Assembly: GCF_021088345.1 (NCBI RefSeq)
Contig: NZ_CP088156.1
Span: 3,658,001 to 3,722,000, forward strand
Direction: 5' to 3'
Length of the DNA stretch: 64,000 nt
Source of the DNA: Bradyrhizobium ontarionense
GTDB taxonomy: Bacteria > Pseudomonadota > Alphaproteobacteria > Rhizobiales > Xanthobacteraceae
Positions 1 through 64,000 of the stretch are shown piece after piece. Position 1 is the stretch's first letter. The number at the start of each line of letters is the position of its first letter. The translations under genes and the position numbers were made by a program. The notes under the pieces are model-generated. The model saw only the letters and a program-made list of their open reading frames with translations, made no database searches and had not been told where the DNA came from.

Positions 1-183
1 TTGGCACCGATCCATCGCCGCAGATCCACTTCAGCCATGTGCGATCGCCCGAGGCGCGGGGCGTATCAAACAGCCGAGATGCGGCATGAGCCACTCGCCA
101 TTGTCTGCAACACCGCTTCCGGCCCCAAAGCTCGCCAAGCTCGCCGAAACTCAGTCCGGCGGACGCGCGCGCTCCGACGCGCG

Positions 184-627
184 TCAAGTTTGGTGGAAAT
201 CGAACACGCTGTCAGGCCCTTTGCGAAATTCGACGCGATCGACGATCTTGGCCCTGGACGCGGCCTTGGACGAGGCCTTGGCACGCGTCATGTAGTCGAC
301 GCGGATCGTGCTCATCGTCCCGTATCCGGAGCTGCCGCCGATGCTGCCGGCGACGATCGCAGCTATCGTTTTCGCCTCATTGTTCCGGCCTTCATGGGTC
401 GACGCATTCATGTTGCTGTTGACCCGCGCCACGACCAGGACGTTGCCATCCGTCGTGATCTCGATCGTCTTGGCCTGGGCCCCGATGGCCTTGTTGATGG
501 CTGTCTGGATATTGCCGAGCTGATCTGCTGCGACCACCGCAGGCGCCGACTGCGCAGCCGCCACGGTTGGGCCAACCATCACCAGCAACCCGCAAATCAG
601 ACCCTGCGTCAGACTATGTCTGGTCAT
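184..627 (-). CDS. small secreted protein of unknown function
   Basis: A protein of about 147 residues with a Sec-type signal peptide: positively charged start, hydrophobic core around residues 8-24 and an AAA-Q-type cleavage site near residue 26. The rest is a short soluble domain with no motif I recognise. I chose the ATG at 627 because GGAG lies 8-9 bases upstream; a TTG 18 bases earlier is also open. It probably acts in the periplasm or outside the cell. It stands alone, with decayed regulator fragments on its upstream side. Confidence 0.6.
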   Translation of the reverse strand: MTRHSLTQGLICGLLVMVGPTVAAAQSAPAVVAADQLGNIQTAINKAIGAQAKTIEITTDGNVLVVARVNSNMNASTHEGRNNEAKTIAAIVAGSIGGSSGYGTMSTIRVDYMTRAKASSKAASRAKIVDRVEFRKGPDSVFDFHQT

Positions 628-847
628 CGCTGTCAGCTCCAACAACCGTCATTTCCGATCAACGCCTCACCCGCAGACGTCGAGCGGTGACGACGACCAG
701 CATGCACCCTGATGCCATGAGCTGCCTGATCAATATGGCTCACCTTGCCGAAAGCTTTTCGGCGACGTGCAATACCATCTATCGCACCAGATTTACGGGA
801 CACAAACGATGATCATCTTTGTGTGCAGTTCGGCACTGTCACCGTAA

Positions 848-970
848 TACCATATCAGCTCGGTAGAGCGTTGCGAACGGAACTTATCGATCGATAACAT
901 CGAAAAGATCGCCAAGGCGTTGAATGCCGAGACTGGGAAGTTGTTGAAGCCGGGCCTGTTGGACGCATAG
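848..970 (+). pseudogene. C-terminal remnant of an XRE-family HTH regulator
   Basis: Forty codons read YHISSVERCERNLSIDNIEK and then IAKALNAE..LLKPGLLDA before a stop. This matches the recognition helix and following helices of small Cro/C1-type regulators, whose usual form is ISSVERGERN.S.DNIE.IA.AL. An in-frame TAA lies directly upstream and there is no start codon or first half of the domain, so it is a fragment. What it once controlled is unknown. Confidence 0.6.
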
Positions 971-1247
971 GCTCGATTGTCCGGCGCGTCCCGGCGGCGA
1001 CCGTCGCCAAGCTCGGCGCAACTCGGCCGTTTATGGCTCTTCAGAAGCGGACATCAACCGGCCGACGAAACCTACTGAGTCGATCGAAAGTGACCCAAGA
1101 CAGAGCTTAGCGACCGAGTTGCCGGCGTCCGCATTCAGCGCCGCGCGAGCGTATCGCTAACGGGGCAAAGCGGCCGTAGCCTTCGTCACGTCACGCCAAC
1201 GGGTTTATGAATACACGGCCGGGCTTCGGCATTTGCGAACGCTGTTG

Positions 1248-1454
1248 TCAGCGCATCAATCGACCCCGGGTTGGTTTGCCATCAACGAAGTCAACCCCGG
1301 CAGCTTCAGGCACACGGCGTATGGCAGCCAGATTGTTGATGGACCGGACCCGGCGGCCCTTTTCGAGATCGCGGATGGTGCTCTCGCTCAGGTTTGACCG
1401 AGCAGCCAATTGGGCTTCAGCATCGCGCGCCGCGCGAACTAAACGTTGCTTTGT
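1248..1454 (-). pseudogene. XRE-family HTH regulator, apparently truncated
   Basis: The minus strand encodes 68 residues of a Cro/C1-type HTH domain: AARDAEAQLAARSNLSESTI, then RDLEKGRR, then a tail with EAAGVDFVDGKPTRGRLMR. This is the common short rhizobial regulator that ends soon after the HTH. There is no ATG in frame and a TAG lies just upstream, so the first 10 or so residues are missing unless an unusual start is used. The family usually has S or T at the conserved Q-x-x-L-A site; here it reads AEAQLAARS. Probably non-functional. Confidence 0.55.
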
Positions 1455-1495
1455 CTAATCCAATCTCCCGCGCAAAGATTCTTCTTTCCTTCCGA

Positions 1496-1640
1496 AATCA
1501 TGCTTATCTCTCCCCCGTCTGCTTCCGCCGGAGGGGCGTGCCGCCACCGTCACGAGACGCGGGAGGCGGGATGCGATGGGCGCAAGGAATCGCAGCGTGG
1601 CTTCGTGCCGCGCGGATGCGCGCTCCTTCGAAGCTCTCGT
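1496..1640 (+). repeat. partial copy of a long interspersed repeat
   Basis: The sequence from CTTATCTCTCCCCCGT onward, through GATGCGATGGGCGCAA, closely matches the first part of the repeat at about 2663-3070 and the reverse complement of 11840-12240. Homology is lost after about 1640, so this copy is truncated. Confidence 0.6.
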
Positions 1641-1899
1641 TTTCCCCACGTGCTCGCTGGGTGGCACGAGCTTGACTTACAGTGCGAAGATATCTTTCGT
1701 CTGGCGGTACCGCTCGGTGCTGTTTGAGACACTGGACGTTCGACCGATGATCGAAGATCTTGAGGGGCACGGTTTGACCAGGGCGAAGCTCGACGCATGA
1801 CTTGGTTGCTCGACCGCGGAGTATGAGGTTGGATCGGCAAGTACGGACGAGTTGAAGACCGGCTCTAGCCTACGCATCAGTAATCCGAGGGAACCTGAG

Positions 1900-2499
1900 A
1901 TGATGAAGACAATTCTCGCTCCCTTTCAGGCGATCATGCGGTTTCCTCTCGTTCAACTCGCCGCGGTGATCTTCGTAATCTTCCTGCTCCAAGCAGCCGA
2001 GGACGCCTCCTTCTTCGGCCGGATATTTGGAGGACTCGACAAGCTAGTCGATGAGACTGTTCGGTCGGCCTCGTCCGTCTTCACCGTCAAATCATTTACG
2101 AAGTCCTGGCTGACCTTCGGGTTCATGATTGCCTACGTGTACCTTGCGATTTGGGCGATGTTTATGCTTTGCGGCGCGATGCTCCGGTCCTTGATCGATC
2201 TTGCCGGTAGAACGAATTTTCTTTGGTCTAGAAATCCGATTGCCAGGTCACGAGGTATCGCAGCTTACCGGGCCTGGTTGCCACTCGAGAGAATTCGGCC
2301 TGAACATATCTCTCAGCAGGCCTGGGAAGAGGAATTTGCGTGGCCACCGAACAATAGACCGCCGTATCGTCCCCTCGGGCAGCGTGTCGCGCGAGCTTTG
2401 TTGGCTTATGTCTTCATTGTTCTTGCCGTGCTTGCCTTGCTCCAATGGTTCACACCATTCCACGTTGTCTCTTGGACAGGTAACGTGCTTGGCCGCTAA
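1900..2499 (+). CDS. membrane protein of unknown function
   Basis: About 199 residues with three likely membrane segments: near residues 12-30 (VQLAAVIFVIFLLQ), near 70-95 (GFMIAYVYLAIWAMFMLCGA) and close to the C-terminus (LLAYVFIVLAVLALLQW). I recognise no family. The ATG at 1900 is preferred because GAGG lies 8-12 bases upstream; the frame stays open 16 codons further up. It stands alone between repeat copies, so context gives no clue to function. Confidence 0.55.
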   Translation: MMKTILAPFQAIMRFPLVQLAAVIFVIFLLQAAEDASFFGRIFGGLDKLVDETVRSASSVFTVKSFTKSWLTFGFMIAYVYLAIWAMFMLCGAMLRSLIDLAGRTNFLWSRNPIARSRGIAAYRAWLPLERIRPEHISQQAWEEEFAWPPNNRPPYRPLGQRVARALLAYVFIVLAVLALLQWFTPFHVVSWTGNVLGR

Positions 2500-2662
2500 A
2501 TCCTTCTGGAGGAAATTTCTTAGGGGCACTTCTTAAAGGTAAACCGCCGACCCGGTTGATTCGGGACAACGCAAGAAAAGCCCGAGGTAGGGTTGACGCT
2601 CAAAGGGTAGCTCGGCGGGATTCTTGTCGGCGGCCCAAAATTCTACTTTCTTTTTTTCCGAA

Positions 2663-3070
2663 TCCATGCTTATCTCTCCCCCGTCCAGCTTCCGCCGGAG
2701 GGGCGTGTCGCGACCGTCACGAGACGTGGGGAGTGGGATGCGATGGGCGCAATGAATCGCGGCGTGGCTTGATGTCGCGCGGACGAACGGTTCGTTGCGC
2801 ACGGCGAAATCGTGCGGTCCTGACACCCCGACGCTGGTGTCCCGCGGCAGCGTGCGAAAGCACGTTGTCGCGCATGGTGGCCAACAAGCCCGGTGCACCA
2901 GGGAGACCACGTATAAGCCGTTCCAACCATTGCGCAGGGAGGGCCGGGCGTGTTCGGCCAGACCTGTGGTACCTGCCGCCTGCATTTTTTCGCAGGCGGG
3001 CCACGGGCGCGGCCAGCGCCCGGCCTTCCCTGCGCCCTCCATCTGATGTGAGGGCGGACCTGATGCACAG
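2663..3070 (+). repeat. long interspersed repeat, copy A
   Basis: About 400 bases that recur inverted at 11840-12240 and in part at 1496-1640. Internal landmarks are GGGATGCGATGGGCGC, CGCACGGCGAAATCG, GGTACCTGCCGCCTGCAT and GCGGCCAGCGCCCGGCCTTC. It contains internal inverted segments, for example the CCGCCTGC/GCAGGCGG arms around the ATTTTTTC spacer near 2980-2998. No coding frame is conserved between copies. Confidence 0.65.
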
Positions 3071-3149
3071 CTCGGGCGCCATGCGTCGCGGGAGATGATT
3101 GCGCATGTCGTTTCGAGAGGTGGATCGATGCAGTTTTGCTCGTGGTACC

Positions 3150-3212
3150 CCCACCCCGCCCGGCGCTTCGCGCCGGTCGACCCTCCCCGCAAGGGGGAGG
3201 GTGAAGACGTCG
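3150..3212. repeat. short G+C-rich intergenic repeat
   Basis: The motif CCCACCCCGCC...GGCGCTTCGCGCC...CCCTCCCCGCAAGGGGGAGGG recurs in this window at about 11440-11510, 11645-11700, 21405-21500 and 24190-24360. Each copy contains short hairpins. These look like dispersed REP-like elements. Confidence 0.55.
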
Positions 3213-3389
3213 CGCCGCTCGTGCCCCCGGGCAGCAGCGGAGGCGGAACGGCTACGCGATGCCCGAGCTGCGTGCGGTCCGGGCTTCCACGATCACATCG
3301 TCCGCCCCGCCAATCGTCCTGCCGAGGCGCCGCCCTGCCTTGCGTCACGACCGCCGCTCAACCCTTTCCGTGCACCCCGCAACCTTTTG

Positions 3390-3416
3390 TTAACCGCCGT
3401 TAACCGAACGCTAACC
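3390..3416 (+). promoter_or_regulatory. candidate CtrA-binding sites upstream of flhA
   Basis: TTAACC occurs at 3390-3395 and 3400-3405, and TTAA at 3400-3403 is followed after seven bases by CTAA at 3411-3414, one mismatch from the CtrA consensus TTAA-N7-TTAA. The sites lie 176-202 bases before the flhA start. CtrA controls early flagellar genes in many alphaproteobacteria, and ctrA itself is at 10597. Binding here is inferred from sequence only. Confidence 0.45.
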
Positions 3417-3591
3417 ATACACCGGGCAAAAATTGCCGAGTTGAAGTGAGTGTCGTGGTCGGGTGCGGATGACGGGGGAGGCCCTTTCCGTGGACGCCAG
3501 CACAGTCGCTCCAGTCAGGAACGGCGGCCCTACGGCCGCCGCGCATTCGTTTGGGCCCGGCAAGCGCGGCCCGCGGGAAGGGGCGAAAGCC

Positions 3592-5721
3592 ATGGTCGAC
3601 GTCACGGCGGGTCAGGGGACCGGGTCTCCGGCCGGCGGGTTCTCATTCGGCGATTTCAAGACGCTGGTCCTGCGCGGCGACATTGCGCTGGCGCTCGGCA
3701 TCCTCACCATCCTGGTGGTGCTGATCCTGCCGCTGCCTTCCGTCATCCTCGACCTGTTCCTGGCGATCTCGATCACGCTGTCGATCCTGATCCTGATGAC
3801 GGCGCTGTTCATCCAGACACCGCTGGAATTCTCCTCGTTCCCGACCATCCTGCTGATCTCGACGATGCTGCGGCTGTCGCTCAACCTGGCCTCGACCCGG
3901 TTGATCCTGTCGCGCGGCCACGAGGGCACCGACGCCGCCGGCCACGTCATCGAGGCGTTCGGCAATTTCGTGATGAGCGGCAATTTCGTCATCGGCATCA
4001 TCGTGTTCGCGATCCTGGTGACGGTGAACTTCGTCGTCATCACCAAGGGTTCGGGCCGCATCGCCGAAGTCGCGGCGCGCTTTCACCTGGACTCGATGCC
4101 CGGCAAGCAGATGGCGATCGACGCCGACCTCTCCGCCGGCCTGATCGACGAGAAGGTCGCCAAGGCCCGGCGCAAGGAGCTGGAGGACGAAAGCGGCTTC
4201 TTCGGCGCCATGGACGGTGCCTCGAAATTCGTCCGCGGCGACGCGGTCGCGGGCCTGCTCGTCGTCTTCATCAACATCATCGGCGGCATCATCATCGGCG
4301 TCGCCCAGCAGGGCCTCGGCTTCGGCGAGGCCGCGCGCACCTACACGACACTGACCGTCGGCGACGGCCTCGTCACCCAGGTGCCGGCGCTGATCGTCTC
4401 GACCGCGGCGGGCCTGCTCGTCTCCAAGGCCGGCGTCAGCGGCGCCGCCGACAAGGCGCTGATGAAACAGTTCTCCGGCTATCCGCAGGCGCTCGGCATG
4501 TCCGCCGCCGTCATGCTGGTGCTGGCGCTGCTGCCGGGCATCCCGACCATCCCATTCCTGGCGCTCGGCGGCGGCGCCGCGGCGCTGGCCTTCAAGGCGC
4601 ACAAGCAGAAGGACATCGTCCGGGCCGAGGAAGCGGCTGCCGCTGCCGCGCCCGCCGCCGCAGCCGCCACGGCCGCCGCCGCCGAGGAGCCGATCTCCAA
4701 CGCGCTCAAGATCGACGACCTCAAGATCGAGCTCGGCTACGCGCTGCTGCCGCTGGTCAACGCGCCCGACGGCACCGACCGGCTCACCGACCAGATCAAG
4801 GCGCTGCGCCGCTCGCTGGCGATCGAGATGGGTTTCGTGATGCCGTCGGTGCGCATCCTCGACAACGTCCAGCTCGAGGCCAACACCTACATCATCAAGA
4901 TCAAGGAGGTCGACGCCGGCTCCGGCAAGATCTGGCCGAACCAGTTCATGGTCATGGACCCCGGCGGCAACCAGGTCGCGGTGCCCGGCATCCACACCAC
5001 GGAGCCGACCTTCGGCCTGCCGGCCACCTGGGTCGACGCCGGGCTGAAGGAGGAAGCGACCTTGAAGGGCTACACGGTGGTGGACGCGGCAACCGTGCTG
5101 TCGACCCATCTGACCGAGCTGCTCAAGGCCAATATGAGCGACCTGCTCTCGTACGGCGAGGTGCAGAAGCTGCTGAAGGAGCTGCCGAAGGAGCAGAGCG
5201 AGCTGGTCAAGGACATCGTGCCGACCCAGGTCACCATCTCCGGCATCCAGCGCGTGCTGCAGCTGTTGTTGTCGGAGCGCATCTCGATCCGTGACCTCTC
5301 GACCATCCTCGAAGGCATCGCCGACGCACTCGCGTTCTCGCGCAATCCGGCTGTCATCGTCGAGCACGTGCGCGCCCGCCTCGCCCGCCAGATCTGCGCC
5401 CAGAACACCTCGCCGATGGGTTATCTGCCGCTGATCGCGCTGTCGGCGAAATGGGAGCAGGCCTTTGCGGAATCGCTGATCGGCCAGGGCGAGGAGCGCA
5501 GCCTGGCGATGCAGCCGTCGCGGCTGTCGGAGTTCATGACCGCCACGCGCGACGCCTTCGAGCGCGCCGCGCGCGAGGGCGAATCGCCGGTGCTGGTCAC
5601 CTCGGCCGCGATCCGGCCCTTCGTCCGCTCGCTGGTCGAGCGCTTCCGCGCCCAGACCACGGTGCTGTCGCAGGCCGAGATCCATCCGCGGGCGCGACTG
5701 AAGACGGTGGGGAGCGTGTGA
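3592..5721 (+). CDS. flhA: flagellar type III export membrane protein FlhA
   Basis: A 709-residue protein with the FlhA/LcrD architecture: about eight membrane segments in the first 320 residues, including PSVILDLFLAISITLSILIL, the conserved cytoplasmic loop with MPGKQMAIDADLSAG, an Ala-rich linker near residue 345, then a large cytoplasmic domain. FlhA forms the nonameric export gate that docks chaperone-substrate complexes. The frame is open upstream to a GTG at 3463, but the ATG at 3592 has a purine-rich GGAAGGGGCGAAA before it and gives the normal family length. Candidate CtrA sites lie upstream and a strong terminator follows. Confidence 0.95.
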   Translation: MVDVTAGQGTGSPAGGFSFGDFKTLVLRGDIALALGILTILVVLILPLPSVILDLFLAISITLSILILMTALFIQTPLEFSSFPTILLISTMLRLSLNLASTRLILSRGHEGTDAAGHVIEAFGNFVMSGNFVIGIIVFAILVTVNFVVITKGSGRIAEVAARFHLDSMPGKQMAIDADLSAGLIDEKVAKARRKELEDESGFFGAMDGASKFVRGDAVAGLLVVFINIIGGIIIGVAQQGLGFGEAARTYTTLTVGDGLVTQVPALIVSTAAGLLVSKAGVSGAADKALMKQFSGYPQALGMSAAVMLVLALLPGIPTIPFLALGGGAAALAFKAHKQKDIVRAEEAAAAAAPAAAAATAAAAEEPISNALKIDDLKIELGYALLPLVNAPDGTDRLTDQIKALRRSLAIEMGFVMPSVRILDNVQLEANTYIIKIKEVDAGSGKIWPNQFMVMDPGGNQVAVPGIHTTEPTFGLPATWVDAGLKEEATLKGYTVVDAATVLSTHLTELLKANMSDLLSYGEVQKLLKELPKEQSELVKDIVPTQVTISGIQRVLQLLLSERISIRDLSTILEGIADALAFSRNPAVIVEHVRARLARQICAQNTSPMGYLPLIALSAKWEQAFAESLIGQGEERSLAMQPSRLSEFMTATRDAFERAAREGESPVLVTSAAIRPFVRSLVERFRAQTTVLSQAEIHPRARLKTVGSV

Positions 5722-5770
5722 GGCGATGCCAACGCGGAACCGGCTGTTTGGCGGGACGTTGTTTCGCGAG

Positions 5771-5801
5771 GCCGGCGCGGGGCGCCGGCTTTGCCGTTTT
5801 T
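5771..5801 (+). terminator. rho-independent terminator after flhA
   Basis: Perfect 8-bp arms GCCGGCGC (5771-5778) and GCGCCGGC (5782-5789) with a GGG loop, followed by TTTGCCGTTTTT. It lies 50 bases after the flhA stop, so flhA is probably the last gene of its transcript. Confidence 0.75.
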
Positions 5802-6092
5802 CCGGGCACAGCGGCCTGTGCTTTACCGCCACAGGCAAACGATTTCTTAATTTTGCGTTAGGTGGCTGAATTTCCAGCCGTAGACCGAACATTGACTTAA
5901 ATAATTGATATTGAATGATAAATTACGAATTATCTGCATTCTTGTCGCGAAGCATCACGCCTTATCACGCCCTTGTGATGCGCCCTATGAAACAGAATCG
6001 CGGTTTCCTACGTTCTTCCATGCGAGACGATGAACCGGACGGAGCCCGGCTCACACGAATCAGCAGAGGCGGAAGGCGGCAGGAGGCTTCCC

Positions 6093-6293
6093 ATGAACCA
6101 CTCGATTTACAGCGCGGATCGGACCACCCACCTCAAGATCGTGGTGGTGGCACTCGTGGCTGGCATCGCAGTGGCCGGCCTCGGCATTTCCGCCCGTCTC
6201 AACGCGGACACCGGCTACACGCAAACCGCGAAGGTCATGAAGGCCGGCAAGCCGGTCGTGGTGACAAGCTCGGAGACGCCGCTGGTTCGCTAA
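6093..6293 (+). CDS. small single-pass membrane protein
   Basis: A 66-residue protein with a short polar start, one hydrophobic segment at about residues 14-33 (IVVVALVAGIAVAGLGI) and a short polar tail ending SSETPLVR. The ATG at 6093 has GGAGG 6-10 bases upstream, which decides the start over an ATG at 6030. Its own terminator follows. The upstream 190 bases are A/T-rich around 5890-5935 and could hold its promoter. No function is known to me. Confidence 0.65.
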   Translation: MNHSIYSADRTTHLKIVVVALVAGIAVAGLGISARLNADTGYTQTAKVMKAGKPVVVTSSETPLVR

Positions 6294-6380
6294 CAGGAAT
6301 TCCCGGAATTCACGCGGTTCTCACAGCCCCCCAACTGGCCGCGTGGATATGTAGTAGACCCAACCCCAAGTCGACTACCG

Positions 6381-6414
6381 AAAACGCCCGCTCCCCACGG
6401 GCGTTTTCTTTTTT
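6381..6414 (+). terminator. rho-independent terminator
   Basis: Arms AAAACGCCCG (6381-6390) and CGGGCGTTTT (6398-6407) with a 7-base loop, then CTTTTTT. It ends the transcript of the small membrane protein and separates it from the convergent anti-sigma gene. Confidence 0.8.
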
Positions 6415-6421
6415 GTCGGCG

Positions 6422-7573
6422 TCAGCGCGTCGGCGGCACGGTCTCGATCAGCTTGCCGGTAAAGACGATCGGACCCGTGGCGACACCCGTCGGCGAACCG
6501 CCTTCCGGCTCGACCGTGACGGCGTAGGTGGCGCGGTTGACGGTGTCGGCATCATAGGCGGACAGAACGGGACGGCTGGTGAAGTCGCTGCCTCCGATCA
6601 CGCCCAGCGAGCGCGGCCGCTGCAGCTTGTCCGACACCAGCCACAACTCGAAGCTCTTGCCCGGCTCCGGCGACGCACCGACCCGGCGCACCGTGTAGCT
6701 CTTGCTGGCGGCATCGACCGTGAGAATGAAGGCCGGCGACGCTGCATCCTTCTGCAACAGAGCAACGAACTGAGCCGGGGACTGCGCCGCCGTCGGCGCT
6801 TTTGTCTCGACGGTCTGGAGCCGGGGCTTCGGCCGCAGCGGCTGCGGAAGGAGATCCGGGCGGTAGACCTGGACGCCGACCAGCGCGAGCAGCGCGGCGG
6901 CGAGCGCCGTCATCACATTGGCGACCGCGCGCCACTGCCGGACCTTGGAAGAGAGCCGCACGACATTGGCGTTGTCGCCCGCGACATCGGCGACCGGCGC
7001 CGCAGTGCGCGGTGGCGCGATTATCGGTGGCGCCCGCGCCGGGAGTTCAGCCTTGGCAACTTCAGTATCGGCGACTTCAGTATCGGCGACTTCAGCCTTG
7101 GGGAGCTCAACTTTGGGGAGCTCAACTTTGGGGAGCTCAACCGGTGGCGCTTCGAGCTTCGGCGCTTCGATCTTGGGAGCCTCGACCTTGGGAGCCTCGA
7201 CCTGCGGAGGTTCAGCTACGACGGTCGGTGCCTCCGGAGCTTCAGCCACGAGTGGAACCTCGGACGGCTCCGAAGGAGCCACGACAACCGGAGCCTCGGC
7301 AGCCACCGCAGGTTCAGGCAGCACAGCGATCTCGGCTGGCACGCTCAAACGCGCGATCTCGGCCTTGATGCGCTGCCAAAGCTCCGGACGCGGCTCGACC
7401 AGGCCGACCATCTGGTTGAGCGGGCCGAGACGCAATTCCCAGGTCTGAACGAGGACGGCGTAATCCTTGTCCACCGCCATCATGGTCTCGACCTGGGCGC
7501 GCTCGGCAGCATCGAGCGTCCCGAGCGCGTATTCCGCCGCCAGTGCGATATGGTCTTCGCTATACGCCATCAC
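6422..7573 (-). CDS. anti-sigma factor, RskA/ChrR-like, with long repeat linker
   Basis: About 383 residues. The N-terminal 75 residues (LAAEYALGTLDAAERAQVE) form a typical zinc-less anti-sigma domain that would hold the ECF factor. A long Pro/Glu/Ala/Val linker at about 80-195 is built from EAPK and ELPK units and is encoded by 15-base DNA repeats. One membrane segment lies at about 214-236, and the C-terminal 120 residues match the RskA periplasmic domain (SFELWLVSD, SLGVIGG). It follows the sigma gene by 78 bases, as expected for the pair. The start is either GTG 7573 or the adjacent ATG 7570. Confidence 0.85.
   Translation of the reverse strand: MMAYSEDHIALAAEYALGTLDAAERAQVETMMAVDKDYAVLVQTWELRLGPLNQMVGLVEPRPELWQRIKAEIARLSVPAEIAVLPEPAVAAEAPVVVAPSEPSEVPLVAEAPEAPTVVAEPPQVEAPKVEAPKIEAPKLEAPPVELPKVELPKVELPKAEVADTEVADTEVAKAELPARAPPIIAPPRTAAPVADVAGDNANVVRLSSKVRQWRAVANVMTALAAALLALVGVQVYRPDLLPQPLRPKPRLQTVETKAPTAAQSPAQFVALLQKDAASPAFILTVDAASKSYTVRRVGASPEPGKSFELWLVSDKLQRPRSLGVIGGSDFTSRPVLSAYDADTVNRATYAVTVEPEGGSPTGVATGPIVFTGKLIETVPPTR
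7057..7215 (-). repeat. tandem 15-base repeats inside the anti-sigma gene
   Basis: On the plus strand TTCAGTATCGGCGAC is repeated twice around 7077-7100, GGGGAGCTCAACTTT and close variants follow at 7098-7140, and CTTGGGAGCCTCGAC occurs twice at 7172-7202. They encode EVADT, ELPKV and EAPKV pentapeptides. Unit length is a multiple of three, so copy number can change without breaking the frame. Confidence 0.7.
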
Positions 7574-7651
7574 ACGTCCGGGTCACGTCCCCTACAAAGG
7601 TCTCTGCCGATTTCTCTCGCCTTCAGGTCTGTCGCCAGTCCGAACGGCACC

Positions 7652-8200
7652 TCATCCGATACCAAGACATTGGCGGATATCCATCATGCTCCGCCGGAGC
7701 CAGGTCTTCACCGTATTCACCGGCGCCTCGAACTTGGTCGCCAGCTGCTCGCGGCTCCAGCCGTTGTAGTAGGCTAGCAGCACGAGTTTCTGACGGTCGG
7801 GCTCGAGCCGGCCGACGCATTCCAACAGACGCTTGAGCTCCTCCGACATTTCGCGGCGGGCCAAAGGATCGGGCGTCTCGGCCGCGACCTCGAGCGCCGA
7901 GGGCTCATCCTCCAAAGACAGCTCGCCGCGCTTGCGCACCAGATCGATGGCGCGGTTGCGCGCGATGGCCGCCATCCAGGTGATGGGCGAGGACACCGCC
8001 GGATCGAATTGCGCAGCGTTGTTCCAGACCTTCACATAGGTCTCCTGCACGACCTCCTCGGCGAGATCCTGTCGATGCAAGATACGGAGCACGACGCCGT
8101 AGAGTTTCGCGCGCGTGGCCGCATAGAGGCGCTCGAACGCAGCCTCGTCGCGCCCGGCCACCGCGGCGATCAACCTGACCAGCTCTGCCGGCGTCAGCAT
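7652..8200 (-). CDS. ECF-type RNA polymerase sigma factor
   Basis: A 182-residue sigma-70 family member of the extracytoplasmic type. Region 2 spans about residues 18-85 (FERLYAATRAKLYGVVLRIL, EEVVQETYVKVWNNA, ITWMAAIARNRAIDLVRKR). Region 4 spans about 120-178, with its HTH in SREQLATKFEAPVNTVKTWL. Its length and the RskA-like partner place it near the SigK/ECF19-type group. It lies directly upstream of its anti-sigma gene on the same strand, so the two are likely co-transcribed. The inducing signal cannot be read from the sequence. Confidence 0.9.
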   Translation of the reverse strand: MLTPAELVRLIAAVAGRDEAAFERLYAATRAKLYGVVLRILHRQDLAEEVVQETYVKVWNNAAQFDPAVSSPITWMAAIARNRAIDLVRKRGELSLEDEPSALEVAAETPDPLARREMSEELKRLLECVGRLEPDRQKLVLLAYYNGWSREQLATKFEAPVNTVKTWLRRSMMDIRQCLGIG

Positions 8201-8317
8201 TCAGCGTCCCCAGAAATCGCCCCACTCCCAAACGTGTCCCACATCCGAAAACGGACATGGCCCGACTTTCCCGTAGCACAGGTCGTGCGCAACTCTCCAC
8301 CCGCGCAGCAACGACGA

Positions 8318-8345
8318 AAAACCCGGACCTCGCGGCCCGGGTTTT
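8318..8345 (-). terminator. terminator of the fliI-fliJ transcript
   Basis: Arms AAAACCCGG (8318-8326) and CCGGGTTTT (8337-8345) with a 10-base loop. Read on the minus strand the hairpin is followed by a short T run, and it lies 30-55 bases after the fliJ stop. Confidence 0.7.
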
Positions 8346-8373
8346 CGAAGCTCCGATCGCGGCGCGGTCCGGC

Positions 8374-8793
8374 TCAGGCGATGACGCCGAGCCGGGCGCG
8401 CATCAGGCCGATGCTGTCCATGTCGGCCTGCTCGCGGGCGTTCTCCTCGGCCTTTTCGCGGGCCTGGTCGCGCTCGTCGAGCAGCTCGACCTTCTTCATC
8501 TCCTCGAACGCCTCGGACAAAGCGGCCTTGGCGTCCTCGAGCTGGACCCGCAGCTCGTCGGCCGAGCGCGTCAGGTTTTCCCGGCGCTGGATCGCGGCCT
8601 TGGCATAGGTCGGATAGGCGAAATGAGCGGGGTCGTTGATGCCGGCCCGCTCCTGTTCGGTCTGGATTTCCCGCTCGAGCTCGGCCGACATGCGCTGGAA
8701 GTCAGCGATCATGCCCTCGATCTGCGTCACCCTGCGGCGTTTCTCATCCACCTGAAATTTCTTCAGGCGGATCAGCGTTTCGCGCGACTTCAT
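8374..8793 (-). CDS. fliJ: flagellar export chaperone FliJ
   Basis: A 139-residue protein, charged and almost entirely predicted coiled coil (KKFQVDEKRRRVTQIEGMIA, LREQ/EAEE-type heptads to the end), as FliJ is. FliJ is the stalk of the flagellar export ATPase, escorts empty chaperones and contacts FlhA. The gene follows fliI on the same strand after about 110 bases, the usual fliI-fliJ order. Similarity between FliJ proteins is low, so the neighbour is part of the evidence. Confidence 0.85.
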   Translation of the reverse strand: MKSRETLIRLKKFQVDEKRRRVTQIEGMIADFQRMSAELEREIQTEQERAGINDPAHFAYPTYAKAAIQRRENLTRSADELRVQLEDAKAALSEAFEEMKKVELLDERDQAREKAEENAREQADMDSIGLMRARLGVIA

Positions 8794-8902
8794 CGACTCA
8801 TACTCCCCAGAAGTCCCGTATACGGCGCGGGACAGGGCCGGCCGCCCGTCCTGGGCTCACCGACTAGGCTCAATACATGGAGGGGATGATTACCCGACAA
8901 AG

Positions 8903-10225
8903 TTAGCTTTCCGTTTCCAACCGCCCCAGGATCTGTTCCAGCTCCCGATACCCTTCCTGAAGACCGCAGACCTCGTCCTTGCGCTGCCGCAGGAAGGCCT
9001 CCAGCGGCTCGTGCAGCCGGATCGCCTCGTCGACCTCCGGGCTGGAGCCGGCGCGATAGGCGCCGAGCCGGATCAGCTCCTCCATGTCGGCGTAGGTCGC
9101 CATCACCTGGCGCGCCCGCATGATGGTCGGCAAGAATACGGGGTCGGCCGATTTCGGCATCGTCCGCGACACCGATTTGAGGACGTTGATCGCCGGATAC
9201 CGGCCCCGTTCGGCGATCGAGCGCTGCATCACGACGTGGCCGTCGAGAATGCCGCGCACGGCGTCCGCCACCGGCTCATTATGGTCGTCGCCATCGACCA
9301 GCACCGTGAAGATGCCGGTGATGGTTCCATCGGCGCTGCCGGGGCCGGCGCGCTCGAGCAGCTTCGGCAGCTCGGTGAACACGGTCGGCGTATAGCCCTT
9401 GGCGGTCGGCGGCTCGCCGGCCGAGAGCCCGATCTCGCGCTGCGCCATGGCAAAGCGCGTCACCGAATCCATCAGGCACAGCACGTCCTTGCCCTCGTCG
9501 CGGAAATATTCCGAGATTGCGAGCGTGAGGTACGCCGCCTGCCGGCGCATCAGCGCCGGCTCGTCGGAGGTGGCGACGACGACGACGGAGCGGGCGAGGC
9601 CCTCGTCGCCGAGATCGTCCTGCAGGAACTCCTGCACCTCGCGGCCGCGTTCGCCGATCAGCCCGATCACCGAGATGTCCGCATCGACGTTGCGCGCCAG
9701 CATCGACAGCAGCACGGATTTGCCGACGCCGGAACCGGCGAAGATGCCGAGCCGCTGGCCGCGGCAGCAGGTGAGGAAGGTGTTCAATGAACGCACGCCG
9801 AGATCGAGCGGCGCACCGACGCGCCTGCGCGAATGCGCCGGCGGCGGATTGTTCCGATAGGGAACCGGAGAAGCGCCTTGCGGCAGCGGCCCCTTGCCGT
9901 CGATCGGCTCGCCCATCGCATTGATGACGCGGCCGAGCCAGGCCTGTGACGGCCGCACCTGGTTGGCGGCATTGGCGATGACCGCGCGGCAGCCGCGGCG
10001 CACGCCTTCCAGGCCCGCAAACGGCATCACCACGGCATTCCTGCCGGAGAAGCCGATCACTTCGGCAGGGATGTAATTGTTGCCGGTCTCGATCACGATG
10101 CGCGCGCCGACCGACATCGCGTGAATCGGCCCCGCGATCTCAACCATCAGTCCTTTGACGCCGACGACACGACCAAAGGTATTCACGGCGTCGACGTCGT
10201 TGATCTGCTCGGCCAAAGCCTTCAT
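8903..10225 (-). CDS. fliI: flagellar export ATPase FliI
   Basis: A 440-residue F1-beta-like ATPase. It has the Walker A motif [10 protein letters not shown], the sequence [13 protein letters not shown] and Walker [21 protein letters not shown], which are signatures of FliI/YscN export ATPases. The hexamer unfolds and delivers flagellar substrates to the FlhA gate. Length is normal for the family. It starts the fliI-fliJ unit and is divergent from ctrA, with 371 bases between them. Confidence 0.95.
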
Positions 10226-10596
10226 TGCGAAAACCTTAAGTTAGGGCAGATTCGCGGGTCCGGTTTAACTCTGTGTTTACTCGCATCATTAATCATTACG
10301 TCATGGTCTGGAGTGACTGACGTGGCTCGCCTTGCCGCCCTTAAAAGGCGGCGAGATGCGAGAGTCGGTTAGGTCCATCTCTTAACATGGAGCTTGAACG
10401 AAGGCGGATAAGAAAAACTGCTTCATCGCAATATCTTACGGCGATTCGAGAAAAATTGCACGGATAGAGCTTGCAGAGATGAATCAGGATTTGTTAACCA
10501 TCTCTCGTCAGGATCCGAATCAGTTGTTCAAAGGCGTTTTGAGTGCCGCAATTGCGGCCGACCTGACGCCCGGAGCGGCGACTATGGGGAACTGGC
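10226..10596. promoter_or_regulatory. fliI-ctrA divergent control region rich in GANTC
   Basis: This 371-base gap holds five GANTC sites: 10249-10253, 10362-10366, 10443-10447, 10481-10485 and 10517-10521. CcrM methylates GANTC and its hemimethylation controls a ctrA promoter in Caulobacter. TTAACC, a CtrA half-site, lies at 10494-10499, and TTAA occurs at 10382-10385. Autoregulation and methylation control of ctrA are therefore plausible but not shown. Confidence 0.5.
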
Positions 10597-11298
10597 ATGC
10601 GCGTTTTGCTGATTGAGGATGACAGCGCCGTCGCGCAGTCTATCGAACTGATGTTGAAGTCCGAGAGCTTCAACGTGTACACGACCGACCTTGGTGAAGA
10701 AGGCGTCGATCTCGGCAAGCTGTACGATTACGACATCATTCTTCTCGACCTCAATCTGCCCGACATGTCCGGTTACGATGTGCTCAAGCAGCTGCGCGTC
10801 TCGAAGATCAAGACGCCGATCCTGATCCTGTCCGGCCTCGCCGGCATCGAGGACAAGGTCAAGGGTCTCGGCTTCGGCGCCGACGACTACATGACCAAGC
10901 CGTTCCACAAGGACGAGCTGATCGCCCGCATCCATGCGATCGTCCGCCGCTCCAAGGGCCACGCCCAATCGGTCATCCAGACCGGCGACCTCGTCGTCAA
11001 CCTGGACACCAAGACGGTGGAAGTCGGCGGCCAGCGCGTGCATCTGACAGGCAAGGAATACCAGATGCTGGAGCTGCTCTCGCTCCGCAAGGGCACCACC
11101 CTCACCAAGGAAATGTTCCTCAACCATCTCTACGGCGGGATGGATGAGCCCGAGCTGAAGATCATCGACGTCTTCATCTGCAAGCTGCGCAAGAAGCTCG
11201 CCAACGCCTCCGAAGGCCGCAACTTCATCGAAACCGTATGGGGCCGCGGCTACGTGCTGCGCGAGCCGCACGATATGGACGAACGCATCCCCGCCTGA
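10597..11298 (+). CDS. ctrA: cell-cycle response regulator CtrA
   Basis: A 233-residue OmpR/PhoB-type regulator with receiver (residues 1-120) and winged-helix DNA-binding domain (about 130-228). The phospho-acceptor is D51 in LLDLNLP, with acidic residues E7-D8-D9 and K104 in MTKPFH. The receiver and output sequences ([40 protein letters not shown]) match the strongly conserved CtrA family. CtrA controls replication, division and flagellar genes after phosphorylation by CckA through ChpT, and a chpT gene is present at 44131. A terminator follows. Confidence 0.96.
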
Positions 11299-11353
11299 TC
11301 TTATTTCACTGGGTCTATCGGCGAGCCTCACCGCTTGCTCCTCCCAGACTGGG

Positions 11354-11379
11354 CCCCGCCGCAAATGGCGGGGTTTTTG
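11354..11379 (+). terminator. rho-independent terminator after ctrA
   Basis: Arms CCCCGCC (11354-11360) and GGCGGGG (11367-11373), loop GCAAAT, then TTTTTG. It lies 56 bases after the ctrA stop. Confidence 0.8.
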
Positions 11380-11439
11380 TTTGTGGGGGTGACAGACGAG
11401 CCGCCCGTCGACCAGCCATGTCCTGTTAGCTGGATTCGA

Positions 11440-11510
11440 TCTCCCACCCCGCACGCGGCGCGCTCCCCTCCCCCTTGCGGGGAGGGGTCGGGGGTGGGGG
11501 TCCACAGAAA
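11440..11510. repeat. short G+C-rich intergenic repeat
   Basis: CTCCCACCCCGC ... CCTCCCCCTTGCGGGGAGGGG ... GGGGTGGGGGTC, one of several related dispersed copies. It is complementary to the copy at about 11645-11700, so the pair could fold on itself. Confidence 0.55.
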
Positions 11511-11644
11511 TGGTCTGCATTTGGGTCGCGTCCCACTGAAGGCCCACCAAGCAGCCAACTCACAGGTCATACCTCGCTCCCCTTGCAGGTAGGAAGCCGG
11601 CGCACAGCGCCGCGCGCCGGGGCTAGCCACAAATTCCGTCCTGA

Positions 11645-11700
11645 GCAAGGAACCCCCACCCCCGACCCCTCCCCGCAAGGGGGAGGGGAGCGCACCACCG
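11645..11700. repeat. short G+C-rich intergenic repeat, inverted copy
   Basis: CCCCCACCCCCGACCCC, then TCCCCGCAAGGGGGAGGGGA. This is the reverse complement of the element about 180 bases upstream. Confidence 0.55.
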
Positions 11701-11839
11701 TCGCCGCGATTGCTCGCCTCAAACGCTCAGGCATCGCCGGACGCGCCTTACCAAGGCGGGCGTCGATCTCGCTTGGCTAATCAGCTGAACCTTCCCCCAC
11801 ACCTTCGCGATCTCGCGGCGCGTTGCGCCCGAGCTATGT

Positions 11840-12240
11840 GCCATTCTCACCGCCCTCTCCTAACTGAGGGCGCAGGGAAGGCCGGGCGCTGGCCGCGCCC
11901 GTGGCCCGCCTGCGGAAAAAAATGCAGGCGGCAGGTACCACAGGTCTGGCCGACACACCCGGCCCTCCCCGCGCGATGTTTGACGACTTATACGCGATCT
12001 CCCTGGGGACCGGGCTTGTTTGCCCCCATCACCCGCAGGCTGCGTCATCCGCATCGCCCGCAGGCTTGACCTCAGCATCGGGAGGCCAGGACCACGCGAT
12101 TTCGCCGTGCGCCAGCGGTCGTTCGTCGGCATGGCAAAACCATGCTGCGACCCCCAGCGCCCATCGCATCCCGCACCCGACGTCCGTGACGACCGCGAAG
12201 CGTCCCCTCGTTGGGGCGGGACACACGGAGTAAAGCACAA
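11840..12240 (-). repeat. long interspersed repeat, copy B
   Basis: Inverted relative to copy A at 2663-3070. Matching landmarks are GCGCAGGGAAGGCCGGGCGC, ATGCAGGCGGCAGGTACC, CGATTTCGCCGTGCGCCA and GCGCCCATCGCATCCC. The two copies differ by substitutions and small indels throughout, so the duplication is not recent. Confidence 0.65.
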
Positions 12241-12400
12241 TTTCCGGAAACGCGAAAGAGAAATTTTCGAAAAGCCGAAATATTGGCTTTCCAGGCGTTC
12301 GAATGGCCATCGTCGAGGCTTGCGTTCCGTGTCCGACCGAGGCCCTGTCGAAATCTCTCGTTCCGGATCGGCGGCCTGCCCATGCGCGGCTTCGCGCAAG

Positions 12401-13462
12401 TCAAGCTCCCAGGTGACGCGATGCGCGAGCGGCGCGGTAACGCGCGATGAGCGACTCGAACGCCTGATCCGACATTTTCCAGGTTGGTCGATCGGCCGAC
12501 AGGCCGTTGGCATCCAGGATCAGTTTCTCATGCGCCATGCTGTATTCGACAAAGATCTTGCGTTCCCTGCGATTCCAGAAGAACGGCCAACTGCGGATGC
12601 CGTCACGCCGCTCGCGAAATCCCCGCACCTCATCCTCTGTGATCTTGTCGTCAAAGGCTTGCGCCTCGGCGTCGCGTTGCGCGACGATGTGCGCGGTGGC
12701 CGCACGGCTGTCGCAGACCTTTTCCGACATATAGACTGCAAGCAAAGTCGGTCCGAAGTCGTGCTCGCCAACCACGACCGGCAACGGCCGCGGCAGGCCG
12801 CGCGCGCCCAACTCCAGCCGGATCGCCTGATGGACGCGCAGGTAGAGAAACCAGCAGGCAAGCGTATACGAGACGAAACCTGACGGCACTTCTCCGGCAG
12901 AGGAGAAGTTCGAATGCCAATGCCGGTGCGGATAGCCGAGGATGGCGGCGTAGAGCTGGCCGAGCCCCTCGCAGGTCAACGCGTAATCGATGTCGAAGAA
13001 CCCACCCTGCCACGGGACATGGCCCGCCTTGCATCTCGACAATATCTCGTCATGTCCTGCCGCCGAAAAGGGATACATCGAATCGTCGAAGTAGGAGCAC
13101 TCGAAGCCGGGCTCGATGAGTCCGGGCGCAATCTCCCGATCGGCATGCCCGGACAGATCGATCTCGATCGCACTGCACCGATCGCTCCTCCGCGACGGGC
13201 TCTCGATCTGCGCACAAAGCTCATCCCAACCGCGGATCGACACTGCAGCCTGCGGCGTGGCCCGGCAGATCGCCGAGAACGGCGAAGGATGCTTGTCCAT
13301 CGCGCTGTCGAGCGCATGTTCGGCACCGGCGAAGTTCTCAGTCCAGAAGAACTCCGACATCGCACGCTCAAAGGCGCGCAAGTCGTCAGCGGTTGCAAAT
13401 TGAAGGCCTTTTGGATCGGTCACGACGCCATGTCCGGTCACATTGGAGGTACACCGTATCAA
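12401..13462 (-). CDS. protein of unknown function, 353 residues
   Basis: A long frame with normal codon use for this genome and no domain I recognise. It is soluble, rich in aromatic residues and His (HRHWHSNFSS, FFWNRRERKIFVEYSMAHEK), with no signal peptide or membrane segment. The start is unclear: a TTG at 13462 gives the longest version, and two GTG codons follow within 15 codons. It lies between repeat copy B and a toxin-antitoxin pair, which says little about its role. Confidence 0.6.
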   Translation of the reverse strand: MIRCTSNVTGHGVVTDPKGLQFATADDLRAFERAMSEFFWTENFAGAEHALDSAMDKHPSPFSAICRATPQAAVSIRGWDELCAQIESPSRRSDRCSAIEIDLSGHADREIAPGLIEPGFECSYFDDSMYPFSAAGHDEILSRCKAGHVPWQGGFFDIDYALTCEGLGQLYAAILGYPHRHWHSNFSSAGEVPSGFVSYTLACWFLYLRVHQAIRLELGARGLPRPLPVVVGEHDFGPTLLAVYMSEKVCDSRAATAHIVAQRDAEAQAFDDKITEDEVRGFRERRDGIRSWPFFWNRRERKIFVEYSMAHEKLILDANGLSADRPTWKMSDQAFESLIARYRAARASRHLGA

Positions 13463-13615
13463 TCGACACCAAAAGAATGGTTACGGAGATTGCCTGCAAT
13501 GAGGACATCGGGAGCAGGATGCGCGGAGCAGGGCATATTTCTGAAAAGCGACACCTAGCCCCCCCCCCTGGAAAATCCGTCCCGGCGCTCTATCATCTCT
13601 TGCAAGGAGCCGGAC

Positions 13616-13843
13616 ATGACCAAACTGCTCGATCAGGCGCTCGCAGCCGTTCGCCGCCTGCCGCCCGAGACGCAAGACGAAATCGCGCGCGCGATGCTGA
13701 CGCTTGCCGGCGACGAAAGCGAGCCGGAAGAGATTGCCCCCTCGCATCTGCCGGACGTGCTGGAGAGCCTTGCGCAGGCCAAGCGCCGCCGGTTCGCAAC
13801 GGACACGGAGATCGAGGCCGCGTTTCGCCGCTTCGATCCGTGA
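13616..13843 (+). CDS. antitoxin of a ParDE-like pair
   Basis: A 75-residue acidic protein beginning MTKLLDQALAAVRRLPPETQ and continuing with DEIARAMLTLAG; this is typical of short rhizobial antitoxins found upstream of RelE/ParE toxins. The N-terminus would dimerise and bind DNA; the tail with EIEAAFRRFD would wrap the toxin. AAGGAG lies 8-13 bases before the ATG. The stop overlaps the GTG of the toxin frame in GTGA at 13840-13843, the usual coupled layout. Confidence 0.8.
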   Translation: MTKLLDQALAAVRRLPPETQDEIARAMLTLAGDESEPEEIAPSHLPDVLESLAQAKRRRFATDTEIEAAFRRFDP

Positions 13844-14134
13844 AGCTTCGCTTTACGCCCTCGCGCGGTCGAGAGCATCGCGGCGATCGCCGACGATATC
13901 CGCCTTCACAACCCTGCCGCTGCGCTACGCGTGCGCGCCGCGATCTACGAGAGCCTTCAGGACATCATCCTGTTTCCAAACGTCGGTCGTCCGCAACAGA
14001 CCAAGGGCGTCCGAAAGTTCGTAACGCCCAGATACAGCTATCTCATCTATTACACCGTTGACGATGGAGCGAACGAGATCGTGATCCTGAGCGTCAAGCA
14101 TCCAGCCCAACAGCGCGAACACGACGATGCTTGA
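13840..14134 (+). pseudogene. ParE/RelE-family toxin with a frameshift
   Basis: The GTG at 13840 starts KLRFTPS in one frame; the rest of the toxin (AVESIAAIADDIRLHNPAAA, then LRVRAAIYESLQDIILFPNV, ending HPAQQREHDDA) is in the next frame. The shift falls at about 13861-13868, where TCGCGCGGTC reads through only if one base is removed or two are added. The joined product would be about 97 residues, normal for a ParE mRNA- or gyrase-targeting toxin. Either the toxin is inactivated or there is a sequencing error in this GC repeat. Confidence 0.8.
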
Positions 14135-14248
14135 GGTGGCGGCGGCGTGCTGGCGTCCAACATGGCCGCACACATCAGCGCGAAACGGCACTCGGCGAGC
14201 GCATTCTATCCCATTCCATTGAAACCGATTTTTTCGTAGCGTGGCCGC

Positions 14249-14917
14249 ATGTCCAAGCGCCTTGTCGCCGCCCCCCGCAACTTCCATCGACGCGCCGCCA
14301 CGCTGGTGACGATCTTCACCCTCGCGCTCGGCACCACTCATGACGCGAAGTCACAGAGTTCAAACCCCAATGCCATGCAGGGATTTGTGCAGAACCGCGA
14401 TCAGCCGATCCAGATCGAGGCTGATGCGCTCGAGGTGCGGGACAAGGTCAAGCAGGCCACCTTCTCCGGCAACGTGAAAGTCGTCCAAGGCGACACGACG
14501 ATGACGTCGAAGAGCCTCGACGTCTTCTACACGGCCGCGGCACAGTCCTCGTCCAGCGCGAGCGACGCAGCCAAATCCGGTCCGCCGCTGCAATCGGCCT
14601 CGCCCGGCCCCAGCGGCAGTTCCGCGATCAGGCGCCTGGAGGCGCGCGGCGATGTCGTCGTCACGCAGAAAGATCAGGTCGTCACCGGCCAGAGCGCGGT
14701 GTTCGACACCAAGACCAACCTGATCACCATGCTCGGCGGGGTGGTGGTGACCCAGTGCCGGAACGTGCTGCGCGGCGATCGCCTCCTGGTCGACATGACG
14801 ACGGGCGTGTCGCGGGTCGAATCCAACGGCAAGGTGACGGCGTCGGTCAATCAGTCGTCGGAGGCGGGGTGCGGAGCGCCGTCAGTCCCGCCGGGTCCCG
14901 CGTCGAAGAAGAAATAA
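14249..14917 (+). CDS. LptA/OstA-family periplasmic protein
   Basis: A 222-residue protein with a hydrophobic N-terminal segment (about residues 18-32) that acts as a signal or anchor, then the OstA/LptA repeat fold: QPIQIEADALEVRDKVKQAT, FSGNVKVVQGD, VVTGQSAVFDTKTNLI, CRNVLRGDRLLVDMTTG. LptA bridges the periplasm and carries lipopolysaccharide to the outer membrane. There is a Ser/Pro-rich insert near residues 95-120. No lptC, lptB or rpoN neighbours are seen, so this may be a second copy and not the main lptA. Confidence 0.8.
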   Translation: MSKRLVAAPRNFHRRAATLVTIFTLALGTTHDAKSQSSNPNAMQGFVQNRDQPIQIEADALEVRDKVKQATFSGNVKVVQGDTTMTSKSLDVFYTAAAQSSSSASDAAKSGPPLQSASPGPSGSSAIRRLEARGDVVVTQKDQVVTGQSAVFDTKTNLITMLGGVVVTQCRNVLRGDRLLVDMTTGVSRVESNGKVTASVNQSSEAGCGAPSVPPGPASKKK

Positions 14918-15175
14918 CGTAATAGGCCGCGCTCGCCTCACCCGGGTACGCCTGCCAAACAGCTCCGAAAGCACGCCTGATTTTGCGCTGCCGCAATCCG
15001 GGCGCCTGTCGCCCACAGAACACTCACCGCCTCCTCACGAGGACCGCTTTGAGTCGGTCGGGAAGCCCCTGGAGCCAATGCGATAGTAATGTGCACCGTG
15101 CTCTGGAATGATGCTCGTTCACTTCGTGAGAAGCTGGAGTCGGCGCAAAAAATGCAGCGCATAGGCCATGATCCG

Positions 15176-15730
15176 TCAATTGCTATAGCGACATAGCAAA
15201 TCGACCAAGCCGTCAACGTTTGATGGCATTTCAACATGCAGGGGCACGCCGATCTCGCGGCAAATCAGCTCAGCCTGGGCCACGGCCTCAGCTTGCACCT
15301 TGGCCAGAGCAGCAGCATCTTTTCGTGGCCGTAAACGAGATTGATCGTTAACGCGCCGCTTTTCAATTTCGTGTGGCTCTTCACGCAAGAAAATCATGAC
15401 TGCAAGTTCGAGAGCCGCGAAAACTTCCGGACCAATGAGGAAATGTTCTGTGTCTCGCTCGATCAGCGTATGGCTATCGAGAACCACAAGCTGGCTCGCG
15501 TGATTGATGGAGGCTTCTAGTCCGCGAACGAGAAGATTCTGATTTTCGTCCAAGTCAGAATACCGCAACTGATCTTGTGCTACGGTTTGCCCGAGCATAA
15601 TTGCACGGCCTTTTTTGATCAGAGACGATGCTTCCAAATGCTGGAAAGGCAGCCGAGGTGCGACGGCCACGAGCAGTGTCGACTTTCCTACACCAGACAA
15701 ACCCGTCAGTGCGACAATTTTCGGCCTCAT
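15176..15730 (-). CDS. P-loop NTPase, small kinase-like
   Basis: A 184-residue protein with Walker A GLSGVGKST at residues 10-18, a Walker-B-like VVLDSHT near 95, and an Arg-rich lid-like stretch RRVNDQSRLRPRKD. This is the layout of AAA_33/adenylate-kinase-like ATP-binding proteins. The substrate cannot be read. It is the last gene of a four-gene minus-strand module and overlaps the gene before it by 4 bases (15727-15730), so the two are probably translated together. The stretch is visibly richer in A/T than flanking genes. Confidence 0.7.
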   Translation of the reverse strand: MRPKIVALTGLSGVGKSTLLVAVAPRLPFQHLEASSLIKKGRAIMLGQTVAQDQLRYSDLDENQNLLVRGLEASINHASQLVVLDSHTLIERDTEHFLIGPEVFAALELAVMIFLREEPHEIEKRRVNDQSRLRPRKDAAALAKVQAEAVAQAELICREIGVPLHVEMPSNVDGLVDLLCRYSN

Positions 15731-16029
15731 GTTCGGAAACCCAAGTTTAACCGCGGCAGCAACGCGTCGAGTTGCAGGCGACGAATCTCAAATATCGACT
15801 GCGGCGGGTTCTCCGTCATCACTCCAAGTTCAATTAGCTCGGCAAGAGTAATAGGCGGATCAATATAGGCGGCCAATAGGTAGTTGATGACCTTGACAGG
15901 CCTCGCGGAAGTGGCCTCCCATTCTGCCAGCTCGGCCTCGCTGTAGACAGACCGCCCGCCGGCAAGGTGCATTAGCTCTTTTGTTGAATGCGCTGACTTA
16001 AGCTCTTCAAAAATTCCGACACTTGTCAT
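15727..16029 (-). CDS. small protein of unknown function in accessory module
   Basis: A 100-residue soluble protein, mostly helical by appearance, with no family I recognise. It ends LLPRLNLGFRT and overlaps the start of the NTPase gene by 4 bases. It follows the PIN-GNAT gene by 69 bases on the same strand. Tight coupling to the NTPase suggests it is that protein's partner or regulator. This is inference from position only. Confidence 0.65.
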   Translation of the reverse strand: MTSVGIFEELKSAHSTKELMHLAGGRSVYSEAELAEWEATSARPVKVINYLLAAYIDPPITLAELIELGVMTENPPQSIFEIRRLQLDALLPRLNLGFRT

Positions 16030-16098
16030 CGCTTGTGACGGTGGGTCGTCCGCCTTCCCTTTGTAGAAAAGTAGGAGAGAGCCTGGTGGCCCAAGATT

Positions 16099-17262
16099 TC
16101 ACGGTGCGCGGCAAAGGTAGACCTTGCGGATCGTATTGCCGGGCCGCTTAGGTCCCCCACCCGCACTGATCATTTCGAAGAGATCGGGTTCAACTGGGTT
16201 CCGCAAATCAGGATAGAGAGTGTCGTGGTATCCCTCTTTTATCGGCACGCCGAAAGCGCGGATTGGAGCGCTTGCGACGAAACGCGGGTAATGGAGCCGG
16301 TCCAACTCGAAGGTGGAAACACCCGTCACCAACTCAAGCCGATCGCGTGAGAACACTTTCTCGTAGATCAGCTCGCCGTCAGGCTTTGTCGCCGTGTGGT
16401 GAAAGCCGTAATATTCGAGGAGATCAATCAGTGCGACTTGCGTGTCATACGTGGTCAAGTAAACGAGTTCATAATTATTCGCCTGAGCGAACCAGAAGGC
16501 TTTTTTCAGCAAAAGCTCGCCGAGCTTCACGCCGCGCTTTTCCGGACGAACTTTGAATGTGCAGATCTTCAAGATTTTCGCAACCTTGGTGGTCGCGTCG
16601 GTGTTCGCCGCAGTCTCATCCTTTCTCACTATGAGACCGGCGAGGCCGTCGTCGAACACCGCCCAGCATTCGCGGTGCTCACGGACGCATTTCTCACGCC
16701 ACCAGATCTCGAAATCCGGATAGTCTTCTCGGAGACTCGCAAAGATGCTGTCGGTCAATTGGATTTCGTTTGCTGCCACCTCTTCGACGTAACGAAGAGG
16801 TGCTTCGACCGGTTCGTACGTTGTCTTAAGAAGCTGTACCGCGTCGGCGACGAACAGAACGCGTCGTCCTAGCTCTGGCGAGACGCGCCGTGCGCGCTCG
16901 TGGAGGCCCCTATCTTCTGTGACAAGAAAGTCGGCGGCGCTGCGATCAAGGGCATCTAAGAGCGTGGCATCGACCACGTCATTCGGCCGTTTTAAAACGC
17001 CGAACTTTTGCTCTAGCTGAGCTTGGGTGAGGCCCCGAACCTTCTTCAGGACTTGAAATTTTTCAAGCTTGCTTAGAGAGATGGCTTTACGCTTGGCATC
17101 CCGATCGCGGTACAAGTCATCGCGCGCGGCTTCGTGGACCATAATGTCCACTTTGTTCCGCGCCGCTACGCTCAGGAGCGCGGCGAACGCAGGCTGTACA
17201 GTTTTGTGGTCTTCAAGGCCGATGATGACGTTCGTATCAATAAGATACGTTTGAGTACTCAT
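16099..17262 (-). CDS. PIN nuclease domain fused to GNAT acetyltransferase
   Basis: A 387-residue protein with two catalytic domains. Residues 5-145 are a PIN domain: YLIDTNVIIGL with D9, E44, D98 and D117 (LVTEDRGL) supply the acidic metal-binding set. Residues about 165-305 are a GNAT domain with the acetyl-CoA loop VRPEKRGVKLGELLL and the following strand and helix DLLEYYGFHHT. The final 80 residues are unassigned. PIN domains usually cut RNA; GNAT toxins can acetylate aminoacyl-tRNA. I chose ATG 17262; an upstream start at 17325 would overlap the previous gene more. It overlaps the HTH-ASCH gene by 26 bases. Confidence 0.8.
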   Translation of the reverse strand: MSTQTYLIDTNVIIGLEDHKTVQPAFAALLSVAARNKVDIMVHEAARDDLYRDRDAKRKAISLSKLEKFQVLKKVRGLTQAQLEQKFGVLKRPNDVVDATLLDALDRSAADFLVTEDRGLHERARRVSPELGRRVLFVADAVQLLKTTYEPVEAPLRYVEEVAANEIQLTDSIFASLREDYPDFEIWWREKCVREHRECWAVFDDGLAGLIVRKDETAANTDATTKVAKILKICTFKVRPEKRGVKLGELLLKKAFWFAQANNYELVYLTTYDTQVALIDLLEYYGFHHTATKPDGELIYEKVFSRDRLELVTGVSTFELDRLHYPRFVASAPIRAFGVPIKEGYHDTLYPDLRNPVEPDLFEMISAGGGPKRPGNTIRKVYLCRAP

Positions 17263-18028
17263 CTTGGAGGGCCGTACGGAGGAGAGGTGTTGCGTAAAGG
17301 AACGATTGTGGAGGTTCGAAAGCAAATCTCTTGCGAAGTTCGTTCAAATCGATTGGGTGATTGAACGGTCGCACGTTCGTAAATCGAAGAGCAAAGCCGT
17401 ACTTTACCCCGGAAAAGTATTCATTGAAGCTGGTGCGCTCAATCTGCGCCATTTTGTTGAATTTCTTCCAAATATCGGCGACAGGTAGCTTTACAACCTC
17501 GGCGATTTCTGCACTGCCGACCATCGCTTGAATTGGGGATGTTGAGTAAATGTATGCGATCGTGCCGCGAGGCGCAGACACCGGAAACCGCCGCCGTAGC
17601 TCTACCGTCTTGATGCCCTGCATTATTTTGGTCGAGTAATTTGGACGAATGCTGAGAACGACATCGCGCTGCGCGCGGAACAGTTCATCGCCAAAAATCG
17701 GAAAGACAAGTTGGTCATCATCCTGCAGGTCGGCATCAAACGCACGCCCGATCGACAGCTCTGCAAGAGCCTTCGCCGAGAAGGTTGCTTCGATCCGTAA
17801 GGTAGCGCCGAGCGCATGGACATATTTTTGCAGGGACGAAATCTGGACATCGCCCCGGTTTTCAATTTTTGAGATCGCCGCTTGGCCTACTTCCAGTCGG
17901 TCTGCTAATTCCATCTGGGTGACGCCAGCCAGTTCGCGCAAGCTTTTCAGCGACTTACCTACGATTCTTCCAAGATCGGTGTTTTGCACGCGCACCGCTT
18001 TGACAACTTGTCCGGTCAGTTTGGGCAT
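17237..18028 (-). CDS. XRE HTH - ASCH domain fusion protein
   Basis: A 263-residue protein. Residues about 24-79 are a Cro/C1-type HTH (LRELAGVTQMELADRLEVGQ, AAISKIENR). Residues about 123-235 resemble the ASCH fold, with LSIRPNYSTKIMQG and the signature G138-I-K140-T-V-E143-L-R145. ASCH domains bind RNA or modified nucleosides. It starts the module and its stop lies within the PIN-GNAT frame, so it could be the repressor or antidote. Two inverted repeats lie just upstream (18034-18047, 18066-18083). No identical combination is known to me by a standard gene name. Confidence 0.8.
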   Translation of the reverse strand: MPKLTGQVVKAVRVQNTDLGRIVGKSLKSLRELAGVTQMELADRLEVGQAAISKIENRGDVQISSLQKYVHALGATLRIEATFSAKALAELSIGRAFDADLQDDDQLVFPIFGDELFRAQRDVVLSIRPNYSTKIMQGIKTVELRRRFPVSAPRGTIAYIYSTSPIQAMVGSAEIAEVVKLPVADIWKKFNKMAQIERTSFNEYFSGVKYGFALRFTNVRPFNHPIDLNELRKRFAFEPPQSFLYATPLLRTALQDEYSNVSY

Positions 18029-18033
18029 CGAGA

Positions 18034-18083
18034 CTCCTTTATCGGAGATGTATCAAAGACTTGATTATTCCGTAAAGGGAATA
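18034..18083 (-). promoter_or_regulatory. inverted repeats before the HTH-ASCH gene
   Basis: TATTCC-N6-GGAATA spans 18066-18083 and CTCC-N6-GGAG spans 18034-18047, overlapping the ribosome-binding region. Small HTH regulators of such modules commonly bind repeats like these to repress their own operon. The assignment is by position and symmetry only. Confidence 0.4.
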
Positions 18084-18473
18084 TTCGATCGTTGGACGTT
18101 TTCTAGTAAAGCGTTCCGCCTCTGGGCGGTCAGTCTCCTTCTTCGTCTGCTTGCGGCCCGCGGAGGTCTTGGCCGCCGCGGCGGCTTTCTTTGGGGCCTT
18201 CTTGGCGGTCTTGGCCGATGTCTTGGCAGGCGTCGTGTTTGCGGGTGGCTTCTTGGCCAGCTTGGTGGTTCCGGTGGGCTTCGCGGGCTTGCTCGGCGCC
18301 AGAGTTGCCTCAGCCGCGCCGCCGCCCCCCGCCGCCGACAGCCAGAACCGCAGCTCCGGCGATTTCTCCTCATTCCTTTTGATGTGGCGTTCCTGCCAGG
18401 AGTCGTCGCCCTGCAGCGGCTTGCCGAAGATATCGGGGTGCGTCTTCAGCAGCCAGCGCCAGTCGACTTCGCG
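18039..18473 (-). pseudogene. fragment of the phospholipase D-like gene
   Basis: The frame reads WRWLLKTHPDIFGKPLQGDD, then SWQERHIKRNEEKSPELRFW and an Ala/Lys-rich tail, closely matching the C-terminal part of the intact gene at 19056-21281. An in-frame TAG lies just before it (18474-18476) and there is no start, so both catalytic motifs are lost. After about 18105 the frame runs into the promoter region of the HTH-ASCH gene. The break suggests a second PLD gene truncated when the module arrived, or a partial duplication. Confidence 0.75.
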
Positions 18474-18515
18474 CTAAACAAACAAGCAAATATCTCACCT
18501 CGCGAAAAAGACGTT

Positions 18516-18944
18516 TCACTGCAGCTTTCGGCAGATAGGGGCGACCGAATACAGGATTGGTCCATCACCGTCACATTGACGCTGGCAGGTCCCGCTCCAG
18601 CTGTATCTCACCCCGACCAGATACTCGCCATTTGCACAGGACACATCTTGGGTAGCTCTTACTGCGCTCACGGTCACCGTACCAATGCGAGGCGGCTTGG
18701 CTGAATTGTCGATGAGCCCCTGAACGGCGGTTCGCGCGGCGAGGTTGGACTGTTCCTGGGTGCCGACGGCGGCCTTGAGCTGCTGCAGCTCCTGCCTGAG
18801 GCTCTGCGCCTCGTTCAGCGCAGCTTGCGCCGTCTGCAATGCGGCCTTCGCGCACTCGTCAATAACATCACAGTTGGCTTGACCGAATGCGTGAGTGTTG
18901 GCGACGATCATGGCAGCGCCAACGACGAAAAGGACAGTGCGCAC
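18516..18944 (-). CDS. small secreted coiled-coil protein
   Basis: A 142-residue protein with a signal peptide (VLFVVGAAMIVANTHAFGQA, cleavage near residue 22), a heptad-rich helix at about 30-62 (ALQTAQAALNEAQSLRQELQ) and a C-terminal domain with six cysteines (CDVIDEC, SCANG, CQRQC, C near the end) that probably form disulfides in the periplasm. No family is recognised. It lies between the PLD fragment and the intact PLD gene and faces the same way. Confidence 0.65.
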   Translation of the reverse strand: MRTVLFVVGAAMIVANTHAFGQANCDVIDECAKAALQTAQAALNEAQSLRQELQQLKAAVGTQEQSNLAARTAVQGLIDNSAKPPRIGTVTVSAVRATQDVSCANGEYLVGVRYSWSGTCQRQCDGDGPILYSVAPICRKLQ

Positions 18945-19055
18945 CTGGGCTCTCCGATGGTTTCGTCTTCAGCCAAGTTGAAGCCGGGGAGCGAAAGCTC
19001 TCGCAAGCCGTCGAGAGCTGGATCGCCCGTGGCCACGGTTCTACGCCAAAGGCCT

Positions 19056-21281
19056 TCACCGCCTCTTCTTCACGGCGCTCTTCCTGGCCCGCTTGGTGTT
19101 CTTCGCAGCCTTCTTCGCGACCTTTTTGCTTGTCTTCGCTTTCGCCTTCTTCGCCGCGACGGTCTTCTTCTTGGCGGCCTTCGACGCCTTCTTGGCGACC
19201 TTCTTCTTGGTCGTCTTCTTGCGGCCGGCCGAGGTCTTCGCTGCTGCGGCGGCCTTCTTCGAGGCCTTCTTGGCGGGCTTTGTCGGCGTCTTCGCCTTGG
19301 TGGTCCCGGCCTTGGCCGGAGTCTTCGCAGCGACCGTCTTCGCCGGTGCGGGCTCTGCGGGCGCTGGCTTGGGCGCGCTGACGCTGGCCGGCGATTTCGC
19401 CGGCTTCTTCTTTGCGGGAGCCGTAACGCTCGATTCAGCCACGGCGCCGCCGCTGCTCTCGCCACCGGTCGCGCCCTTCGCCGCCGCCGACAGCCAGAAC
19501 CGCAGCTCCGAGGACTTCTCCTCATTCCCCTTGATGTAGCGCTCCTGCCAGGTGTCGTCGCCCTGCAGCGGCTTGCCGAAGATCTCCGGATGGGCCTTCA
19601 ACAGCCAGCGCCAGGCGTAGTGGTCGTAGAGGTCGAGGACGTGGCAGGCATAGGCCTCGCTAAGGCCGCGATGGCCGCGGATGATCAGCATGTTCTCGTC
19701 GTTGTTGTGCGAGGCGCGGAAGCCGAGATTGTGCGAGCCGGTGACGACGACGCAGTCGTCGCTGAACGGGTCGATCACCACGATCTTGTTGTGGATGATG
19801 GCGAAGCCGTATTTGGCGAGTTCGCTCTCCCACTTGCCGAAGGCGTCCTTCACCGCGCCGGCCGGCACGCCGCGGAAATCGATGCTGCCCTTGTCGCCAG
19901 GCTTCTTCGGCGTGCCGGATTCGCCGACCACCTTCACCTCGGGTGTCGCTGCGGCGTCCGTCGCATCCCCGCCCTCGTCCGCGCCGTCGGTGTGGCCGCC
20001 CGAATGCAGCGCCGCCGAGAAGTTGGTGGCGCGCACCGGGCTCGTCAGCGCGCCGCGCACGAACAGATCCGGCTTGTCCTTGAGCAGCTGTCCGGCGACG
20101 TCCAGGATCGAGTTGTTGCCGGGATCGAAGGCCAGGAACAGCACGGCGTGCTTCGCTGCCCGCATCAGTTCGAACACGCGGCCCATGTCATCCGGCGTCG
20201 TCGGATTTTTGCCGAGCTTGCCCTTGGTGTTCGGCGAGAACATCGGCTCGATGGTGACGCCATGGCCGAGATCGATCGGAGATGTGATCGAGGATTCGTT
20301 GTTGGCATGGGCGAAGTCGCGCAACGTCTGCGACTGCAGCTTCGTCTTGTCGCCATCGGCGGCGTCGACGTCGGCCTTCAGCGCGGTCCAATACGACAGA
20401 TAGCGCTCGGCCAGCTCTGGGCTCTCGACCACCAGCGCGTTGTTGGTCTGGGTGCACAGGCCGGTCGAGGTCCAGTTGGTCGAGCCGGAGAGCACCGCGG
20501 TCGGTTTGCCTTTCTCGGTCAGCACCATGAACTTGTTGTGCGGGATGCTGCCTTTGCCGAGGATGCGGTCGATCACGTCGACGCCGGCGGCCTTCAGCGC
20601 CGCGCGGTTCTTGGCATCGGCGTCGTCGCTGTCCGGCGCCTGCTCGTTGCCGAGGATGACAATGCGGCTGTTCGGATTGTGCTGCAGCTGCTTCTCGAGC
20701 CCGTTGGGATCGTTGAGCTCGTACAGCGCGGCATGGATGGTGCCGCCGCCGTCGTCGGCGCGCTTCAACAGCGAGGTCAGCCCCTCCTGCAGCTGGCCCA
20801 TCAGGCGGATGCGGATCGGATCGGCGGGATCGAGGATGTGCGGCGCCAGCGCCGGCACGCTGGGGTGATCGTTCAGCGCGTGGCTGAGCGCCTGGGTCGC
20901 GGTGATGCCGCGGTTGAAATAGGCCTGGAACGGCGGCCGGTCCGGGGTCAAGGTGACGTCGTTGCTCTCCAGCGGCGCGACACCGGCGAGTGGCGTCAGC
21001 GGCTGTCCGGGCACGCCGCCCATCGGCACGATGCGATACCGATAGGTGCGGCCGCGCCTGGCGAAGAGATCCTTCCACCAGAACTTCTGGATCGGTGCCT
21101 GCTCGGTGGTGAGCTTGTCCGCGGTCTGGCCGGCAAAGCGTGCCAGTGCCGGCAGCACGGTGTCGGTGTTGGCGGCGACGTCGATCTGGTGAATGGCGAA
21201 GCCGAGGCAGCCGTCGAGACGGCGATCGAAGGTCCAGGCGACGACGGCAATGTCGTTGTTGGAAAATGCAAGCGCGGGCAT
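19056..21281 (-). CDS. phospholipase D-like protein with Lys/Ala-rich tail
   Basis: A 741-residue cytoplasmic protein. Two HKD-type motifs are visible: HNKFMVLT at residue 248 followed by SGSTNW, and HNKIVVID at residue 497 followed by TGSHNLG. The first has Thr where the motif normally has Asp; the second is complete. The last 160 residues are PAKKA/KKAAAAAK repeats resembling histone H1 or bacterial H1-like proteins, and may bind DNA or other polyanions. ATG 21281 is preferred because AAGGAG lies 8-13 bases upstream; the open frame before it crosses repeats. Substrate could be phospholipid or nucleic acid. Confidence 0.8.
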   Translation of the reverse strand: MPALAFSNNDIAVVAWTFDRRLDGCLGFAIHQIDVAANTDTVLPALARFAGQTADKLTTEQAPIQKFWWKDLFARRGRTYRYRIVPMGGVPGQPLTPLAGVAPLESNDVTLTPDRPPFQAYFNRGITATQALSHALNDHPSVPALAPHILDPADPIRIRLMGQLQEGLTSLLKRADDGGGTIHAALYELNDPNGLEKQLQHNPNSRIVILGNEQAPDSDDADAKNRAALKAAGVDVIDRILGKGSIPHNKFMVLTEKGKPTAVLSGSTNWTSTGLCTQTNNALVVESPELAERYLSYWTALKADVDAADGDKTKLQSQTLRDFAHANNESSITSPIDLGHGVTIEPMFSPNTKGKLGKNPTTPDDMGRVFELMRAAKHAVLFLAFDPGNNSILDVAGQLLKDKPDLFVRGALTSPVRATNFSAALHSGGHTDGADEGGDATDAAATPEVKVVGESGTPKKPGDKGSIDFRGVPAGAVKDAFGKWESELAKYGFAIIHNKIVVIDPFSDDCVVVTGSHNLGFRASHNNDENMLIIRGHRGLSEAYACHVLDLYDHYAWRWLLKAHPEIFGKPLQGDDTWQERYIKGNEEKSSELRFWLSAAAKGATGGESSGGAVAESSVTAPAKKKPAKSPASVSAPKPAPAEPAPAKTVAAKTPAKAGTTKAKTPTKPAKKASKKAAAAAKTSAGRKKTTKKKVAKKASKAAKKKTVAAKKAKAKTSKKVAKKAAKNTKRARKSAVKKRR

Positions 21282-21404
21282 GGCGGCACTCCTTGTCTGA
21301 CAAGGAATATGTCGCGGAGTTGTAACAAGGGTTCGACACATCCGATACAGGAAAGGGATGTGGCGTGGGTCGCGAGGGTGGATGGTGCGGTGCGGGAGGG
21401 CCAG

Positions 21405-21500
21405 TGGCTCGACCGGCTCGGTGCTCACCCGCCCCTGGAGGGGGAGGGTCGGCTCACATGAGCGAAGCGAATGGGAGCCGGGGTGGGGTGACAGACCATC
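21405..21500. repeat. short G+C-rich intergenic repeat
   Basis: CACCCGCCCCTGGAGGGGGA, then GGGTCGGCTCACATGAGCGA and GCCGGGGTGGGGTGACA. It is related to the other GC-rich dispersed copies but carries the CATGAGCGAAGC centre that the shorter copies lack. Confidence 0.55.
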
Positions 21501-21666
21501 CGCGCGCGGTGTCAAGTGAGGCGAGGCCGATGCTGACGTGGAGGACCGCCCTGATAGATCGCGCGCTTGGCTTCACCCCGCCGCGCGCTGCGCACGCGCC
21601 GCCCCTCCTCCTTTAGGCAGGGCGATCGCGTATGGCGGTCTACGCGTTGCGCCTGTCTGTTTCCAC

Positions 21667-21755
21667 GTCGTCATGGCCGGGCTTGTCCCGGCCATCCACG
21701 TCGCCCGGCGTCCGAGGAACGACGTGGATGCCCGGGACAAGCCCGGGCATGACGG
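21667..21755. repeat. long inverted repeat, GTCATGGCCGGG family
   Basis: Left arm from CGTCATGGCCGGGCTTGTCC at 21668 and right arm ending GACAAGCCCGGGCATGACGG at 21755, about 35 bases each with few mismatches and an 18-base centre. Such extended hairpins are dispersed repeats in Bradyrhizobium-type genomes. Confidence 0.7.
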
Positions 21756-21855
21756 AGTAACTGATTGGCAGGCGTTAGTGCTGCGATTGCCGCATTTCGT
21801 CAAATGCGATCGCCCTGCCCCTCCAGGGGAGGGTCGGCAGCTGTCTCCAACTCGC

Positions 21856-21935
21856 CATTGCGAGGAGCGCAGCGACGAAGCAATCCGGAGTGCCGCTCAC
21901 GACTCTGAATTGCGTCGCTTCGCTCGCAATGACGG
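21856..21935. repeat. inverted repeat, CATTGCGAGGAGCG family
   Basis: Left arm CATTGCGAGGAGCGCAGCGA, then CGAAGCAATCC; right arm GAATTGCGTCGCTTCGCTCG, then CAATGACGG. Arms are about 30 bases with a few mismatches around a 15-base centre. This is another common dispersed hairpin of this genus. Confidence 0.7.
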
Positions 21936-21950
21936 CGCAAAGAGCGTGCC

Positions 21951-23369
21951 TCAGGCCACGGCGCCCGGCTTGCCGCGGGTGACGTAGCGGCCCTCGCCCT
22001 TCGCGCCAGTGAGTTGGCCATCGCGCACGACGAATTTGCCGCGCAGCATGGTCGCGACAGGCCAGCCTGATATCTCGATGCCTTCATAGGGCGTGTAGTC
22101 GGAGCCGTGGTGCAGGCCGGACTGGCTGATCTTGGCGGTCTTCTGCGGGTCCCACAGCGCGATGTCGGCGTCATAGCCGATGGCGATGGAGCCCTTGCCC
22201 TTCAGGCCGTAGGTCTTGGCGTGGTTGGTGGCCGTCAGAGCCACGAACTGGTTCAGCGTGATGCGGCCCTTGCTGACACCTTCGGAGAACAGGATCGGCA
22301 GCCGCGTCTCAACGCCGGGGATGCCGTTCGGCACCCAGCGGAAGCTGGTGCGGCCCTTCGGCGTCAGCTTGCCGGCTTCGTCGTCATAGCGGAACGGGCA
22401 GTGGTCCGAGGAGAACAGCGAGAACACGCCCCTCTGCAGCCCTTCCCAGCACGCCTCCTGGCTCGCCTTGTCACGCGGCGGCGGCGAGCAGACATATTTG
22501 GCGCCTTCCATGTTGAGGCCATCCTTATTGATGTCTTGCATGTCCTCTTCCGTCAGCACCAGATATTGCGGACAGGTCTCGCCGTGGATCTTCAGCCCCC
22601 GAGCCTGCGCGCGGCGGATCTCCTCCATCGCCTCGCGGTTGGAGACGTGCACGATCACGATGGGAACGTCGATCAGTTCGGCCAGCGAGATCGCGCGATG
22701 GGTGGCCTCGCGCTCGACCGCAATCGGGCGCGACTTGCCGTGATAATACGGCGCGGTCTTGCCGGCGCGCTCCAGCCGATCGGTGAGGAAGCGGATGGCG
22801 TCGTAGTTCTCGGCGTGGATCTGCACCAGCGCGCCGGTTTCGCGCGCAACCTGCAGCACGCCGAGGATCTCGTAATCGCTGAGCGCGAGCCCCTCATAGG
22901 TCATGAAGATCTTCAGCGACGAATAGCCGTCGGCGACCAGCGCAGGCAGCTCCTGCCCGAGCACGGCGTCCGAGGGATCGGCGATGATGAGATGGAAGGA
23001 GTGATCGACGTAGCAGGCCTGGTCGGCCAGCGCGTGGTAGTCCTTCAGCGCGGCGCGCAAGGGCTGGCCCTTTTCCTGCAGGCAATACGGCATCACGAAG
23101 GTGTTGCCGCCGAAGGCTGCCGCGCGCGTCGCGCTCTCAAAATCGTCGGCCATGACGATGCCGGGGCCGGAGGGCTGCGAGATGTGGACATGGCTATCGA
23201 TGCCGCCGGGCAGCACCAGCAGGCCCGACGCGTCGACGGTCTCGTCGGCATCGGTGATGGCCTCGCCGATCGCGACGATGCGGCCCTTCTTGATCGCGAC
23301 ATCGGCCTTGAACGTATCGCTCGCGGTGGCGACGGTGCCATTGCGGATGACGGTGTCGAATGCAGCCAT
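21951..23369 (-). CDS. dihydropyrimidinase / D-hydantoinase
   Basis: A 472-residue amidohydrolase-family enzyme that opens 5,6-dihydropyrimidines or hydantoins to N-carbamoyl acids. Metal ligands are visible: H60 and H62 in DSHVHI, and K153 in SLKIFMTYEG, the lysine that is carboxylated to bridge two zinc ions. Later markers are QIHAENYDA, ETCPQYL and SSDHCPF. The start ATG 23369 gives the normal length; the upstream frame overlaps the next gene. It ends a minus-strand unit with a racemase-family gene, which favours a hydantoin substrate, but pyrimidine breakdown is also possible. Confidence 0.9.
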   Translation of the reverse strand: MAAFDTVIRNGTVATASDTFKADVAIKKGRIVAIGEAITDADETVDASGLLVLPGGIDSHVHISQPSGPGIVMADDFESATRAAAFGGNTFVMPYCLQEKGQPLRAALKDYHALADQACYVDHSFHLIIADPSDAVLGQELPALVADGYSSLKIFMTYEGLALSDYEILGVLQVARETGALVQIHAENYDAIRFLTDRLERAGKTAPYYHGKSRPIAVEREATHRAISLAELIDVPIVIVHVSNREAMEEIRRAQARGLKIHGETCPQYLVLTEEDMQDINKDGLNMEGAKYVCSPPPRDKASQEACWEGLQRGVFSLFSSDHCPFRYDDEAGKLTPKGRTSFRWVPNGIPGVETRLPILFSEGVSKGRITLNQFVALTATNHAKTYGLKGKGSIAIGYDADIALWDPQKTAKISQSGLHHGSDYTPYEGIEISGWPVATMLRGKFVVRDGQLTGAKGEGRYVTRGKPGAVA

Positions 23370-23388
23370 GTGACGCGCGCTCCCAATC

Positions 23389-24117
23389 TCAGGCGAATTG
23401 ATGAAACAGCGATCCCCACTCGCTGACGCCACTGATATCGGCGCCGGCCAGTTTCAATGATTTCCATACCACGGTGGCGATGGTGTCGAGAATCGGAATG
23501 CCCGTCTCCAGCTCGAGGCGCGCCACCAGCGGCGCGGCCCGCATGTTGGTGCAGATCACCGCAATCGCATCCGGCTTCTCGCGCGCGACCTCGCGGATCA
23601 TGGTCTCGATCTCGGCCGGCGTCACCTCGGCGAAGGAGAAATTGTCCTGCAGGCCGAGATGGCGGTCGCCGCCGCAACTGATCCCCAACGCCTCGTAGTT
23701 GGCGATGATCTTCGCCTGCACGTCGTCGCGATAGGGCGTGACGTAGCCGAGCCGGCTCACGCCTGACGTCGTCAGGATCTCGTTCAGCGCCAGCATCGAG
23801 GTGGTGGCGGGAATGCCGGTGGCCGCCGTGATCTGCTCGCACAGCTTGACGTCGGTCTCGAAGCCGAGCCAGCCCGAGGAGGTCCCGTTCCAGCCGATCA
23901 CGTCGACCTTGGCATGCGCCAAGAGCTCGGCGGCGCGCAGGATGTTGCCGGTGTCGAACTGCGCCAGCGCATCGGTCGACAGCGCGATCTCGGTGACCTT
24001 GAAGCGCGAGAAATGCGCTGACACGTTCGGCAGGCCCGCGACCATCGCCGAGGTGATCGGCTCCAGCGCCGTGTTCGACGAGGGCGTCAGCATGCCGAGA
24101 AGGGTGCGTTTGGTCAT
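23389..24117 (-). CDS. Asp/Glu/hydantoin racemase-family enzyme
   Basis: A 242-residue member of the aspartate/glutamate racemase superfamily, closest in layout to maleate isomerase and arylmalonate decarboxylase. The second catalytic cysteine is present (C189 in AVICTNMRAAPL), but the first site reads NGTSSG at 77-82, with no cysteine. This single-Cys arrangement is seen in arylmalonate decarboxylases. It lies 19 bases upstream of the hydantoinase gene on the same strand, so it may racemise or decarboxylate a related compound. Confidence 0.75.
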   Translation of the reverse strand: MTKRTLLGMLTPSSNTALEPITSAMVAGLPNVSAHFSRFKVTEIALSTDALAQFDTGNILRAAELLAHAKVDVIGWNGTSSGWLGFETDVKLCEQITAATGIPATTSMLALNEILTTSGVSRLGYVTPYRDDVQAKIIANYEALGISCGGDRHLGLQDNFSFAEVTPAEIETMIREVAREKPDAIAVICTNMRAAPLVARLELETGIPILDTIATVVWKSLKLAGADISGVSEWGSLFHQFA

Positions 24118-24189
24118 TGGTGATTGAACCCCCTTGCCATGACGGGATGCGGCGCGGGGGCCGACACCTCTACAGTAACCGCGGGCGAG

Positions 24190-24360
24190 CTGCGCATCGA
24201 TGCGCCCTCTCCCCTTGCGGGAGAGGGCATGCCCGCGCGTGCAGCGGACTCGCTTGGGTGAGGGGTCCGCCTCGGCAGATGAGATCGCGGAGAGAGACCC
24301 CTCACCCGGCAGCCTTCGGCTGCCACCCTCTCCCACATGGGGAGAGGGTGCACCGACCGT
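24190..24360. repeat. G+C-rich intergenic repeat pair
   Basis: CCCTCTCCCCTTGCGGGAGA and CACCCTCTCCCACATGGGGA form hairpin-bearing elements facing each other around GGTGAGGGGTCC and GACCCCTCACC. The stretch between 24118 and 24451 holds nothing else that I can identify. Confidence 0.6.
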
Positions 24361-24451
24361 GCCGGCCAAGTGCGGGCCATCAATGATGCCGTGTTTCGTC
24401 GCCGCGATGCAGGAACTTCCAGCATCTCTTTTCGATGGAGCAGAATCTGCA

Positions 24452-25231
24452 TCATGCCAGCGCCCTCTCCTGCTCCACCCGCTCGCCGCGCAGCAGCGCG
24501 AGGATGTGGCGCTTCAGCGCGTTGAACTGCGGTGAGGTGATATCCCGCGGGCGCGGCAAATCGATCGGGATGATCTCGGCGATGCGGCCTGGCCGCGCGC
24601 TCATCACGGCGACATGGGTGCCCAATGTCAGCGCCTCGTCGATCCCGTGGGTGACGAACACGATCGTGCCCTGGTGCTGCTGCCAGATGCGCACCAGCTC
24701 GGTCTGCATGTCCATGCGGGTCTGCTCGTCGAGCGCGCCGAACGGCTCGTCCATCAGGATCACCTGCGGATTCATCAGCAGCGCCCGCGCAATGCCGACG
24801 CGCTGGTTCATGCCGCCCGACAGCTCCGAGGGATAGTGGTTCTCGAATCCGGTGAGGCCGACCATGTCGACATAGACCTGCGCCCGCGCGCGGCGCTCGG
24901 CCTTCTGGCCGCCGCCGAGCAGCAGATGAAAGGCGACGTTCTCCCACACCGGCAGCCACGGCATCAGATTGGCGTGCTGGAACACGACGCCGCGATCGGC
25001 GCCGGGTGCCGTGACCGGCCGGCCGTCGACGGTGAGGCTTCCTGCGCTCGGCTGCTCGAAGCCCGCGATCATGTTGAGCAGCGTCGACTTGCCGCAGCCG
25101 GACGGACCGAGCAGGCAGACGAGCTCGTTGCGCGCGATGCTGAGGCTGATGTCGGCGAGCGCCGTCACTTCGGCGTTGCGCTTCCTGTCGGTGAAGGTCT
25201 TGGAGACGTTGACGATGTCGATCGTGGCCAT
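24452..25231 (-). CDS. ABC transporter ATP-binding protein, SsuB/TauB-like
   Basis: A 259-residue ATPase with Walker A GPSGCGKST at 42-50, Q-loop FQHANLMPWLPV, signature LSGGMNQRVGIARAL and Walker B VILMDEPFGALDEQ. The sequence is of the nitrate/sulfonate/taurine/pyrimidine-precursor type (TAUT/NitT). It powers the permease encoded immediately upstream (25235-26044), with only 3 bases between them. The cluster context suggests import of hydantoins or pyrimidine derivatives, but the substrate is not shown by the sequence. Confidence 0.9.
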   Translation of the reverse strand: MATIDIVNVSKTFTDRKRNAEVTALADISLSIARNELVCLLGPSGCGKSTLLNMIAGFEQPSAGSLTVDGRPVTAPGADRGVVFQHANLMPWLPVWENVAFHLLLGGGQKAERRARAQVYVDMVGLTGFENHYPSELSGGMNQRVGIARALLMNPQVILMDEPFGALDEQTRMDMQTELVRIWQQHQGTIVFVTHGIDEALTLGTHVAVMSARPGRIAEIIPIDLPRPRDITSPQFNALKRHILALLRGERVEQERALA

Positions 25232-25234
25232 GAC

Positions 25235-26044
25235 CTACTCCCCGCCGCCCAAGGTGGTGTTGCGCTGCCAGTGCAGCACGCGCGCCATCACGAACCGGAT
25301 GGCGAGGTCGCTCATGAAGCCGAGCAGGCCGATGCTCGCCATCGCCGCCAGCACCAGATCGTAGCGCAGGAAGTAGTAGCTGTCCCACAGCACGTAGCCG
25401 AGCCCGCTCTTCACCGCGACCATCTCGGCCGTCACCGTCAGCATCCAGGCCGAGCCGATGCCGATGCGAAGCCCTGCAAAGATGCTCGGCAGCGCCGCGG
25501 GCACCACGATGTAGCGCAGCAGCTTGCGCTCGCTGCCGCCGACCATCGCGCCAGCACGGATCAGATTGCGGTCGCAGGTCTTCACGCCATGGATGGTGTT
25601 GAGCAGGATCGGGAAGAACGCCCCGAGGAACACCAGGAAGATTGCCGGCTTGTTGGCGATGCCGAACCAGATGATGGCGAGCGGGATCCACGACACCGGC
25701 GGGATCGGCCTGAGCATCTGAAGCGTCGGCTCGATCACGATCTCGATCTTGCGCGACCAGCCGATGGCCACCCCAAGTCCGACGCCGAGCACGGTGGCGA
25801 TGGCAAAGCCAGCGGCGACGCGCGACAGGCTCGCCAGCATGTCGGCGAGCCAATGCGCGCTGTAGGTCTGGGTGTTGCCGTCGGTGCCGATCAGCCAGTC
25901 CGCCCACGCCCACAGCACCGTCGACGGCGCCGGCAGCAGCGCCGCCGGCAGCGCGCCGGAGCGCGAGAACGCCTCCCAGCCCGCGAGCACGAGCACCGGG
26001 ACAAGGTAGCGGTCGAGCTTTCGGAGCTGGGCGAGCGCGGCCAT
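25235..26044 (-). CDS. ABC transporter permease, SsuC/TauC-like
   Basis: A 269-residue inner-membrane protein with about six membrane segments and the EAA loop for contact with the ATPase (VGGSERKLLRYIVVPAALPS, then IFAGLRIGIGSAW). This matches BPD_transp_1 permeases of NitT/TauT-type importers. It lies between the binding protein (1 base gap) and the ATPase (3 base gap), one transcript. Confidence 0.9.
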   Translation of the reverse strand: MAALAQLRKLDRYLVPVLVLAGWEAFSRSGALPAALLPAPSTVLWAWADWLIGTDGNTQTYSAHWLADMLASLSRVAAGFAIATVLGVGLGVAIGWSRKIEIVIEPTLQMLRPIPPVSWIPLAIIWFGIANKPAIFLVFLGAFFPILLNTIHGVKTCDRNLIRAGAMVGGSERKLLRYIVVPAALPSIFAGLRIGIGSAWMLTVTAEMVAVKSGLGYVLWDSYYFLRYDLVLAAMASIGLLGFMSDLAIRFVMARVLHWQRNTTLGGGE

Positions 26045-26045
26045 C

Positions 26046-27053
26046 TCAGTAGCCGAGCTCGGTCTTCGGCTTGCCGGTCGCGGCTTCTAGGAAGCGGTAG
26101 TCGAGGTTCTTCTCGACCGCGGCCGTGACGTCGGAGTTGATGTATTTCAGGTCGCGCATCATGGTGGCAATGGCGAGCGCCGAGGCGCGGTACATCTTCG
26201 GATCGGGATCGAGGTTCTCGACCGCGCCGGTGGCGATCGCCTTGTCGAGGCCGGTGACCTTGGAGATCACCTCGATCAGCGCCGGCTTGTCGGCGGCGAT
26301 GTGGGCATCGACCTTCACGACCGCGCGCACCACGCCTTCCAGCGCCTTCGGGTTCGACGCGATGACGTCGGAGCGGGTCAGGATCAGATTGGTCAGCTTG
26401 CCGGCGGCCTGGTCATAGGGGAAGCCGAAGAACTTTGCGGCCTTGGCCTGCATGATCTGGGTGGCGAACGGCTCGACGGTGCAAATCAGCTCGACCTCGC
26501 CACGGCGCAGCGCCTGCAGATGATCCGACGGGTTGGGGATGTTGATGAACTGCACGTCCTTGTTGATGTCGATGCCCTGCTTGGCGAAGGCGCCGCGCAT
26601 GTGGATGTCCTGCGCATTGCCGCGCGAGGCGGCGACGCGGAACGGCTTGCCGTCCGCCTTGTACTTGGCAATCAGCGCCTTCAGCGCGCCCCAGTCGCCC
26701 GGCGCGATCTCAAGATCGTTGGCGAGCAGGATCGCCGAGCCGCCATTGACCTGGCCGGAGATGGCGACGACGTCGAAGCCTTTGTCGAGCGCGATGGCAT
26801 AGTGCAGATAGGTCACCTGCGCGACGTCGATGTTCTTCGACACCAGCGCCGTCAGCGCGTCGGTGCCGGTGTTGAAGCTGACGGCGTCGATCGCGACGCC
26901 TTCGGCGAATTGCGGCGTCAGCGACATCGGCGTGCAATGCGCGCATTTGGCGTAGCCGAGTTTGATCTTCGGCGCGTCCTCGGCAAAGCTGAGCGTGGGC
27001 AGCGCCAGCACGAGCAGGGCAAGAATGGGGAGCAGAAAGCGTTTCACGTCCAT
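26046..27053 (-). CDS. ABC transporter substrate-binding protein, NMT1/Thi5-like
   Basis: A 335-residue periplasmic binding protein with signal peptide (FLLPILALLVLALPTLSFAE, cleaved near residue 24). The mature part is of the NMT1/SsuA type: TDALTALVSKNIDVAQVTYL, INIPNPSDHLQALRRGEVEL. Unusually, a C-A-H-C motif follows the first strand (GYAKCAHCTP), which may ligate a metal or form a disulfide near the binding site. ATG 27053 has GGAG 4-7 bases upstream. Divergent from the GntR gene, which probably controls it. Confidence 0.85.
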   Translation of the reverse strand: MDVKRFLLPILALLVLALPTLSFAEDAPKIKLGYAKCAHCTPMSLTPQFAEGVAIDAVSFNTGTDALTALVSKNIDVAQVTYLHYAIALDKGFDVVAISGQVNGGSAILLANDLEIAPGDWGALKALIAKYKADGKPFRVAASRGNAQDIHMRGAFAKQGIDINKDVQFINIPNPSDHLQALRRGEVELICTVEPFATQIMQAKAAKFFGFPYDQAAGKLTNLILTRSDVIASNPKALEGVVRAVVKVDAHIAADKPALIEVISKVTGLDKAIATGAVENLDPDPKMYRASALAIATMMRDLKYINSDVTAAVEKNLDYRFLEAATGKPKTELGY

Positions 27054-27128
27054 CTCCAGGGCAAGGTCGATCCATGTCGCTGGCCTCCTATCAGCAAGCC
27101 ACATGCCAATTGGATGCGATATGCAATG

Positions 27129-27151
27129 TTGATTTTTATAAGTAAAATCAA
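27129..27151. promoter_or_regulatory. perfect inverted repeat in SBP-gntR intergenic region
   Basis: TTGATTTT (27129-27136) and AAAATCAA (27144-27151) around a 7-base centre, in the A/T-rich middle of the 192-base divergent gap. GntR/FadR-type proteins bind A/T-flanked palindromes, so this is a candidate operator for the regulator at 27246, though with a longer spacer than is usual. Confidence 0.45.
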
Positions 27152-27245
27152 TATGTAGGTTGATGCATTATTTGGACGATTTGCCTGATCTGCGGGCGCA
27201 ACGCCCGAATCTCAGGCAACTGACAGCGAGGCCTCTGCGGCTGAC

Positions 27246-27980
27246 ATGACCACCCCAGCACCACGGCCCAGACTGAAGACGCGCTTCAAGCCGGCGCGGC
27301 TGAAGCTGTCGTCCGACCATTCCAAGCGCCCGCTGGAGCGCCTGTCGCTGCACGACCAGCTCGTCGCCAAGGTGCGCGAGATGATCGTCGACGGCGAGCT
27401 CGCCGCCGGCGCGCCGCTGCCCGAGCGGATGCTGTGCGAGACCTTCGGCGTCTCGCGCACGCCGCTGCGCGAGACGTTCAAGATCCTCGCGGCCGAAGGC
27501 CTGATCGAGCTGCGGCCACACCGCACGCCGGTGGTGACGCCGATCGACGCCCGCGAGATCGCCGAGATCTTCGACGTGATGGTCGGGCTCGATGCCGCCG
27601 CCGGCCGCGCGGCAGCCGCCCGTGCAACTGCTGGCGACATCGCCAGGCTCGACGCGATGCATGCCGAACTGGTGACGCTGCATCGCGCGGCCGAGCGCGC
27701 CGCCTATTTCCGGCTCAACCAGCAGATCCACACCGAGATCACCAGGCTCGCCGGCAACAGCGTGCTGTTCAACATGTGGAGCACCCTGCATACGAACGTC
27801 TTCCGGGCGCGCGCGGTGGCCAATTACGACGCGCGCCGCTGGGACGAGTCGATCCGGGAGCACGAGGCGTTCATGGCCCTGTTGCGCGCCGGCGACGCCG
27901 CGGGCTTCGCGCAGGCTCTCGCCGATCACACCCGCAAGACCGGGGACTCCGTGCTGCAGATGCTGGAGTCCCAGGCCTGA
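27246..27980 (+). CDS. GntR-family (FadR/FCD) transcriptional regulator
   Basis: A 244-residue regulator with winged HTH at about residues 35-100 (PLPERMLCETFGVSRTPLRE, TFKILAAEGLIELRPHRTP) and a C-terminal FCD ligand-binding domain (about 105-235) with the helical metal or acid pocket residues in FRLNQQIHTEITRLAGN. The divergent layout with the ABC importer implies it controls that operon in response to a substrate or product. Confidence 0.88.
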   Translation: MTTPAPRPRLKTRFKPARLKLSSDHSKRPLERLSLHDQLVAKVREMIVDGELAAGAPLPERMLCETFGVSRTPLRETFKILAAEGLIELRPHRTPVVTPIDAREIAEIFDVMVGLDAAAGRAAAARATAGDIARLDAMHAELVTLHRAAERAAYFRLNQQIHTEITRLAGNSVLFNMWSTLHTNVFRARAVANYDARRWDESIREHEAFMALLRAGDAAGFAQALADHTRKTGDSVLQMLESQA

Positions 27981-28004
27981 TCGGCTCCCATGTCGGCTGG
28001 TGCG

Positions 28005-29588
28005 TTACGCCACCAGCCCCCCTGCGAACGCTGCAATGATATCGGCGCCCTTGGGCACGCCGAGGCCGGTGCACGCGTTCCAGCCGGGTCCAGCATCATA
28101 GCCGCGGCCCGCGACGCGATTGTCGCCTTGCGTGATGGCGCGACACAGCGCCGGATCGGAATAGAGCGCCGGATTGACGAAGCCGACCGGGCTGGCGCGC
28201 TCGGCATTGGCCATCGCCAGCAGCGCTGCCCATAGCGGCGTCGCCGCACTGGTGCCGTCCTTCGTTACCTGCTGTCCATTGAGGACGATGCGATAGCCCG
28301 GCGTAGCAGCGGCGGCGCAGGCGACGTCGGGCACGCCGCGCCGCACCGCGCCGTCATTGAGCGAGGCCGGCAGATTCAGCGCCTGCTGATACGCCGGCAC
28401 CGGAAACACGTCGCTGATGCCACCGCCGGTGCCGGTCGGCGCCTGCTTCCAGACCGCTTCGGCAACGATCGCGGCGCCGCTCTCGTTCAGGACCGGCGCC
28501 GTGCCGCCGCATCCGAGCGCATAGGGGCTGGAGGCCGGAAACCACACGTGCAGCCTGCCATCGGCGAGGCCGCCGGTCGCGAGCAGGTCGCCGGCGGCGA
28601 ACATGACGCTGACGCGGAGCCTGATCGCATCCGCCAGCACCGCCTGCATCGCGTCGCGGCTGGTGTCGGTCCAGGTCTTCTCGCTGTTGCCCCAGCTCAC
28701 CGACACCACCTGCGGCCGGTTGATGTCGTCGAACACCGCGCGATGCACCGCGCGCGTCAGGCTGTCGGTGGAGTTGTTGGCGAAATAGACGACGATGCGG
28801 GCCTTCGGCAGCAGGCTCGCGGCGACCTGGAGATCGAGCGCGATCTCCTGCTCCGCCAGGCTGAAGCCATCGACGAACTGATTGCCGTCCCCCTCGACGG
28901 TCACGTCGATGACCTCCGGCATCGGGCGGCCCATCGCCGCCATCGCGGTCACCAGGTCGGACATGAGATAACCACCGCCGAGCGCGACGATGCCGACACA
29001 GACCGAGGGCGCCTCGCGATTGATCGGGATGCCGTAGAGCGACGCGATCTCGGTCGGCCAGCGACCGGCGTCGGTGCCGTCACCGGCCTGCGGCCGGACC
29101 CGGTCGGCCGGCGCGGCAAGCGGGCGCTGGTCGAAGCCGAGAATGGCGCGTGTCCATGGCGCGATTTCGGCCGGCACCGTCAGTTGCCCGACCCGCGCGC
29201 GGAATTGCTGCCGGCCGTCGTCGTAGCGCCGCAAGGTGGCGCCGAACACCTCGGCCATCTGCCGCGCCGTGCCCTTGAGCTCGACGGTGCGCTGGCCGAG
29301 GTTGACGGCGCTGACCTCGAGCCCGCAGGTCTGCGCGAGCTTCTCGATCCGCGCAGCAGCACGCGCATGGGTGCGGAGGCGCTGCGCCGCCAGCGCGCGG
29401 CGCGTGACGGGCCTGCTGGTGAGGCGGGCGAGATCGCCCGCGCTGCCCGGCACGAACGCATCGGGCGTGCGACGCTTGACATGGACGACGACGCTGACCG
29501 GCTCGTCCGGATCGACCTCGCCGATCAAGGCCGCGCCCTCCGGCGGAACGCGGAGACTGCCGGCGAGAGCGACCTTGCGATCAGTCAT
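28005..29588 (-). CDS. S53 family serine-carboxyl peptidase (sedolisin)
   Basis: A 527-residue protein with an N-terminal Pro-kumamolisin activation domain (about 10-150) and S53 catalytic domain. The ExxxD pair is E248/D252 (AEQEIALDLQ), the oxyanion Asp is D334 (FAAGDL) and the nucleophile is S447 in DGTSAATP. The C-terminal calcium site is suggested by GRGYDAGPGWN. Family members are acid peptidases acting outside the cytoplasm and self-cleaving the propeptide. I see no Sec signal, so export would need another route. Next gene upstream is a secreted CxxCH protein. Confidence 0.9.
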   Translation of the reverse strand: MTDRKVALAGSLRVPPEGAALIGEVDPDEPVSVVVHVKRRTPDAFVPGSAGDLARLTSRPVTRRALAAQRLRTHARAAARIEKLAQTCGLEVSAVNLGQRTVELKGTARQMAEVFGATLRRYDDGRQQFRARVGQLTVPAEIAPWTRAILGFDQRPLAAPADRVRPQAGDGTDAGRWPTEIASLYGIPINREAPSVCVGIVALGGGYLMSDLVTAMAAMGRPMPEVIDVTVEGDGNQFVDGFSLAEQEIALDLQVAASLLPKARIVVYFANNSTDSLTRAVHRAVFDDINRPQVVSVSWGNSEKTWTDTSRDAMQAVLADAIRLRVSVMFAAGDLLATGGLADGRLHVWFPASSPYALGCGGTAPVLNESGAAIVAEAVWKQAPTGTGGGISDVFPVPAYQQALNLPASLNDGAVRRGVPDVACAAAATPGYRIVLNGQQVTKDGTSAATPLWAALLAMANAERASPVGFVNPALYSDPALCRAITQGDNRVAGRGYDAGPGWNACTGLGVPKGADIIAAFAGGLVA

Positions 29589-29621
29589 GTCATGCCTCCG
29601 AAGGCACCCGCGAACTCACTG

Positions 29622-30812
29622 TCACTTGCCGGCGCAGTTGGACTGCTGCACCGGCGTCTGGGTGTCGTCGATCGCGCAGAACGGAATCGACCACACGAAG
29701 TCGGCCGACGTTGCCGTGCGTGTGAGGCCCGACTTGCCCTGGAAGATCGGCGGCTGCGAGGTGAAGCTCCAATACCAGGTCGGCAGCAGCGGACCGAGCG
29801 GGCCGATCGGACCATTCGGACCGAACGACAGGAAACCGGCTTGAGAGGTCGGCTGCCCGTTCTTGTTCCATACTGCGCGGCCGTGACAGGTCATGCAGGA
29901 GGCGGTCGCCACGAAGCCTTCCTCCGTCACCGAGTTGCCGACGCGAATATCCAGGCCGGTGTTGTCGACGAAGTCGCTCTGTGAGCCCTTCAGACAGTAG
30001 TTCTGATAAACAGGATCGATGTCCGCGCCGTTGAGCATCGCCGTCAGCGCCGGCGTCTTGGCACAGTTGGGATAGCCCTGCCCAGCAGCCCGATTCGACG
30101 GCACGAACGGCTGCTGCGCGCCGAACGCATCCCTGCAGCCGAGGATGTCGCAGCGTGACGGATTGAGGCTGTGCTCGAACGTCGCCCAGGTCCAGTTCGG
30201 CACGGCCTTGCTGATGACGTGCATCGCGACCATCGCGTATTGCACGCCGCCTGCGCTGTTGACGTGATAGAGCTGCGGCACTTGCGCGACGGTGACGCGG
30301 TTGTTGGTGAAGGCCGGAATGGCGCTGACCGGCATCCAGTTGGCCTTCACCTCGATCGAGTCGATCGGGAACGACAGACTCTTGCCAAAGGCCGCCTTCA
30401 GCCCCGACACCTTGTATAGATTGTTCTGAACGATGAAATCGAACGCCGCCTTGTTGCGCCGGGTCTCCTCGGTCACGCCGTCGGAGATGCCCGGCGGCAA
30501 TGCCGGCAGCAGGCCGCCGGCGGCCTCCACGCCCTCGCGCGCGACCTGCGGCAGCACCGGCCGCCGCAACGACGGCGGTGTCGGCGCTGTCGGGAATTGC
30601 GGATTCGGCTGGAACGTATCGGTATCGCTGGCCCATGTCTCAAATACCGAGTTGCTGCCGCCGGCCCGGCTGTTGGCCTGGATGAAGAACTGCCAGGCGA
30701 CCTGGTCGGGCGCATTCATGGCCGGATCGGCAGTCGATTGAGCATTGGCCGGGCCGGCCACCCCCGCGCTCAGCCCAAGAGCGAACGCGCCTGCGAGCAG
30801 ATATCTCGTCAT
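29622..30812 (-). CDS. secreted protein with a CxxCH haem-binding motif
   Basis: A 396-residue periplasmic protein: signal peptide (LLAGAFALGLSAGVAGPANA) and a single c-type haem motif C306-M-T-C309-H310 near the C-terminus. The remainder is not a known cytochrome fold to me; it has six further cysteines and aromatic-rich patches (WQFFIQANSRAGG, LLPTWYWSFTSQPP). Its length and one-haem layout suggest an unusual cytochrome c-like oxidoreductase. It follows an 85-residue gene by 19 bases and precedes the S53 peptidase by 33 bases, so a three-gene transcript is likely. Confidence 0.7.
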   Translation of the reverse strand: MTRYLLAGAFALGLSAGVAGPANAQSTADPAMNAPDQVAWQFFIQANSRAGGSNSVFETWASDTDTFQPNPQFPTAPTPPSLRRPVLPQVAREGVEAAGGLLPALPPGISDGVTEETRRNKAAFDFIVQNNLYKVSGLKAAFGKSLSFPIDSIEVKANWMPVSAIPAFTNNRVTVAQVPQLYHVNSAGGVQYAMVAMHVISKAVPNWTWATFEHSLNPSRCDILGCRDAFGAQQPFVPSNRAAGQGYPNCAKTPALTAMLNGADIDPVYQNYCLKGSQSDFVDNTGLDIRVGNSVTEEGFVATASCMTCHGRAVWNKNGQPTSQAGFLSFGPNGPIGPLGPLLPTWYWSFTSQPPIFQGKSGLTRTATSADFVWSIPFCAIDDTQTPVQQSNCAGK

Positions 30813-30831
30813 CGTACCCTCCCTTTGTTTG

Positions 30832-31089
30832 CTAAGGCAAAAAGCCGTCTGACATCCAATTCGTGTAGGTATCGAGCGAAGGCTGTGGCCAGGGATGTCC
30901 GGGCGGCATGAACGCGGACGACAGCGCCGCGAAGACATGGCGCGCATTGGCGTAATCTGCGAAATCGTCATTTCCGGCGGCGTCGCACATCCATTGCGCA
31001 TCGTCGAGATGGACGCCCTTGTTGTTCATGCAGTTGATATCGGTCGAACGGAACAACGGCAGAATGTCCGAGCTGAATGTGGTCGCCAT
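30832..31089 (-). CDS. small protein paired with the CxxCH protein
   Basis: An 85-residue soluble protein beginning MATTFSSDILPLFRSTDINC and ending SLDTYTNWMSDGFLP. The pattern ILPLFR..DI..M...GV.LDD resembles the short segment that precedes or replaces a haem site in some cytochrome-like proteins, but no CxxCH is present. GGAGG lies 6-10 bases before the ATG at 31089. Position suggests that it works with the haem protein; function unknown. Confidence 0.65.
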   Translation of the reverse strand: MATTFSSDILPLFRSTDINCMNNKGVHLDDAQWMCDAAGNDDFADYANARHVFAALSSAFMPPGHPWPQPSLDTYTNWMSDGFLP

Positions 31090-31264
31090 CGCGCGCCTCC
31101 ATTGCGCGAAACAACACCTGAGGTTGTCGTCGCGCGTATGACCCAGCTCACACGCGGCGGCGAAATTTCCGCCGGCCGGCATGCATCTTTACGGAATCGC
31201 ATCGAACCGACGCACAGGATGACGCGACAAAGCGTTCGCAACGGCGGAGATCAGGACGACCCGC

Positions 31265-31669
31265 ATGATCCTTCAATCACTCGCCGGCCTGCCGGCTTTC
31301 CTGGTGTATTTCTGCACCGCGCTGTTCGCGGTGACGGCGTACCTCTTCATCTACACCCGCGTCACGCCGTACAACGAGTTCCAGCTGATCCGGGACAATC
31401 ATCCGTCCGCTGCGATCGCGCTCGGCTTGAGCCTGCTCGGCTTCACCTTGCCGCTGGTCAGCGCCATCGCTCATTCCGCCAACGTGCTGGACTGCCTGAT
31501 CTGGGCGCTGATCGCGCTGGTCGTGCAGGTAATCGTCTATTATCTCGTCCGCATCCCGGTGCCGGACCTCGCACAGCGCATCGTCGCCGGCGAGCTGGCG
31601 TCCGCGATCTGGCTCGGGCTCGCATCCCTCTCGGCGGGCGCGCTCAATGCCGCCTCGATGATCATCTGA
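31265..31669 (+). CDS. DUF350 membrane protein (YjfL-like)
   Basis: A 134-residue integral membrane protein with four predicted segments; the two DUF350 repeats are recognisable from AAIALGLSLLGFTLPLVSAI and its C-terminal counterpart SAIWLGLASLSAGALNAASM. First gene of a plus-strand cluster whose order (DUF350, DUF1190-like, GspS-like) resembles enterobacterial yjfL-yjfM-yjfC. It probably forms the membrane part of the system; the chemical role is unknown. Confidence 0.8.
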   Translation: MILQSLAGLPAFLVYFCTALFAVTAYLFIYTRVTPYNEFQLIRDNHPSAAIALGLSLLGFTLPLVSAIAHSANVLDCLIWALIALVVQVIVYYLVRIPVPDLAQRIVAGELASAIWLGLASLSAGALNAASMII

Positions 31670-31671
31670 TC

Positions 31672-32079
31672 ATGCCCGGGCAACGCACCGAGTTCGGCAA
31701 GCGCAGGCCGATGCCGCCGCCCCCGGCGACGCCGCCGGTGAAGCGCTCGGGCCATGTCGCGCTCTTGCTGATGGGCACGCTGGCCGTCGGCGGCACCGCC
31801 TATGCGCTGATGCCGCGCCAGCAGAGCTGCCCGCAGCAGGGAACGGATGCGCCGCTCGCCGGCCAGCCGCAGGCGGCGAGCGAGTGCACGACGCGACGGT
31901 CCGGCAGCAGCAGCGGCGGAAGCGGCTCGGGGCGCGCGTGGCATCTGTTTTCCGGCGACGACAGCGAGACGAGGCGGAGTTCGACGTCGACGCAGGTCGC
32001 CGAAGCCTCGTCCAGCCACGTCTCGCGCGGCGGCTTCGGCTCCTTCGCCCATGCGTTCGGCTTCTCGCGCGGCGGCTGA
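31672..32079 (+). CDS. DUF1190-like lipo/secreted protein (YjfM/YgiB-like)
   Basis: A 135-residue protein: basic Pro-rich cytoplasmic start, one hydrophobic segment (about residues 28-44, HVALLLMGTLAVGGTAYALM), then a low-complexity Ser/Gly-rich domain ending RGGFGSFAHAFGFSRGG. Such tails are typical of the YgiB/YjfM group. It starts 2 bases after the DUF350 stop. The predicted location is the outer face of the inner membrane. Confidence 0.7.
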   Translation: MPGQRTEFGKRRPMPPPPATPPVKRSGHVALLLMGTLAVGGTAYALMPRQQSCPQQGTDAPLAGQPQAASECTTRRSGSSSGGSGSGRAWHLFSGDDSETRRSSTSTQVAEASSSHVSRGGFGSFAHAFGFSRGG

Positions 32080-32195
32080 TTTTGGTCCAGGGACCGCCGT
32101 GAAAACACCGCCTTTATGGTGATGATGCGATTCGGATCTTTGACACAGACTGAAAATCATAGAAAATCGCCTGCCAACTTATCGGGACTGATCCG

Positions 32196-32411
32196 ATGAA
32201 ACGTTCGCGCCGCGTGGTGCTGACGATGATGGGGACTGCGACGATCGGCGCGGTCTCGCTAGGCTTTACTCGCAAACGATCGTGCGGCCCCGGGCGCGAC
32301 GTCTCGCCCGGACCGCGCGACCGCATTCAATGCCGTGCCACCCATGGCGGCTTCGGCCACGCTGTGCACCGCTTCCACGGGCACGGCGCGCACGGCCATG
32401 CCGGCGGTTAG
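32196..32411 (+). CDS. small membrane-anchored Gly/His-rich protein
   Basis: A 71-residue protein starting MKRSRRVVLTMMGTATIGAV with one hydrophobic segment, then a polar tail with HRFHGHGAHGHAGG, which could bind a metal. The start is similar in style to the preceding DUF1190-like protein, so it may be a short relative. It lies 6 bases before the GspS-like gene and is probably part of the same operon. Confidence 0.6.
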   Translation: MKRSRRVVLTMMGTATIGAVSLGFTRKRSCGPGRDVSPGPRDRIQCRATHGGFGHAVHRFHGHGAHGHAGG

Positions 32412-32417
32412 CCGAGC

Positions 32418-33581
32418 ATGCAGCGGATCCCCTGCCCCGAGCGTGACGACTGGCGGCAGACGGCGGAGCAATGCGGATTCGATTTCTACGAACTTGATGG
32501 TGAGCGTTACTGGGACGAGCGCGCCTACTACGCGTTCACGATCGCCGAGATCGAGCTCGGCATCGAGGAGCCGACCGGCGAGATCGAACAGATGTGTCTG
32601 GAGCTGGTCGAGCGTGTCCTCGGCGACGACGCGCTGCTGCGCCGGCTGCAAATCCCGGAACATGTCTGGCCACTGCTATCAGACAGCTGGACGCGCAAGG
32701 ACGGCAGCCTCTATGGACGGCTCGATCTCAGCTATCAGGGCGGCCGCATGCCGGCGAAGCTGCTCGAATACAATGCCGACACCCCGACCTCGATCTTCGA
32801 GGCGGCGGTGTTTCAATGGACCTGGCTCGAACAGGCGATCGAACGGCACATCATCCCGGGGCGTGCGGATCAGTACAATTCGATCCATGAGCGCCTGATC
32901 AAGCGCTGGCGCGCGCTCGGCCAGGGGCACCGGCTGCATCTGACCGGCCTCACCGAAGATGCCGAGGATGCCGCGACCTTGGCCTATCTCGCCGACACCG
33001 CGGCGCAGGCGGGATTGTCAACAACGGTGCTCGACATTGCCGACATTGGCTGGCGCGACGATGGCGGCGGCTTCGTCGATCTCGACGGCGGCGACATGGC
33101 GCTCGCGTTCAAGTTGTATCCATGGGAATGGATGTTCCGCGACGCCTTCGGCGCCAAGCTCAGGGACGCGCCGACGCGCTGGGTCGAGCCGCCGTGGAAG
33201 GCGATCCTGTCCAACAAGGGCATCCTTCCCCTGCTCTGGCAGCTGTTCGAAGGCCATCCGAACCTGCTGCCGGCCTATTTCGAGGATGATCCGAAAGCCG
33301 CCAGTCTTGGCCCGAGCTTCGTGCGCAAGCCGATCTACTCGCGCGAAGGCGCCAATGTGAGCCTGGTCTCCGATGGTGTCGCCCTCTCTGCGCAGGATGG
33401 TCCCTATGGCGCGGAGGGTTTCATTCGCCAGGCGCTGGCACCGCTACCCGACTTCGGCGGCGTGCTCCCGGTGATCGGCAGCTGGCTGGTCTCCCACACG
33501 CCCTGCGGTCTCTCGATCCGCGAGGATGCGAGCCCGATCACGGGCAATCGCTCGCGCTTTTTGCCGCATGCCATCCTGTAA
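32418..33581 (+). CDS. glutathionylspermidine synthase-like ATP-grasp ligase (YjfC/YgiC)
   Basis: A 387-residue protein of the GspS C-terminal family. Conserved features are LSYQGGRMPAKLLEYNADTP, then TSIFEAAVFQWTWLEQ near residues 107-140 and SFVRKPIYSREGANV near 295. These form the ATP-grasp and substrate pocket. The amidase half of true GspS is missing, as in YjfC and YgiC. The likely reaction is ATP-dependent amide bond formation between a peptide-like acid and an amine; the substrates are unknown. Last gene of the DUF350 cluster. Confidence 0.88.
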   Translation: MQRIPCPERDDWRQTAEQCGFDFYELDGERYWDERAYYAFTIAEIELGIEEPTGEIEQMCLELVERVLGDDALLRRLQIPEHVWPLLSDSWTRKDGSLYGRLDLSYQGGRMPAKLLEYNADTPTSIFEAAVFQWTWLEQAIERHIIPGRADQYNSIHERLIKRWRALGQGHRLHLTGLTEDAEDAATLAYLADTAAQAGLSTTVLDIADIGWRDDGGGFVDLDGGDMALAFKLYPWEWMFRDAFGAKLRDAPTRWVEPPWKAILSNKGILPLLWQLFEGHPNLLPAYFEDDPKAASLGPSFVRKPIYSREGANVSLVSDGVALSAQDGPYGAEGFIRQALAPLPDFGGVLPVIGSWLVSHTPCGLSIREDASPITGNRSRFLPHAIL

Positions 33582-33694
33582 TAAGGCGTCAACGAGACGT
33601 ATCGAAACGGCTCGACACTCCGTTAGGGAGGTTTAGATAGAACGAGGGGAAGGAACTCCTGGACTCGGCAACTGCGCACGACCGGATATCAGGC

Positions 33695-34111
33695 ATGGCG
33701 ACGGACAACTCTCAGCTCGAAGGCTTTCGCATCCTGGTCGCCGAGGACGAGGGCCTGATCGCGCTCGAACTCGAGACGGTGCTGCAGGGCTTCGGGTGCG
33801 AGGTCGTAGGCCCCGTTTCCCGCGTCGCCGACGTGCTGCGCGAAGCCGAACGCGGCCGCCTCGACGGCGCGCTGCTCGACGTCAATCTGCGGGGCGAGCA
33901 GATCTTCGCCATCCTGCCGCAACTCATCGCGCTCGAGCTGAAAATCGTCATTACCTCCGGCTATGACGATGCGACATTGTTTCCCCCGGAATTCCGCAAC
34001 CTGCCGCGCCTCGCAAAGCCGTTTGACGAGCGCGCGCTACGCGCGATGTGCGAGGCCACGTTTCTTCCGCGCCAGGTCTCCGGAGAGAACCTCCACCTCC
34101 CGCCCGGGTAA
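33695..34111 (+). CDS. single-domain response regulator
   Basis: A 138-residue receiver with no output domain. Acidic pocket E17-D18, phospho-acceptor D62 (LLDVNLRG), S88 or T87 in ITSGY and K108 in LAKPF are present. Receivers of this type usually partner HWE kinases. It lies convergent to the HWE kinase gene with 142 bases between stops. It probably acts as a phosphate sink or protein-protein switch downstream of that kinase. Confidence 0.88.
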   Translation: MATDNSQLEGFRILVAEDEGLIALELETVLQGFGCEVVGPVSRVADVLREAERGRLDGALLDVNLRGEQIFAILPQLIALELKIVITSGYDDATLFPPEFRNLPRLAKPFDERALRAMCEATFLPRQVSGENLHLPPG

Positions 34112-34253
34112 CGCAGTGACGGCCGACCGTTCAGAATTCCCTGAGCTCTCCGCGCCGTGCATCGAGAGCGCGCACCCGTTCCCAACGAGAAAATCCCGCG
34201 GGGTTATCAGCTAGAAATCCGAATGAGGAGCATGGTAAACCGAATCCGCCGCG

Positions 34254-35741
34254 CTAATCCGGCCGCACGGCCGATGCCGGCGGATGTTCCGGTGACGTCT
34301 CGGCCGTCAGCGCAAACGTCAGCGTGCAGCGGATTCCCGTCGGTTCGAACGTGAGCACGGCATCGCCATCGAGATCGAAGCGCACGACGCGATCGATCAG
34401 GGTGGTACCGAAGCCGCGCGCGCCTCCGCCTTCGACCGGAGGCCCGTTGCGCTCCAGCCAGAGCAGCTCCAGCCTGCGACGGTCGTCGCACAGCCGCCAG
34501 GAGATCGCGACCAGGCCGAATGGCGCCGAGAGCGCGCCGTATTTCGAAGCGTTGGTCGCGAGCTCGTGCAGCACCATCGAGAGCGGCAGCACCAGCCGCG
34601 CCTCCAGCAGCACCGGCGGGCCCTCGGTGGCGATTCGACCTTCACCGACGCCGTAGGGTGCCAGCACGGTGGTGAGCAGCTCGTTCAGCCCGATGCCGAT
34701 CCAGCGCGTCTGGGTCAGGATATCATGCGCAATTGAAACGGCCTGGATGCGGCCCGAGAATGCCTTGTTGAAGGCCGGCAACGAGGGCGAGGTCCGCAGC
34801 GTCTGTCCGGCAACGGACTGCACGATCGCCAGGATGTTCTTGACCCGATGATTGAGCTCGGCGACCAGGACGGTCTGCTGCTCCTCGGCGCGCTTGCGTT
34901 CGGTGATGTCAGTCAGGGTCACGATCGAGCCGACCACATCCCTTGCATCGTTCACCAGCGGACCGCCCGAGAGCAGGAACGAGCGCCCCGACAGCCGCTC
35001 GTCACGCAGGGCCACTTCGACGCCGTGAAACGGCTTGGTGGCAAGCGCCTGATCGAGGCTCTCGCGCGAGAAGCGCGTCAAGGTGCCCTGCTGGCTCGCG
35101 CTCTGGCCGTCGAGCGGGAAGGCCTCCGAGAACAACCGCCCGACAGGGGATCGTTCGGCGAGCTGCTCGGCCACCCAGCTCGCATGGGTGATCCGCCCGT
35201 CGAGCGCGAGGACGACGACGGCATCGGTCGCCTGTTCCAAGATCGAGCGCGCGAAGCGCTCGGCAGTGGCGACCTCCTCGGCGCGGCGCTGGATCGACAT
35301 GTCGGTCAAGGTCACGAGCGTTGCCACGACGCCGCCCATCGCCATCTGCCGCATCCAGACCGACACCGGCAGATCAACACCCTCGACGCTGCGCAGTTGC
35401 GCGTCGCTTGCGGCATCGTCGGGCCGCTGCTGGGGCACCGCTCCCGCGAACAGCGACGCGAAGCTGCGTCCGACCAGCTCGTGGGAGCCGAGACCGGTCA
35501 GGACGCATAGCCTGGAATTGACATAGACGATGCTGCCTTCGGCATCGAGCGTGAGCGCGCCGTCGCTCATCCGTTCGACCAGGACGTGATAGGGCGCGTC
35601 GGCCCCCTGCAGCATGATGACCTGAGGTCCCGCGGGGCCGTGCACCACCACGGCATCGACGCTGCCGCGATGAATTGCCTCGACCGTTTCCTCCGCCTCG
35701 TTACGGGGCCGGCCCGCCTGCATCGCGTCTCTTGATGCCAC
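34254..35741 (-). CDS. PAS-containing HWE-family sensor histidine kinase
   Basis: A 495-residue soluble kinase: two PAS domains (about 50-155 and 160-285, the second with FSREALDQ-like helix and TLTDITERK tail), then an HWE kinase core. The phospho-acceptor is H298 in LNHRVKNIL; the N-box has HELATNASKYGAL and the WxE motif is WLERNG. There is no membrane segment, so it senses a cytoplasmic signal. It lies 11 bases after kaiB on the same strand and is probably the output kinase of the KaiBC unit. Confidence 0.92.
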   Translation of the reverse strand: MASRDAMQAGRPRNEAEETVEAIHRGSVDAVVVHGPAGPQVIMLQGADAPYHVLVERMSDGALTLDAEGSIVYVNSRLCVLTGLGSHELVGRSFASLFAGAVPQQRPDDAASDAQLRSVEGVDLPVSVWMRQMAMGGVVATLVTLTDMSIQRRAEEVATAERFARSILEQATDAVVVLALDGRITHASWVAEQLAERSPVGRLFSEAFPLDGQSASQQGTLTRFSRESLDQALATKPFHGVEVALRDERLSGRSFLLSGGPLVNDARDVVGSIVTLTDITERKRAEEQQTVLVAELNHRVKNILAIVQSVAGQTLRTSPSLPAFNKAFSGRIQAVSIAHDILTQTRWIGIGLNELLTTVLAPYGVGEGRIATEGPPVLLEARLVLPLSMVLHELATNASKYGALSAPFGLVAISWRLCDDRRRLELLWLERNGPPVEGGGARGFGTTLIDRVVRFDLDGDAVLTFEPTGIRCTLTFALTAETSPEHPPASAVRPD

Positions 35742-35752
35742 GCGTCCTCCGT

Positions 35753-36049
35753 TCAGCTCGGTGCGATGTCGAGGCCAACCAGCACCTTCTCCGCATTGGA
35801 GAGGTCACCGATGATGCGCTTGAGGGGTTCCGGCAATTGGCGGATCAGCGTCGGGATCGCGACGATCTGATCACGCTGCGCGAGGGCCGGATCCTTCATC
35901 AGGTCGATCACTTCGATGGTATAGCGGCCCGGCAGATGCGTCTCGCAGAGCTTCTTGAGGTTGGCGAGCGCCGCCAGCGATTTCGGTGTCTGGCCGGCGA
36001 CATAGAGCCGGAGATTGTAGCCATCCTGTTCCATCGGTGCGGTCGTCAT
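35753..36049 (-). CDS. kaiB: circadian clock protein KaiB
   Basis: A 98-residue thioredoxin-like protein with the KaiB core: [36 protein letters not shown], and [20 protein letters not shown]. KaiB binds the CI ring of KaiC after a fold switch and, in the cyanobacterial clock, captures the output kinase. The ATG overlaps the kaiC stop in a 4-base overlap (36046-36049), so the two are translationally coupled. No kaiA is present, as in other non-cyanobacterial clusters. Confidence 0.94.
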
Positions 36050-37800
36050 TTGCTGGATCTCAACGGGTTCGACGTGGAGCTCAGCGGGCGCCTGGACGAG
36101 CGGCTCTCGACCTGCGCGATGCGAGCGGCCAAGCGCTGATCCTCGCGCGCAGCGCCTTCCAGGTTGATGAGGGCCATCTCGCTCTCCTCAATGGCCAGCT
36201 GAGCCTTGAGCGTTTCGATCTGCGCGGCGAGATCGCGGCGACGACGTTCGACCTCGCGTGTGCGGCGCTCCATGTCCTGCGTGCGCATCAGGCGGTCGAC
36301 CCGATCTCTCGCCTCCTGCGCCACCCGCGCCGATCCCGTGAGCACGCCCTCCGGACCGACATAGACCTCGCGCAGCGAAATGCCGTCGGCGCTCATGAGG
36401 AACTCGCGGACCTGGTTGGAATGCGCCATGCCGCGCGACTTCAACAGATAGAGCTGGCGATTGTGCTCGCCATTGCTCTCGCGATTGTAGAGCAGCAGCC
36501 AGGTGTCGGTGAGCGAGGAGATCTGCATCTCGGTGGTCGCCGTATCGGCGCTGCCTGCGCCGAGGTTGGTGAACAGCGCCGTCACGCCGCGCGCCTTCAG
36601 GAAATCGATGAGGCGCAGCGTCATCGAATGCACGTCACCGGCGAGGCCGGCGCCCATCAGCGCCGAGATGGGATCGACCACGACAGCGGCGGGATCGAAG
36701 TCCTTGACCTCGCGATGCATCGCGGCGAGATGCGTCTCCAGCCCGTAGAGATTGGGCCGCCGCGCCGAGAACCGCAGCAGGCCACGATCGACCCATTGCT
36801 GCAGGTCGAGACCGACCGACTTCATGTTGCGTATGATCTGCTGCGGCGATTCTTCCAGCGCGAAATAGATGCAGCGTTGTCCCGATTGGCAGATCGAATT
36901 GGCAAAGTGCGCCGACACCGTCGACTTGCCGGATCCGGCCATGCCCGAGATCAGAATGCTCGATCCCTTGTAGTAGCCGTTGCCTTCGAGCATCTCGTCG
37001 AGATCGGCGATGCCGGTCGACACGCGCTCCGTCCAGGCGTCATGCGAGAGGCCCGACGAGGTGATCGGCATCACCGTGATGCCTTCCTGGTCGATGATGA
37101 AGGGATATTCGTTGGTGCCATGCGCCGTGCCGCGATACTTCACGACGCGCAGCCGGCGCGTCGACAGCTGGTCGTGCACGCGGTTGTCGAGCAGGATCAC
37201 GCAGTCCGCGACATATTCTTCAAGACCGTAGCGGGTCAGCGTACCATCGCCGCGCTCGCCGGTGATGACCGCGGTGACGCCCTTGCTCTTCAGCCATTCG
37301 AACAGCCGGCGCAGCTCGGAGCGCAGCACGGCCTGGTTGTCGAGACCGCCGAACAGCGTCTCGATCGTATCGATGACGACGCGCTTGGCGCCGATGGCGT
37401 CGATCGCGAAGCCGATACGGATGAACAGGCCGTCGAGATCGTAGTCGCCGGCCTCCTCGATCTCGTTGCGGTCGAGATGGATGTGGTCGACCACGATCTT
37501 CTTCTGCTCGATCAGCTTCTCGATGTCATAGCTCAGCGAGCCGACATTCTTGATCAGGTCCTCCGGCTGTTCCTCGAAGGCGATGAACACGCCAGGTTCG
37601 TCGAACTCGACGACGCCGTTGTGGAGAAACGTCATGGCAAACAGGGTTTTGCCGCAGCCGGCAGCGCCGCACAACAGCGTCGGCCGCCCCTGCGGCAGGC
37701 CACCGAAAGTGACCTCGTCGAGGCCGTCGATCCCCGTCGGGGATTTCGCGATGACAGGCAGATCCCGCGTCACAACTCGAGGACGCACGCTCGTTTTCAT
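36046..37800 (-). CDS. kaiC: circadian clock ATPase/autokinase KaiC
   Basis: A 584-residue two-domain RecA-like protein. CI: Walker A GAAGCGKT at 45-52 and catalytic E76-E77. CII: Walker [10 protein letters not shown] at 286-294 and E316-E317. The region equal to the S431/T432 phosphosites of Synechococcus reads QISSLTDT, giving S428-S429. The last 90 residues form a charged coiled coil ([19 protein letters not shown]) longer than the cyanobacterial tail. It heads the kaiC-kaiB-kinase unit. The coiled tail is seen in KaiC proteins of hourglass-type timers in purple bacteria. Confidence 0.94.
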
Positions 37801-37975
37801 TCATTCCCCCGCCATCAATCCAGCACGCATCAGTCCACACCGCGGCGTGATTTGACGCGCCAGAACGGAAAATGTTCCAGCGAGGCGAGGAAGATTTGGT
37901 TTGGCAGGACCTATCCGGAGACTGCGGTCTTGCCTGTACGGCCGGCCCGGCAGTGCTGAGCGGCCGGCGCGGCGT

Positions 37976-38845
37976 TCAGCGCGCCGCGACCACCTTGAGG
38001 CCGGGCAGCAGGGCGGCTCCGCCGCGCGGGCTGCGGACCGGGTTGATCTGGTAGAGGCCGCGCCGCTCCTGGTTGGGCCGGAACGCGTCGGTGATGCCGA
38101 CGACCGACTCCGCCGCCCCGAGCATCAAGGTGCCATCCGGCTCCAGCACCTTGGCGAGGCGCTCGAAGATCGACGCCTTGGTCGGCTGATCGAAATAGAT
38201 CAGCACGTTGCGGCAGAAGATGACGTCGAACTTGCCGAGATGCGAGAAGTCCTGCAGCAGGTTGAGCTGGCGGTGCTGCACCATGCCGCGGATGTCGGCG
38301 CTGAGCTGCCAGAGCTCGCCCAGCTGGGTGAAGTATTTCACGAGCAGCTGGATCGGCAGTCCGCGCTGGACTTCGAACTGGCTGTAGAGCCCGGCCTTCG
38401 ACTTCTCCAGCACTTCCTGGGACAGGTCGGTCGCAACGATCTCGATACGCCATCCGGCCAGAGCGGGACCATATTCGCGCAGGCACATCGCAATCGAATA
38501 CGGCTCCTGGCCGGTCGAGCAGGCGGCCGACCAGATGCGCAGGGATCGCCGGCTGGCGCGCGACTGGATCAGCCCGGGCAGAACCCCGTCGTGCAGATGA
38601 TCGAACGGAATCTTGTCGCGGAAGAAGAAGGTCTCGTTGGTGGTCATGGCCTCGACCACCTGCGTCGTGAGCTGCTCCGCGCCGCTCTTCATCTTCATGA
38701 CCAGCTCGGGGATGCCCGGCAGGTTGTACCGGCGCGCGAGCGGCAGCAGGCGGCTTTCGACGAGATATTGCTTGTCCGCCGACAGGTCGAGACCGGAACG
38801 ATCCTTCAGAACCTTACGCAAGAACTCGTAGTCCAGGGGGGTCAC
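37976..38845 (-). CDS. cheR: chemotaxis methyltransferase CheR
   Basis: A 289-residue SAM-dependent enzyme that methylates glutamates of chemoreceptors. Markers are the N-terminal all-helical domain ([20 protein letters not shown]), [27 protein letters not shown] (SAM-binding) and [14 protein letters not shown]. The GTG start at 38845 overlaps the cheB stop in GTGA; an upstream start would lie inside cheB. No receptor-binding pentapeptide partner is visible in the window. Confidence 0.92.
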
Positions 38846-40032
38846 GAGCGGTCTCCTGCAAACAGACGGACCAGCTTCGGCCCGATCTGGTTCAACGGAA
38901 GGATCGCCGCGCAAATCCCGGCATTGGCGGCCGCGCCCGGCATGCCCCAGACCACGCTCGTCGCTTCGTCCTGGGCGATGACGCTGCCGCCGGCCGCCAC
39001 GACGTCCTTGCCGCCACGCATGCCGTCGGAACCCATGCCCGTCAGGATCACCGCCAGCGTCGAGCCCTGCCAGACGTCGACGGCGGAGGTGAACAGAGGA
39101 TCCACGGCCGGCTTGCAGAAATTGATCGGGGGACCGTTGTCGAGCGCGATCGCAATGTCGGCACCATGGCGTACGACGCGCATGTGGCGCCCGCCCGGCG
39201 CCAGATAGATCTGGCCCGGCTTGATGATCTCGCCGTCGATCGCCTCATGAGCGGGCCGGCGACTCGAGCGCGCCAGATGCTCGGCAAGGATCGTGGTGAA
39301 GGTCGGCGGCATGTGCTGTGTGATCAGCACCGGAAAGCGGTCGATGACCGGACCGAGATCGGTCACAAGCGACATCAGCGCCTGCGGACCACCGGTCGAC
39401 GATCCGATCAGCAGCACCTTCGGCATCTGCGTGCCGAAGGCGCGCCGCGCGAGCTGCGCCGGAGCGGCGGGCACCGCCGGGGCCGGCAGCGGAGCCGCGA
39501 CCGGGCGCAGCGCCGGCGCAGGCCTCAGCTCCTGAACGTGAGGCGCGGACGGCGCGTAAGGCGTTGGCGCGGAGCGGCGTGCCTTGGCGCCAAGCGTCCG
39601 GATCTTCTGAATGAGGTCGTAGTGGAAATTGTCGGCAGCCGATGCTTCGCGCGTGCTCTCGGGCTTCGGAATGTAGTCGGCAGCGCCGAGCGACAGCGCC
39701 TTGAAGCTGATCTCCGCGTTGCGACGGGTCAGCGTCGACGCCATGATCACGGCAAGGTTCTTCTTCTTGGCAAGCAGCTTCGGAAGCGCGGCGATGCCGT
39801 CGAGCTCCGGCATCTCGATGTCGAGCACGGCGACGTCGGGATTGACGCGATCGATCTGATTGACGGCTTCGAGGCCGGTCCGCAGCGACGCCGCCACGAC
39901 CATGTCGGGCTCGGAGCTGATCCAGCGCGAGATCATGCCGCGGATGACGACGGAATCGTCCACGACCATCACCCGGAGAGGTTCCTGTCTGGTCGAACTA
40001 GGGATCGAAGAACTGGCCAACGCGACGCTCAT
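38842..40032 (-). CDS. cheB: chemotaxis methylesterase CheB
   Basis: A 396-residue protein: receiver (residues 18-135; D71 in [12 protein letters not shown]), a Pro/Ala linker (about 155-200) and methylesterase domain with catalytic Ser in [10 protein letters not shown], His in ITQHMPPTF and Asp in GMGSDGM. CheB removes methyl groups from receptors when phosphorylated by CheA. Start and stop lie inside the che operon, 73 bases after cheY and overlapping cheR. Confidence 0.94.
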
Positions 40033-40105
40033 AGTTCACCAACAGGACAGAGGCAGACGGCGACGGCAAGCCCGGAGGATCACGGGACCATCGGACCGAG
40101 GAAGA

Positions 40106-40471
40106 TCAGATCAGCCCAACTTCCTGGAATTTGGCTGTCACGATCTCCTTGTCGAACGGCTTCATGATGTACTCATTGGCGCCCGCGTGCAGCGCCCGCG
40201 CGATATGCGCGACGTCGTTCTCGGTCGTGCAGAACACCACTTTCGGCGCATCGCCGCCGGGCATCCGCCTGAGATTGCCGAGGAACTCATAGCCGTCCAT
40301 GACGGGCATGTTCCAGTCGAGCAGAACCGCATCGGGCAGGCCCCGCTTGCAGATCTCCAGCGCCTGCTCGCCGTCTTCCGCTTCCACGATCTGGAAATCC
40401 AGACCTTCCAGAATGCGTCGCGCCACTTTTCGAATGACGCTCGAATCGTCGACTACCAGACATGTTCTCAT
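40106..40471 (-). CDS. cheY: chemotaxis response regulator CheY
   Basis: A 121-residue single receiver: D8-D9, phospho-acceptor D52 in LLDWNMPVMDG, T/E near FCTTEND and K104 in IMKPFDK. CheY-P binds the flagellar switch FliM. It sits between cheW and cheB in the operon. Confidence 0.93.
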   Translation of the reverse strand: MRTCLVVDDSSVIRKVARRILEGLDFQIVEAEDGEQALEICKRGLPDAVLLDWNMPVMDGYEFLGNLRRMPGGDAPKVVFCTTENDVAHIARALHAGANEYIMKPFDKEIVTAKFQEVGLI

Positions 40472-40538
40472 ATCAGCCTCTCGAAATCAGGATCCAATGC
40501 AACGACGCTGGCTGCGCCGTTGCGCTCACGCTGCGGCC

Positions 40539-41009
40539 TCAGGCCGCCATCTTGTCGGCTGCGAGTTCGAGCACGCGATCGACATCGAGAATGACCATCA
40601 GCTGGCCATCGAGGCGGTGCACGCCGCCGGCGAGCTTCGCCATGCGCGGGTCGAGGTTGACCGGGTTCTCTTCCCGGCTCTCCTCGGGCAGCCGCAGCAC
40701 CTCGCCGATCTGGTCGATCAGCAGGCCGTAGGATTCGCCGCGCAGGTCGACGCCGACCGCCATCGGCGGCCTGCCGTCATCGGCCCTGGCGAGGCCGAGC
40801 CGCGCCCGCATGTCGATCACGGTGACGATGCGACCGCGCAGGTTCAGCACGCCGGCAATCTCGGCCGACGACAGCGGCACCCGCGTCACGCGCTCCGGCA
40901 TGAACACGTCCTGCACCCGCGAGATCGGCAGGCCGAACAACTGGCCGCCGATCACGGCGGTGACGAATTCGGAGGCCGCGCCCTCGGTGGTCTCGATCTT
41001 GCTGCTCAT
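40539..41009 (-). CDS. cheW: chemotaxis adaptor CheW
   Basis: A 156-residue CheW-fold adaptor that couples receptors to CheA. Core sequences are FVTAVIGGQLFGLPISRVQD, LSSAEIAGVLNLRGRIVTVI and SYGLLIDQIGEVL. It starts 25 bases after the cheA stop on the same strand. Confidence 0.94.
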   Translation of the reverse strand: MSSKIETTEGAASEFVTAVIGGQLFGLPISRVQDVFMPERVTRVPLSSAEIAGVLNLRGRIVTVIDMRARLGLARADDGRPPMAVGVDLRGESYGLLIDQIGEVLRLPEESREENPVNLDPRMAKLAGGVHRLDGQLMVILDVDRVLELAADKMAA

Positions 41010-41034
41010 CGCACGTTACTCCTGCCCCCTCGTG

Positions 41035-43866
41035 TTACGCGGCGCGCTGATTGGCTTCCGCGCGCGCCCGTTCCTCGATCTGTTCCTTCAGCGCCGCGAT
41101 CAGACCGGGCCGGTCGAACTTGGCGATGTAGTCGTAGAGCCCAGCCTGGCGGCCGCGCTCGATTGCCGCCGGCGACACCAGCGACGACACCGCGATGACC
41201 GGCATCTGGTTGAGGTTCTGGTCGGCGCGAATCGCTTCGGCGAACTCGAAGCCGTTCATCTCCGGCATCTCGATGTCGGTGACCACGATGTCGAAGGTGT
41301 GCCCCGAGCGCAGCGTGGCCAGCCCCTCGATCGCCGACGCGGCGGTGCGGACCTTGTAGCCGGCCGACTTCAGCACCGGCGCCAGCATGTTGCGGAAGAA
41401 CGGCGAGTCGTCGACCAGCAGCACCGACTGCGTCTGCGCGTCGGTGTGCATCTCCTTGCGGATGAACCAGTCGGCGAACGCCATCGGCAGGAAGTGGCCG
41501 ACGTCGATCACCTCGGTCGCCTGGCCCTTGATCACGGCCGAGCCGAGAATGCCGTCCTTGGCGCCGGACACCTGGATGTTGAGACGTTCCTCGACGATGT
41601 CGATGATCTCGTCGACCACGAGCCCCATCGCGCGGGTCTCGTCGGCGAACACCAGGATCGGCTGCGATCCGGTGGTCTGCACCGACACGCCTTCCATCTG
41701 CACCAGCGGCATCAGCTGGTCACGGTACTGCACCATGTAGCGGCCGTTGGAGATCTCGATCTTGTCGGCCGCGATCTCCTCCAGCCGCGTGACCAGCGCC
41801 AGCGGCACCGCCTTGGGCTGCGCCGTGCCGGCGCGGAACACCAGGAGCGAGGTGAGCTGCTCGCCGCCGATGGCGTGATGCGCGGCATGCTCGTCGGACA
41901 CCGCCTGCGAGGCGGTGCCTGCGGCGCCGAGCGCCTTGGCGATGCCGTTCGGATCGATGATCATGATGACGGCGCCGTCGCCCAGGATGGTGTTGCCTGA
42001 GAACATGTCGATGTGACGCAGCTTGGTCGACATCGGCTTGACCACGATTTCCTCGGTGTGGAACACGCAGTCGACCACGATGCCGAAGGTCTGGTTGCCG
42101 ACCTGCGTCACCACGATGAAGCCGTTCTCCGGATCCGATGACGAGCCGTCGTCGATCTTCAAGAGCTTCTTCAGATGCATCAGCGGCAGCAGCTTGTTGC
42201 GCAACCGCAAGACCGCGGTGTCCTTGATGCGCTCGATGCGGTGCTCGGAGTTGGCGCGCGCCCGCACCAGTTCGACCACGGCCAGTTGCGGGATCGCGAA
42301 GCGGTCGCCGGCGGCCTCGACGATCAGCGCCGAGACGATCGCGAGCGTCAGCGGGATCTTGATCGTGACCGAGGTGCCCTCGCCGGCCACCGACTTGATG
42401 TCGATGGTGCCGCCGATCTGGTCGATGTTGGTGCGCACCACGTCCATGCCGACGCCGCGGCCCGAGACCGAGGTGATCGCGGCCGCGGTCGAGAAGCCCG
42501 GCTCGAAGATGAACTTGTGGATCTGCGCTTCCGTCATCTTCTCGAGCTCGGCCTCGGTGACGAGGCCGTTGCTGAGCACCTTGGCCTTGATCCGCTCGGT
42601 GTTGAGGCCGCGGCCGTTGTCGGCGATGCAGATGATGATGTGGCCGCCCTCATGATAGGCGGACAGCCGGATCGTGCCCTGGTCCGGCTTGTTGGCCGCG
42701 GCGCGCTCGGCCATCGTCTCCAGCCCGTGGTCGGCGGAGTTGCGCACCATGTGGGTGAGCGGATCCTTGATCAGGTCGAGCACCTGGCGGTCGAGCTCGG
42801 TGTCGGCACCGTGCATCTCGAGCTCGATCTGCTTGCCGAGCTCGGTCGCGAGGTCGCGGACGATGCGCGGCAGCTTCTGCCAGGCATTGCCGATCGGCTG
42901 CATGCGCGTCTTCATGACGCCCTCCTGCAGCTCGGCGGTGACGTTGGACAGCCGCTGCAGCGGCACCTTGAACTCGGTGTCCTCGTTGCGGCGGGCGATC
43001 TCCAGGAGCTGGTTGCGGGTCAGCACCAGCTCCGAGACCATCGTCATCAGGTGTTCGAGCGTGTCGACGTTGACGCGGATCGACTGGTTGGCGACCTTGT
43101 CGTTCTCGTGCACCTCGCCGTCGGCATTGGCCTTCGCACGCGCGGGCTTCGCCTCCTTCTTAGCCGGCTCGGCCTTGGTTTCAGCCTTGGCAGGCGCCGC
43201 CTTGGGTTCAGGCTTGGGCTCGGTCTTGGGCGCGGTCTTGGGCTCGGCTTTGGCGACGGCGGCCGCAACCGCCGGCTTGGGTTCGGGGGCCTTCTCATGC
43301 GCAGCCGGCATCTCGATCGCGGTCTCGCGGAAGGCACGCTCCAGCTCGTCGAGCGAAACCTCGCCCGGGCGCAGCGGACGCTCCAGCGTCTGGTCGATCA
43401 GCGAGCCCTGCGTCAGCGCAGGCGCGGCCGGCGCAGGCGCGGCCACGGCGGGCGCTGCAGCTGCCGCAGCTCCGGCCGCCATCGCCGCCATGCCGCGCTC
43501 GACCATCGCCTCGAGCTCGCTGATGAGATCGCGGTCCTCGCCTTCGGGCTCGGCCTCGTTCGCCTCGAGCTGGCCCAGGATATCCTTGATGCGGTCGATC
43601 GTGGTCAGGATCAGCGTCACGGCCTCGCCGGTCACCGGCATGCCGTCGCGGAATTTGCCCATCAGGGTCTCGGCGGCGTGCGCCAGCGCTTCGAGCCGCG
43701 GCAGGCCCAGGAAGCCGCAAGTCCCCTTGATCGTGTGCACCAGCCGGAAAATGTTATCCAGGATCTTCGCGTTGTTCGGCTCCTGCTCGAACCGCACCAA
43801 CTGATTATCGACGGTGTCCAGGCTCTCGCTGGTCTCCGTCAGGAACTCACGCAACAGATCATCCAT
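41035..43866 (-). CDS. cheA: chemotaxis histidine kinase CheA with C-terminal receiver
   Basis: A 943-residue kinase. P1 HPt domain with H44 in HTIKGTCGFLG, an Ala/Pro/Lys-rich linker (about 140-265), dimerisation and HATPase domains (VRNSADHGLE, GRGVGMDVVRTNI), a CheW-like domain, and a terminal receiver (about 815-930, ESVLLVDDSPFF-type start, TDIEMPEMNGFE, AKFDRPG in place of the usual KP). The added receiver makes it a CheA-REC hybrid longer than the standard 650 residues. ATG 43866 is used, as the first 16 residues of the longer frame lack CheA sequence. Confidence 0.94.
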   Translation of the reverse strand: MDDLLREFLTETSESLDTVDNQLVRFEQEPNNAKILDNIFRLVHTIKGTCGFLGLPRLEALAHAAETLMGKFRDGMPVTGEAVTLILTTIDRIKDILGQLEANEAEPEGEDRDLISELEAMVERGMAAMAAGAAAAAAPAVAAPAPAAPALTQGSLIDQTLERPLRPGEVSLDELERAFRETAIEMPAAHEKAPEPKPAVAAAVAKAEPKTAPKTEPKPEPKAAPAKAETKAEPAKKEAKPARAKANADGEVHENDKVANQSIRVNVDTLEHLMTMVSELVLTRNQLLEIARRNEDTEFKVPLQRLSNVTAELQEGVMKTRMQPIGNAWQKLPRIVRDLATELGKQIELEMHGADTELDRQVLDLIKDPLTHMVRNSADHGLETMAERAAANKPDQGTIRLSAYHEGGHIIICIADNGRGLNTERIKAKVLSNGLVTEAELEKMTEAQIHKFIFEPGFSTAAAITSVSGRGVGMDVVRTNIDQIGGTIDIKSVAGEGTSVTIKIPLTLAIVSALIVEAAGDRFAIPQLAVVELVRARANSEHRIERIKDTAVLRLRNKLLPLMHLKKLLKIDDGSSSDPENGFIVVTQVGNQTFGIVVDCVFHTEEIVVKPMSTKLRHIDMFSGNTILGDGAVIMIIDPNGIAKALGAAGTASQAVSDEHAAHHAIGGEQLTSLLVFRAGTAQPKAVPLALVTRLEEIAADKIEISNGRYMVQYRDQLMPLVQMEGVSVQTTGSQPILVFADETRAMGLVVDEIIDIVEERLNIQVSGAKDGILGSAVIKGQATEVIDVGHFLPMAFADWFIRKEMHTDAQTQSVLLVDDSPFFRNMLAPVLKSAGYKVRTAASAIEGLATLRSGHTFDIVVTDIEMPEMNGFEFAEAIRADQNLNQMPVIAVSSLVSPAAIERGRQAGLYDYIAKFDRPGLIAALKEQIEERARAEANQRAA

Positions 43867-44130
43867 GAAACTGGCCTTCGCACGCAACGGAACGCGACAT
43901 GACGCGCTCTTCAAACCGTGGCCAGTTTCCGTGCAAAGCGTTTAATATTAGTTGAGTAAGCGCAAATGAACGGACTCAACAAAGAGATAAGGTGTGTCCG
44001 GACAAATTCGGACATGTCGGTAATATCTGATTAATCATGATGAACGATTTCCTGCCGCATCGGCGCGGCCTTGAAGCGCAGGAATCGTCAGTCAGATCCC
44101 GACGCTTGTCGGGCCGGTATCCTTGCCCGA
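43867..44130. promoter_or_regulatory. cheA upstream region with inverted repeats
   Basis: This 264-base gap holds TGTCCG (43995-44000) facing CGGACA (44009-44014), the palindrome TGATTAATCA (44028-44037) and one GANTC site (43973-43977). It should contain the che operon promoter. Which protein binds is unknown. Confidence 0.4.
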
Positions 44131-44793
44131 TCAGGAGGCCAGCACGACCATTGCATCGCCTTCGGCGGCGAGCGTCACCTTGAGACCGCAGGCCTCGGCG
44201 AGGAGGCGCGTGTAGTAAGGCTGTACCGCGTGGGCATCGATCGTCGCCTGATGCGCGCCGGCAAGCAGATTGATGATGTTCTGCGGCAGCCGCGCGTTGA
44301 GCCCGGTGGCGGCGACGCGGAAGCTCATGGTCTCGCCATCGCCGATTGGATCGACGGTGAGAACGCCGCCGCGCGGAATCGTCTGCTGCGCCACCACCAT
44401 CATGTTGAGCAGCAGCTTGACCCTGTTCTTGGGCAACAGCAGCCGCGGCAGGTTCCAGGTGATGGAGGTCTTGGCGTCTTCGATATGGCCGCGCGCCATG
44501 GTCTGCGCGTCGCCGACATCGATCTGCGCGCCCGCCGAGCCGGCGGCGCCGAACGCGAGCCGGCAGAACTGCAGCCGTGCGGAAGCGGTCTTGGCGCTCT
44601 TGCGGATGAGGTCGAGCGCGAAGTCGCGGTCTTCGGGCTTCGGATTGTCGTCGAGCACCTCGAGGCCGTTGACGATCGCGCCGACCGGACTAATCAGGTC
44701 GTGGCAAACCTTCGAGCAGAGCAGAGCGGCAAGCTCGAGCGTGTCGGGAGCGGGAATCGGATTGGCGATCTCTGAAGACGACGTGCCGGACAT
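44131..44793 (-). CDS. chpT: histidine phosphotransferase ChpT
   Basis: A 220-residue protein of the ChpT family: a histidine-kinase-like dimer that does not use ATP but passes phosphate from CckA to CtrA and CpdR. H31 in LLCSKVCHDLISPVGAI is the phosphorylated residue, and the C-terminal part keeps a degenerate HATPase fold (KLLLNMMVVAQQTIPRGGVL). The ATG at 44793 is chosen; the longer frame adds 24 residues without family features. CtrA at 10597 is the expected target. Confidence 0.88.
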   Translation of the reverse strand: MSGTSSSEIANPIPAPDTLELAALLCSKVCHDLISPVGAIVNGLEVLDDNPKPEDRDFALDLIRKSAKTASARLQFCRLAFGAAGSAGAQIDVGDAQTMARGHIEDAKTSITWNLPRLLLPKNRVKLLLNMMVVAQQTIPRGGVLTVDPIGDGETMSFRVAATGLNARLPQNIINLLAGAHQATIDAHAVQPYYTRLLAEACGLKVTLAAEGDAMVVLAS

Positions 44794-45065
44794 TCGATGT
44801 TCCTGGAAATCCGCGAACTTTGACGAATCATGCTTGCCTAATGGCTTGATACACTGCGAATGCATGAACCGCCACCGAGCTTAGAGCATGCCACCGGAAA
44901 GTACGTAGCGGTTTTCCGGGCAGGATGCTCAATGGAACATCACGTGGCAGTATCCAGATGCGCCCCGGAGCGGGCCAGGACGGGATTGGGCCGACCGCGA
45001 GATGACGAGATGAGGACATCGACCATGAAAGCTCCGCACAGAACGGCCGAAGGGAGCACATCGCG

Positions 45066-45902
45066 ATGATGACGAGCCCGACCGCAGGCGCCGTCGACAT
45101 CGGATCGGCCGCAGCGCTGATGGCACCATTGACCGAGCTCGTCGTCGAGGCCGCCCACGCGATCCTGGCCGTGAACCGGCGCGCCATGAGCGTCACCGAC
45201 AAATCCGACGGCTCGCCGGTCACCGAGGCCGATCTCGCCGCCGATCGCGTCATCGCCGACGGACTGGCGCGGCTTGCGCCCGAGATCCCGGCGCTATCGG
45301 AGGAGCGGGTCGGGGCAAGCGCGCCACCGTTCAAAGGCAGCTTCTTCCTGATCGATCCGCTCGACGGCACCAAGGAGTTCGTGGCCGGCCGCGGCGAATT
45401 CACGGTCAATCTGGCGCTGGTCAGCGCGGCGAGCCCGTTGCTAGGCATCGTCTGCGCGCCGGCAATCGGCCTGATCTGGCGGGGCCTGGTCGGCCGCGGT
45501 GCCGAGCGGCTGTCGTTCACGGAGACGGGCTTGGGCGTCCCGGAGCCGATCCGCACGCGGCCGGCGCCGAAGCCGGGCGAGGCCTGGGTCGCGGCCGTCA
45601 GCCGATCCCATGGCGACGCCCGCACCGAGGCCTTCATCCAGGCGCGTCCGGGAGCGATGCGTCTCCCGCTCGGCTCGGCCGTGAAATTCGGCCGGCTGGC
45701 CGAGGGCTTGGCGGACATCTATCCGCGGCTCGGCCCGACCTCGGAATGGGACGTCGCCGCGGGCCACGCCGTGGTCACGGCCGCAGGCGGCACGGTCACC
45801 AGCGAGACCGGGACGCCGTTGCGCTACGGCGAGCGCACGGACGGCTTCATCGTGCCGTCCTTCATCGCCTGGGGCGACCCCGCCGTGGTGAAGGCGGCAT
45901 GA
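45066..45902 (+). CDS. cysQ: 3'(2'),5'-bisphosphate nucleotidase CysQ / inositol monophosphatase family
   Basis: A 278-residue magnesium-dependent phosphatase. Metal-binding motifs are SEE at 78-80 and D97-P-L-D100-G-T-K-E-F, with the C-terminal partner SEWDVAAGHAVVTAAGG. The LDGTKEF form, with Lys-Glu-Phe, is typical of CysQ and not of inositol phosphatases. It removes 3'-phosphate from PAP made during sulfate assimilation. AAGGGAG precedes the ATG by 13 bases. Confidence 0.88.
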   Translation: MMTSPTAGAVDIGSAAALMAPLTELVVEAAHAILAVNRRAMSVTDKSDGSPVTEADLAADRVIADGLARLAPEIPALSEERVGASAPPFKGSFFLIDPLDGTKEFVAGRGEFTVNLALVSAASPLLGIVCAPAIGLIWRGLVGRGAERLSFTETGLGVPEPIRTRPAPKPGEAWVAAVSRSHGDARTEAFIQARPGAMRLPLGSAVKFGRLAEGLADIYPRLGPTSEWDVAAGHAVVTAAGGTVTSETGTPLRYGERTDGFIVPSFIAWGDPAVVKAA

Positions 45903-45918
45903 GCCGCCGCCCGGGGCT

Positions 45919-46449
45919 TCAGTTCGGCAGATCCTGCTCGAGCGCCGGCCAGCGCGCCTCCGCCCGCCGCAAATAGCGCGCGGGATCGGCGGCGAAGGCG
46001 TCCCGGCTCTGCTCCCGGCTGAACAGGAACAGCCGGTCCTCGACGACCGCAAAGAAGCGCGGATTACCGGCCACCGTGACGCCGCGCGCCACATCGGTGG
46101 GGTCATAGCCGCCGAATTGCGGGCCATAGACCTCCGGATGGGCCAGGAAGGAGGCGCGGTTGCCCTCGTTGCGGAACCGCCAGACCACCCCGCCCTGCGT
46201 CGCCTCCAAATCCGGATCGCCCTGCAGCGCCTGACCGTCGACGAAATAGGAGACGGGGTCGAAACCGTCGATCGCGAGCCCGCTGAAGCGGTTGGCGACG
46301 ATCCGAAGGGTGGTGGCCGCGGGCGCGCCGACCGGCGGCAGCAGCAGAGCCGTGAGTGCGATGGCGGCGATAACGCGGCGAAACAGCGGCTTTGACCCTG
46401 TCTGGTTCCGTTGTTGCCGTTGTGCGGTCATAGTTGGTGCCGATAACAT
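45919..46449 (-). CDS. YHS-domain secreted protein
   Basis: About 176 residues, with a hydrophobic leader (VIAAIALTALLLPPVGAPAA) and a YHS-type module: FDPVSYFVDGQALQGDPDLE, FRNEGNRASFLAHPEVYGPQ. YHS domains often bind a metal, but this one has no conserved cysteine. The start is ATG 46449 or ATG 46431; neither has a clear ribosome site. Convergent with cysQ, 16 bases between stops, divergent from eipA. Confidence 0.75.
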   Translation of the reverse strand: MLSAPTMTAQRQQRNQTGSKPLFRRVIAAIALTALLLPPVGAPAATTLRIVANRFSGLAIDGFDPVSYFVDGQALQGDPDLEATQGGVVWRFRNEGNRASFLAHPEVYGPQFGGYDPTDVARGVTVAGNPRFFAVVEDRLFLFSREQSRDAFAADPARYLRRAEARWPALEQDLPN

Positions 46450-46550
46450 GGGAGACGAAGGGGCCGCGCCCCTCTCCCGACAATCGCCCGATGGGGTTGG
46501 CGTCAGGTTAAGGCGAAGGTCGGGAAGCCGATAGCAGGGGATTTCCATCG

Positions 46551-47195
46551 ATGAATTTCGCATCACGCCTCGCCGCCACGACGCTTGCGGCCGTGCTGGC
46601 CCTGACTGCGTCGGTGGCTGCGCAACAGGCGCCACCGCCCCAGCCGCCGCCTCCCCAGGCCGCGCCCCCATACCAGCAGCCGGCGCCGCCGCCGCAGCGC
46701 GCGCCAGCCCCCGACAGTTTCGGTCCGGACGAGCTGGTCAATGCCGGCCACCGCTTCTTCGGCAACGTCTCGCGCGGCCTCGCCTCGGTGATCGAGCGCG
46801 CGGTCAGCCAATGGGGTCTGCCGAACGGCTACATCCTCGGCGAGGAAGGCGCCGGCGCCTTCGTTGCCGGCCTGCGCTACGGCGAGGGCACGCTCTACAC
46901 CAAGAACGCCGGCGATCTGCGGGTCTACTGGCAGGGCCCCTCGCTCGGCTTCGATTGGGGCGGCGACGGCGCGCGTACCATGACCCTGGTCTACAACCTG
47001 CCGGCCACCAGCGCGATCTACCAGCGCTTCGTCGGCATCGACGGCTCGGCCTATATCGTCGGCGGCTTCGGCATGACGGCGCTCACCGCGAACAACATCG
47101 TGCTGGTGCCGATTCGCTCCGGTATCGGCCTGCGGCTCGGCGCCAATGTCGGCTATCTCAAGTTCACGCCGAGCGCGACCTGGAACCCGTTCTGA
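46551..47195 (+). CDS. eipA: envelope protein EipA (DUF1134)
   Basis: A 214-residue secreted protein: signal peptide (ASRLAATTLAAVLALTASVAA), a Pro/Gln-rich stretch at about 26-55, then the DUF1134 domain (GYILGEEGAGAFVAGLRYGE, GDLRVYWQGPSLGFDWGGDG, TANNIVLVPIRSGIGLRLGA). In Brucella the family protein EipA supports cell-envelope integrity. GGGG lies 10-13 bases before the ATG. It is conserved in most alphaproteobacteria. Confidence 0.88.
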   Translation: MNFASRLAATTLAAVLALTASVAAQQAPPPQPPPPQAAPPYQQPAPPPQRAPAPDSFGPDELVNAGHRFFGNVSRGLASVIERAVSQWGLPNGYILGEEGAGAFVAGLRYGEGTLYTKNAGDLRVYWQGPSLGFDWGGDGARTMTLVYNLPATSAIYQRFVGIDGSAYIVGGFGMTALTANNIVLVPIRSGIGLRLGANVGYLKFTPSATWNPF

Positions 47196-47316
47196 TACCG
47201 CCGCGACACGTTCTCCCATGACGGATCAAGGTTAACACGGCAATGGGCTGGCTTTGCGCCAGCCGGCCGTGGCATTGTGATTCTGTTAAGTATTTCTGGC
47301 CGGGGAGTTGCGCGTC

Positions 47317-48612
47317 ATGGTCGAGCCGATCATGTATTTTGCGATCGGATTTCTGATCGCAATGCTCTGTGCATTGATGATCGTGCCGCTCGTGCACAAT
47401 CGTGCGGTGCGGTTGACGACGCGCCGGTTGGAGGCGGCCACGCCGCTGTCGATGGCCGAGATCCAGGCCGACAAGGACCAGCTGCGCGCGGAATTCGCGA
47501 TGTCGGCCCGGCGGCTGGAAATGAGCGTCGACGCGCTCAAGAACAAGGCCACCGGCCAGCTCGCCGATCTCGGCAAGAAGACCGACGCCATCAACCGCAT
47601 GAAGATCGAGCTCGGCGAGAAGAACGCCGCGATCTTTGCGCTGGAGGCGCGCGAGAAGGCGCTGAAGGACCAGCTGCGCGCCACCGAGGAGGAGTTCGCC
47701 GCCAAGACCGAGGCGCTCCGTGCCGCCGAGCAGGCGCTGAAGGACAAGCAGGGCGAGCTGGTCCGGCTGAGCACCGAGCTGAACGACAAGTCGATGCTGG
47801 CGGACAGCCGCCAGATCGAGCTGGTGTCGGTGCGGACCCAGGTCGAGGAGCTGCGCAGCCGCGTCTCCGACGCCGAGAAGGAGTTTTCCGCGACGCAGGC
47901 GCGGCTGACGCTGGAACGCGACGAATCCGACACCGCGACCAAGGCGCTCAACGACGCCCGCGCGCGGGTCGAGAATCTCAGCCAGCGCGTCACCGACCTC
48001 GATCGCCAGCTGATCGTCCAGGTCAAGGAAGCCGAGATGCTGGCGACCCGCGTCACCGACCTCGAGGGACGGCTGTCGACCCAGGGCAAGCTGCTCGCCG
48101 AGCGCGATTTCGAAAATAACCAGCTGCGCGAGGCCAACGCCGCCGCCGAGCGCACGCTGAAGGAGCTGCGCGACGAGCTCGCCGGCCACGGCAACGGCAA
48201 ACCGGCCGCGTTCGAGCGACTGAAGTCCGAGAAGGCTGCGCTCGAAGAGCAGCTGCAGGCCGCACGCGACGAGCGCACCAAGCTGCAGCGCGAGATGAAC
48301 GCGATCCAGCAGCAGGCCGAGAGCACCTGGGCCCAGGAGCGGATGGAGAACGCGCTGTTGCGCGAGCGCATCAACGACATCGCAGCCGAGGTCGCCAAGC
48401 TCGCGATGCAGATCGAGGGCCCCAATTCGACCATCGAGGCCATGCTGGCCGCCGAGCCCGTTCCTGCCAAGCCGGCAAACGCCAACGGCGTCGCTGCGAC
48501 CCCTGCGGCTGCGGCAGCGGCAGGCGCGAGCGGTCCTCAGGGCGGCACCCTGGCCGACCGCATCCGGGCGCTGCAGTCCCACGCCTCGCGCGCCCGCCAG
48601 ATCGGCGCTTGA
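47317..48612 (+). CDS. membrane-anchored coiled-coil protein
   Basis: About 431 residues: one N-terminal membrane segment (residues 3-25, PIMYFAIGFLIAMLCALMIV) and a very long charged helical region from about 45 to 390 with heptads (LRAEFAMSARRLEMSVDALK, ARDERTKLQREMNAIQQQAE). The last 35 residues are Ala/Pro-rich. This layout suits a spacer or scaffold near the inner membrane. No enzymatic motif is present. ATG 47317 is preferred, with GGGGAG 10-15 bases upstream; a TTG at 47308 is the alternative. Confidence 0.75.
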   Translation: MVEPIMYFAIGFLIAMLCALMIVPLVHNRAVRLTTRRLEAATPLSMAEIQADKDQLRAEFAMSARRLEMSVDALKNKATGQLADLGKKTDAINRMKIELGEKNAAIFALEAREKALKDQLRATEEEFAAKTEALRAAEQALKDKQGELVRLSTELNDKSMLADSRQIELVSVRTQVEELRSRVSDAEKEFSATQARLTLERDESDTATKALNDARARVENLSQRVTDLDRQLIVQVKEAEMLATRVTDLEGRLSTQGKLLAERDFENNQLREANAAAERTLKELRDELAGHGNGKPAAFERLKSEKAALEEQLQAARDERTKLQREMNAIQQQAESTWAQERMENALLRERINDIAAEVAKLAMQIEGPNSTIEAMLAAEPVPAKPANANGVAATPAAAAAAGASGPQGGTLADRIRALQSHASRARQIGA

Positions 48613-48829
48613 TGTGGCGGACCTGCCCCTCCTCCCTGTGAGGGGCAGATCCGTGAAAGGGCAGGTTTCGGCCCGATCGAGGACAGCCCGCCGTTCCCCC
48701 GCAGTTTTCCTCGCTGGCAACGCCGCAAATCCTTGACACCCCCTGCCCGCGCTTCGTAAATCGCGGGCTCCGACGGACTGCTTCGGCAGCTGCTCTCTGA
48801 GGCTTCACGGCCGGCAGCCACCGGGATCC

Positions 48830-48904
48830 GGGCGCATAGCTCAGCGGGAGAGCGTTCCCTTCACACGGGAGAGGTCCAAGGTTCGATCCCTTGTGCGCCC
48901 ACCA
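48830..48904 (+). tRNA. tRNA-Val(CAC)
   Basis: Full cloverleaf. Acceptor arms GGGCGCA and TGCGCCC, D arm GCTC-AGCGGGA-GAGC, anticodon arm TTCCC-TTCACAC-GGGAG with anticodon CAC, T arm CAAGG-TTCGATC-CCTTG and an encoded CCA. Such genes are common integration sites, and an accessory region follows. Confidence 0.93.
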
Positions 48905-49258
48905 TTAGCCCCTTAATCCAACAAGTTAGCAGATCGATTCCCCGGAAGGGTGCCCCGAAATTTTTGGGGCACAACAAGGGTACACCCTGTGCTGGCTGCA
49001 ACCGACCTTGGGGCCGACCGCATTGCGCAATCAAAACGAAGCAAAGCTCGGCACGGTACTGCGTTGAAGGGGCGGAACAGGCGACGTGCTGTCAGTTGCT
49101 GGCGCGCCACAGTTCGGGGCGGCTTCTGCATCTGGTAGCTCCGAATGACCGCCGACGGCATAAGCTAGCGATTGCCCGATAGAGTGGGCTAACGCGGCAC
49201 GCCGCCGCGGAACAAGTCAAACTAGAGCGCGAAGATACGCGCTGGTCCGCCGCTCACT
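48905..49258. other. gene-free stretch after tRNA-Val
   Basis: No coding region is supported. It contains the hairpin GTGCCCC-N9-GGGGCAC at 48950-48972 and a 61-base segment (49007-49067) related to one at 58502-58562. No integrase gene is present. This may be the decayed edge of an integrated element. Confidence 0.5.
49007..49067 (+). repeat. 61-base repeat, first copy
   Basis: It aligns without gaps to 58502-58562, with 45 of 61 bases identical by hand count. Both copies read LGPTALRN..AK.G and then four residues and a stop on the plus strand, suggesting the C-terminal ends of two related, decayed genes. Confidence 0.55.
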
Positions 49259-50314
49259 TTAGATCTGGCCGAGTTCAATCACCATTCGCCCGTCGGCCGC
49301 AGCGCCGGCATTGACGGTTGTGCCAGGTTCGAGCAGCACGACCTCGCAGGTATCGGTCAATGCGACTGGGCAATGCTCGACGCCATGCGGGACCACGATG
49401 AACTCGCCTTCCTCGATGATCTCGTCCCGATCACGGAACTTCATCAGCAGGCGGCCCTTGTGCACGAAGAAGAGTGCGTCCTTGCTCTTATGAAAGTGCC
49501 AGACGAACTCGCCGGAGAACTTGGCGAGCTTGATCTGCATTTCGTTAATCTGACCGGCGATCTTCGGCGACCAGGTGTCGTTGAAGCGCCCGAACGAGCT
49601 GGTGAGGTTCTTCTTGTGGAACGGCGAGAGGTGCTGATTGAGCGCAGCCACATCACGAATGATGGCCCGGAGCTGGCCAGTGACGTCCTTGTCCTCGGCC
49701 GGATACTTGCCGTCCAGCGCAGCAGTGCCGATCGTGAAGCCGGCGGCACCCGCTTCCTTCAGGATGGCGATCTGCTCAGCCGTATCGATCGAGCCGGCCA
49801 CGTAGACGGGCTTGGACACCGCCGCGCACACCGCCTTGATGAGGGCCGGGACGTCTTCCTTCGACCGATAGGCGAGCAGATCGAGACCATGCACGCCCTC
49901 ACGCGCGGTCAACGCCTCGGCGCTCTTGACGATCTCCTCGATGCTCCCTTGGAGCACGCTCGGGTGACCCGTGATGCGACCCGGGAAGGGGAAGTATTGG
50001 ATCTCCGTGTCGGCAAGGAGCGGCAGGACGTCGTCGACACGTGTGCCGCCGAGCAAGACGTCAACGCCGATTTCGGCCGCCGCCTTCACCGAAACAATTT
50101 CACTTTCCGCGTCGAGCGAAACCACTTCGAGATAGGAGGTCGCGCCGCCTGCCTTGATGGACTGGTTGAGAGCCTTGAGTTGGTCGATAGGCAGGCCAAT
50201 GTCCTTGAAGCCGATATGGCGAACGCCGAGACGCAAGGCGGTTTTGAGCTGTTCTGATGCGTCCTCGATCGTGCGGTCGTTGCGCGTGAGCATGAAGATG
50301 AAGCGAAGGCCCAT
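49259..50314 (-). CDS. TIM-barrel / cupin fusion protein
   Basis: A 351-residue protein. Residues 1-225 resemble a HisA/PRAI-like beta-alpha barrel (RHIGFKDIGLPIDQLKALNQ, VYVAGSIDTAEQIAILKEAG, AGFTIGTAALDGKYP). Residues about 240-335 are a cupin with likely metal ligands H273, H275 and H314 (VWHFHKSKDALFFVHKGRL, VVPHGVEHCPV). The cupin half looks like sugar- or acid-binding isomerases. The gene shares its first bases with the PdxA-like stop, so it is in the same operon as the kinase and dehydrogenase. Exact reaction unknown. Confidence 0.75.
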   Translation of the reverse strand: MGLRFIFMLTRNDRTIEDASEQLKTALRLGVRHIGFKDIGLPIDQLKALNQSIKAGGATSYLEVVSLDAESEIVSVKAAAEIGVDVLLGGTRVDDVLPLLADTEIQYFPFPGRITGHPSVLQGSIEEIVKSAEALTAREGVHGLDLLAYRSKEDVPALIKAVCAAVSKPVYVAGSIDTAEQIAILKEAGAAGFTIGTAALDGKYPAEDKDVTGQLRAIIRDVAALNQHLSPFHKKNLTSSFGRFNDTWSPKIAGQINEMQIKLAKFSGEFVWHFHKSKDALFFVHKGRLLMKFRDRDEIIEEGEFIVVPHGVEHCPVALTDTCEVVLLEPGTTVNAGAAADGRMVIELGQI

Positions 50315-51327
50315 TAGACTACCCTTTGAAGTTCTTTGGTCGTGGTTTGCGCAGCAACGAGCCTCCGCGCGTAAGCGAGCGCGGTCTCTAGACTGGCGGT
50401 ATCGGCAGTGCCTAGACCTGCAATGTCGAACGCCGTGCCATGGTCAGGACTTGTGCGGACGAACGGCAGGCCGAGCGTGATGTTCACCCCCTTTTCGAGG
50501 CCGAGATATTTCACGGGGATCAGGCCCTGGTCGTGATATTGGGCCACGACCACATCGAAGCGGCCCTTGCGGGCCTGCATGTAGACAGTGTCGCCGGGCC
50601 AGGGACCACTGGCGTCGATGCCCTCGGCGCGCGCGGCCTCGATCGCGGGCCGGATGATCCGGATTTCTTCGTCGCCGAAGAGACCACCTTCGCCGGCATG
50701 GGGATTGAGCCCTGCGACCGCAATTCGCGGCGTCGCGATCCCGAGGGCCTTGCCGCCCTCATTTGCGAGCCGGATCGCCGACATCTGCGCATCGAAATCC
50801 GCTTGGTCGATGGCCTTGCGCAGCGACGTGTGGATAGTGACGAGAACCGTACGGATATCGTCGTTGGCCAGCATCATCGCAACGCGCTTCGCGCCACCAT
50901 AGTCGGCGAGGATTTCGGTGTGCCCGGGATAGCGAATGCCCGCGCTTCCCATCGCTTCCTTGTTGATCGGCGCGGTGACGATCCCGCTGACCTTGCCGGC
51001 CTTGGCCGCCGCGATGGCGGCGACGATGGCGGCGAAAGAAGCTTTGCCGGAAATGGCGCTGACGATCCCGAACGGAGGCGGCGCGATGATTTGCGTCGCC
51101 TCGACTATCTCAATGGACCGCGGCTCAGAACGTGCCTCTTCAGGTCCCGCGATATGCCTGACCGTCAGGTCGAGACCCAGACGATGGACGATATTCTCCA
51201 TCACGACGTAGCTGCCGAAGACGACCGTGCGTTCATGGCCTTTGGCCAATGTCTTCGCCACGATCTCCGGGCCGATGCCGGAGGCATCACCCATTGTGAT
51301 GGCTAGGGGGACGGTTTTGATCACCAC
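50314..51327 (-). CDS. PdxA2-like 4-phospho-threonate dehydrogenase
   Basis: A 337-residue metal-dependent NAD dehydrogenase of the PdxA family: ITMGDASGIGPEIVAKTL, APINKEAMGSAGIRYPGHTE, NPHAGEGGLFGDEE, QYHDQGLIPVKYLG and TSPDHGTAFDIAG give the metal and substrate ligands. Next to a DUF1537 kinase, this is expected to be PdxA2, which oxidises and decarboxylates D-threonate 4-phosphate to dihydroxyacetone phosphate, and not the B6-biosynthesis enzyme. It overlaps the kinase gene by 7 bases. Confidence 0.88.
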   Translation of the reverse strand: MVIKTVPLAITMGDASGIGPEIVAKTLAKGHERTVVFGSYVVMENIVHRLGLDLTVRHIAGPEEARSEPRSIEIVEATQIIAPPPFGIVSAISGKASFAAIVAAIAAAKAGKVSGIVTAPINKEAMGSAGIRYPGHTEILADYGGAKRVAMMLANDDIRTVLVTIHTSLRKAIDQADFDAQMSAIRLANEGGKALGIATPRIAVAGLNPHAGEGGLFGDEEIRIIRPAIEAARAEGIDASGPWPGDTVYMQARKGRFDVVVAQYHDQGLIPVKYLGLEKGVNITLGLPFVRTSPDHGTAFDIAGLGTADTASLETALAYARRLVAAQTTTKELQRVV

Positions 51328-52388
51328 ACAACCTGTTCTGATGCCCAGGCGCCAAGGCGGAGCTGCGCGATCGCACGACGCAGCGTATTGTCGTCGCCGA
51401 AGCCGCCTGCCTTCATGGCGATAAGTAGCTCTCGCCCATCCCCGAGGAATGCGCGGCCAAGCGGAAAGCCTGGCTCAAGCTCTTGCAGGATCTCGAACGC
51501 ACCGATGTCCAGGCGATCGAGGATCGCTTCCATCGTGTCCCCGCCAGTGGCGATCACGACGTCGAAACGCTCGTCGGCCACCCTTCGAGCCACATCCCGG
51601 GCAATGTCGCGCACGACGGCGCCGGGATCATCCATCCGTTCGACTGGAGCTCGCAGCAGGGCGACCCCAGGCGCGAGCGCGACCCCATCGGCCTGACGAT
51701 GGCTGCGCGGGTTGGCGCTGCCGATAGCGATAAGAATGTCGCCGCGAGCCGCGACGGTCACGTCCGATGCAGCCGCAGCCGGCGCAAGGCGCTTCGCCAA
51801 AGCCAGGGCCATGCCCGGAGAGCCCACCCACAGGATCGACTCCGGCTCCGGCAGAGCCGCAATTTGTGTGTCGAGATCGTCCTGTGTCGCAGCATCAAGG
51901 ATGACGACGCTGCCGATGCAGGCCGGGACAAGCTCAACCAGCCGCGAGTGTCGCGCCGGATGGACGGGGTCGCGACCATACACGGTCTCCGCTACCGGGA
52001 CGCCATCCACAAGCTGAACGCCGCTGACGGTCGTACGCCCTGCGCCGGGAAACGCAGGTGCAAAGACCAGCATCTTGCGGCCGCTTGCGATGTAGGCCGC
52101 TTCCAGCTCGGCCGTCACATGCCCGCGAAGTGTCGAGTCCACGGTCTTGTAGAGGACGTCCCGTGAAGCGAGCTGCTCGGCAAGTTCCGACACCCGCTGC
52201 GCCGTGTGCGAGGCAAGGGCCGATCGCGATCCGCTATCGACGGCGACGATCGCTGCATCCTGTAGCGGGAGCCGGCGTCGGCCGACAATTGCCCGCAGGC
52301 CCCGCTCGACAAACGGACCAGCCCCATCGGCGGCGCTGGTCAGATCGTCGGCGAGAATGCCGATCGTGTACTGGCTATTGGTTCGCAT
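51321..52388 (-). CDS. four-carbon acid sugar kinase (DUF1537, DtnK/OtnK-like)
   Basis: A 355-residue kinase with the N-terminal SBD_N part (ILADDLTSAADGAGPFVERG, YKTVDSTLRGHV, FAPAFPGAGRTTVSG) and the nucleotide-binding C-terminal part (VVIATGGDTMEAILDRLDIG). The length is short for the family, which is often about 420 residues. Paired with PdxA2, it points to D-threonate as substrate: phosphorylation at the 4-position feeds the dehydrogenase. First gene of the operon, divergent from the LysR regulator. Confidence 0.88.
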   Translation of the reverse strand: MRTNSQYTIGILADDLTSAADGAGPFVERGLRAIVGRRRLPLQDAAIVAVDSGSRSALASHTAQRVSELAEQLASRDVLYKTVDSTLRGHVTAELEAAYIASGRKMLVFAPAFPGAGRTTVSGVQLVDGVPVAETVYGRDPVHPARHSRLVELVPACIGSVVILDAATQDDLDTQIAALPEPESILWVGSPGMALALAKRLAPAAAASDVTVAARGDILIAIGSANPRSHRQADGVALAPGVALLRAPVERMDDPGAVVRDIARDVARRVADERFDVVIATGGDTMEAILDRLDIGAFEILQELEPGFPLGRAFLGDGRELLIAMKAGGFGDDNTLRRAIAQLRLGAWASEQVVW

Positions 52389-52440
52389 AGATCAATTATG
52401 TCAAACCAATCCAGCGTAAAAAGCGATAGTTTTTGTGTTT

Positions 52441-52465
52441 CATTGGTGATACTAGATCACCAATG
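52441..52465. promoter_or_regulatory. perfect palindrome over the lysR start codon
   Basis: CATTGGTGAT (52441-52450), centre ACTAG, ATCACCAATG (52456-52465). The last three bases are the ATG of the LysR gene. A dimer bound here would block the regulator's own start region and sit 53-77 bases from the kinase gene start. It could act both as autorepressor site and as an activator site. Confidence 0.55.
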
Positions 52466-53335
52466 AAGCGGTCGGAAATTCCTTCATTGGACGACTTGCG
52501 TGCGTTCGAGACCACGGCGCGCCTTGGGTCCGTCCGCGTTGCCGCCGACAGCCTTGCCTTGACCCATGGGGCCGTCAGCCGCCGTATCACCAAACTGTCC
52601 GAAGACCTTGGCTTCAAACTCTTCGAAAAAAGCGGACGCGGCTTGCGCCTCACGGCTGCTGGAGAGGTGCTCAACCTCACACTCGGCCGGTTCTTCACCG
52701 AGCTGGCGACAATCGTTGAGAGCTTGCGTGCTGCCAACGCTCGGCAGAATGCCCTCGTTCTCTCATGCGAGCCTTCAGTCGCTATGCGCTGGCTTATTCC
52801 GAGGCTTGCAAGCTTTCAGTCCGCCCACCCCGATATCGCGCTACATCTGTCAGTCGGCGGCGGTCCCGTCGAGTTTCGCCGCGACCGGATCGATCTTGCT
52901 ATACGTCGGCTCGACTTTGCGCTCCCAGAGGCGTGGCATGTCAGGCGCCTTTTTCCTGAAAAGGTAGGACCGGTCATGAGCCCTCAGCTCGCGCCGGCGT
53001 TTGCCTCGGGGGAGTACATCGCGTTGGGTTCAAAGACCCGGCCGGACGCTTGGTCGCGCTGGCTTTCCAGCCACCCGTCGGTGCGGCGCCCCACGGAGAT
53101 TCGCTTCTACGACCACCACTTCCTCATCGTTGAAGCCGCATCGGCAGGGTTGGGCGTTGCCCTCAGCCCGCGGGTGCTTGCAACCGACGACATAGATAGA
53201 GGGCGGCTCGTCGCACCTGCCGGATTCGATCCCGACGAAAGCCACTATGGTCTAATCTGGACAGGAGAAACTGAACTGTCCGGGAACGCAAACGATCTTG
53301 CGCTATGGCTGCAAGGACAGTGCAATTTCATCTAA
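52463..53335 (+). CDS. LysR-family transcriptional regulator (GcvA-like)
   Basis: A 290-residue regulator with an N-terminal HTH (LDDLRAFETTARLGSVRVAA, DSLALTHGAVSRRITKLSED) and a LysR substrate-binding domain (ALVLSCEPSVAMRWLIPRLA, FRRDRIDLAIRRLDFALPEA). The ATG at 52463 gives the usual length. Being divergent from the kinase-dehydrogenase operon, it probably controls that operon. Confidence 0.9.
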   Translation: MKRSEIPSLDDLRAFETTARLGSVRVAADSLALTHGAVSRRITKLSEDLGFKLFEKSGRGLRLTAAGEVLNLTLGRFFTELATIVESLRAANARQNALVLSCEPSVAMRWLIPRLASFQSAHPDIALHLSVGGGPVEFRRDRIDLAIRRLDFALPEAWHVRRLFPEKVGPVMSPQLAPAFASGEYIALGSKTRPDAWSRWLSSHPSVRRPTEIRFYDHHFLIVEAASAGLGVALSPRVLATDDIDRGRLVAPAGFDPDESHYGLIWTGETELSGNANDLALWLQGQCNFI

Positions 53336-53526
53336 GGCGTGATGGCACCAGGTTTGATAGCCCGACTTTTTTACAGGTAGTTGGCGCATCCAGAATTCGG
53401 TGCCGCCTTGCTCATCGAAAGGAGAAATTAGCCGATATAGAGATCCTGGAGCGCGATCCCGGAGCAAAGGGGGTCGGCGAAACTGGCACCCTGCTTTCGA
53501 ACGGCTCTTTCCGGATCAGGGGCGTT

Positions 53527-54984
53527 TTACCGGTAAAATCCGAGAACAGCCTTTGTCTCGAGATATTCCTCCATGCCCTCGAGGCCGTATTCCCGGCCGT
53601 TGCCGGAACGCTTGTATCCGCCAAAAGGTGCGTTGGGGTCCCAGTCGGGATGATTGAGATGGACTTGCCCCGACTGGATCCGCCCGGCGACCGCCCGCGC
53701 CGTCTCCATATCGGTGCCCTGCACGTGGGCGCCGAGTCCGTAGACAGTGTCGTTCGCGATCTCGATCGCCTCCTCCACGGTGTCGTAGGGCATGATCGAG
53801 AGCACCGGGCCGAAGATCTCCTCCTGCGCAATCCTCATGTCGCGACGGACGTTCGAGAAAATCGTCGGCCGCGCATAGAGGCCGATCTGAAGGCCGTCGG
53901 GCCGCCCCGGCCCGCCGATGACGAGCTTGGCGCCTTCCTCCAGGCCGACACCGATCATGGCCTGGACGCGCTCGAACTGCGGCCGGTTGGCGATCGGACC
54001 ATGGGTCGTGCTTTCCGCAAGCGGATCGCCGACCACCAGTTCAGAAGCGGCTGCCGCCGCCAGGATCTCGACCTCCTCCATCTGCGAGCGGGACACAAGC
54101 ATGCGCGTCGGTGCGCTACAGGATTGGCCGAGATTGCGGAAGGCGGCGCCGACGCCGAGCGGAACAGCCCGGCGCAGATCGGCATCCGGCAAGATGATGT
54201 TCGGTGACTTGCCGCCGAGCTCCTGGGCGACGCGCTTCACGGTGGGCGCCGCCGCCTGCGCGACGAGAACCCCCGCCCGAGTCGAGCCGGTGATCGAGAT
54301 CATGTCCACCTGCGGATGCGACGCCAGACCGGCGCCGACGATTGGCCCTGTCCCGTTGACGAGGTTGAATACGCCGGGCGGACAGCCGGCATCGTCCATC
54401 ACCTCAGCGAATAGTAACGCACTCAGCGGCGACAATTCGCTCGGTTTCAACACCACGGTGCAGCCCGCTGCGAGCGCCGGACCGACCTTTGCCGTGATCT
54501 GGTAGAGAGGCCAGTTCCAAGGCGTGATGAGGCCGCAGACGCCGATCGCCTCGCGCATGATCGCTGTGCTGCCGCGCGGGGTGATGAACGGATAGATCGC
54601 GAGATTGTCGCGGGCGGCACGGATATGTTCGGCGGCCAGCGGCACTTGGGCTTGGCGCGCGTAGGTGATGGCGGCTCCCATCTCGCATGTAAGGGCCTGC
54701 GCGAACAGCTCCAGCCGCTCGAGCAGCAAACCATGGACCCGATCGAGCAGCGCCGCCCTCTCAGTTGGCGGCGTCATGGACCAGCCGGCGAAGGCTTGTC
54801 TGGCGGCGACGACAGCGCAGCCCACATCCTCGTCATCCCCGAGCGCGACTTCGGCGATCCGCCGTTCGGTCGCCGGGTTGGCGACGGTCGCCGTGGCCGA
54901 TCCGATCGGCTTCCGCCATTCTCCGTCAATGTAGAATTTTCCGAGGAAGCCCGCTTCCGTCAGGTATCGAACGGGCGAGGTCAT
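53527..54984 (-). CDS. aldehyde dehydrogenase (NAD(P)+)
   Basis: A 485-residue ALDH. The catalytic Glu is in the ELGGKSPNIILP motif, the nucleophilic Cys in NLGQSCSAPTRML, and the family ends GGYKRSGNGREYG. It converts an aldehyde to an acid and releases NAD(P)H. The ATG at 54984 overlaps the stop of the FAD oxidoreductase in ATGA, so the two enzymes likely act in sequence: oxidase makes an aldehyde, ALDH clears it. The frame is open further upstream but lacks family sequence. Confidence 0.9.
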   Translation of the reverse strand: MTSPVRYLTEAGFLGKFYIDGEWRKPIGSATATVANPATERRIAEVALGDDEDVGCAVVAARQAFAGWSMTPPTERAALLDRVHGLLLERLELFAQALTCEMGAAITYARQAQVPLAAEHIRAARDNLAIYPFITPRGSTAIMREAIGVCGLITPWNWPLYQITAKVGPALAAGCTVVLKPSELSPLSALLFAEVMDDAGCPPGVFNLVNGTGPIVGAGLASHPQVDMISITGSTRAGVLVAQAAAPTVKRVAQELGGKSPNIILPDADLRRAVPLGVGAAFRNLGQSCSAPTRMLVSRSQMEEVEILAAAAASELVVGDPLAESTTHGPIANRPQFERVQAMIGVGLEEGAKLVIGGPGRPDGLQIGLYARPTIFSNVRRDMRIAQEEIFGPVLSIMPYDTVEEAIEIANDTVYGLGAHVQGTDMETARAVAGRIQSGQVHLNHPDWDPNAPFGGYKRSGNGREYGLEGMEEYLETKAVLGFYR

Positions 54985-56258
54985 TGGAAGCTGTCCTTGA
55001 TCCGGTAATAGGCGCCGACCAGCGGAAGGAACCAGGGAGGACCGAGATGGCCCGGAATGGACGGCCAGGCGAAGTCCTTCCAGGGATTGAGCTCGGTGCG
55101 CCCGTCCATGACGTCCGCCATGATTGTCCCCATCAGGGTCGCCATCTGGGTGCCGTGGCCGCTGTAGCCCATGGAATAATAGATGCCGTTGCGTTCCCCG
55201 GCACGTGGCAGCCGGTCGCGCGTCATGTCGACCATTCCGCCCCAGCAATAGTCGATGCGCACGCTGCGAAGCTCGGGGAAGACATCGTGCAGCGCAGCCT
55301 GCAAGATCGCACCGCTCTTTTCGTCCGACGCCGGATTGGAGATCGCGAAGCGCGCGCGGCCACCGAACAGCAGCCGGTTGTCGGGCGTTGTTCGGAAGTA
55401 GTTGACCAGGTTCTTCGTATCGACCGCCATTCGCCGGCGCGGCAGCAGCCGATCGAGGGTCGCGATCGGCAAGGGTTCGGTCACGATGAGGAAAGCGCCG
55501 ACCGGCACGATCCGGCGTCGAATCCAGCCCAGCGGTCCGGTATGCGAGATGCCGCTCGCCAACAGAACCTGCGAGGCTCGAAGGCGCCCCCTGGGTGTCT
55601 CGATCTCCTGGCCTCCGCCGGCGGCGGGTCGCAGGCCCGTCATCGGCGTATGCTCGTGGATCTCGACGCCGCGCCGCGCCGCCGCTTCCGCAAGCCCGTG
55701 GACGAAGCGTCCGACATGCATGCCGGCGCTCTTGCGGTAGATCAGCCCGCCGTAATAGCGCTTCGATCCCACCTCGCCAGTGAGATCAGCACGGCTCACC
55801 ATTGCCGTGTCGGGATCGACATTGGCGGCCAGCAGTTCCTGGCTGCGCGCCAGCTTGTCATAGTGCTCAGGTCTTGCCGCAAGCTTGATCTTGCCAGTGC
55901 GCGCGAAGCTGCAGTCAATCTTCTCTTCGGCGACCAGACGTTCGACCGTATCAACCCCGGCGTCGAAGGCGTGGTAGAGCCGGTTGGCGACGTCCTTGCC
56001 GAGCTTCGCCGCGAGCGTGCCGTAGTCCTGGGCGAACCCGTTGTTGCACATCCCGCCGTTCCGGCCGGACGCCGCGTGCCCGATCGTCTCGGCTTCGAGC
56101 AGCACGACGCGCGCGCCCTTCTTGGCGAGAGCCAGAGCGGCAGACGAGCCGGTCAGGCCGCCGCCGATCACTGCGACGTCGCAGGTGCCTTGCACCGGTC
56201 CTGCGGCGGCGCTCGTGAATGGCCCCGATGTATCCAACCAATATGATGTAAGCTTCAT
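54981..56258 (-). CDS. FAD-dependent amine/amino-acid oxidoreductase
   Basis: A 425-residue DAO-family flavoprotein: dinucleotide-binding VAVIGGGLTGSSAALALAKK, with GRNGGMCNNGFAQDYG and the C-terminal GMVDMTRDRLPRAG and YSMGYSGHGTQMA, as in PuuB/DadA-type amine oxidoreductases. It oxidises an amine or amino acid to an imine that hydrolyses to an aldehyde or keto acid. Start ATG 56258. Coupled by 4 bases to the ALDH gene. Confidence 0.88.
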   Translation of the reverse strand: MKLTSYWLDTSGPFTSAAAGPVQGTCDVAVIGGGLTGSSAALALAKKGARVVLLEAETIGHAASGRNGGMCNNGFAQDYGTLAAKLGKDVANRLYHAFDAGVDTVERLVAEEKIDCSFARTGKIKLAARPEHYDKLARSQELLAANVDPDTAMVSRADLTGEVGSKRYYGGLIYRKSAGMHVGRFVHGLAEAAARRGVEIHEHTPMTGLRPAAGGGQEIETPRGRLRASQVLLASGISHTGPLGWIRRRIVPVGAFLIVTEPLPIATLDRLLPRRRMAVDTKNLVNYFRTTPDNRLLFGGRARFAISNPASDEKSGAILQAALHDVFPELRSVRIDYCWGGMVDMTRDRLPRAGERNGIYYSMGYSGHGTQMATLMGTIMADVMDGRTELNPWKDFAWPSIPGHLGPPWFLPLVGAYYRIKDSFQ

Positions 56259-56331
56259 ACCCCGGCTCCGAAAATATCGCCTCATAATGCCGGGCGTCCG
56301 CAAATCGCAGCAACCCACTCAGTTTGAGAGC

Positions 56332-57525
56332 CTACCAGCCGCGCATCCGCGGCCATCGCGCTTCGATCGCGTCGCTCCCGGCCGAGACCACATTGTACAG
56401 CTCGTGTTGCGAGGCCGTCGCACAGGCGTGATTGGGCAAAATCCTGACTTTTGCGCCGATCGAAAGATCCGGCAAAGCTTGCGCCGACCCGGACCTGATG
56501 GCGAGGATGCCGTGCTCCTGGCTCGCCTGTGCGACGATCAGGTCGGGATAGATCTTGCCGGAGAGATCGCAGACGAGACCGTAACCCTGGTCAACCCGCT
56601 GAGCCGCAGTGCCACGATCGCGCGACAGGGCCATCCAGCCCGCATCGACCAAGATCCAGCCCTTCGCCGCCTTCGTGCCGATCACGGTGGCAAGAACCGA
56701 GATCGCGATATCGTCGGTCGTGCAGACACCGACACCGTGCATCACCAGATCGAAGAACATGTAGACGCCGGCCCGCATCTCCGTAATGCCGGTCAGGTCG
56801 TCGGCGAAATGGGCGGTCGGCGTCGAGCCGACGCTTACGATAGGACATGCATGCCCCGCCGTCCGCAACGTCGCCGCGGTGGCGACGGCGGCGGCCCTTT
56901 CGTTCTCCGCAGCAGCGACAAGGGCCTCGGGCGTGCAGAGGCTGTAGGATTCGCCGGCATGGGTGAGAACGCCGGCGAGCTTGACGCCGGCCTCGGCCAG
57001 AGCGGCCGCGACGGCGATGAGCTTGGGATCGGTGGCGGTGAGCCCACCGCGATGACCGTCGCAGTCGATCTCGATGAAGGCGGACGGCGTCACACCAGCG
57101 GCATGACCGGCCACGCCCAGCAGCATCCCCTGCTCGGGCGAATCGAGCAGCACCTTGAGATCGATGCCTGCCTTCTGGAGACGCACGGCTCTCTCGGCGG
57201 CGTGCGGTGCAAGCCCCACGGCATATGTCATGTCTCGGAAACCATGCCGCGCGAAGTACTCCGCCTCCGCCAAGGTGGAAACAGTGATTGGCCCCGGCCC
57301 CGAGCGATGGGCGCGTCGGGCGACGTCAATGGATTTCGCGGTTTTCATGTGGGGACGCAGCACGACGTCTCGCGCGGCCATACGAGAGGACAGACGGTCG
57401 AGATTGCGATCCAGGCGGTCCTTGTCGAGCAGAAGGGCCGGTGTTGCCAACGCGCCAACCGTTGCGGCCATCTTGCCGTTCTGGATATCCGTGATATCCG
57501 TTCCGTGCGTCTCCTGCCCTATCAC
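56332..57525 (-). CDS. D-threonine aldolase / 3-hydroxy-D-aspartate aldolase-like PLP enzyme
   Basis: A 397-residue fold-III PLP enzyme with the alanine-racemase-type barrel (LATPALLLDKDRLDRNLDRL, VLRPHMKTAKSIDVARRA where the Lys binds PLP) and the C-terminal metal-binding domain with HACATASQH, the His-x-Cys pair seen in DSD1-type aldolases and dehydratases. The GTG at 57525 has AGGAG 8-12 bases upstream; an ATG at 57471 lacks one. It likely cleaves or dehydrates a D-3-hydroxyamino acid. Confidence 0.85.
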   Translation of the reverse strand: MIGQETHGTDITDIQNGKMAATVGALATPALLLDKDRLDRNLDRLSSRMAARDVVLRPHMKTAKSIDVARRAHRSGPGPITVSTLAEAEYFARHGFRDMTYAVGLAPHAAERAVRLQKAGIDLKVLLDSPEQGMLLGVAGHAAGVTPSAFIEIDCDGHRGGLTATDPKLIAVAAALAEAGVKLAGVLTHAGESYSLCTPEALVAAAENERAAAVATAATLRTAGHACPIVSVGSTPTAHFADDLTGITEMRAGVYMFFDLVMHGVGVCTTDDIAISVLATVIGTKAAKGWILVDAGWMALSRDRGTAAQRVDQGYGLVCDLSGKIYPDLIVAQASQEHGILAIRSGSAQALPDLSIGAKVRILPNHACATASQHELYNVVSAGSDAIEARWPRMRGW

Positions 57526-57536
57526 TTCGACGTCTC

Positions 57537-58412
57537 CTAGCCGAACGACTGGTTGGCGATCGCAAAGGTGCGCGCCGGCCCGGTCGATGGTGCCGGCGTC
57601 CCCAAGATCATGGTGGTGGCCTCGCCGACCTGCTGCAGGCCGATGCTTTCGAGCCAATCCCCGAGTTGCGATGAGACCGAGGTGTCGATCCGAACGAAAC
57701 AACCCCCGAGGACTGCGAGCGCGGCATCGATCAGCGCGCGTGCATCGATCGGGCTTTCAGCTACGACAGGACCGATAACATGGCCGCGGCCGAAAAGCCG
57801 GGAGATGGCGTAGCCACGCGGTATGCCGTCACGCTGCAGGACGTAGCCGACACCGCTCTGGACGAGCCGATCCAGCAGCCGTCGTCTCTCCAAGCCCGTA
57901 GCCTCGCGATCGAGCCGCATGATCGCCTCAAAATCCGATGCAACCATTGACCTGACGAGGCACGACCGCGGGGCCTCACGGCATTCCCTCGGAATTCCGT
58001 GGTGCTGGTGAATGACCCCGATGGGGACGAAGCCGCGGCGCCGGTAAAGCGTGATCCCTTCGGCCGTCGAATTCAGCGCGATGGTCCGTGGACGCGCGGA
58101 CGCCAGCAAGGCATCCATGAGCCGCGCGCCGTAGCCGCGGCCCTGAGCGGCTTTCGCGACGATGATCATCCCGGCCGAAGCATGAGTCTCGCCGTAGGGC
58201 CACCAGGCCGCGGTCCCGATCACCACACCGGAGCGCTGCAGAACAAAGCCTTGGCCCAGCTGCAGCGCGACATCCCAATCTTCGATCCGATAGGGCCAAG
58301 ACATCTCTTGCGAGAGCTTCAGGGCGCCTTCCAGATGCGCTGCGGCGAAAGCAACCAGGGTCACGACTTCATTGTCGCGATCTCCCGCCTGGTTAGCTGC
58401 GGTGGTCCTCAT
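57537..58412 (-). CDS. GNAT-family N-acetyltransferase with C-terminal Acetyltransf_18-like domain
   Basis: A 291-residue protein. The first half is a GNAT domain (MIIVAKAAQGRGYGARLMDA, ITLYRRRGFVPIGVIHQHHG). The second half resembles the extra domain of two-domain GNATs (VQSGVGYVLQRDGIPRGYAI, VVAESPIDARALIDAALAVL). It lies 11 bases upstream of the PLP enzyme gene. It may acetylate an amine or amino acid of the same pathway. Confidence 0.85.
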   Translation of the reverse strand: MRTTAANQAGDRDNEVVTLVAFAAAHLEGALKLSQEMSWPYRIEDWDVALQLGQGFVLQRSGVVIGTAAWWPYGETHASAGMIIVAKAAQGRGYGARLMDALLASARPRTIALNSTAEGITLYRRRGFVPIGVIHQHHGIPRECREAPRSCLVRSMVASDFEAIMRLDREATGLERRRLLDRLVQSGVGYVLQRDGIPRGYAISRLFGRGHVIGPVVAESPIDARALIDAALAVLGGCFVRIDTSVSSQLGDWLESIGLQQVGEATTMILGTPAPSTGPARTFAIANQSFG

Positions 58413-58501
58413 GGGCGACGTCTCTTGCTTGGGTCCGGCTAATCGCCAGTACCTGACAAGGCGAGGGCCATCTGATGGTCCTCGCACGGCCCGCAACGTA
58501 A

Positions 58502-58562
58502 CTTGGGTCCGACAGCATTACGCAATCGGACTGGGGCAAAGTTCGGCATAGAATTTCATTGA
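58502..58562 (+). repeat. 61-base repeat, second copy
   Basis: Ungapped match (45 of 61 by hand count) to 49007-49067 in the same orientation, about 9.5 kb apart. The two copies enclose the D-threonate operon and the amine cluster. The rest of the 300-base gap 58413-58713 shows nothing else. Confidence 0.55.
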
Positions 58563-58713
58563 TGACGTGGCCGGATCGCCAATCTGCTGTCCGCGGCTGG
58601 CGTCTCGTGCCATGTCGCGCCGCGCGTGGATACGTAGTAAATCGATACTCTTCTTCGAGATGCGGGAGTGCCCTGGAGATCATGCCCTGGATCCGTATTT
58701 TTTCTGCCGGCCA

Positions 58714-60024
58714 TCAGCGGGTGGCGCGCCACAGCGCGATTCGGTCACGCATCCGATAGCCTTGAATGAATGCAGGCATGAACCACGGATTGCCGCGATA
58801 GAACGGGATGAAAGCCGGAGGCCGGAAGTCAAAGGCGGTGCGCGCCCGCTCCTCATGTCCCATCAGCTTGTGGGCCGCATGCATGCCGATCCACGGCGCC
58901 CAGACCACGCCCGAACCGCAGAAGCCGGTGGCGTAGACGACACTGTCCTTCTCGAAGATGCGCGGAATCATGTCGCGGTTCATCGCCACATTACCGAACC
59001 AACTGTGCGAGAGACGAACGGCCTCCAGTTCAGGAAACAAGTTGACCAGGCCTTTGCGTAGAAGCAGCTTCGGAGCCACCGGATCACCGACGCGGGAGCT
59101 GTCACGTCCACCGAGCAAAATGCGTTTGCCATCGGGTGAGGGTCGGTAATAGAAGCCGACCTCTCGGCTCTCGGTGATCATCATGCGTTTCGGCATCAGC
59201 CGCGCCATGACTTCGGGCGCAAGCTCCTCGGTCGCAATGATCCGGCTGCGGACCGGGACCAGCCGGCGGCGCAGGAAGGGCACGGCGCCATCGGTGTAAC
59301 CGTTCGTACAAACCAGCACCTGACGCGCCTGCACCGAGCCGGCCGCGGTCACGACGCGGAATTCGGAGCCATCCCTGTCTATTGAGATCACCGGTGTTCG
59401 CCCGTGGACCGCCACCCCCGAAGCGAGCGCCACTCGAAGGAGCTCGGAGTGAAACTTCGCCGGATGTAGCCCACCGATGTCCATGCGAACCGCGCCGCCG
59501 CGGTAGACATCGGTGCCGATGTACTTGCGCTGCCCGGCATAGGGGACAGCGTAGGCCTCGATCCGCAGCCTCTTCGCCAGCGTCTCCGCGCTGCGCGCCA
59601 TGGTTTCGTATTGCTCATATCCGAAGGCGCCTTTGAACTGCCCGACCAGCTGGAAATCGCACTCGAGCCGTTCCGTCTTGATGAATTCGTACAGGAACTC
59701 GCGTGCGATCTTGCCTTCTGCCTCGATCGCGAGCGCCCGTTCTTCGCCGAACTGCCGCGTGAGCGCAGCGTAGTCCGGCCGGATGGTTCCACTGGTGATT
59801 CCACCGTTGCGCGTAGAAGCCCCCTCCCCCGCATCCATCGCATCAAAGGCCGCAACTGAGCGTCCCTCGCGTGCCAGCGCTAGCCCAGCCGAAAGCCCGG
59901 CGTAGCCAGCGCCCACGATCAGCACGTCGAGCCTCTCGGGCAATGGCTGTTGAGGCAGCGGCTTAACCGGGGCGGCTTCCCACCAGTACGGCGTCGCCTT
60001 CTCGTCGACTCGCGGCGCGTGCAT
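58714..60024 (-). CDS. FAD-dependent oxidoreductase, second of two
   Basis: A 436-residue DAO-family flavoprotein related to the one at 54981. It has LDVLIVGAGYAGLSAGLALA, GEGASTRNGGITSG, YVLVCTNGYTDG-type strand and FGNVAMNRDMIPRIFEKDSV. The start at 60024 is preceded by an AGGAG. It follows the ABC permease by 67 bases, so the substrate is probably what the importer brings in. Confidence 0.87.
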   Translation of the reverse strand: MHAPRVDEKATPYWWEAAPVKPLPQQPLPERLDVLIVGAGYAGLSAGLALAREGRSVAAFDAMDAGEGASTRNGGITSGTIRPDYAALTRQFGEERALAIEAEGKIAREFLYEFIKTERLECDFQLVGQFKGAFGYEQYETMARSAETLAKRLRIEAYAVPYAGQRKYIGTDVYRGGAVRMDIGGLHPAKFHSELLRVALASGVAVHGRTPVISIDRDGSEFRVVTAAGSVQARQVLVCTNGYTDGAVPFLRRRLVPVRSRIIATEELAPEVMARLMPKRMMITESREVGFYYRPSPDGKRILLGGRDSSRVGDPVAPKLLLRKGLVNLFPELEAVRLSHSWFGNVAMNRDMIPRIFEKDSVVYATGFCGSGVVWAPWIGMHAAHKLMGHEERARTAFDFRPPAFIPFYRGNPWFMPAFIQGYRMRDRIALWRATR

Positions 60025-60091
60025 GTCGTCTGCTCCTCATATCTTCAAACGTGGCTCGGCCTCGTGCCTTCGGTCGCGCCGAGCTCAGGTA

Positions 60092-60970
60092 TCAAATGTG
60101 GTCGTCTCGAACGTCGAGGGCATCTCGCAGGCCGTCGCCGATGAAGTTGAAGCTCGTCACTGCGATCGTGATCGCTGCACCGGGAATGATGGCGAGCCAC
60201 GGAGCGCTGACCAGATACTGCTGGGCGCCATTGAGCATGTTGCCCCAGCTTGGCAGCGGCGGCTGGATTCCGTAGCCGAGAAAGCTGATATAGGCTTCCA
60301 GAAGAATCGCGCGCGCGACGGCCAGGCTCGCGGCGACGATGATCGGCCCCATAGCATTGGGCAGGATCTCGCGGAACATGATATGCCTCCCGCTTAGCCC
60401 CACCATACGCGCAGCCTGGACAAACTCGCGCTCGCGCAGCGAGCGCACCTCGGCCTCGACAATTCTGGCAGTCTCCATCCAGCTCGTGACGGCGACGATC
60501 ACGGTAATCATCACCGGGCTGGGCCTCAGCGTTGCGGCCAGCGCCAGCACGAGGAAGATCGAGGGGTAGGCAAGGAAGCCGTCCACCGTGCGCATCAGCG
60601 CCGCTCTGACCCAGCCGCCACGATAGCCCGCCGTCACGCCGACCAGCGTGCCGATCAGCGTTGACAACAACATCGCCGAAAATCCCACTAGGAGTGAGAT
60701 GCGCCCGGCCATCAACAGCCGTGCAGCCAAATCTCGCCCCAACGGGTCGGTGCCCAAGTAGTGGCGACCGGTCAGAGGTGGAGCAAAGCGGGCGCGTAGA
60801 TCGATGTGGAGCGAATCGTATGGCAACGCATAGGGACCGATCGCGCACGCCAACACGAGCAGGGTGATCATAGCGATCCCCACAAGTGCCAGATGATGCC
60901 GCATCAAGCGGTTCGCCGCACGGCTTTGCCACCAACGAGTCGGAGCTGCGTGCGCGACGATGGCGGTCAT
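60092..60970 (-). CDS. ABC dipeptide/oligopeptide-type permease, DppC-like
   Basis: A 292-residue inner-membrane permease with about six segments, an N-terminal OppC_N region (HHLALVGIAMITLLVLACAI, PLTGRHYLGTDPLGRDLAAR) and the EAA loop (ILPNAMGPIIVAASLAVARA). It is the second permease of a Dpp/Opp/Nik-type importer, 38 bases after the DppB-like gene. Confidence 0.92.
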   Translation of the reverse strand: MTAIVAHAAPTRWWQSRAANRLMRHHLALVGIAMITLLVLACAIGPYALPYDSLHIDLRARFAPPLTGRHYLGTDPLGRDLAARLLMAGRISLLVGFSAMLLSTLIGTLVGVTAGYRGGWVRAALMRTVDGFLAYPSIFLVLALAATLRPSPVMITVIVAVTSWMETARIVEAEVRSLREREFVQAARMVGLSGRHIMFREILPNAMGPIIVAASLAVARAILLEAYISFLGYGIQPPLPSWGNMLNGAQQYLVSAPWLAIIPGAAITIAVTSFNFIGDGLRDALDVRDDHI

Positions 60971-61008
60971 ATCTATTGCCTCCTGTTAACAGGCGTGAGT
61001 CCGCTGGC

Positions 61009-61959
61009 TCAGCCCAGGCGAATGCGCGGGTCGACGGTAGCGATGACGATGTCTGCGATCAGGTTGCCCAACACGACCAGAATGGCGGAGAATATCAGCA
61101 GCCCCATCACGACCGGATAGTCGCTGTAACCAAGGCTGTCGAGAAACAACCGCCCCATTCCCGGCCAGGTGAAGACCGTCTCGGTGACCAATGCGCCGGT
61201 CAGAATGCTGGGCAGCTGCATCCCCGCCAGCGTGATCATCGGCAACAGCGCATTGCCGACGACATGCTTCAGCAGAATGCGGCGCTCGCTTACGCCCTTG
61301 GCGCGAGCCGTCTTGATGAAATCCTGGCTTAGCGCATCGAGTGTCGCCGTGCGCATGTAGCGGCTCCAGATCGCGACATGAACCAGCGACAGCACCAAGC
61401 TTGGCAAGATCAGGTGATGCAGATAGTCCAGCACCGAGCCGTCGCCGATCGTGTACATGTTACCTGCAGGAACCCACCCGAGCTTCAGCGTGAAGATGTA
61501 GATGCCGATGAGCCCGAACCAGAAGGTCGGGACCGACAGGGCGACCATGGCACCAACGGTCGCGCAGTAGTCGAACAGGGAATAGCGGTGGGTGGCACCG
61601 CGGATTCCGATCCAGGTGCCGGCCGCGATCGCTACTGCGGTGGACGTCCCCATCAGCAGCAGCGTCGCCAAAAGATGTTGACCAATGACCGCCAGCACCG
61701 AGGAGCCATCGCGGAAGGAGTGTCCCCAGTCACCCCGAACCAGCCGCCAAGCCCAGTCGAGATACTGTATCCACAACGGCCGGTTCAGCCCCAGCTGCGC
61801 AGCGAGTCGCTCGACATCCTTCTGCGTCATGCCGGGATCGAGCCCGAACTGCGCGAGAGGGCCGCCCGGCATGAGGTTGAGAACCGTGAAGCCAATGATC
61901 GAGACGATCACCAGCAGCACGATGCTCTGCGAGAGACGATTGAGCAGGAACCTCGACAT
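61009..61959 (-). CDS. ABC dipeptide/oligopeptide-type permease, DppB-like
   Basis: A 316-residue permease with six membrane segments, starting FLLNRLSQSIVLLVIVSIIG and carrying GLNRPLWIQYLDWAWRLVRG plus the EAA loop (KHVVGNALLPMITLAGMQLP). Forms a pair with the DppC-like protein. Confidence 0.92.
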   Translation of the reverse strand: MSRFLLNRLSQSIVLLVIVSIIGFTVLNLMPGGPLAQFGLDPGMTQKDVERLAAQLGLNRPLWIQYLDWAWRLVRGDWGHSFRDGSSVLAVIGQHLLATLLLMGTSTAVAIAAGTWIGIRGATHRYSLFDYCATVGAMVALSVPTFWFGLIGIYIFTLKLGWVPAGNMYTIGDGSVLDYLHHLILPSLVLSLVHVAIWSRYMRTATLDALSQDFIKTARAKGVSERRILLKHVVGNALLPMITLAGMQLPSILTGALVTETVFTWPGMGRLFLDSLGYSDYPVVMGLLIFSAILVVLGNLIADIVIATVDPRIRLG

Positions 61960-62034
61960 TCGAGTCTCCGTGTTACCTTGACAGTGCCAGTCCGTCGCCG
62001 TCCTCTGGCTATGCAGGCCATAGGCAGCAGTCCG

Positions 62035-63705
62035 TCAGCTCGCCCAATGCCAGGCCAGCGCGTTCCAGGATTCCGTGCGCGTGTTGCCGTTCGGCACGAT
62101 GCCGGAAATCCCGCTCTTGTGACCCTGGACTGCATTGTTCTGGTACAGCGGGAGGAAGGGCAGGTCGCGACGGACCAGCTCTTGTACCCGATAGTAGATC
62201 GCCCGGCGCGCTTCAGGATCGAACGTGCGAGCCCCTTTGTCGAGCAGGGCGTCGACCTCCGGATTTGAGTACTGCGCGTTATTCGAACCGCGCCCGCCCA
62301 TCGCAGCGATCGAACGCGAGTGCAGGCGATTGGTAACGTCCGGGTCGGCGCCGATCAGATACGTGCTGCCGACGATTACGGAATCGAATTGCGACTTCTG
62401 CCAGAACTCGCCCCACATCACGGCGGCGGGCAGGTTCGATATCTTCATCTCGACGCCCAACTGGGTAAATGTCTGCTGCAAGAACTGCTGCACCTGCTCG
62501 CGAAGCGGATCGCCTGACGTGGTCGAGTTGACGAAGGACAGACGGACGCCGCTCTTGGCACGAACGCCATCCCGTCCGGGCACCCAACCGGCTTGATCGA
62601 GGATCTGGCGCGCGCGATCCAGATTGTATTCGTGTGCCGGCAGATTGGGGTTATAGTAGAAGGACTGCCTTGGCATGAAGGTCTCTGTCGGGGCCGGCAC
62701 TCCGTAATAGAGCCCTTGGGCAATCGCCTCCTTGTCGATCGCCGCGTAGAGCGCCTCACGGACCGCAAGCTCCTTGAACTGCGGGCGCTCCATGTTCAGG
62801 TAAAAGGACTCGAATGCGGTTCTTGGGACCAAGGTCACCACACGGCTCGCCAGTGTCTTGGCTTCTCCGTAATGGTCGGGCGTGATATAGGGCTGGCCCA
62901 CCAGATCCACGTCGCCGCTCTTGAACTGAGTGTAGAGCACGGTGATATCGGGAATGTATTTGAAGACCAGTCTTTCGATGTGAGGGCCTTCTCCGAAATA
63001 ATCGGGGTTAGCCACGAGTTCGAGATAATCGCCTGCGACTCGCTGACCCCACTTGAACGGACCGGTGCCGACCGGAATCTGGTTGAAGGCAGCGCTATTT
63101 TGATTGGCCTCCTTCTCCAGGATGTGCTTGGGCACGATGAAGGTCTCGGTGAGGAACGACAAATAAGGCGCAAAGGCCTCTTCCATTCGCCACGCGATCT
63201 CCGTGGGCGAGACCACCGTGATATCGCGCACGAGAGCATGGCCGGCCGTACGCCAACTCCGGAAGTTGGGGTTCATGATCAGCTCGAGAGTGAACTTCAC
63301 GTCCTCGGCGCTGAAAGGCTTGCCGTCGTGCCAGCGGACATCGTCACGCAAACGAATGCGCCATTTGAGGCCGTCCTCCGAAATGCCGCCGTTCTTTTGG
63401 TTCGGCACTTCGACGGCAAGGTTGGGCTGAACGACGCCTTGAGGGTCGATGCGGAAGAGCGCGTCGAAAACCGAGAAATGCACGCCATCGTCGACTTCAA
63501 TGTGCACCATCAGCGGATTGAATACGGTCGGCTCTTGTCCAAGTCCGACGATCACGCGGCCGGTCGGTTTTGCCGAAGAGGTGCGAGCGAGGACAGGCTT
63601 GCCCAAGAGATGAGGCGCGATGAGGCCGGCAGCTCCGCCGAACGCCGCCATTCGCAGAGCATCGCGCCGCGAGTAGTTCGATGTAGTCGCAGAACGCTTG
63701 GTCAT
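62035..63705 (-). CDS. ABC transporter solute-binding protein, DppA/OppA family
   Basis: A 556-residue extracytoplasmic binding protein (SBP_bac_5): [60 protein letters not shown]. The N-terminus has S12-R13-R14-D-A-L followed by a hydrophobic stretch, a Tat-like signal. Such proteins bind peptides, opines or amino-acid derivatives. It overlaps the ATPase gene by 4 bases. Confidence 0.92.
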
Positions 63706-64000
63706 GACGTCTGTCCTCCCTTGTGGTGTCCGGCGTGGCCTTCATGTTGGGGCACGTTCCCAGGTTGCTCCCCCGGGATCGCGGCCACCAGTTCTCGCGT
63801 GTAGGTCGATTTCGGATCGAGGAAGATCTGGGACGGCGGCCCGCTTTCCACGATTTGACCTCGATGCATGACGGCGATTTCATCGCAGATCTGGCTTGCG
63901 ACGCGTAGATCATGCGTGATGAAGATCATCGAGACACCCGTCTCCCGCTGAATCTGGTCCAGCAGCTTCAAGATCTGGGCCTGGATCGATACGTCAAGCG
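63702..64000 (-). CDS. ABC transporter ATP-binding protein, DppD/GsiA-like (partial)
   Basis: The C-terminal end of a Dpp-type ATPase runs off the window: [15 protein letters not shown] D-loop residues, [20 protein letters not shown] with the H-loop His, [11 protein letters not shown] and the oligopeptide-type tail [16 protein letters not shown]. The Walker and signature motifs lie beyond 64000. Stop at 63702 overlaps the binding-protein start in ATGA. Could be half of a double-ATPase fusion. Confidence 0.9.

Follow-up and report, generated by a model that had tools for sequence, protein, structure and literature searches.

The window analysed here (64,000 nucleotides of the Bradyrhizobium ontarionense genome, contig NZ_CP088156.1, positions 3,658,001 to 3,722,000) carries at 15176..18028 a three-gene module which, judged from its sequence, appears to be a decayed new copy of a set already known as a predicted kind, not an unknown system. 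The set is that of the (PIN)-GNAT-EVE/HTH-ASCH/AAA_17 operons, which correspond to the phage-defence candidate PDC-M11 of PADLOC, and its effector gene seems to have been broken recently by one in-frame stop codon. Taking the parts of this explanation together, we consider it fairly probable that the operon was acquired horizontally and that its intact form is most likely an autoregulated toxin-antitoxin-type defence module.

All three genes lie on the reverse (-) strand. The first encodes a 263-aa HTH-ASCH protein, the likely repressor and antitoxin (18028..17237), with AAGGAG at 18034-18039 directly before its ATG; the second, a PIN-GNAT-EVE-like effector gene of 511 codons (17262..15727), contains an in-frame TGA and is a pseudogene in this genome; the third encodes an adenylate-kinase-like P-loop NTPase of 184 aa (AAA_17; 15730..15176). 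An earlier note on this DNA had counted four genes, with the effector divided into a front frame (17262..16099; 387 aa with ATG 17262 as the start codon, an earlier TTG being the start of the listed open reading frame) and a separate 'small protein' of 100 aa (16029..15727). The coordinates confirmed the frame positions it had given, the common strand, the overlaps of 26 bases (HTH-ASCH with effector front) and 4 bases (100-aa frame with NTPase), and the short gap, 69 bases, between the two effector frames.

The module is compositionally foreign. As the note had seen by eye, it is richer in A/T than its surroundings: GC content is 52-55% in the three kilobases 15001-18000, compared with 62-65% in the preceding four and 60-66% in the following four, and third-position GC is 0.52-0.63 in the module frames compared with 0.87 and 0.86 in two flanking genes. 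The adjoining broken gene that it mentioned is also present, as partial duplicates at 18134-18227 and 18329-18465 of end parts of the PLD-like gene 19056-21515 (81% and 89%). Considered as a possible defence island, the surroundings gave no PADLOC match at 1e-3 among 7 neighbouring proteins.

The two effector frames share one reading frame, 24 codons apart, with a single TGA (codon 388, 16099..16101) and no further stop between them; sequence searches across genomes likewise flagged a single TGA inside the gene. Among the matches listed, the codon at this position is a sense codon in all 120 relatives aligned, and 115 of them are single proteins of at least 500 aa (typically ~511 aa). Two profiles are divided between the frames: PDC-M11A of PADLOC matches the front frame with its front (1.6e-92) and the 100-aa frame with its end, and phrog_10674 does the same (1.8e-167 for the front, E = 8.1e-29 for positions 415-511). 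The 100-aa frame aligns with the end of the intact relative P0001 at 88% identity, and a Pfam search of this frame gave no domain match. The shared frame, the one TGA, the split profile matches and the single-protein relatives thus indicate that the second and third frames are one gene, and that 15727..16029 encodes the C-terminal rest of the effector's EVE/PUA-like domain. The 'small protein' was consequently rejected as an independent gene, the profile search that the note had proposed having placed it in the effector.

Four working genes would still be conceivable if the 100-residue protein were translated alone and completed a naturally split effector. The fragment does retain an ATG and an open frame, with one other well-conserved position altered, but the sense codon and full-length proteins of the relatives argue against this, the ATG lines up with a residue inside the full-length protein, and the split would run through a predicted beta-barrel. 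There is also no clear ribosome-binding site before the ATG, a weak argument because neither of the two frames with an upstream overlap has one. Taken together, these data make independent translation extremely improbable.

Could the TGA be a sequencing or assembly error in an intact gene? It is the sole lesion found, and the catalytic residues and overlaps are preserved; however, split or truncated effectors turn up in 5 of 40 genome loci, so that breakage is not rare, and we regard an error as quite unlikely. The window effector departs from its relatives at 3 of 232 well-conserved positions (spread calculated on 60 of the 120 relatives), the stop counted among the three, so the break appears to be recent. 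The uninterrupted effector frame that a working copy needs is absent, which lowers the likelihood of function but not the kinship. The window copy would give at most a truncated PIN-GNAT protein lacking the C-terminal domain, and the NTPase gene that overlaps the effector is likely translated less; the copy therefore probably no longer works as a system.

In a small sample assembled post hoc (n = 6, the window and the five broken genome loci), five copies break at about residues 374-413, the GNAT/EVE junction, and leave PIN and GNAT whole. This pattern might be expected if an EVE-less PIN-GNAT protein were a functional variant, or if the TGA were read through under some conditions. Several of the broken loci nevertheless show further damage, which suggests decay (L040 contains a transposase-like frame, a deletion reaches into the NTPase gene in L041, and the HTH-ASCH gene is shortened in L035), and a stop at the same codon occurs in none of the 120 relatives among the matches listed. 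A functional truncation or readthrough is therefore very unlikely.

The PIN and GNAT domains of the effector are those expected of the (PIN)-GNAT-EVE / PDC-M11 family. An N-terminal PIN domain (residues 6-118; 16909..17247, - strand) is indicated by a Pfam PIN_3 match just under the cut-off (3.4e-5) and by its acidic residues D9, E44, D98 and D117, all present in the window; among the matches listed, D9, D98 and D117 are kept in 120/120 relatives and E44 in 117/120. A GNAT domain (about residues 171-290; 16393..16752, - strand) matches Pfam Acetyltransf_1 over the cut-off (3e-5), and R243, G244, K246 and G248 of its presumed acetyl-CoA loop are found in the window and in 120/120 relatives among the matches listed. 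The model of P0001 gave GNAT fold matches at residues 154-306; GNAT folds filled the VIA-align 2 list, so that the other domains were barely probed by it. Pfam thus supported the HTH-ASCH, GNAT and P-loop NTPase assignments of the earlier note, and PIN_3 nearly so, but a third effector domain had been missed.

This third domain appears to be a C-terminal, EVE-like domain of the PUA superfamily. Its coding sequence extends to either side of the TGA, the encoded region matches the end of the PDC-M11A profile, and Foldseek matched the P0001 model to ZmASCH (TM by target 0.79, for a matched residue range that is not given). A Pfam EVE match below the cut-off was obtained for 4 of 7 distant relatives, and no such match for the 18 close ones. 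Comparison of the effector with the same genome's own EVE protein gave no usable match, and a PDB sequence search with the effector alignment gave none up to E 1.

The last gene seems, from its motifs and profile matches, to encode an adenylate-kinase-like NTPase. It matches Pfam AAA_17 (2.3e-14), and a nearby AAA_17 ATPase is a frequent, not obligatory, feature of the family. The profile of the NTPase family matches the archaeal adenylate kinases 1nks and 1ki9 at about 1e-14, its top match being the designed nanoparticle chain 9cm0 (1.7e-17). The family shares with these kinases a P-loop, a D-x-H motif and an arginine-rich lid; it is distant from them, however, the window protein scoring 43.9 bits against an NCBIfam adenylate kinase cut-off of 155 bits. 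In PADLOC, which has no PDC-M11 model for the NTPase, the best match was mad3 (2.5e-4).

The HTH-ASCH protein matches Pfam HTH_3 (1.3e-8) and, just over the cut-off, ASCH (4e-4), as well as PDC-M11B of PADLOC (E = 1e-31) and phrog_11553 (E = 4.8e-93); an ASCH gene fused to HTH next to the effector is the arrangement of the family in alphaproteobacteria. Its closest solved ASCH relative is ZmASCH (PDB 5guq; E = 4.1e-34), which the available part of PMC5615036 reports to be an RNase for single-stranded RNA. Because of this activity, the ASCH protein might be a second effector (RNase or deacetylase) and not an antitoxin, in a two-effector or regulatory operon with a possible role in RNA housekeeping. 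The equivalents of ZmASCH Y47, Q127 and S128 are invariant in 25/25 sequences, whereas that of K53 varies and the matched ZmASCH chain has no HTH part. A deacetylase is further disfavoured by comparison with YqfB-type N4-acetylcytidine amidohydrolases, which, in the accessible part of PMC6972931, use a Lys-Thr-Glu set with Thr24 as nucleophile: an invariant Glu takes the place of Thr24 in 25/25 sequences. The Lys21 and Arg26 equivalents are kept, in an alignment anchored by a shared short motif, the match as a whole being weak (hhalign probability 9%). For want of the nucleophile, ASCH was rejected as a YqfB-like enzyme that erases acetyl marks. The sparse distribution (6/195, 9/397 and 4/385 genomes, the window's own included in each) is ill-suited to housekeeping, and in the phage pair GevT/GevA the ASCH protein is annotated as the antitoxin. 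We therefore find a second effector unlikely and keep HTH-ASCH as the likely antitoxin.

The palindrome ATTCC-N6-GGAAT occurs upstream of the HTH-ASCH gene, exact, at 18067..18082, 38 bases before the start codon; the window has no second copy, and the whole genome has five sites including this one. Its conservation is new in this analysis. Exact copies were found in 28 of 36 discovery loci, from which the window palindrome was scored apart, and in 13 of 18 held-out loci, compared with 4 of 938 background blocks; the discovery set consisted of the loci for which upstream DNA had first been extracted. The 8 discovery loci without an exact copy have one mismatch (1 locus), two (5) or four (2), and the 5 such held-out loci have one (L014), two (L086), three (L032) or four (L035 and L044). 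The scanned length was 260 nt for 16 of the 18 held-out loci and the background, and 150 nt for the remaining two held-out loci and the discovery set; background blocks with starts at 4801-6099 were excluded and true sites elsewhere were kept. Ten additional loci came from two further genome surveys, without L082 (the window's own) and L087 (which, from its coordinates, coincides with L041 on the contig). Judged by coordinates and scores, at least five held-out loci look near-duplicate (L010, L046, L096, L097 and L098); removing these leaves 8 exact copies among 13 loci. The palindrome is probably an autoregulatory operator. A conserved site of this kind before a DNA-binding, antitoxin-type gene is a toxin-antitoxin feature, and its placement is what an autoregulated antitoxin operon would be expected to show. 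No mention of it was found within the available part of Bell et al. 2020 (PMC7641849).

The three genes belong together. Forty genome loci were recovered with two short patterns from the GNAT and linker region, which select copies carrying at least one of them. HTH-ASCH or a remnant lies beside the effector in 40/40, and the NTPase in 31/40, with none detected in 8 and one locus ending close by. Remnants are counted as adjacent here, namely the divided HTH-ASCH of L032, its shortened counterpart in L035 and the NTPase fragment of 88 aa in L039; in L041, where a piece of the NTPase is fused, the gene was scored as absent. Within the genus, ASCH adjoins the effector in 6/6 loci and the NTPase in 5/6. 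All three genes are present in 8/8 loci on viral contigs, and relatives were also located in phage records (12) and plasmids (23 records); an intact set on a plasmid of Methylobacterium fujisawaense is locus L054. Accidental adjacency, which the note had raised as a possible objection, is not borne out.

The note had known of no named system with this exact set, but two descriptions cover it. PADLOC PDC-M11 has models for the effector and HTH-ASCH, both of which match, and differs from the module in having none for the NTPase; a literature search found no paper under this name. In the accessible part of their paper, Bell, Wolf and Koonin (2020; PMC7641849) present (PIN)-GNAT-EVE operons with ASCH as predicted toxin-antitoxin or defence modules, describe the HTH-ASCH fusion in alphaproteobacteria and the frequent AAA_17 ATPase, state that none of these modules had been characterised, and credit Iyer et al. 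(2013) with an earlier description. Domains and partners are the same as in the window, where, in contrast, the copy is interrupted; the functions in the paper are predictions. Searches for GevT, PDC-M11, GNAT-EVE and ASCH with GNAT or PIN recognised Bell et al. as the sole direct description; as far as their available parts go, PMC11514479 employs the PDC label and PMC12839542 names ASCH and GNAT in connection with other systems.

A GNAT-only relative in Escherichia phage PhiR47_2 (GenBank PV340567) is annotated as the toxin GevT and its ASCH partner as the antitoxin GevA, names given by the depositors for which the literature search found no paper. The GNAT and C-terminal effector parts and the overlapping ASCH gene are homologous to those of the module; the pair differs in lacking PIN and HTH, in showing no NTPase gene over the 8.6 kb examined, in its toxin gene preceding the antitoxin gene, and in its identity of about 28%.

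The PDC-M11 and phrog matches, the neighbourhood, the palindrome, the GevT/GevA annotation and the prediction of Bell et al. all support the toxin-antitoxin/defence reading; the literature searches found no toxicity, antitoxin or phage data for any PIN-containing member. By analogy alone the earlier note had made a fair guess at such a module, with a putative stress or anti-phage role, and the guess is now partly supported by the PADLOC candidate, the published prediction and the viral and plasmid relatives, while missing that this copy is broken. In an intact operon, HTH-ASCH would bind the palindrome, repress the operon and restrain the effector. The EVE-like domain of a working effector would steer it to marked or modified nucleic acid or tRNA, which GNAT would acetylate; PIN would cut RNA, stopping infected cells, and the adenylate-kinase-like NTPase would be an accessory that tunes the response to nucleotide state.

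A more specific proposal, which we hold to be distinctly improbable, is that the intact operon is a mark-triggered switch in which two PUA-superfamily domains, ASCH of the repressor and the EVE-like domain of the toxin, read one modified invader nucleotide. The mark would lift HTH-ASCH off ATTCC-N6-GGAAT and simultaneously guide PIN-GNAT to its target, with the NTPase gauging nucleotide state; if so, the breaks at the GNAT/EVE junction would reflect selection against a guided toxin that leaves the rest standing.

Seen as part of the genome, the locus is a mobile module in decay and nothing out of the ordinary. What had been taken for a fourth component belongs to a split gene, and the locus can be assigned to a family that is predicted but has hardly been tested. 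For this family of conjectural role, the putative operator, the match of ASCH to ZmASCH and the resemblance of the third gene product to adenylate kinases offer simple starting points for tests.

The earlier note's four reading frames and their overlaps were placed as it had claimed, in agreement with the ORF listing, all on the minus strand: an HTH-ASCH protein (18028..17237), a PIN-GNAT protein (17262..16099), a 100-amino-acid frame (16029..15727) and a P-loop NTPase (15730..15176), all but the third also identified by domain search. The overlap is 26 bases between the HTH-ASCH and PIN-GNAT frames and 4 bases between the 100-amino-acid frame and the NTPase. However, the reading of these frames as four genes, including a separate small protein, did not hold. 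Translated from 17262 to 15727, the PIN-GNAT protein and the small protein form a single frame of 511 codons, with a lone TGA at codon 388 (16099-16101) ahead of the normal end. Relatives were taken from the best 120 of 1385 matches, with scoring limited to the 7995 candidates that had the most words in common; all 120, once aligned, have a sense codon at position 388, and five of them are shorter than 500 amino acids. The top match, best of the 1385 in the database, has 511 amino acids and is 94% identical to residues 1-387. Two profiles each cover both pieces: the PIN-GNAT piece is matched by positions 3-373 of the PADLOC effector profile PDLC04421 (PDC-M11A) and 1-388 of phrog_10674, and the small-protein piece by positions 395-477 and 415-511, respectively, at the ends of both profiles. 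The ATG of the small-protein frame aligns with an internal effector residue. No clear ribosome-binding site precedes this ATG or either of the frames whose start overlaps the gene before it; HTH-ASCH, in contrast, is preceded by AAGGAG. On this sequence evidence, the module consists of three genes, not four. The break in the effector is recent: among 232 positions with at least 95% conservation, the window departs at only 3, the stop codon being one, and the residues presumed to form the PIN site and the acetyl-CoA loop are intact.

Six broken effector copies were found among the window and 40 loci obtained by scanning genome contigs for the effector. Five of them (the window, L035, L038, L040 and L041, not L032) are interrupted at the GNAT/EVE junction, at about residues 374-413, a clustering noted post hoc in a small sample and left as an unexplained observation. 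Effector residue 382 of L040 is followed by what looks by eye like a transposase frame, and L041 has a deletion that fused the effector to the remainder of the NTPase. The effector is also split in one of eight viral-contig loci (L100).

The module genes belong together, and the earlier note's refuting case, that homologues never co-occur elsewhere, does not apply. HTH-ASCH, or a remnant of it, lies immediately upstream of the effector in 40/40 genome loci. The NTPase adjoins the effector in 31/40, on the same strand in 29 (including an 88-amino-acid remnant in L039) and convergent in two, both Pseudomonas; it was not counted in eight, two of them decayed (L040, L041), and one further locus ends close by. 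All three genes were present in 8/8 viral-contig loci, with the NTPase convergent in four and another gene order in two. The convergent arrangement (L013, L042, L095-L098) indicates that the effector-NTPase link is independent of one operon.

The effector was matched in 6/195 genomes of the genus (three with PIN, three GNAT-only), with ASCH alongside in 6/6 and the NTPase in 5/6; the NTPase itself was matched in 6/195, one of these being a weak match that the family profile did not confirm. Bradyrhizobium proteins are among its named database matches. Counting the window's own genome in each sample, effector matches occurred in 9/397 genomes of the order, one to the C-terminal part only, and in 4/385 of the class; in ten loci from these samples ASCH was adjacent in nine and the NTPase in seven. 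Matches were also found in 23 plasmid records (in 17 of them covering 80% or more of the length) and 12 phage records (over 80% in only two, both of one phage). In locus L090 (1081-2007) the effector C-terminal domain is fused in frame to an unrelated, signalling-kinase-like stretch (by eye), perhaps a chimeric remnant; ASCH and NTPase were not detected there.

The module is indeed A/T-richer than its surroundings: GC3 is 0.52-0.63 in its frames, whereas two genes flanking it have 0.87 and 0.86. Of three places taken from other genomes of the genus, with flanks counted from the match end, L079 and L081 carry both flanks but no module-matching DNA, the flanks being separated by about 3.1 and 0.4 kb; the far side of L080 gives just a short match. 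The adjoining broken gene was also confirmed: two stretches at 18134-18465 (94 and 137 bases) repeat the end of a PLD-like gene (19056-21515) at 81% and 89%, and are what is left of a duplication. On the other side lies an LptA/LptD_N-type gene (14249-14917; PF03968, 1.9e-22), of which a second copy, 79% alike over the core, is found elsewhere on the genome's contig (G000:C1:5140543-5141004). Beyond it, 13616-14134 holds a 75-amino-acid frame and a ParE-toxin-like frame (PF05016, 2.9e-7), perhaps a second damaged toxin-antitoxin pair; the ParE-like frame is open from a TGA at 13841, and its first ATG, GTG or TTG comes only at 13931.

The earlier note knew of no named system with this exact set, but PADLOC lists the architecture as PDC-M11, and Bell et al. 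2020 (PMC7641849) describe it, with HTH-ASCH in alphaproteobacteria and a frequent AAA_17 ATPase, predicting toxin-antitoxin and defence roles; according to them, none of the modules was characterised then. GenBank PV340567 labels a GNAT relative as a toxin, GevT, and the ASCH protein next to it as an antitoxin, GevA; a literature search on these names found no paper. In archaeal phage psiM100 (L056, 4545-7837), the effector relative ORFD begins within the depositors' 'inserted fragment IFa' and overlaps ORF5, the ASCH relative just outside IFa; the NTPase was not detected in this locus. The window module is a new, broken copy of an already predicted kind; the working of intact copies we infer.

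The module's ASCH domain matches ZmASCH (5guq, 4.1e-34), described as an RNase acting on single-stranded RNA (PMC5615036). The equivalents of ZmASCH Y47, Q127 and S128 are invariant in 25/25 sequences, whereas that of K53 is not; the position of T24, the nucleophile of YqfB (PMC6972931), is an invariant Glu. By sequence, the NTPase seems distantly related to archaeal adenylate kinases. A structure model of an intact effector relative (P0001; mean pLDDT 75.8, pTM 0.54) showed a GNAT fold at about 154-306 by structure comparison, and Foldseek also matched the model to ZmASCH (TM by target 0.79, matched range not printed), which we read as a match of the modelled C-terminal barrel. The name EVE for this domain rests mainly on Bell et al. 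(PMC7641849), because the Pfam EVE model scored below cut-off in 4/7 distant effector relatives and matched none of 18 close ones.

A palindrome, roughly AATATTCCTTGNNAGGAATATT, lies ahead of HTH-ASCH in most loci examined. Its core, ATTCC-N6-GGAAT, was exact in 28/36 discovery loci and 13/18 held-out loci (8/13 after removal of near-duplicates), versus 4/938 background blocks; the bases outside it are variable. The window palindrome (18067-18082) is the sole copy in the 64 kb; the 8.44 Mb, single-contig genome has five such sites in all, this one included. The terms operator, palindrome, inverted repeat and autoregulation are absent from Bell et al. 2020 (PMC7641849). HTH-ASCH would bind this palindrome and repress its own operon; of the new findings of the analysis, this putative operator is the most useful.
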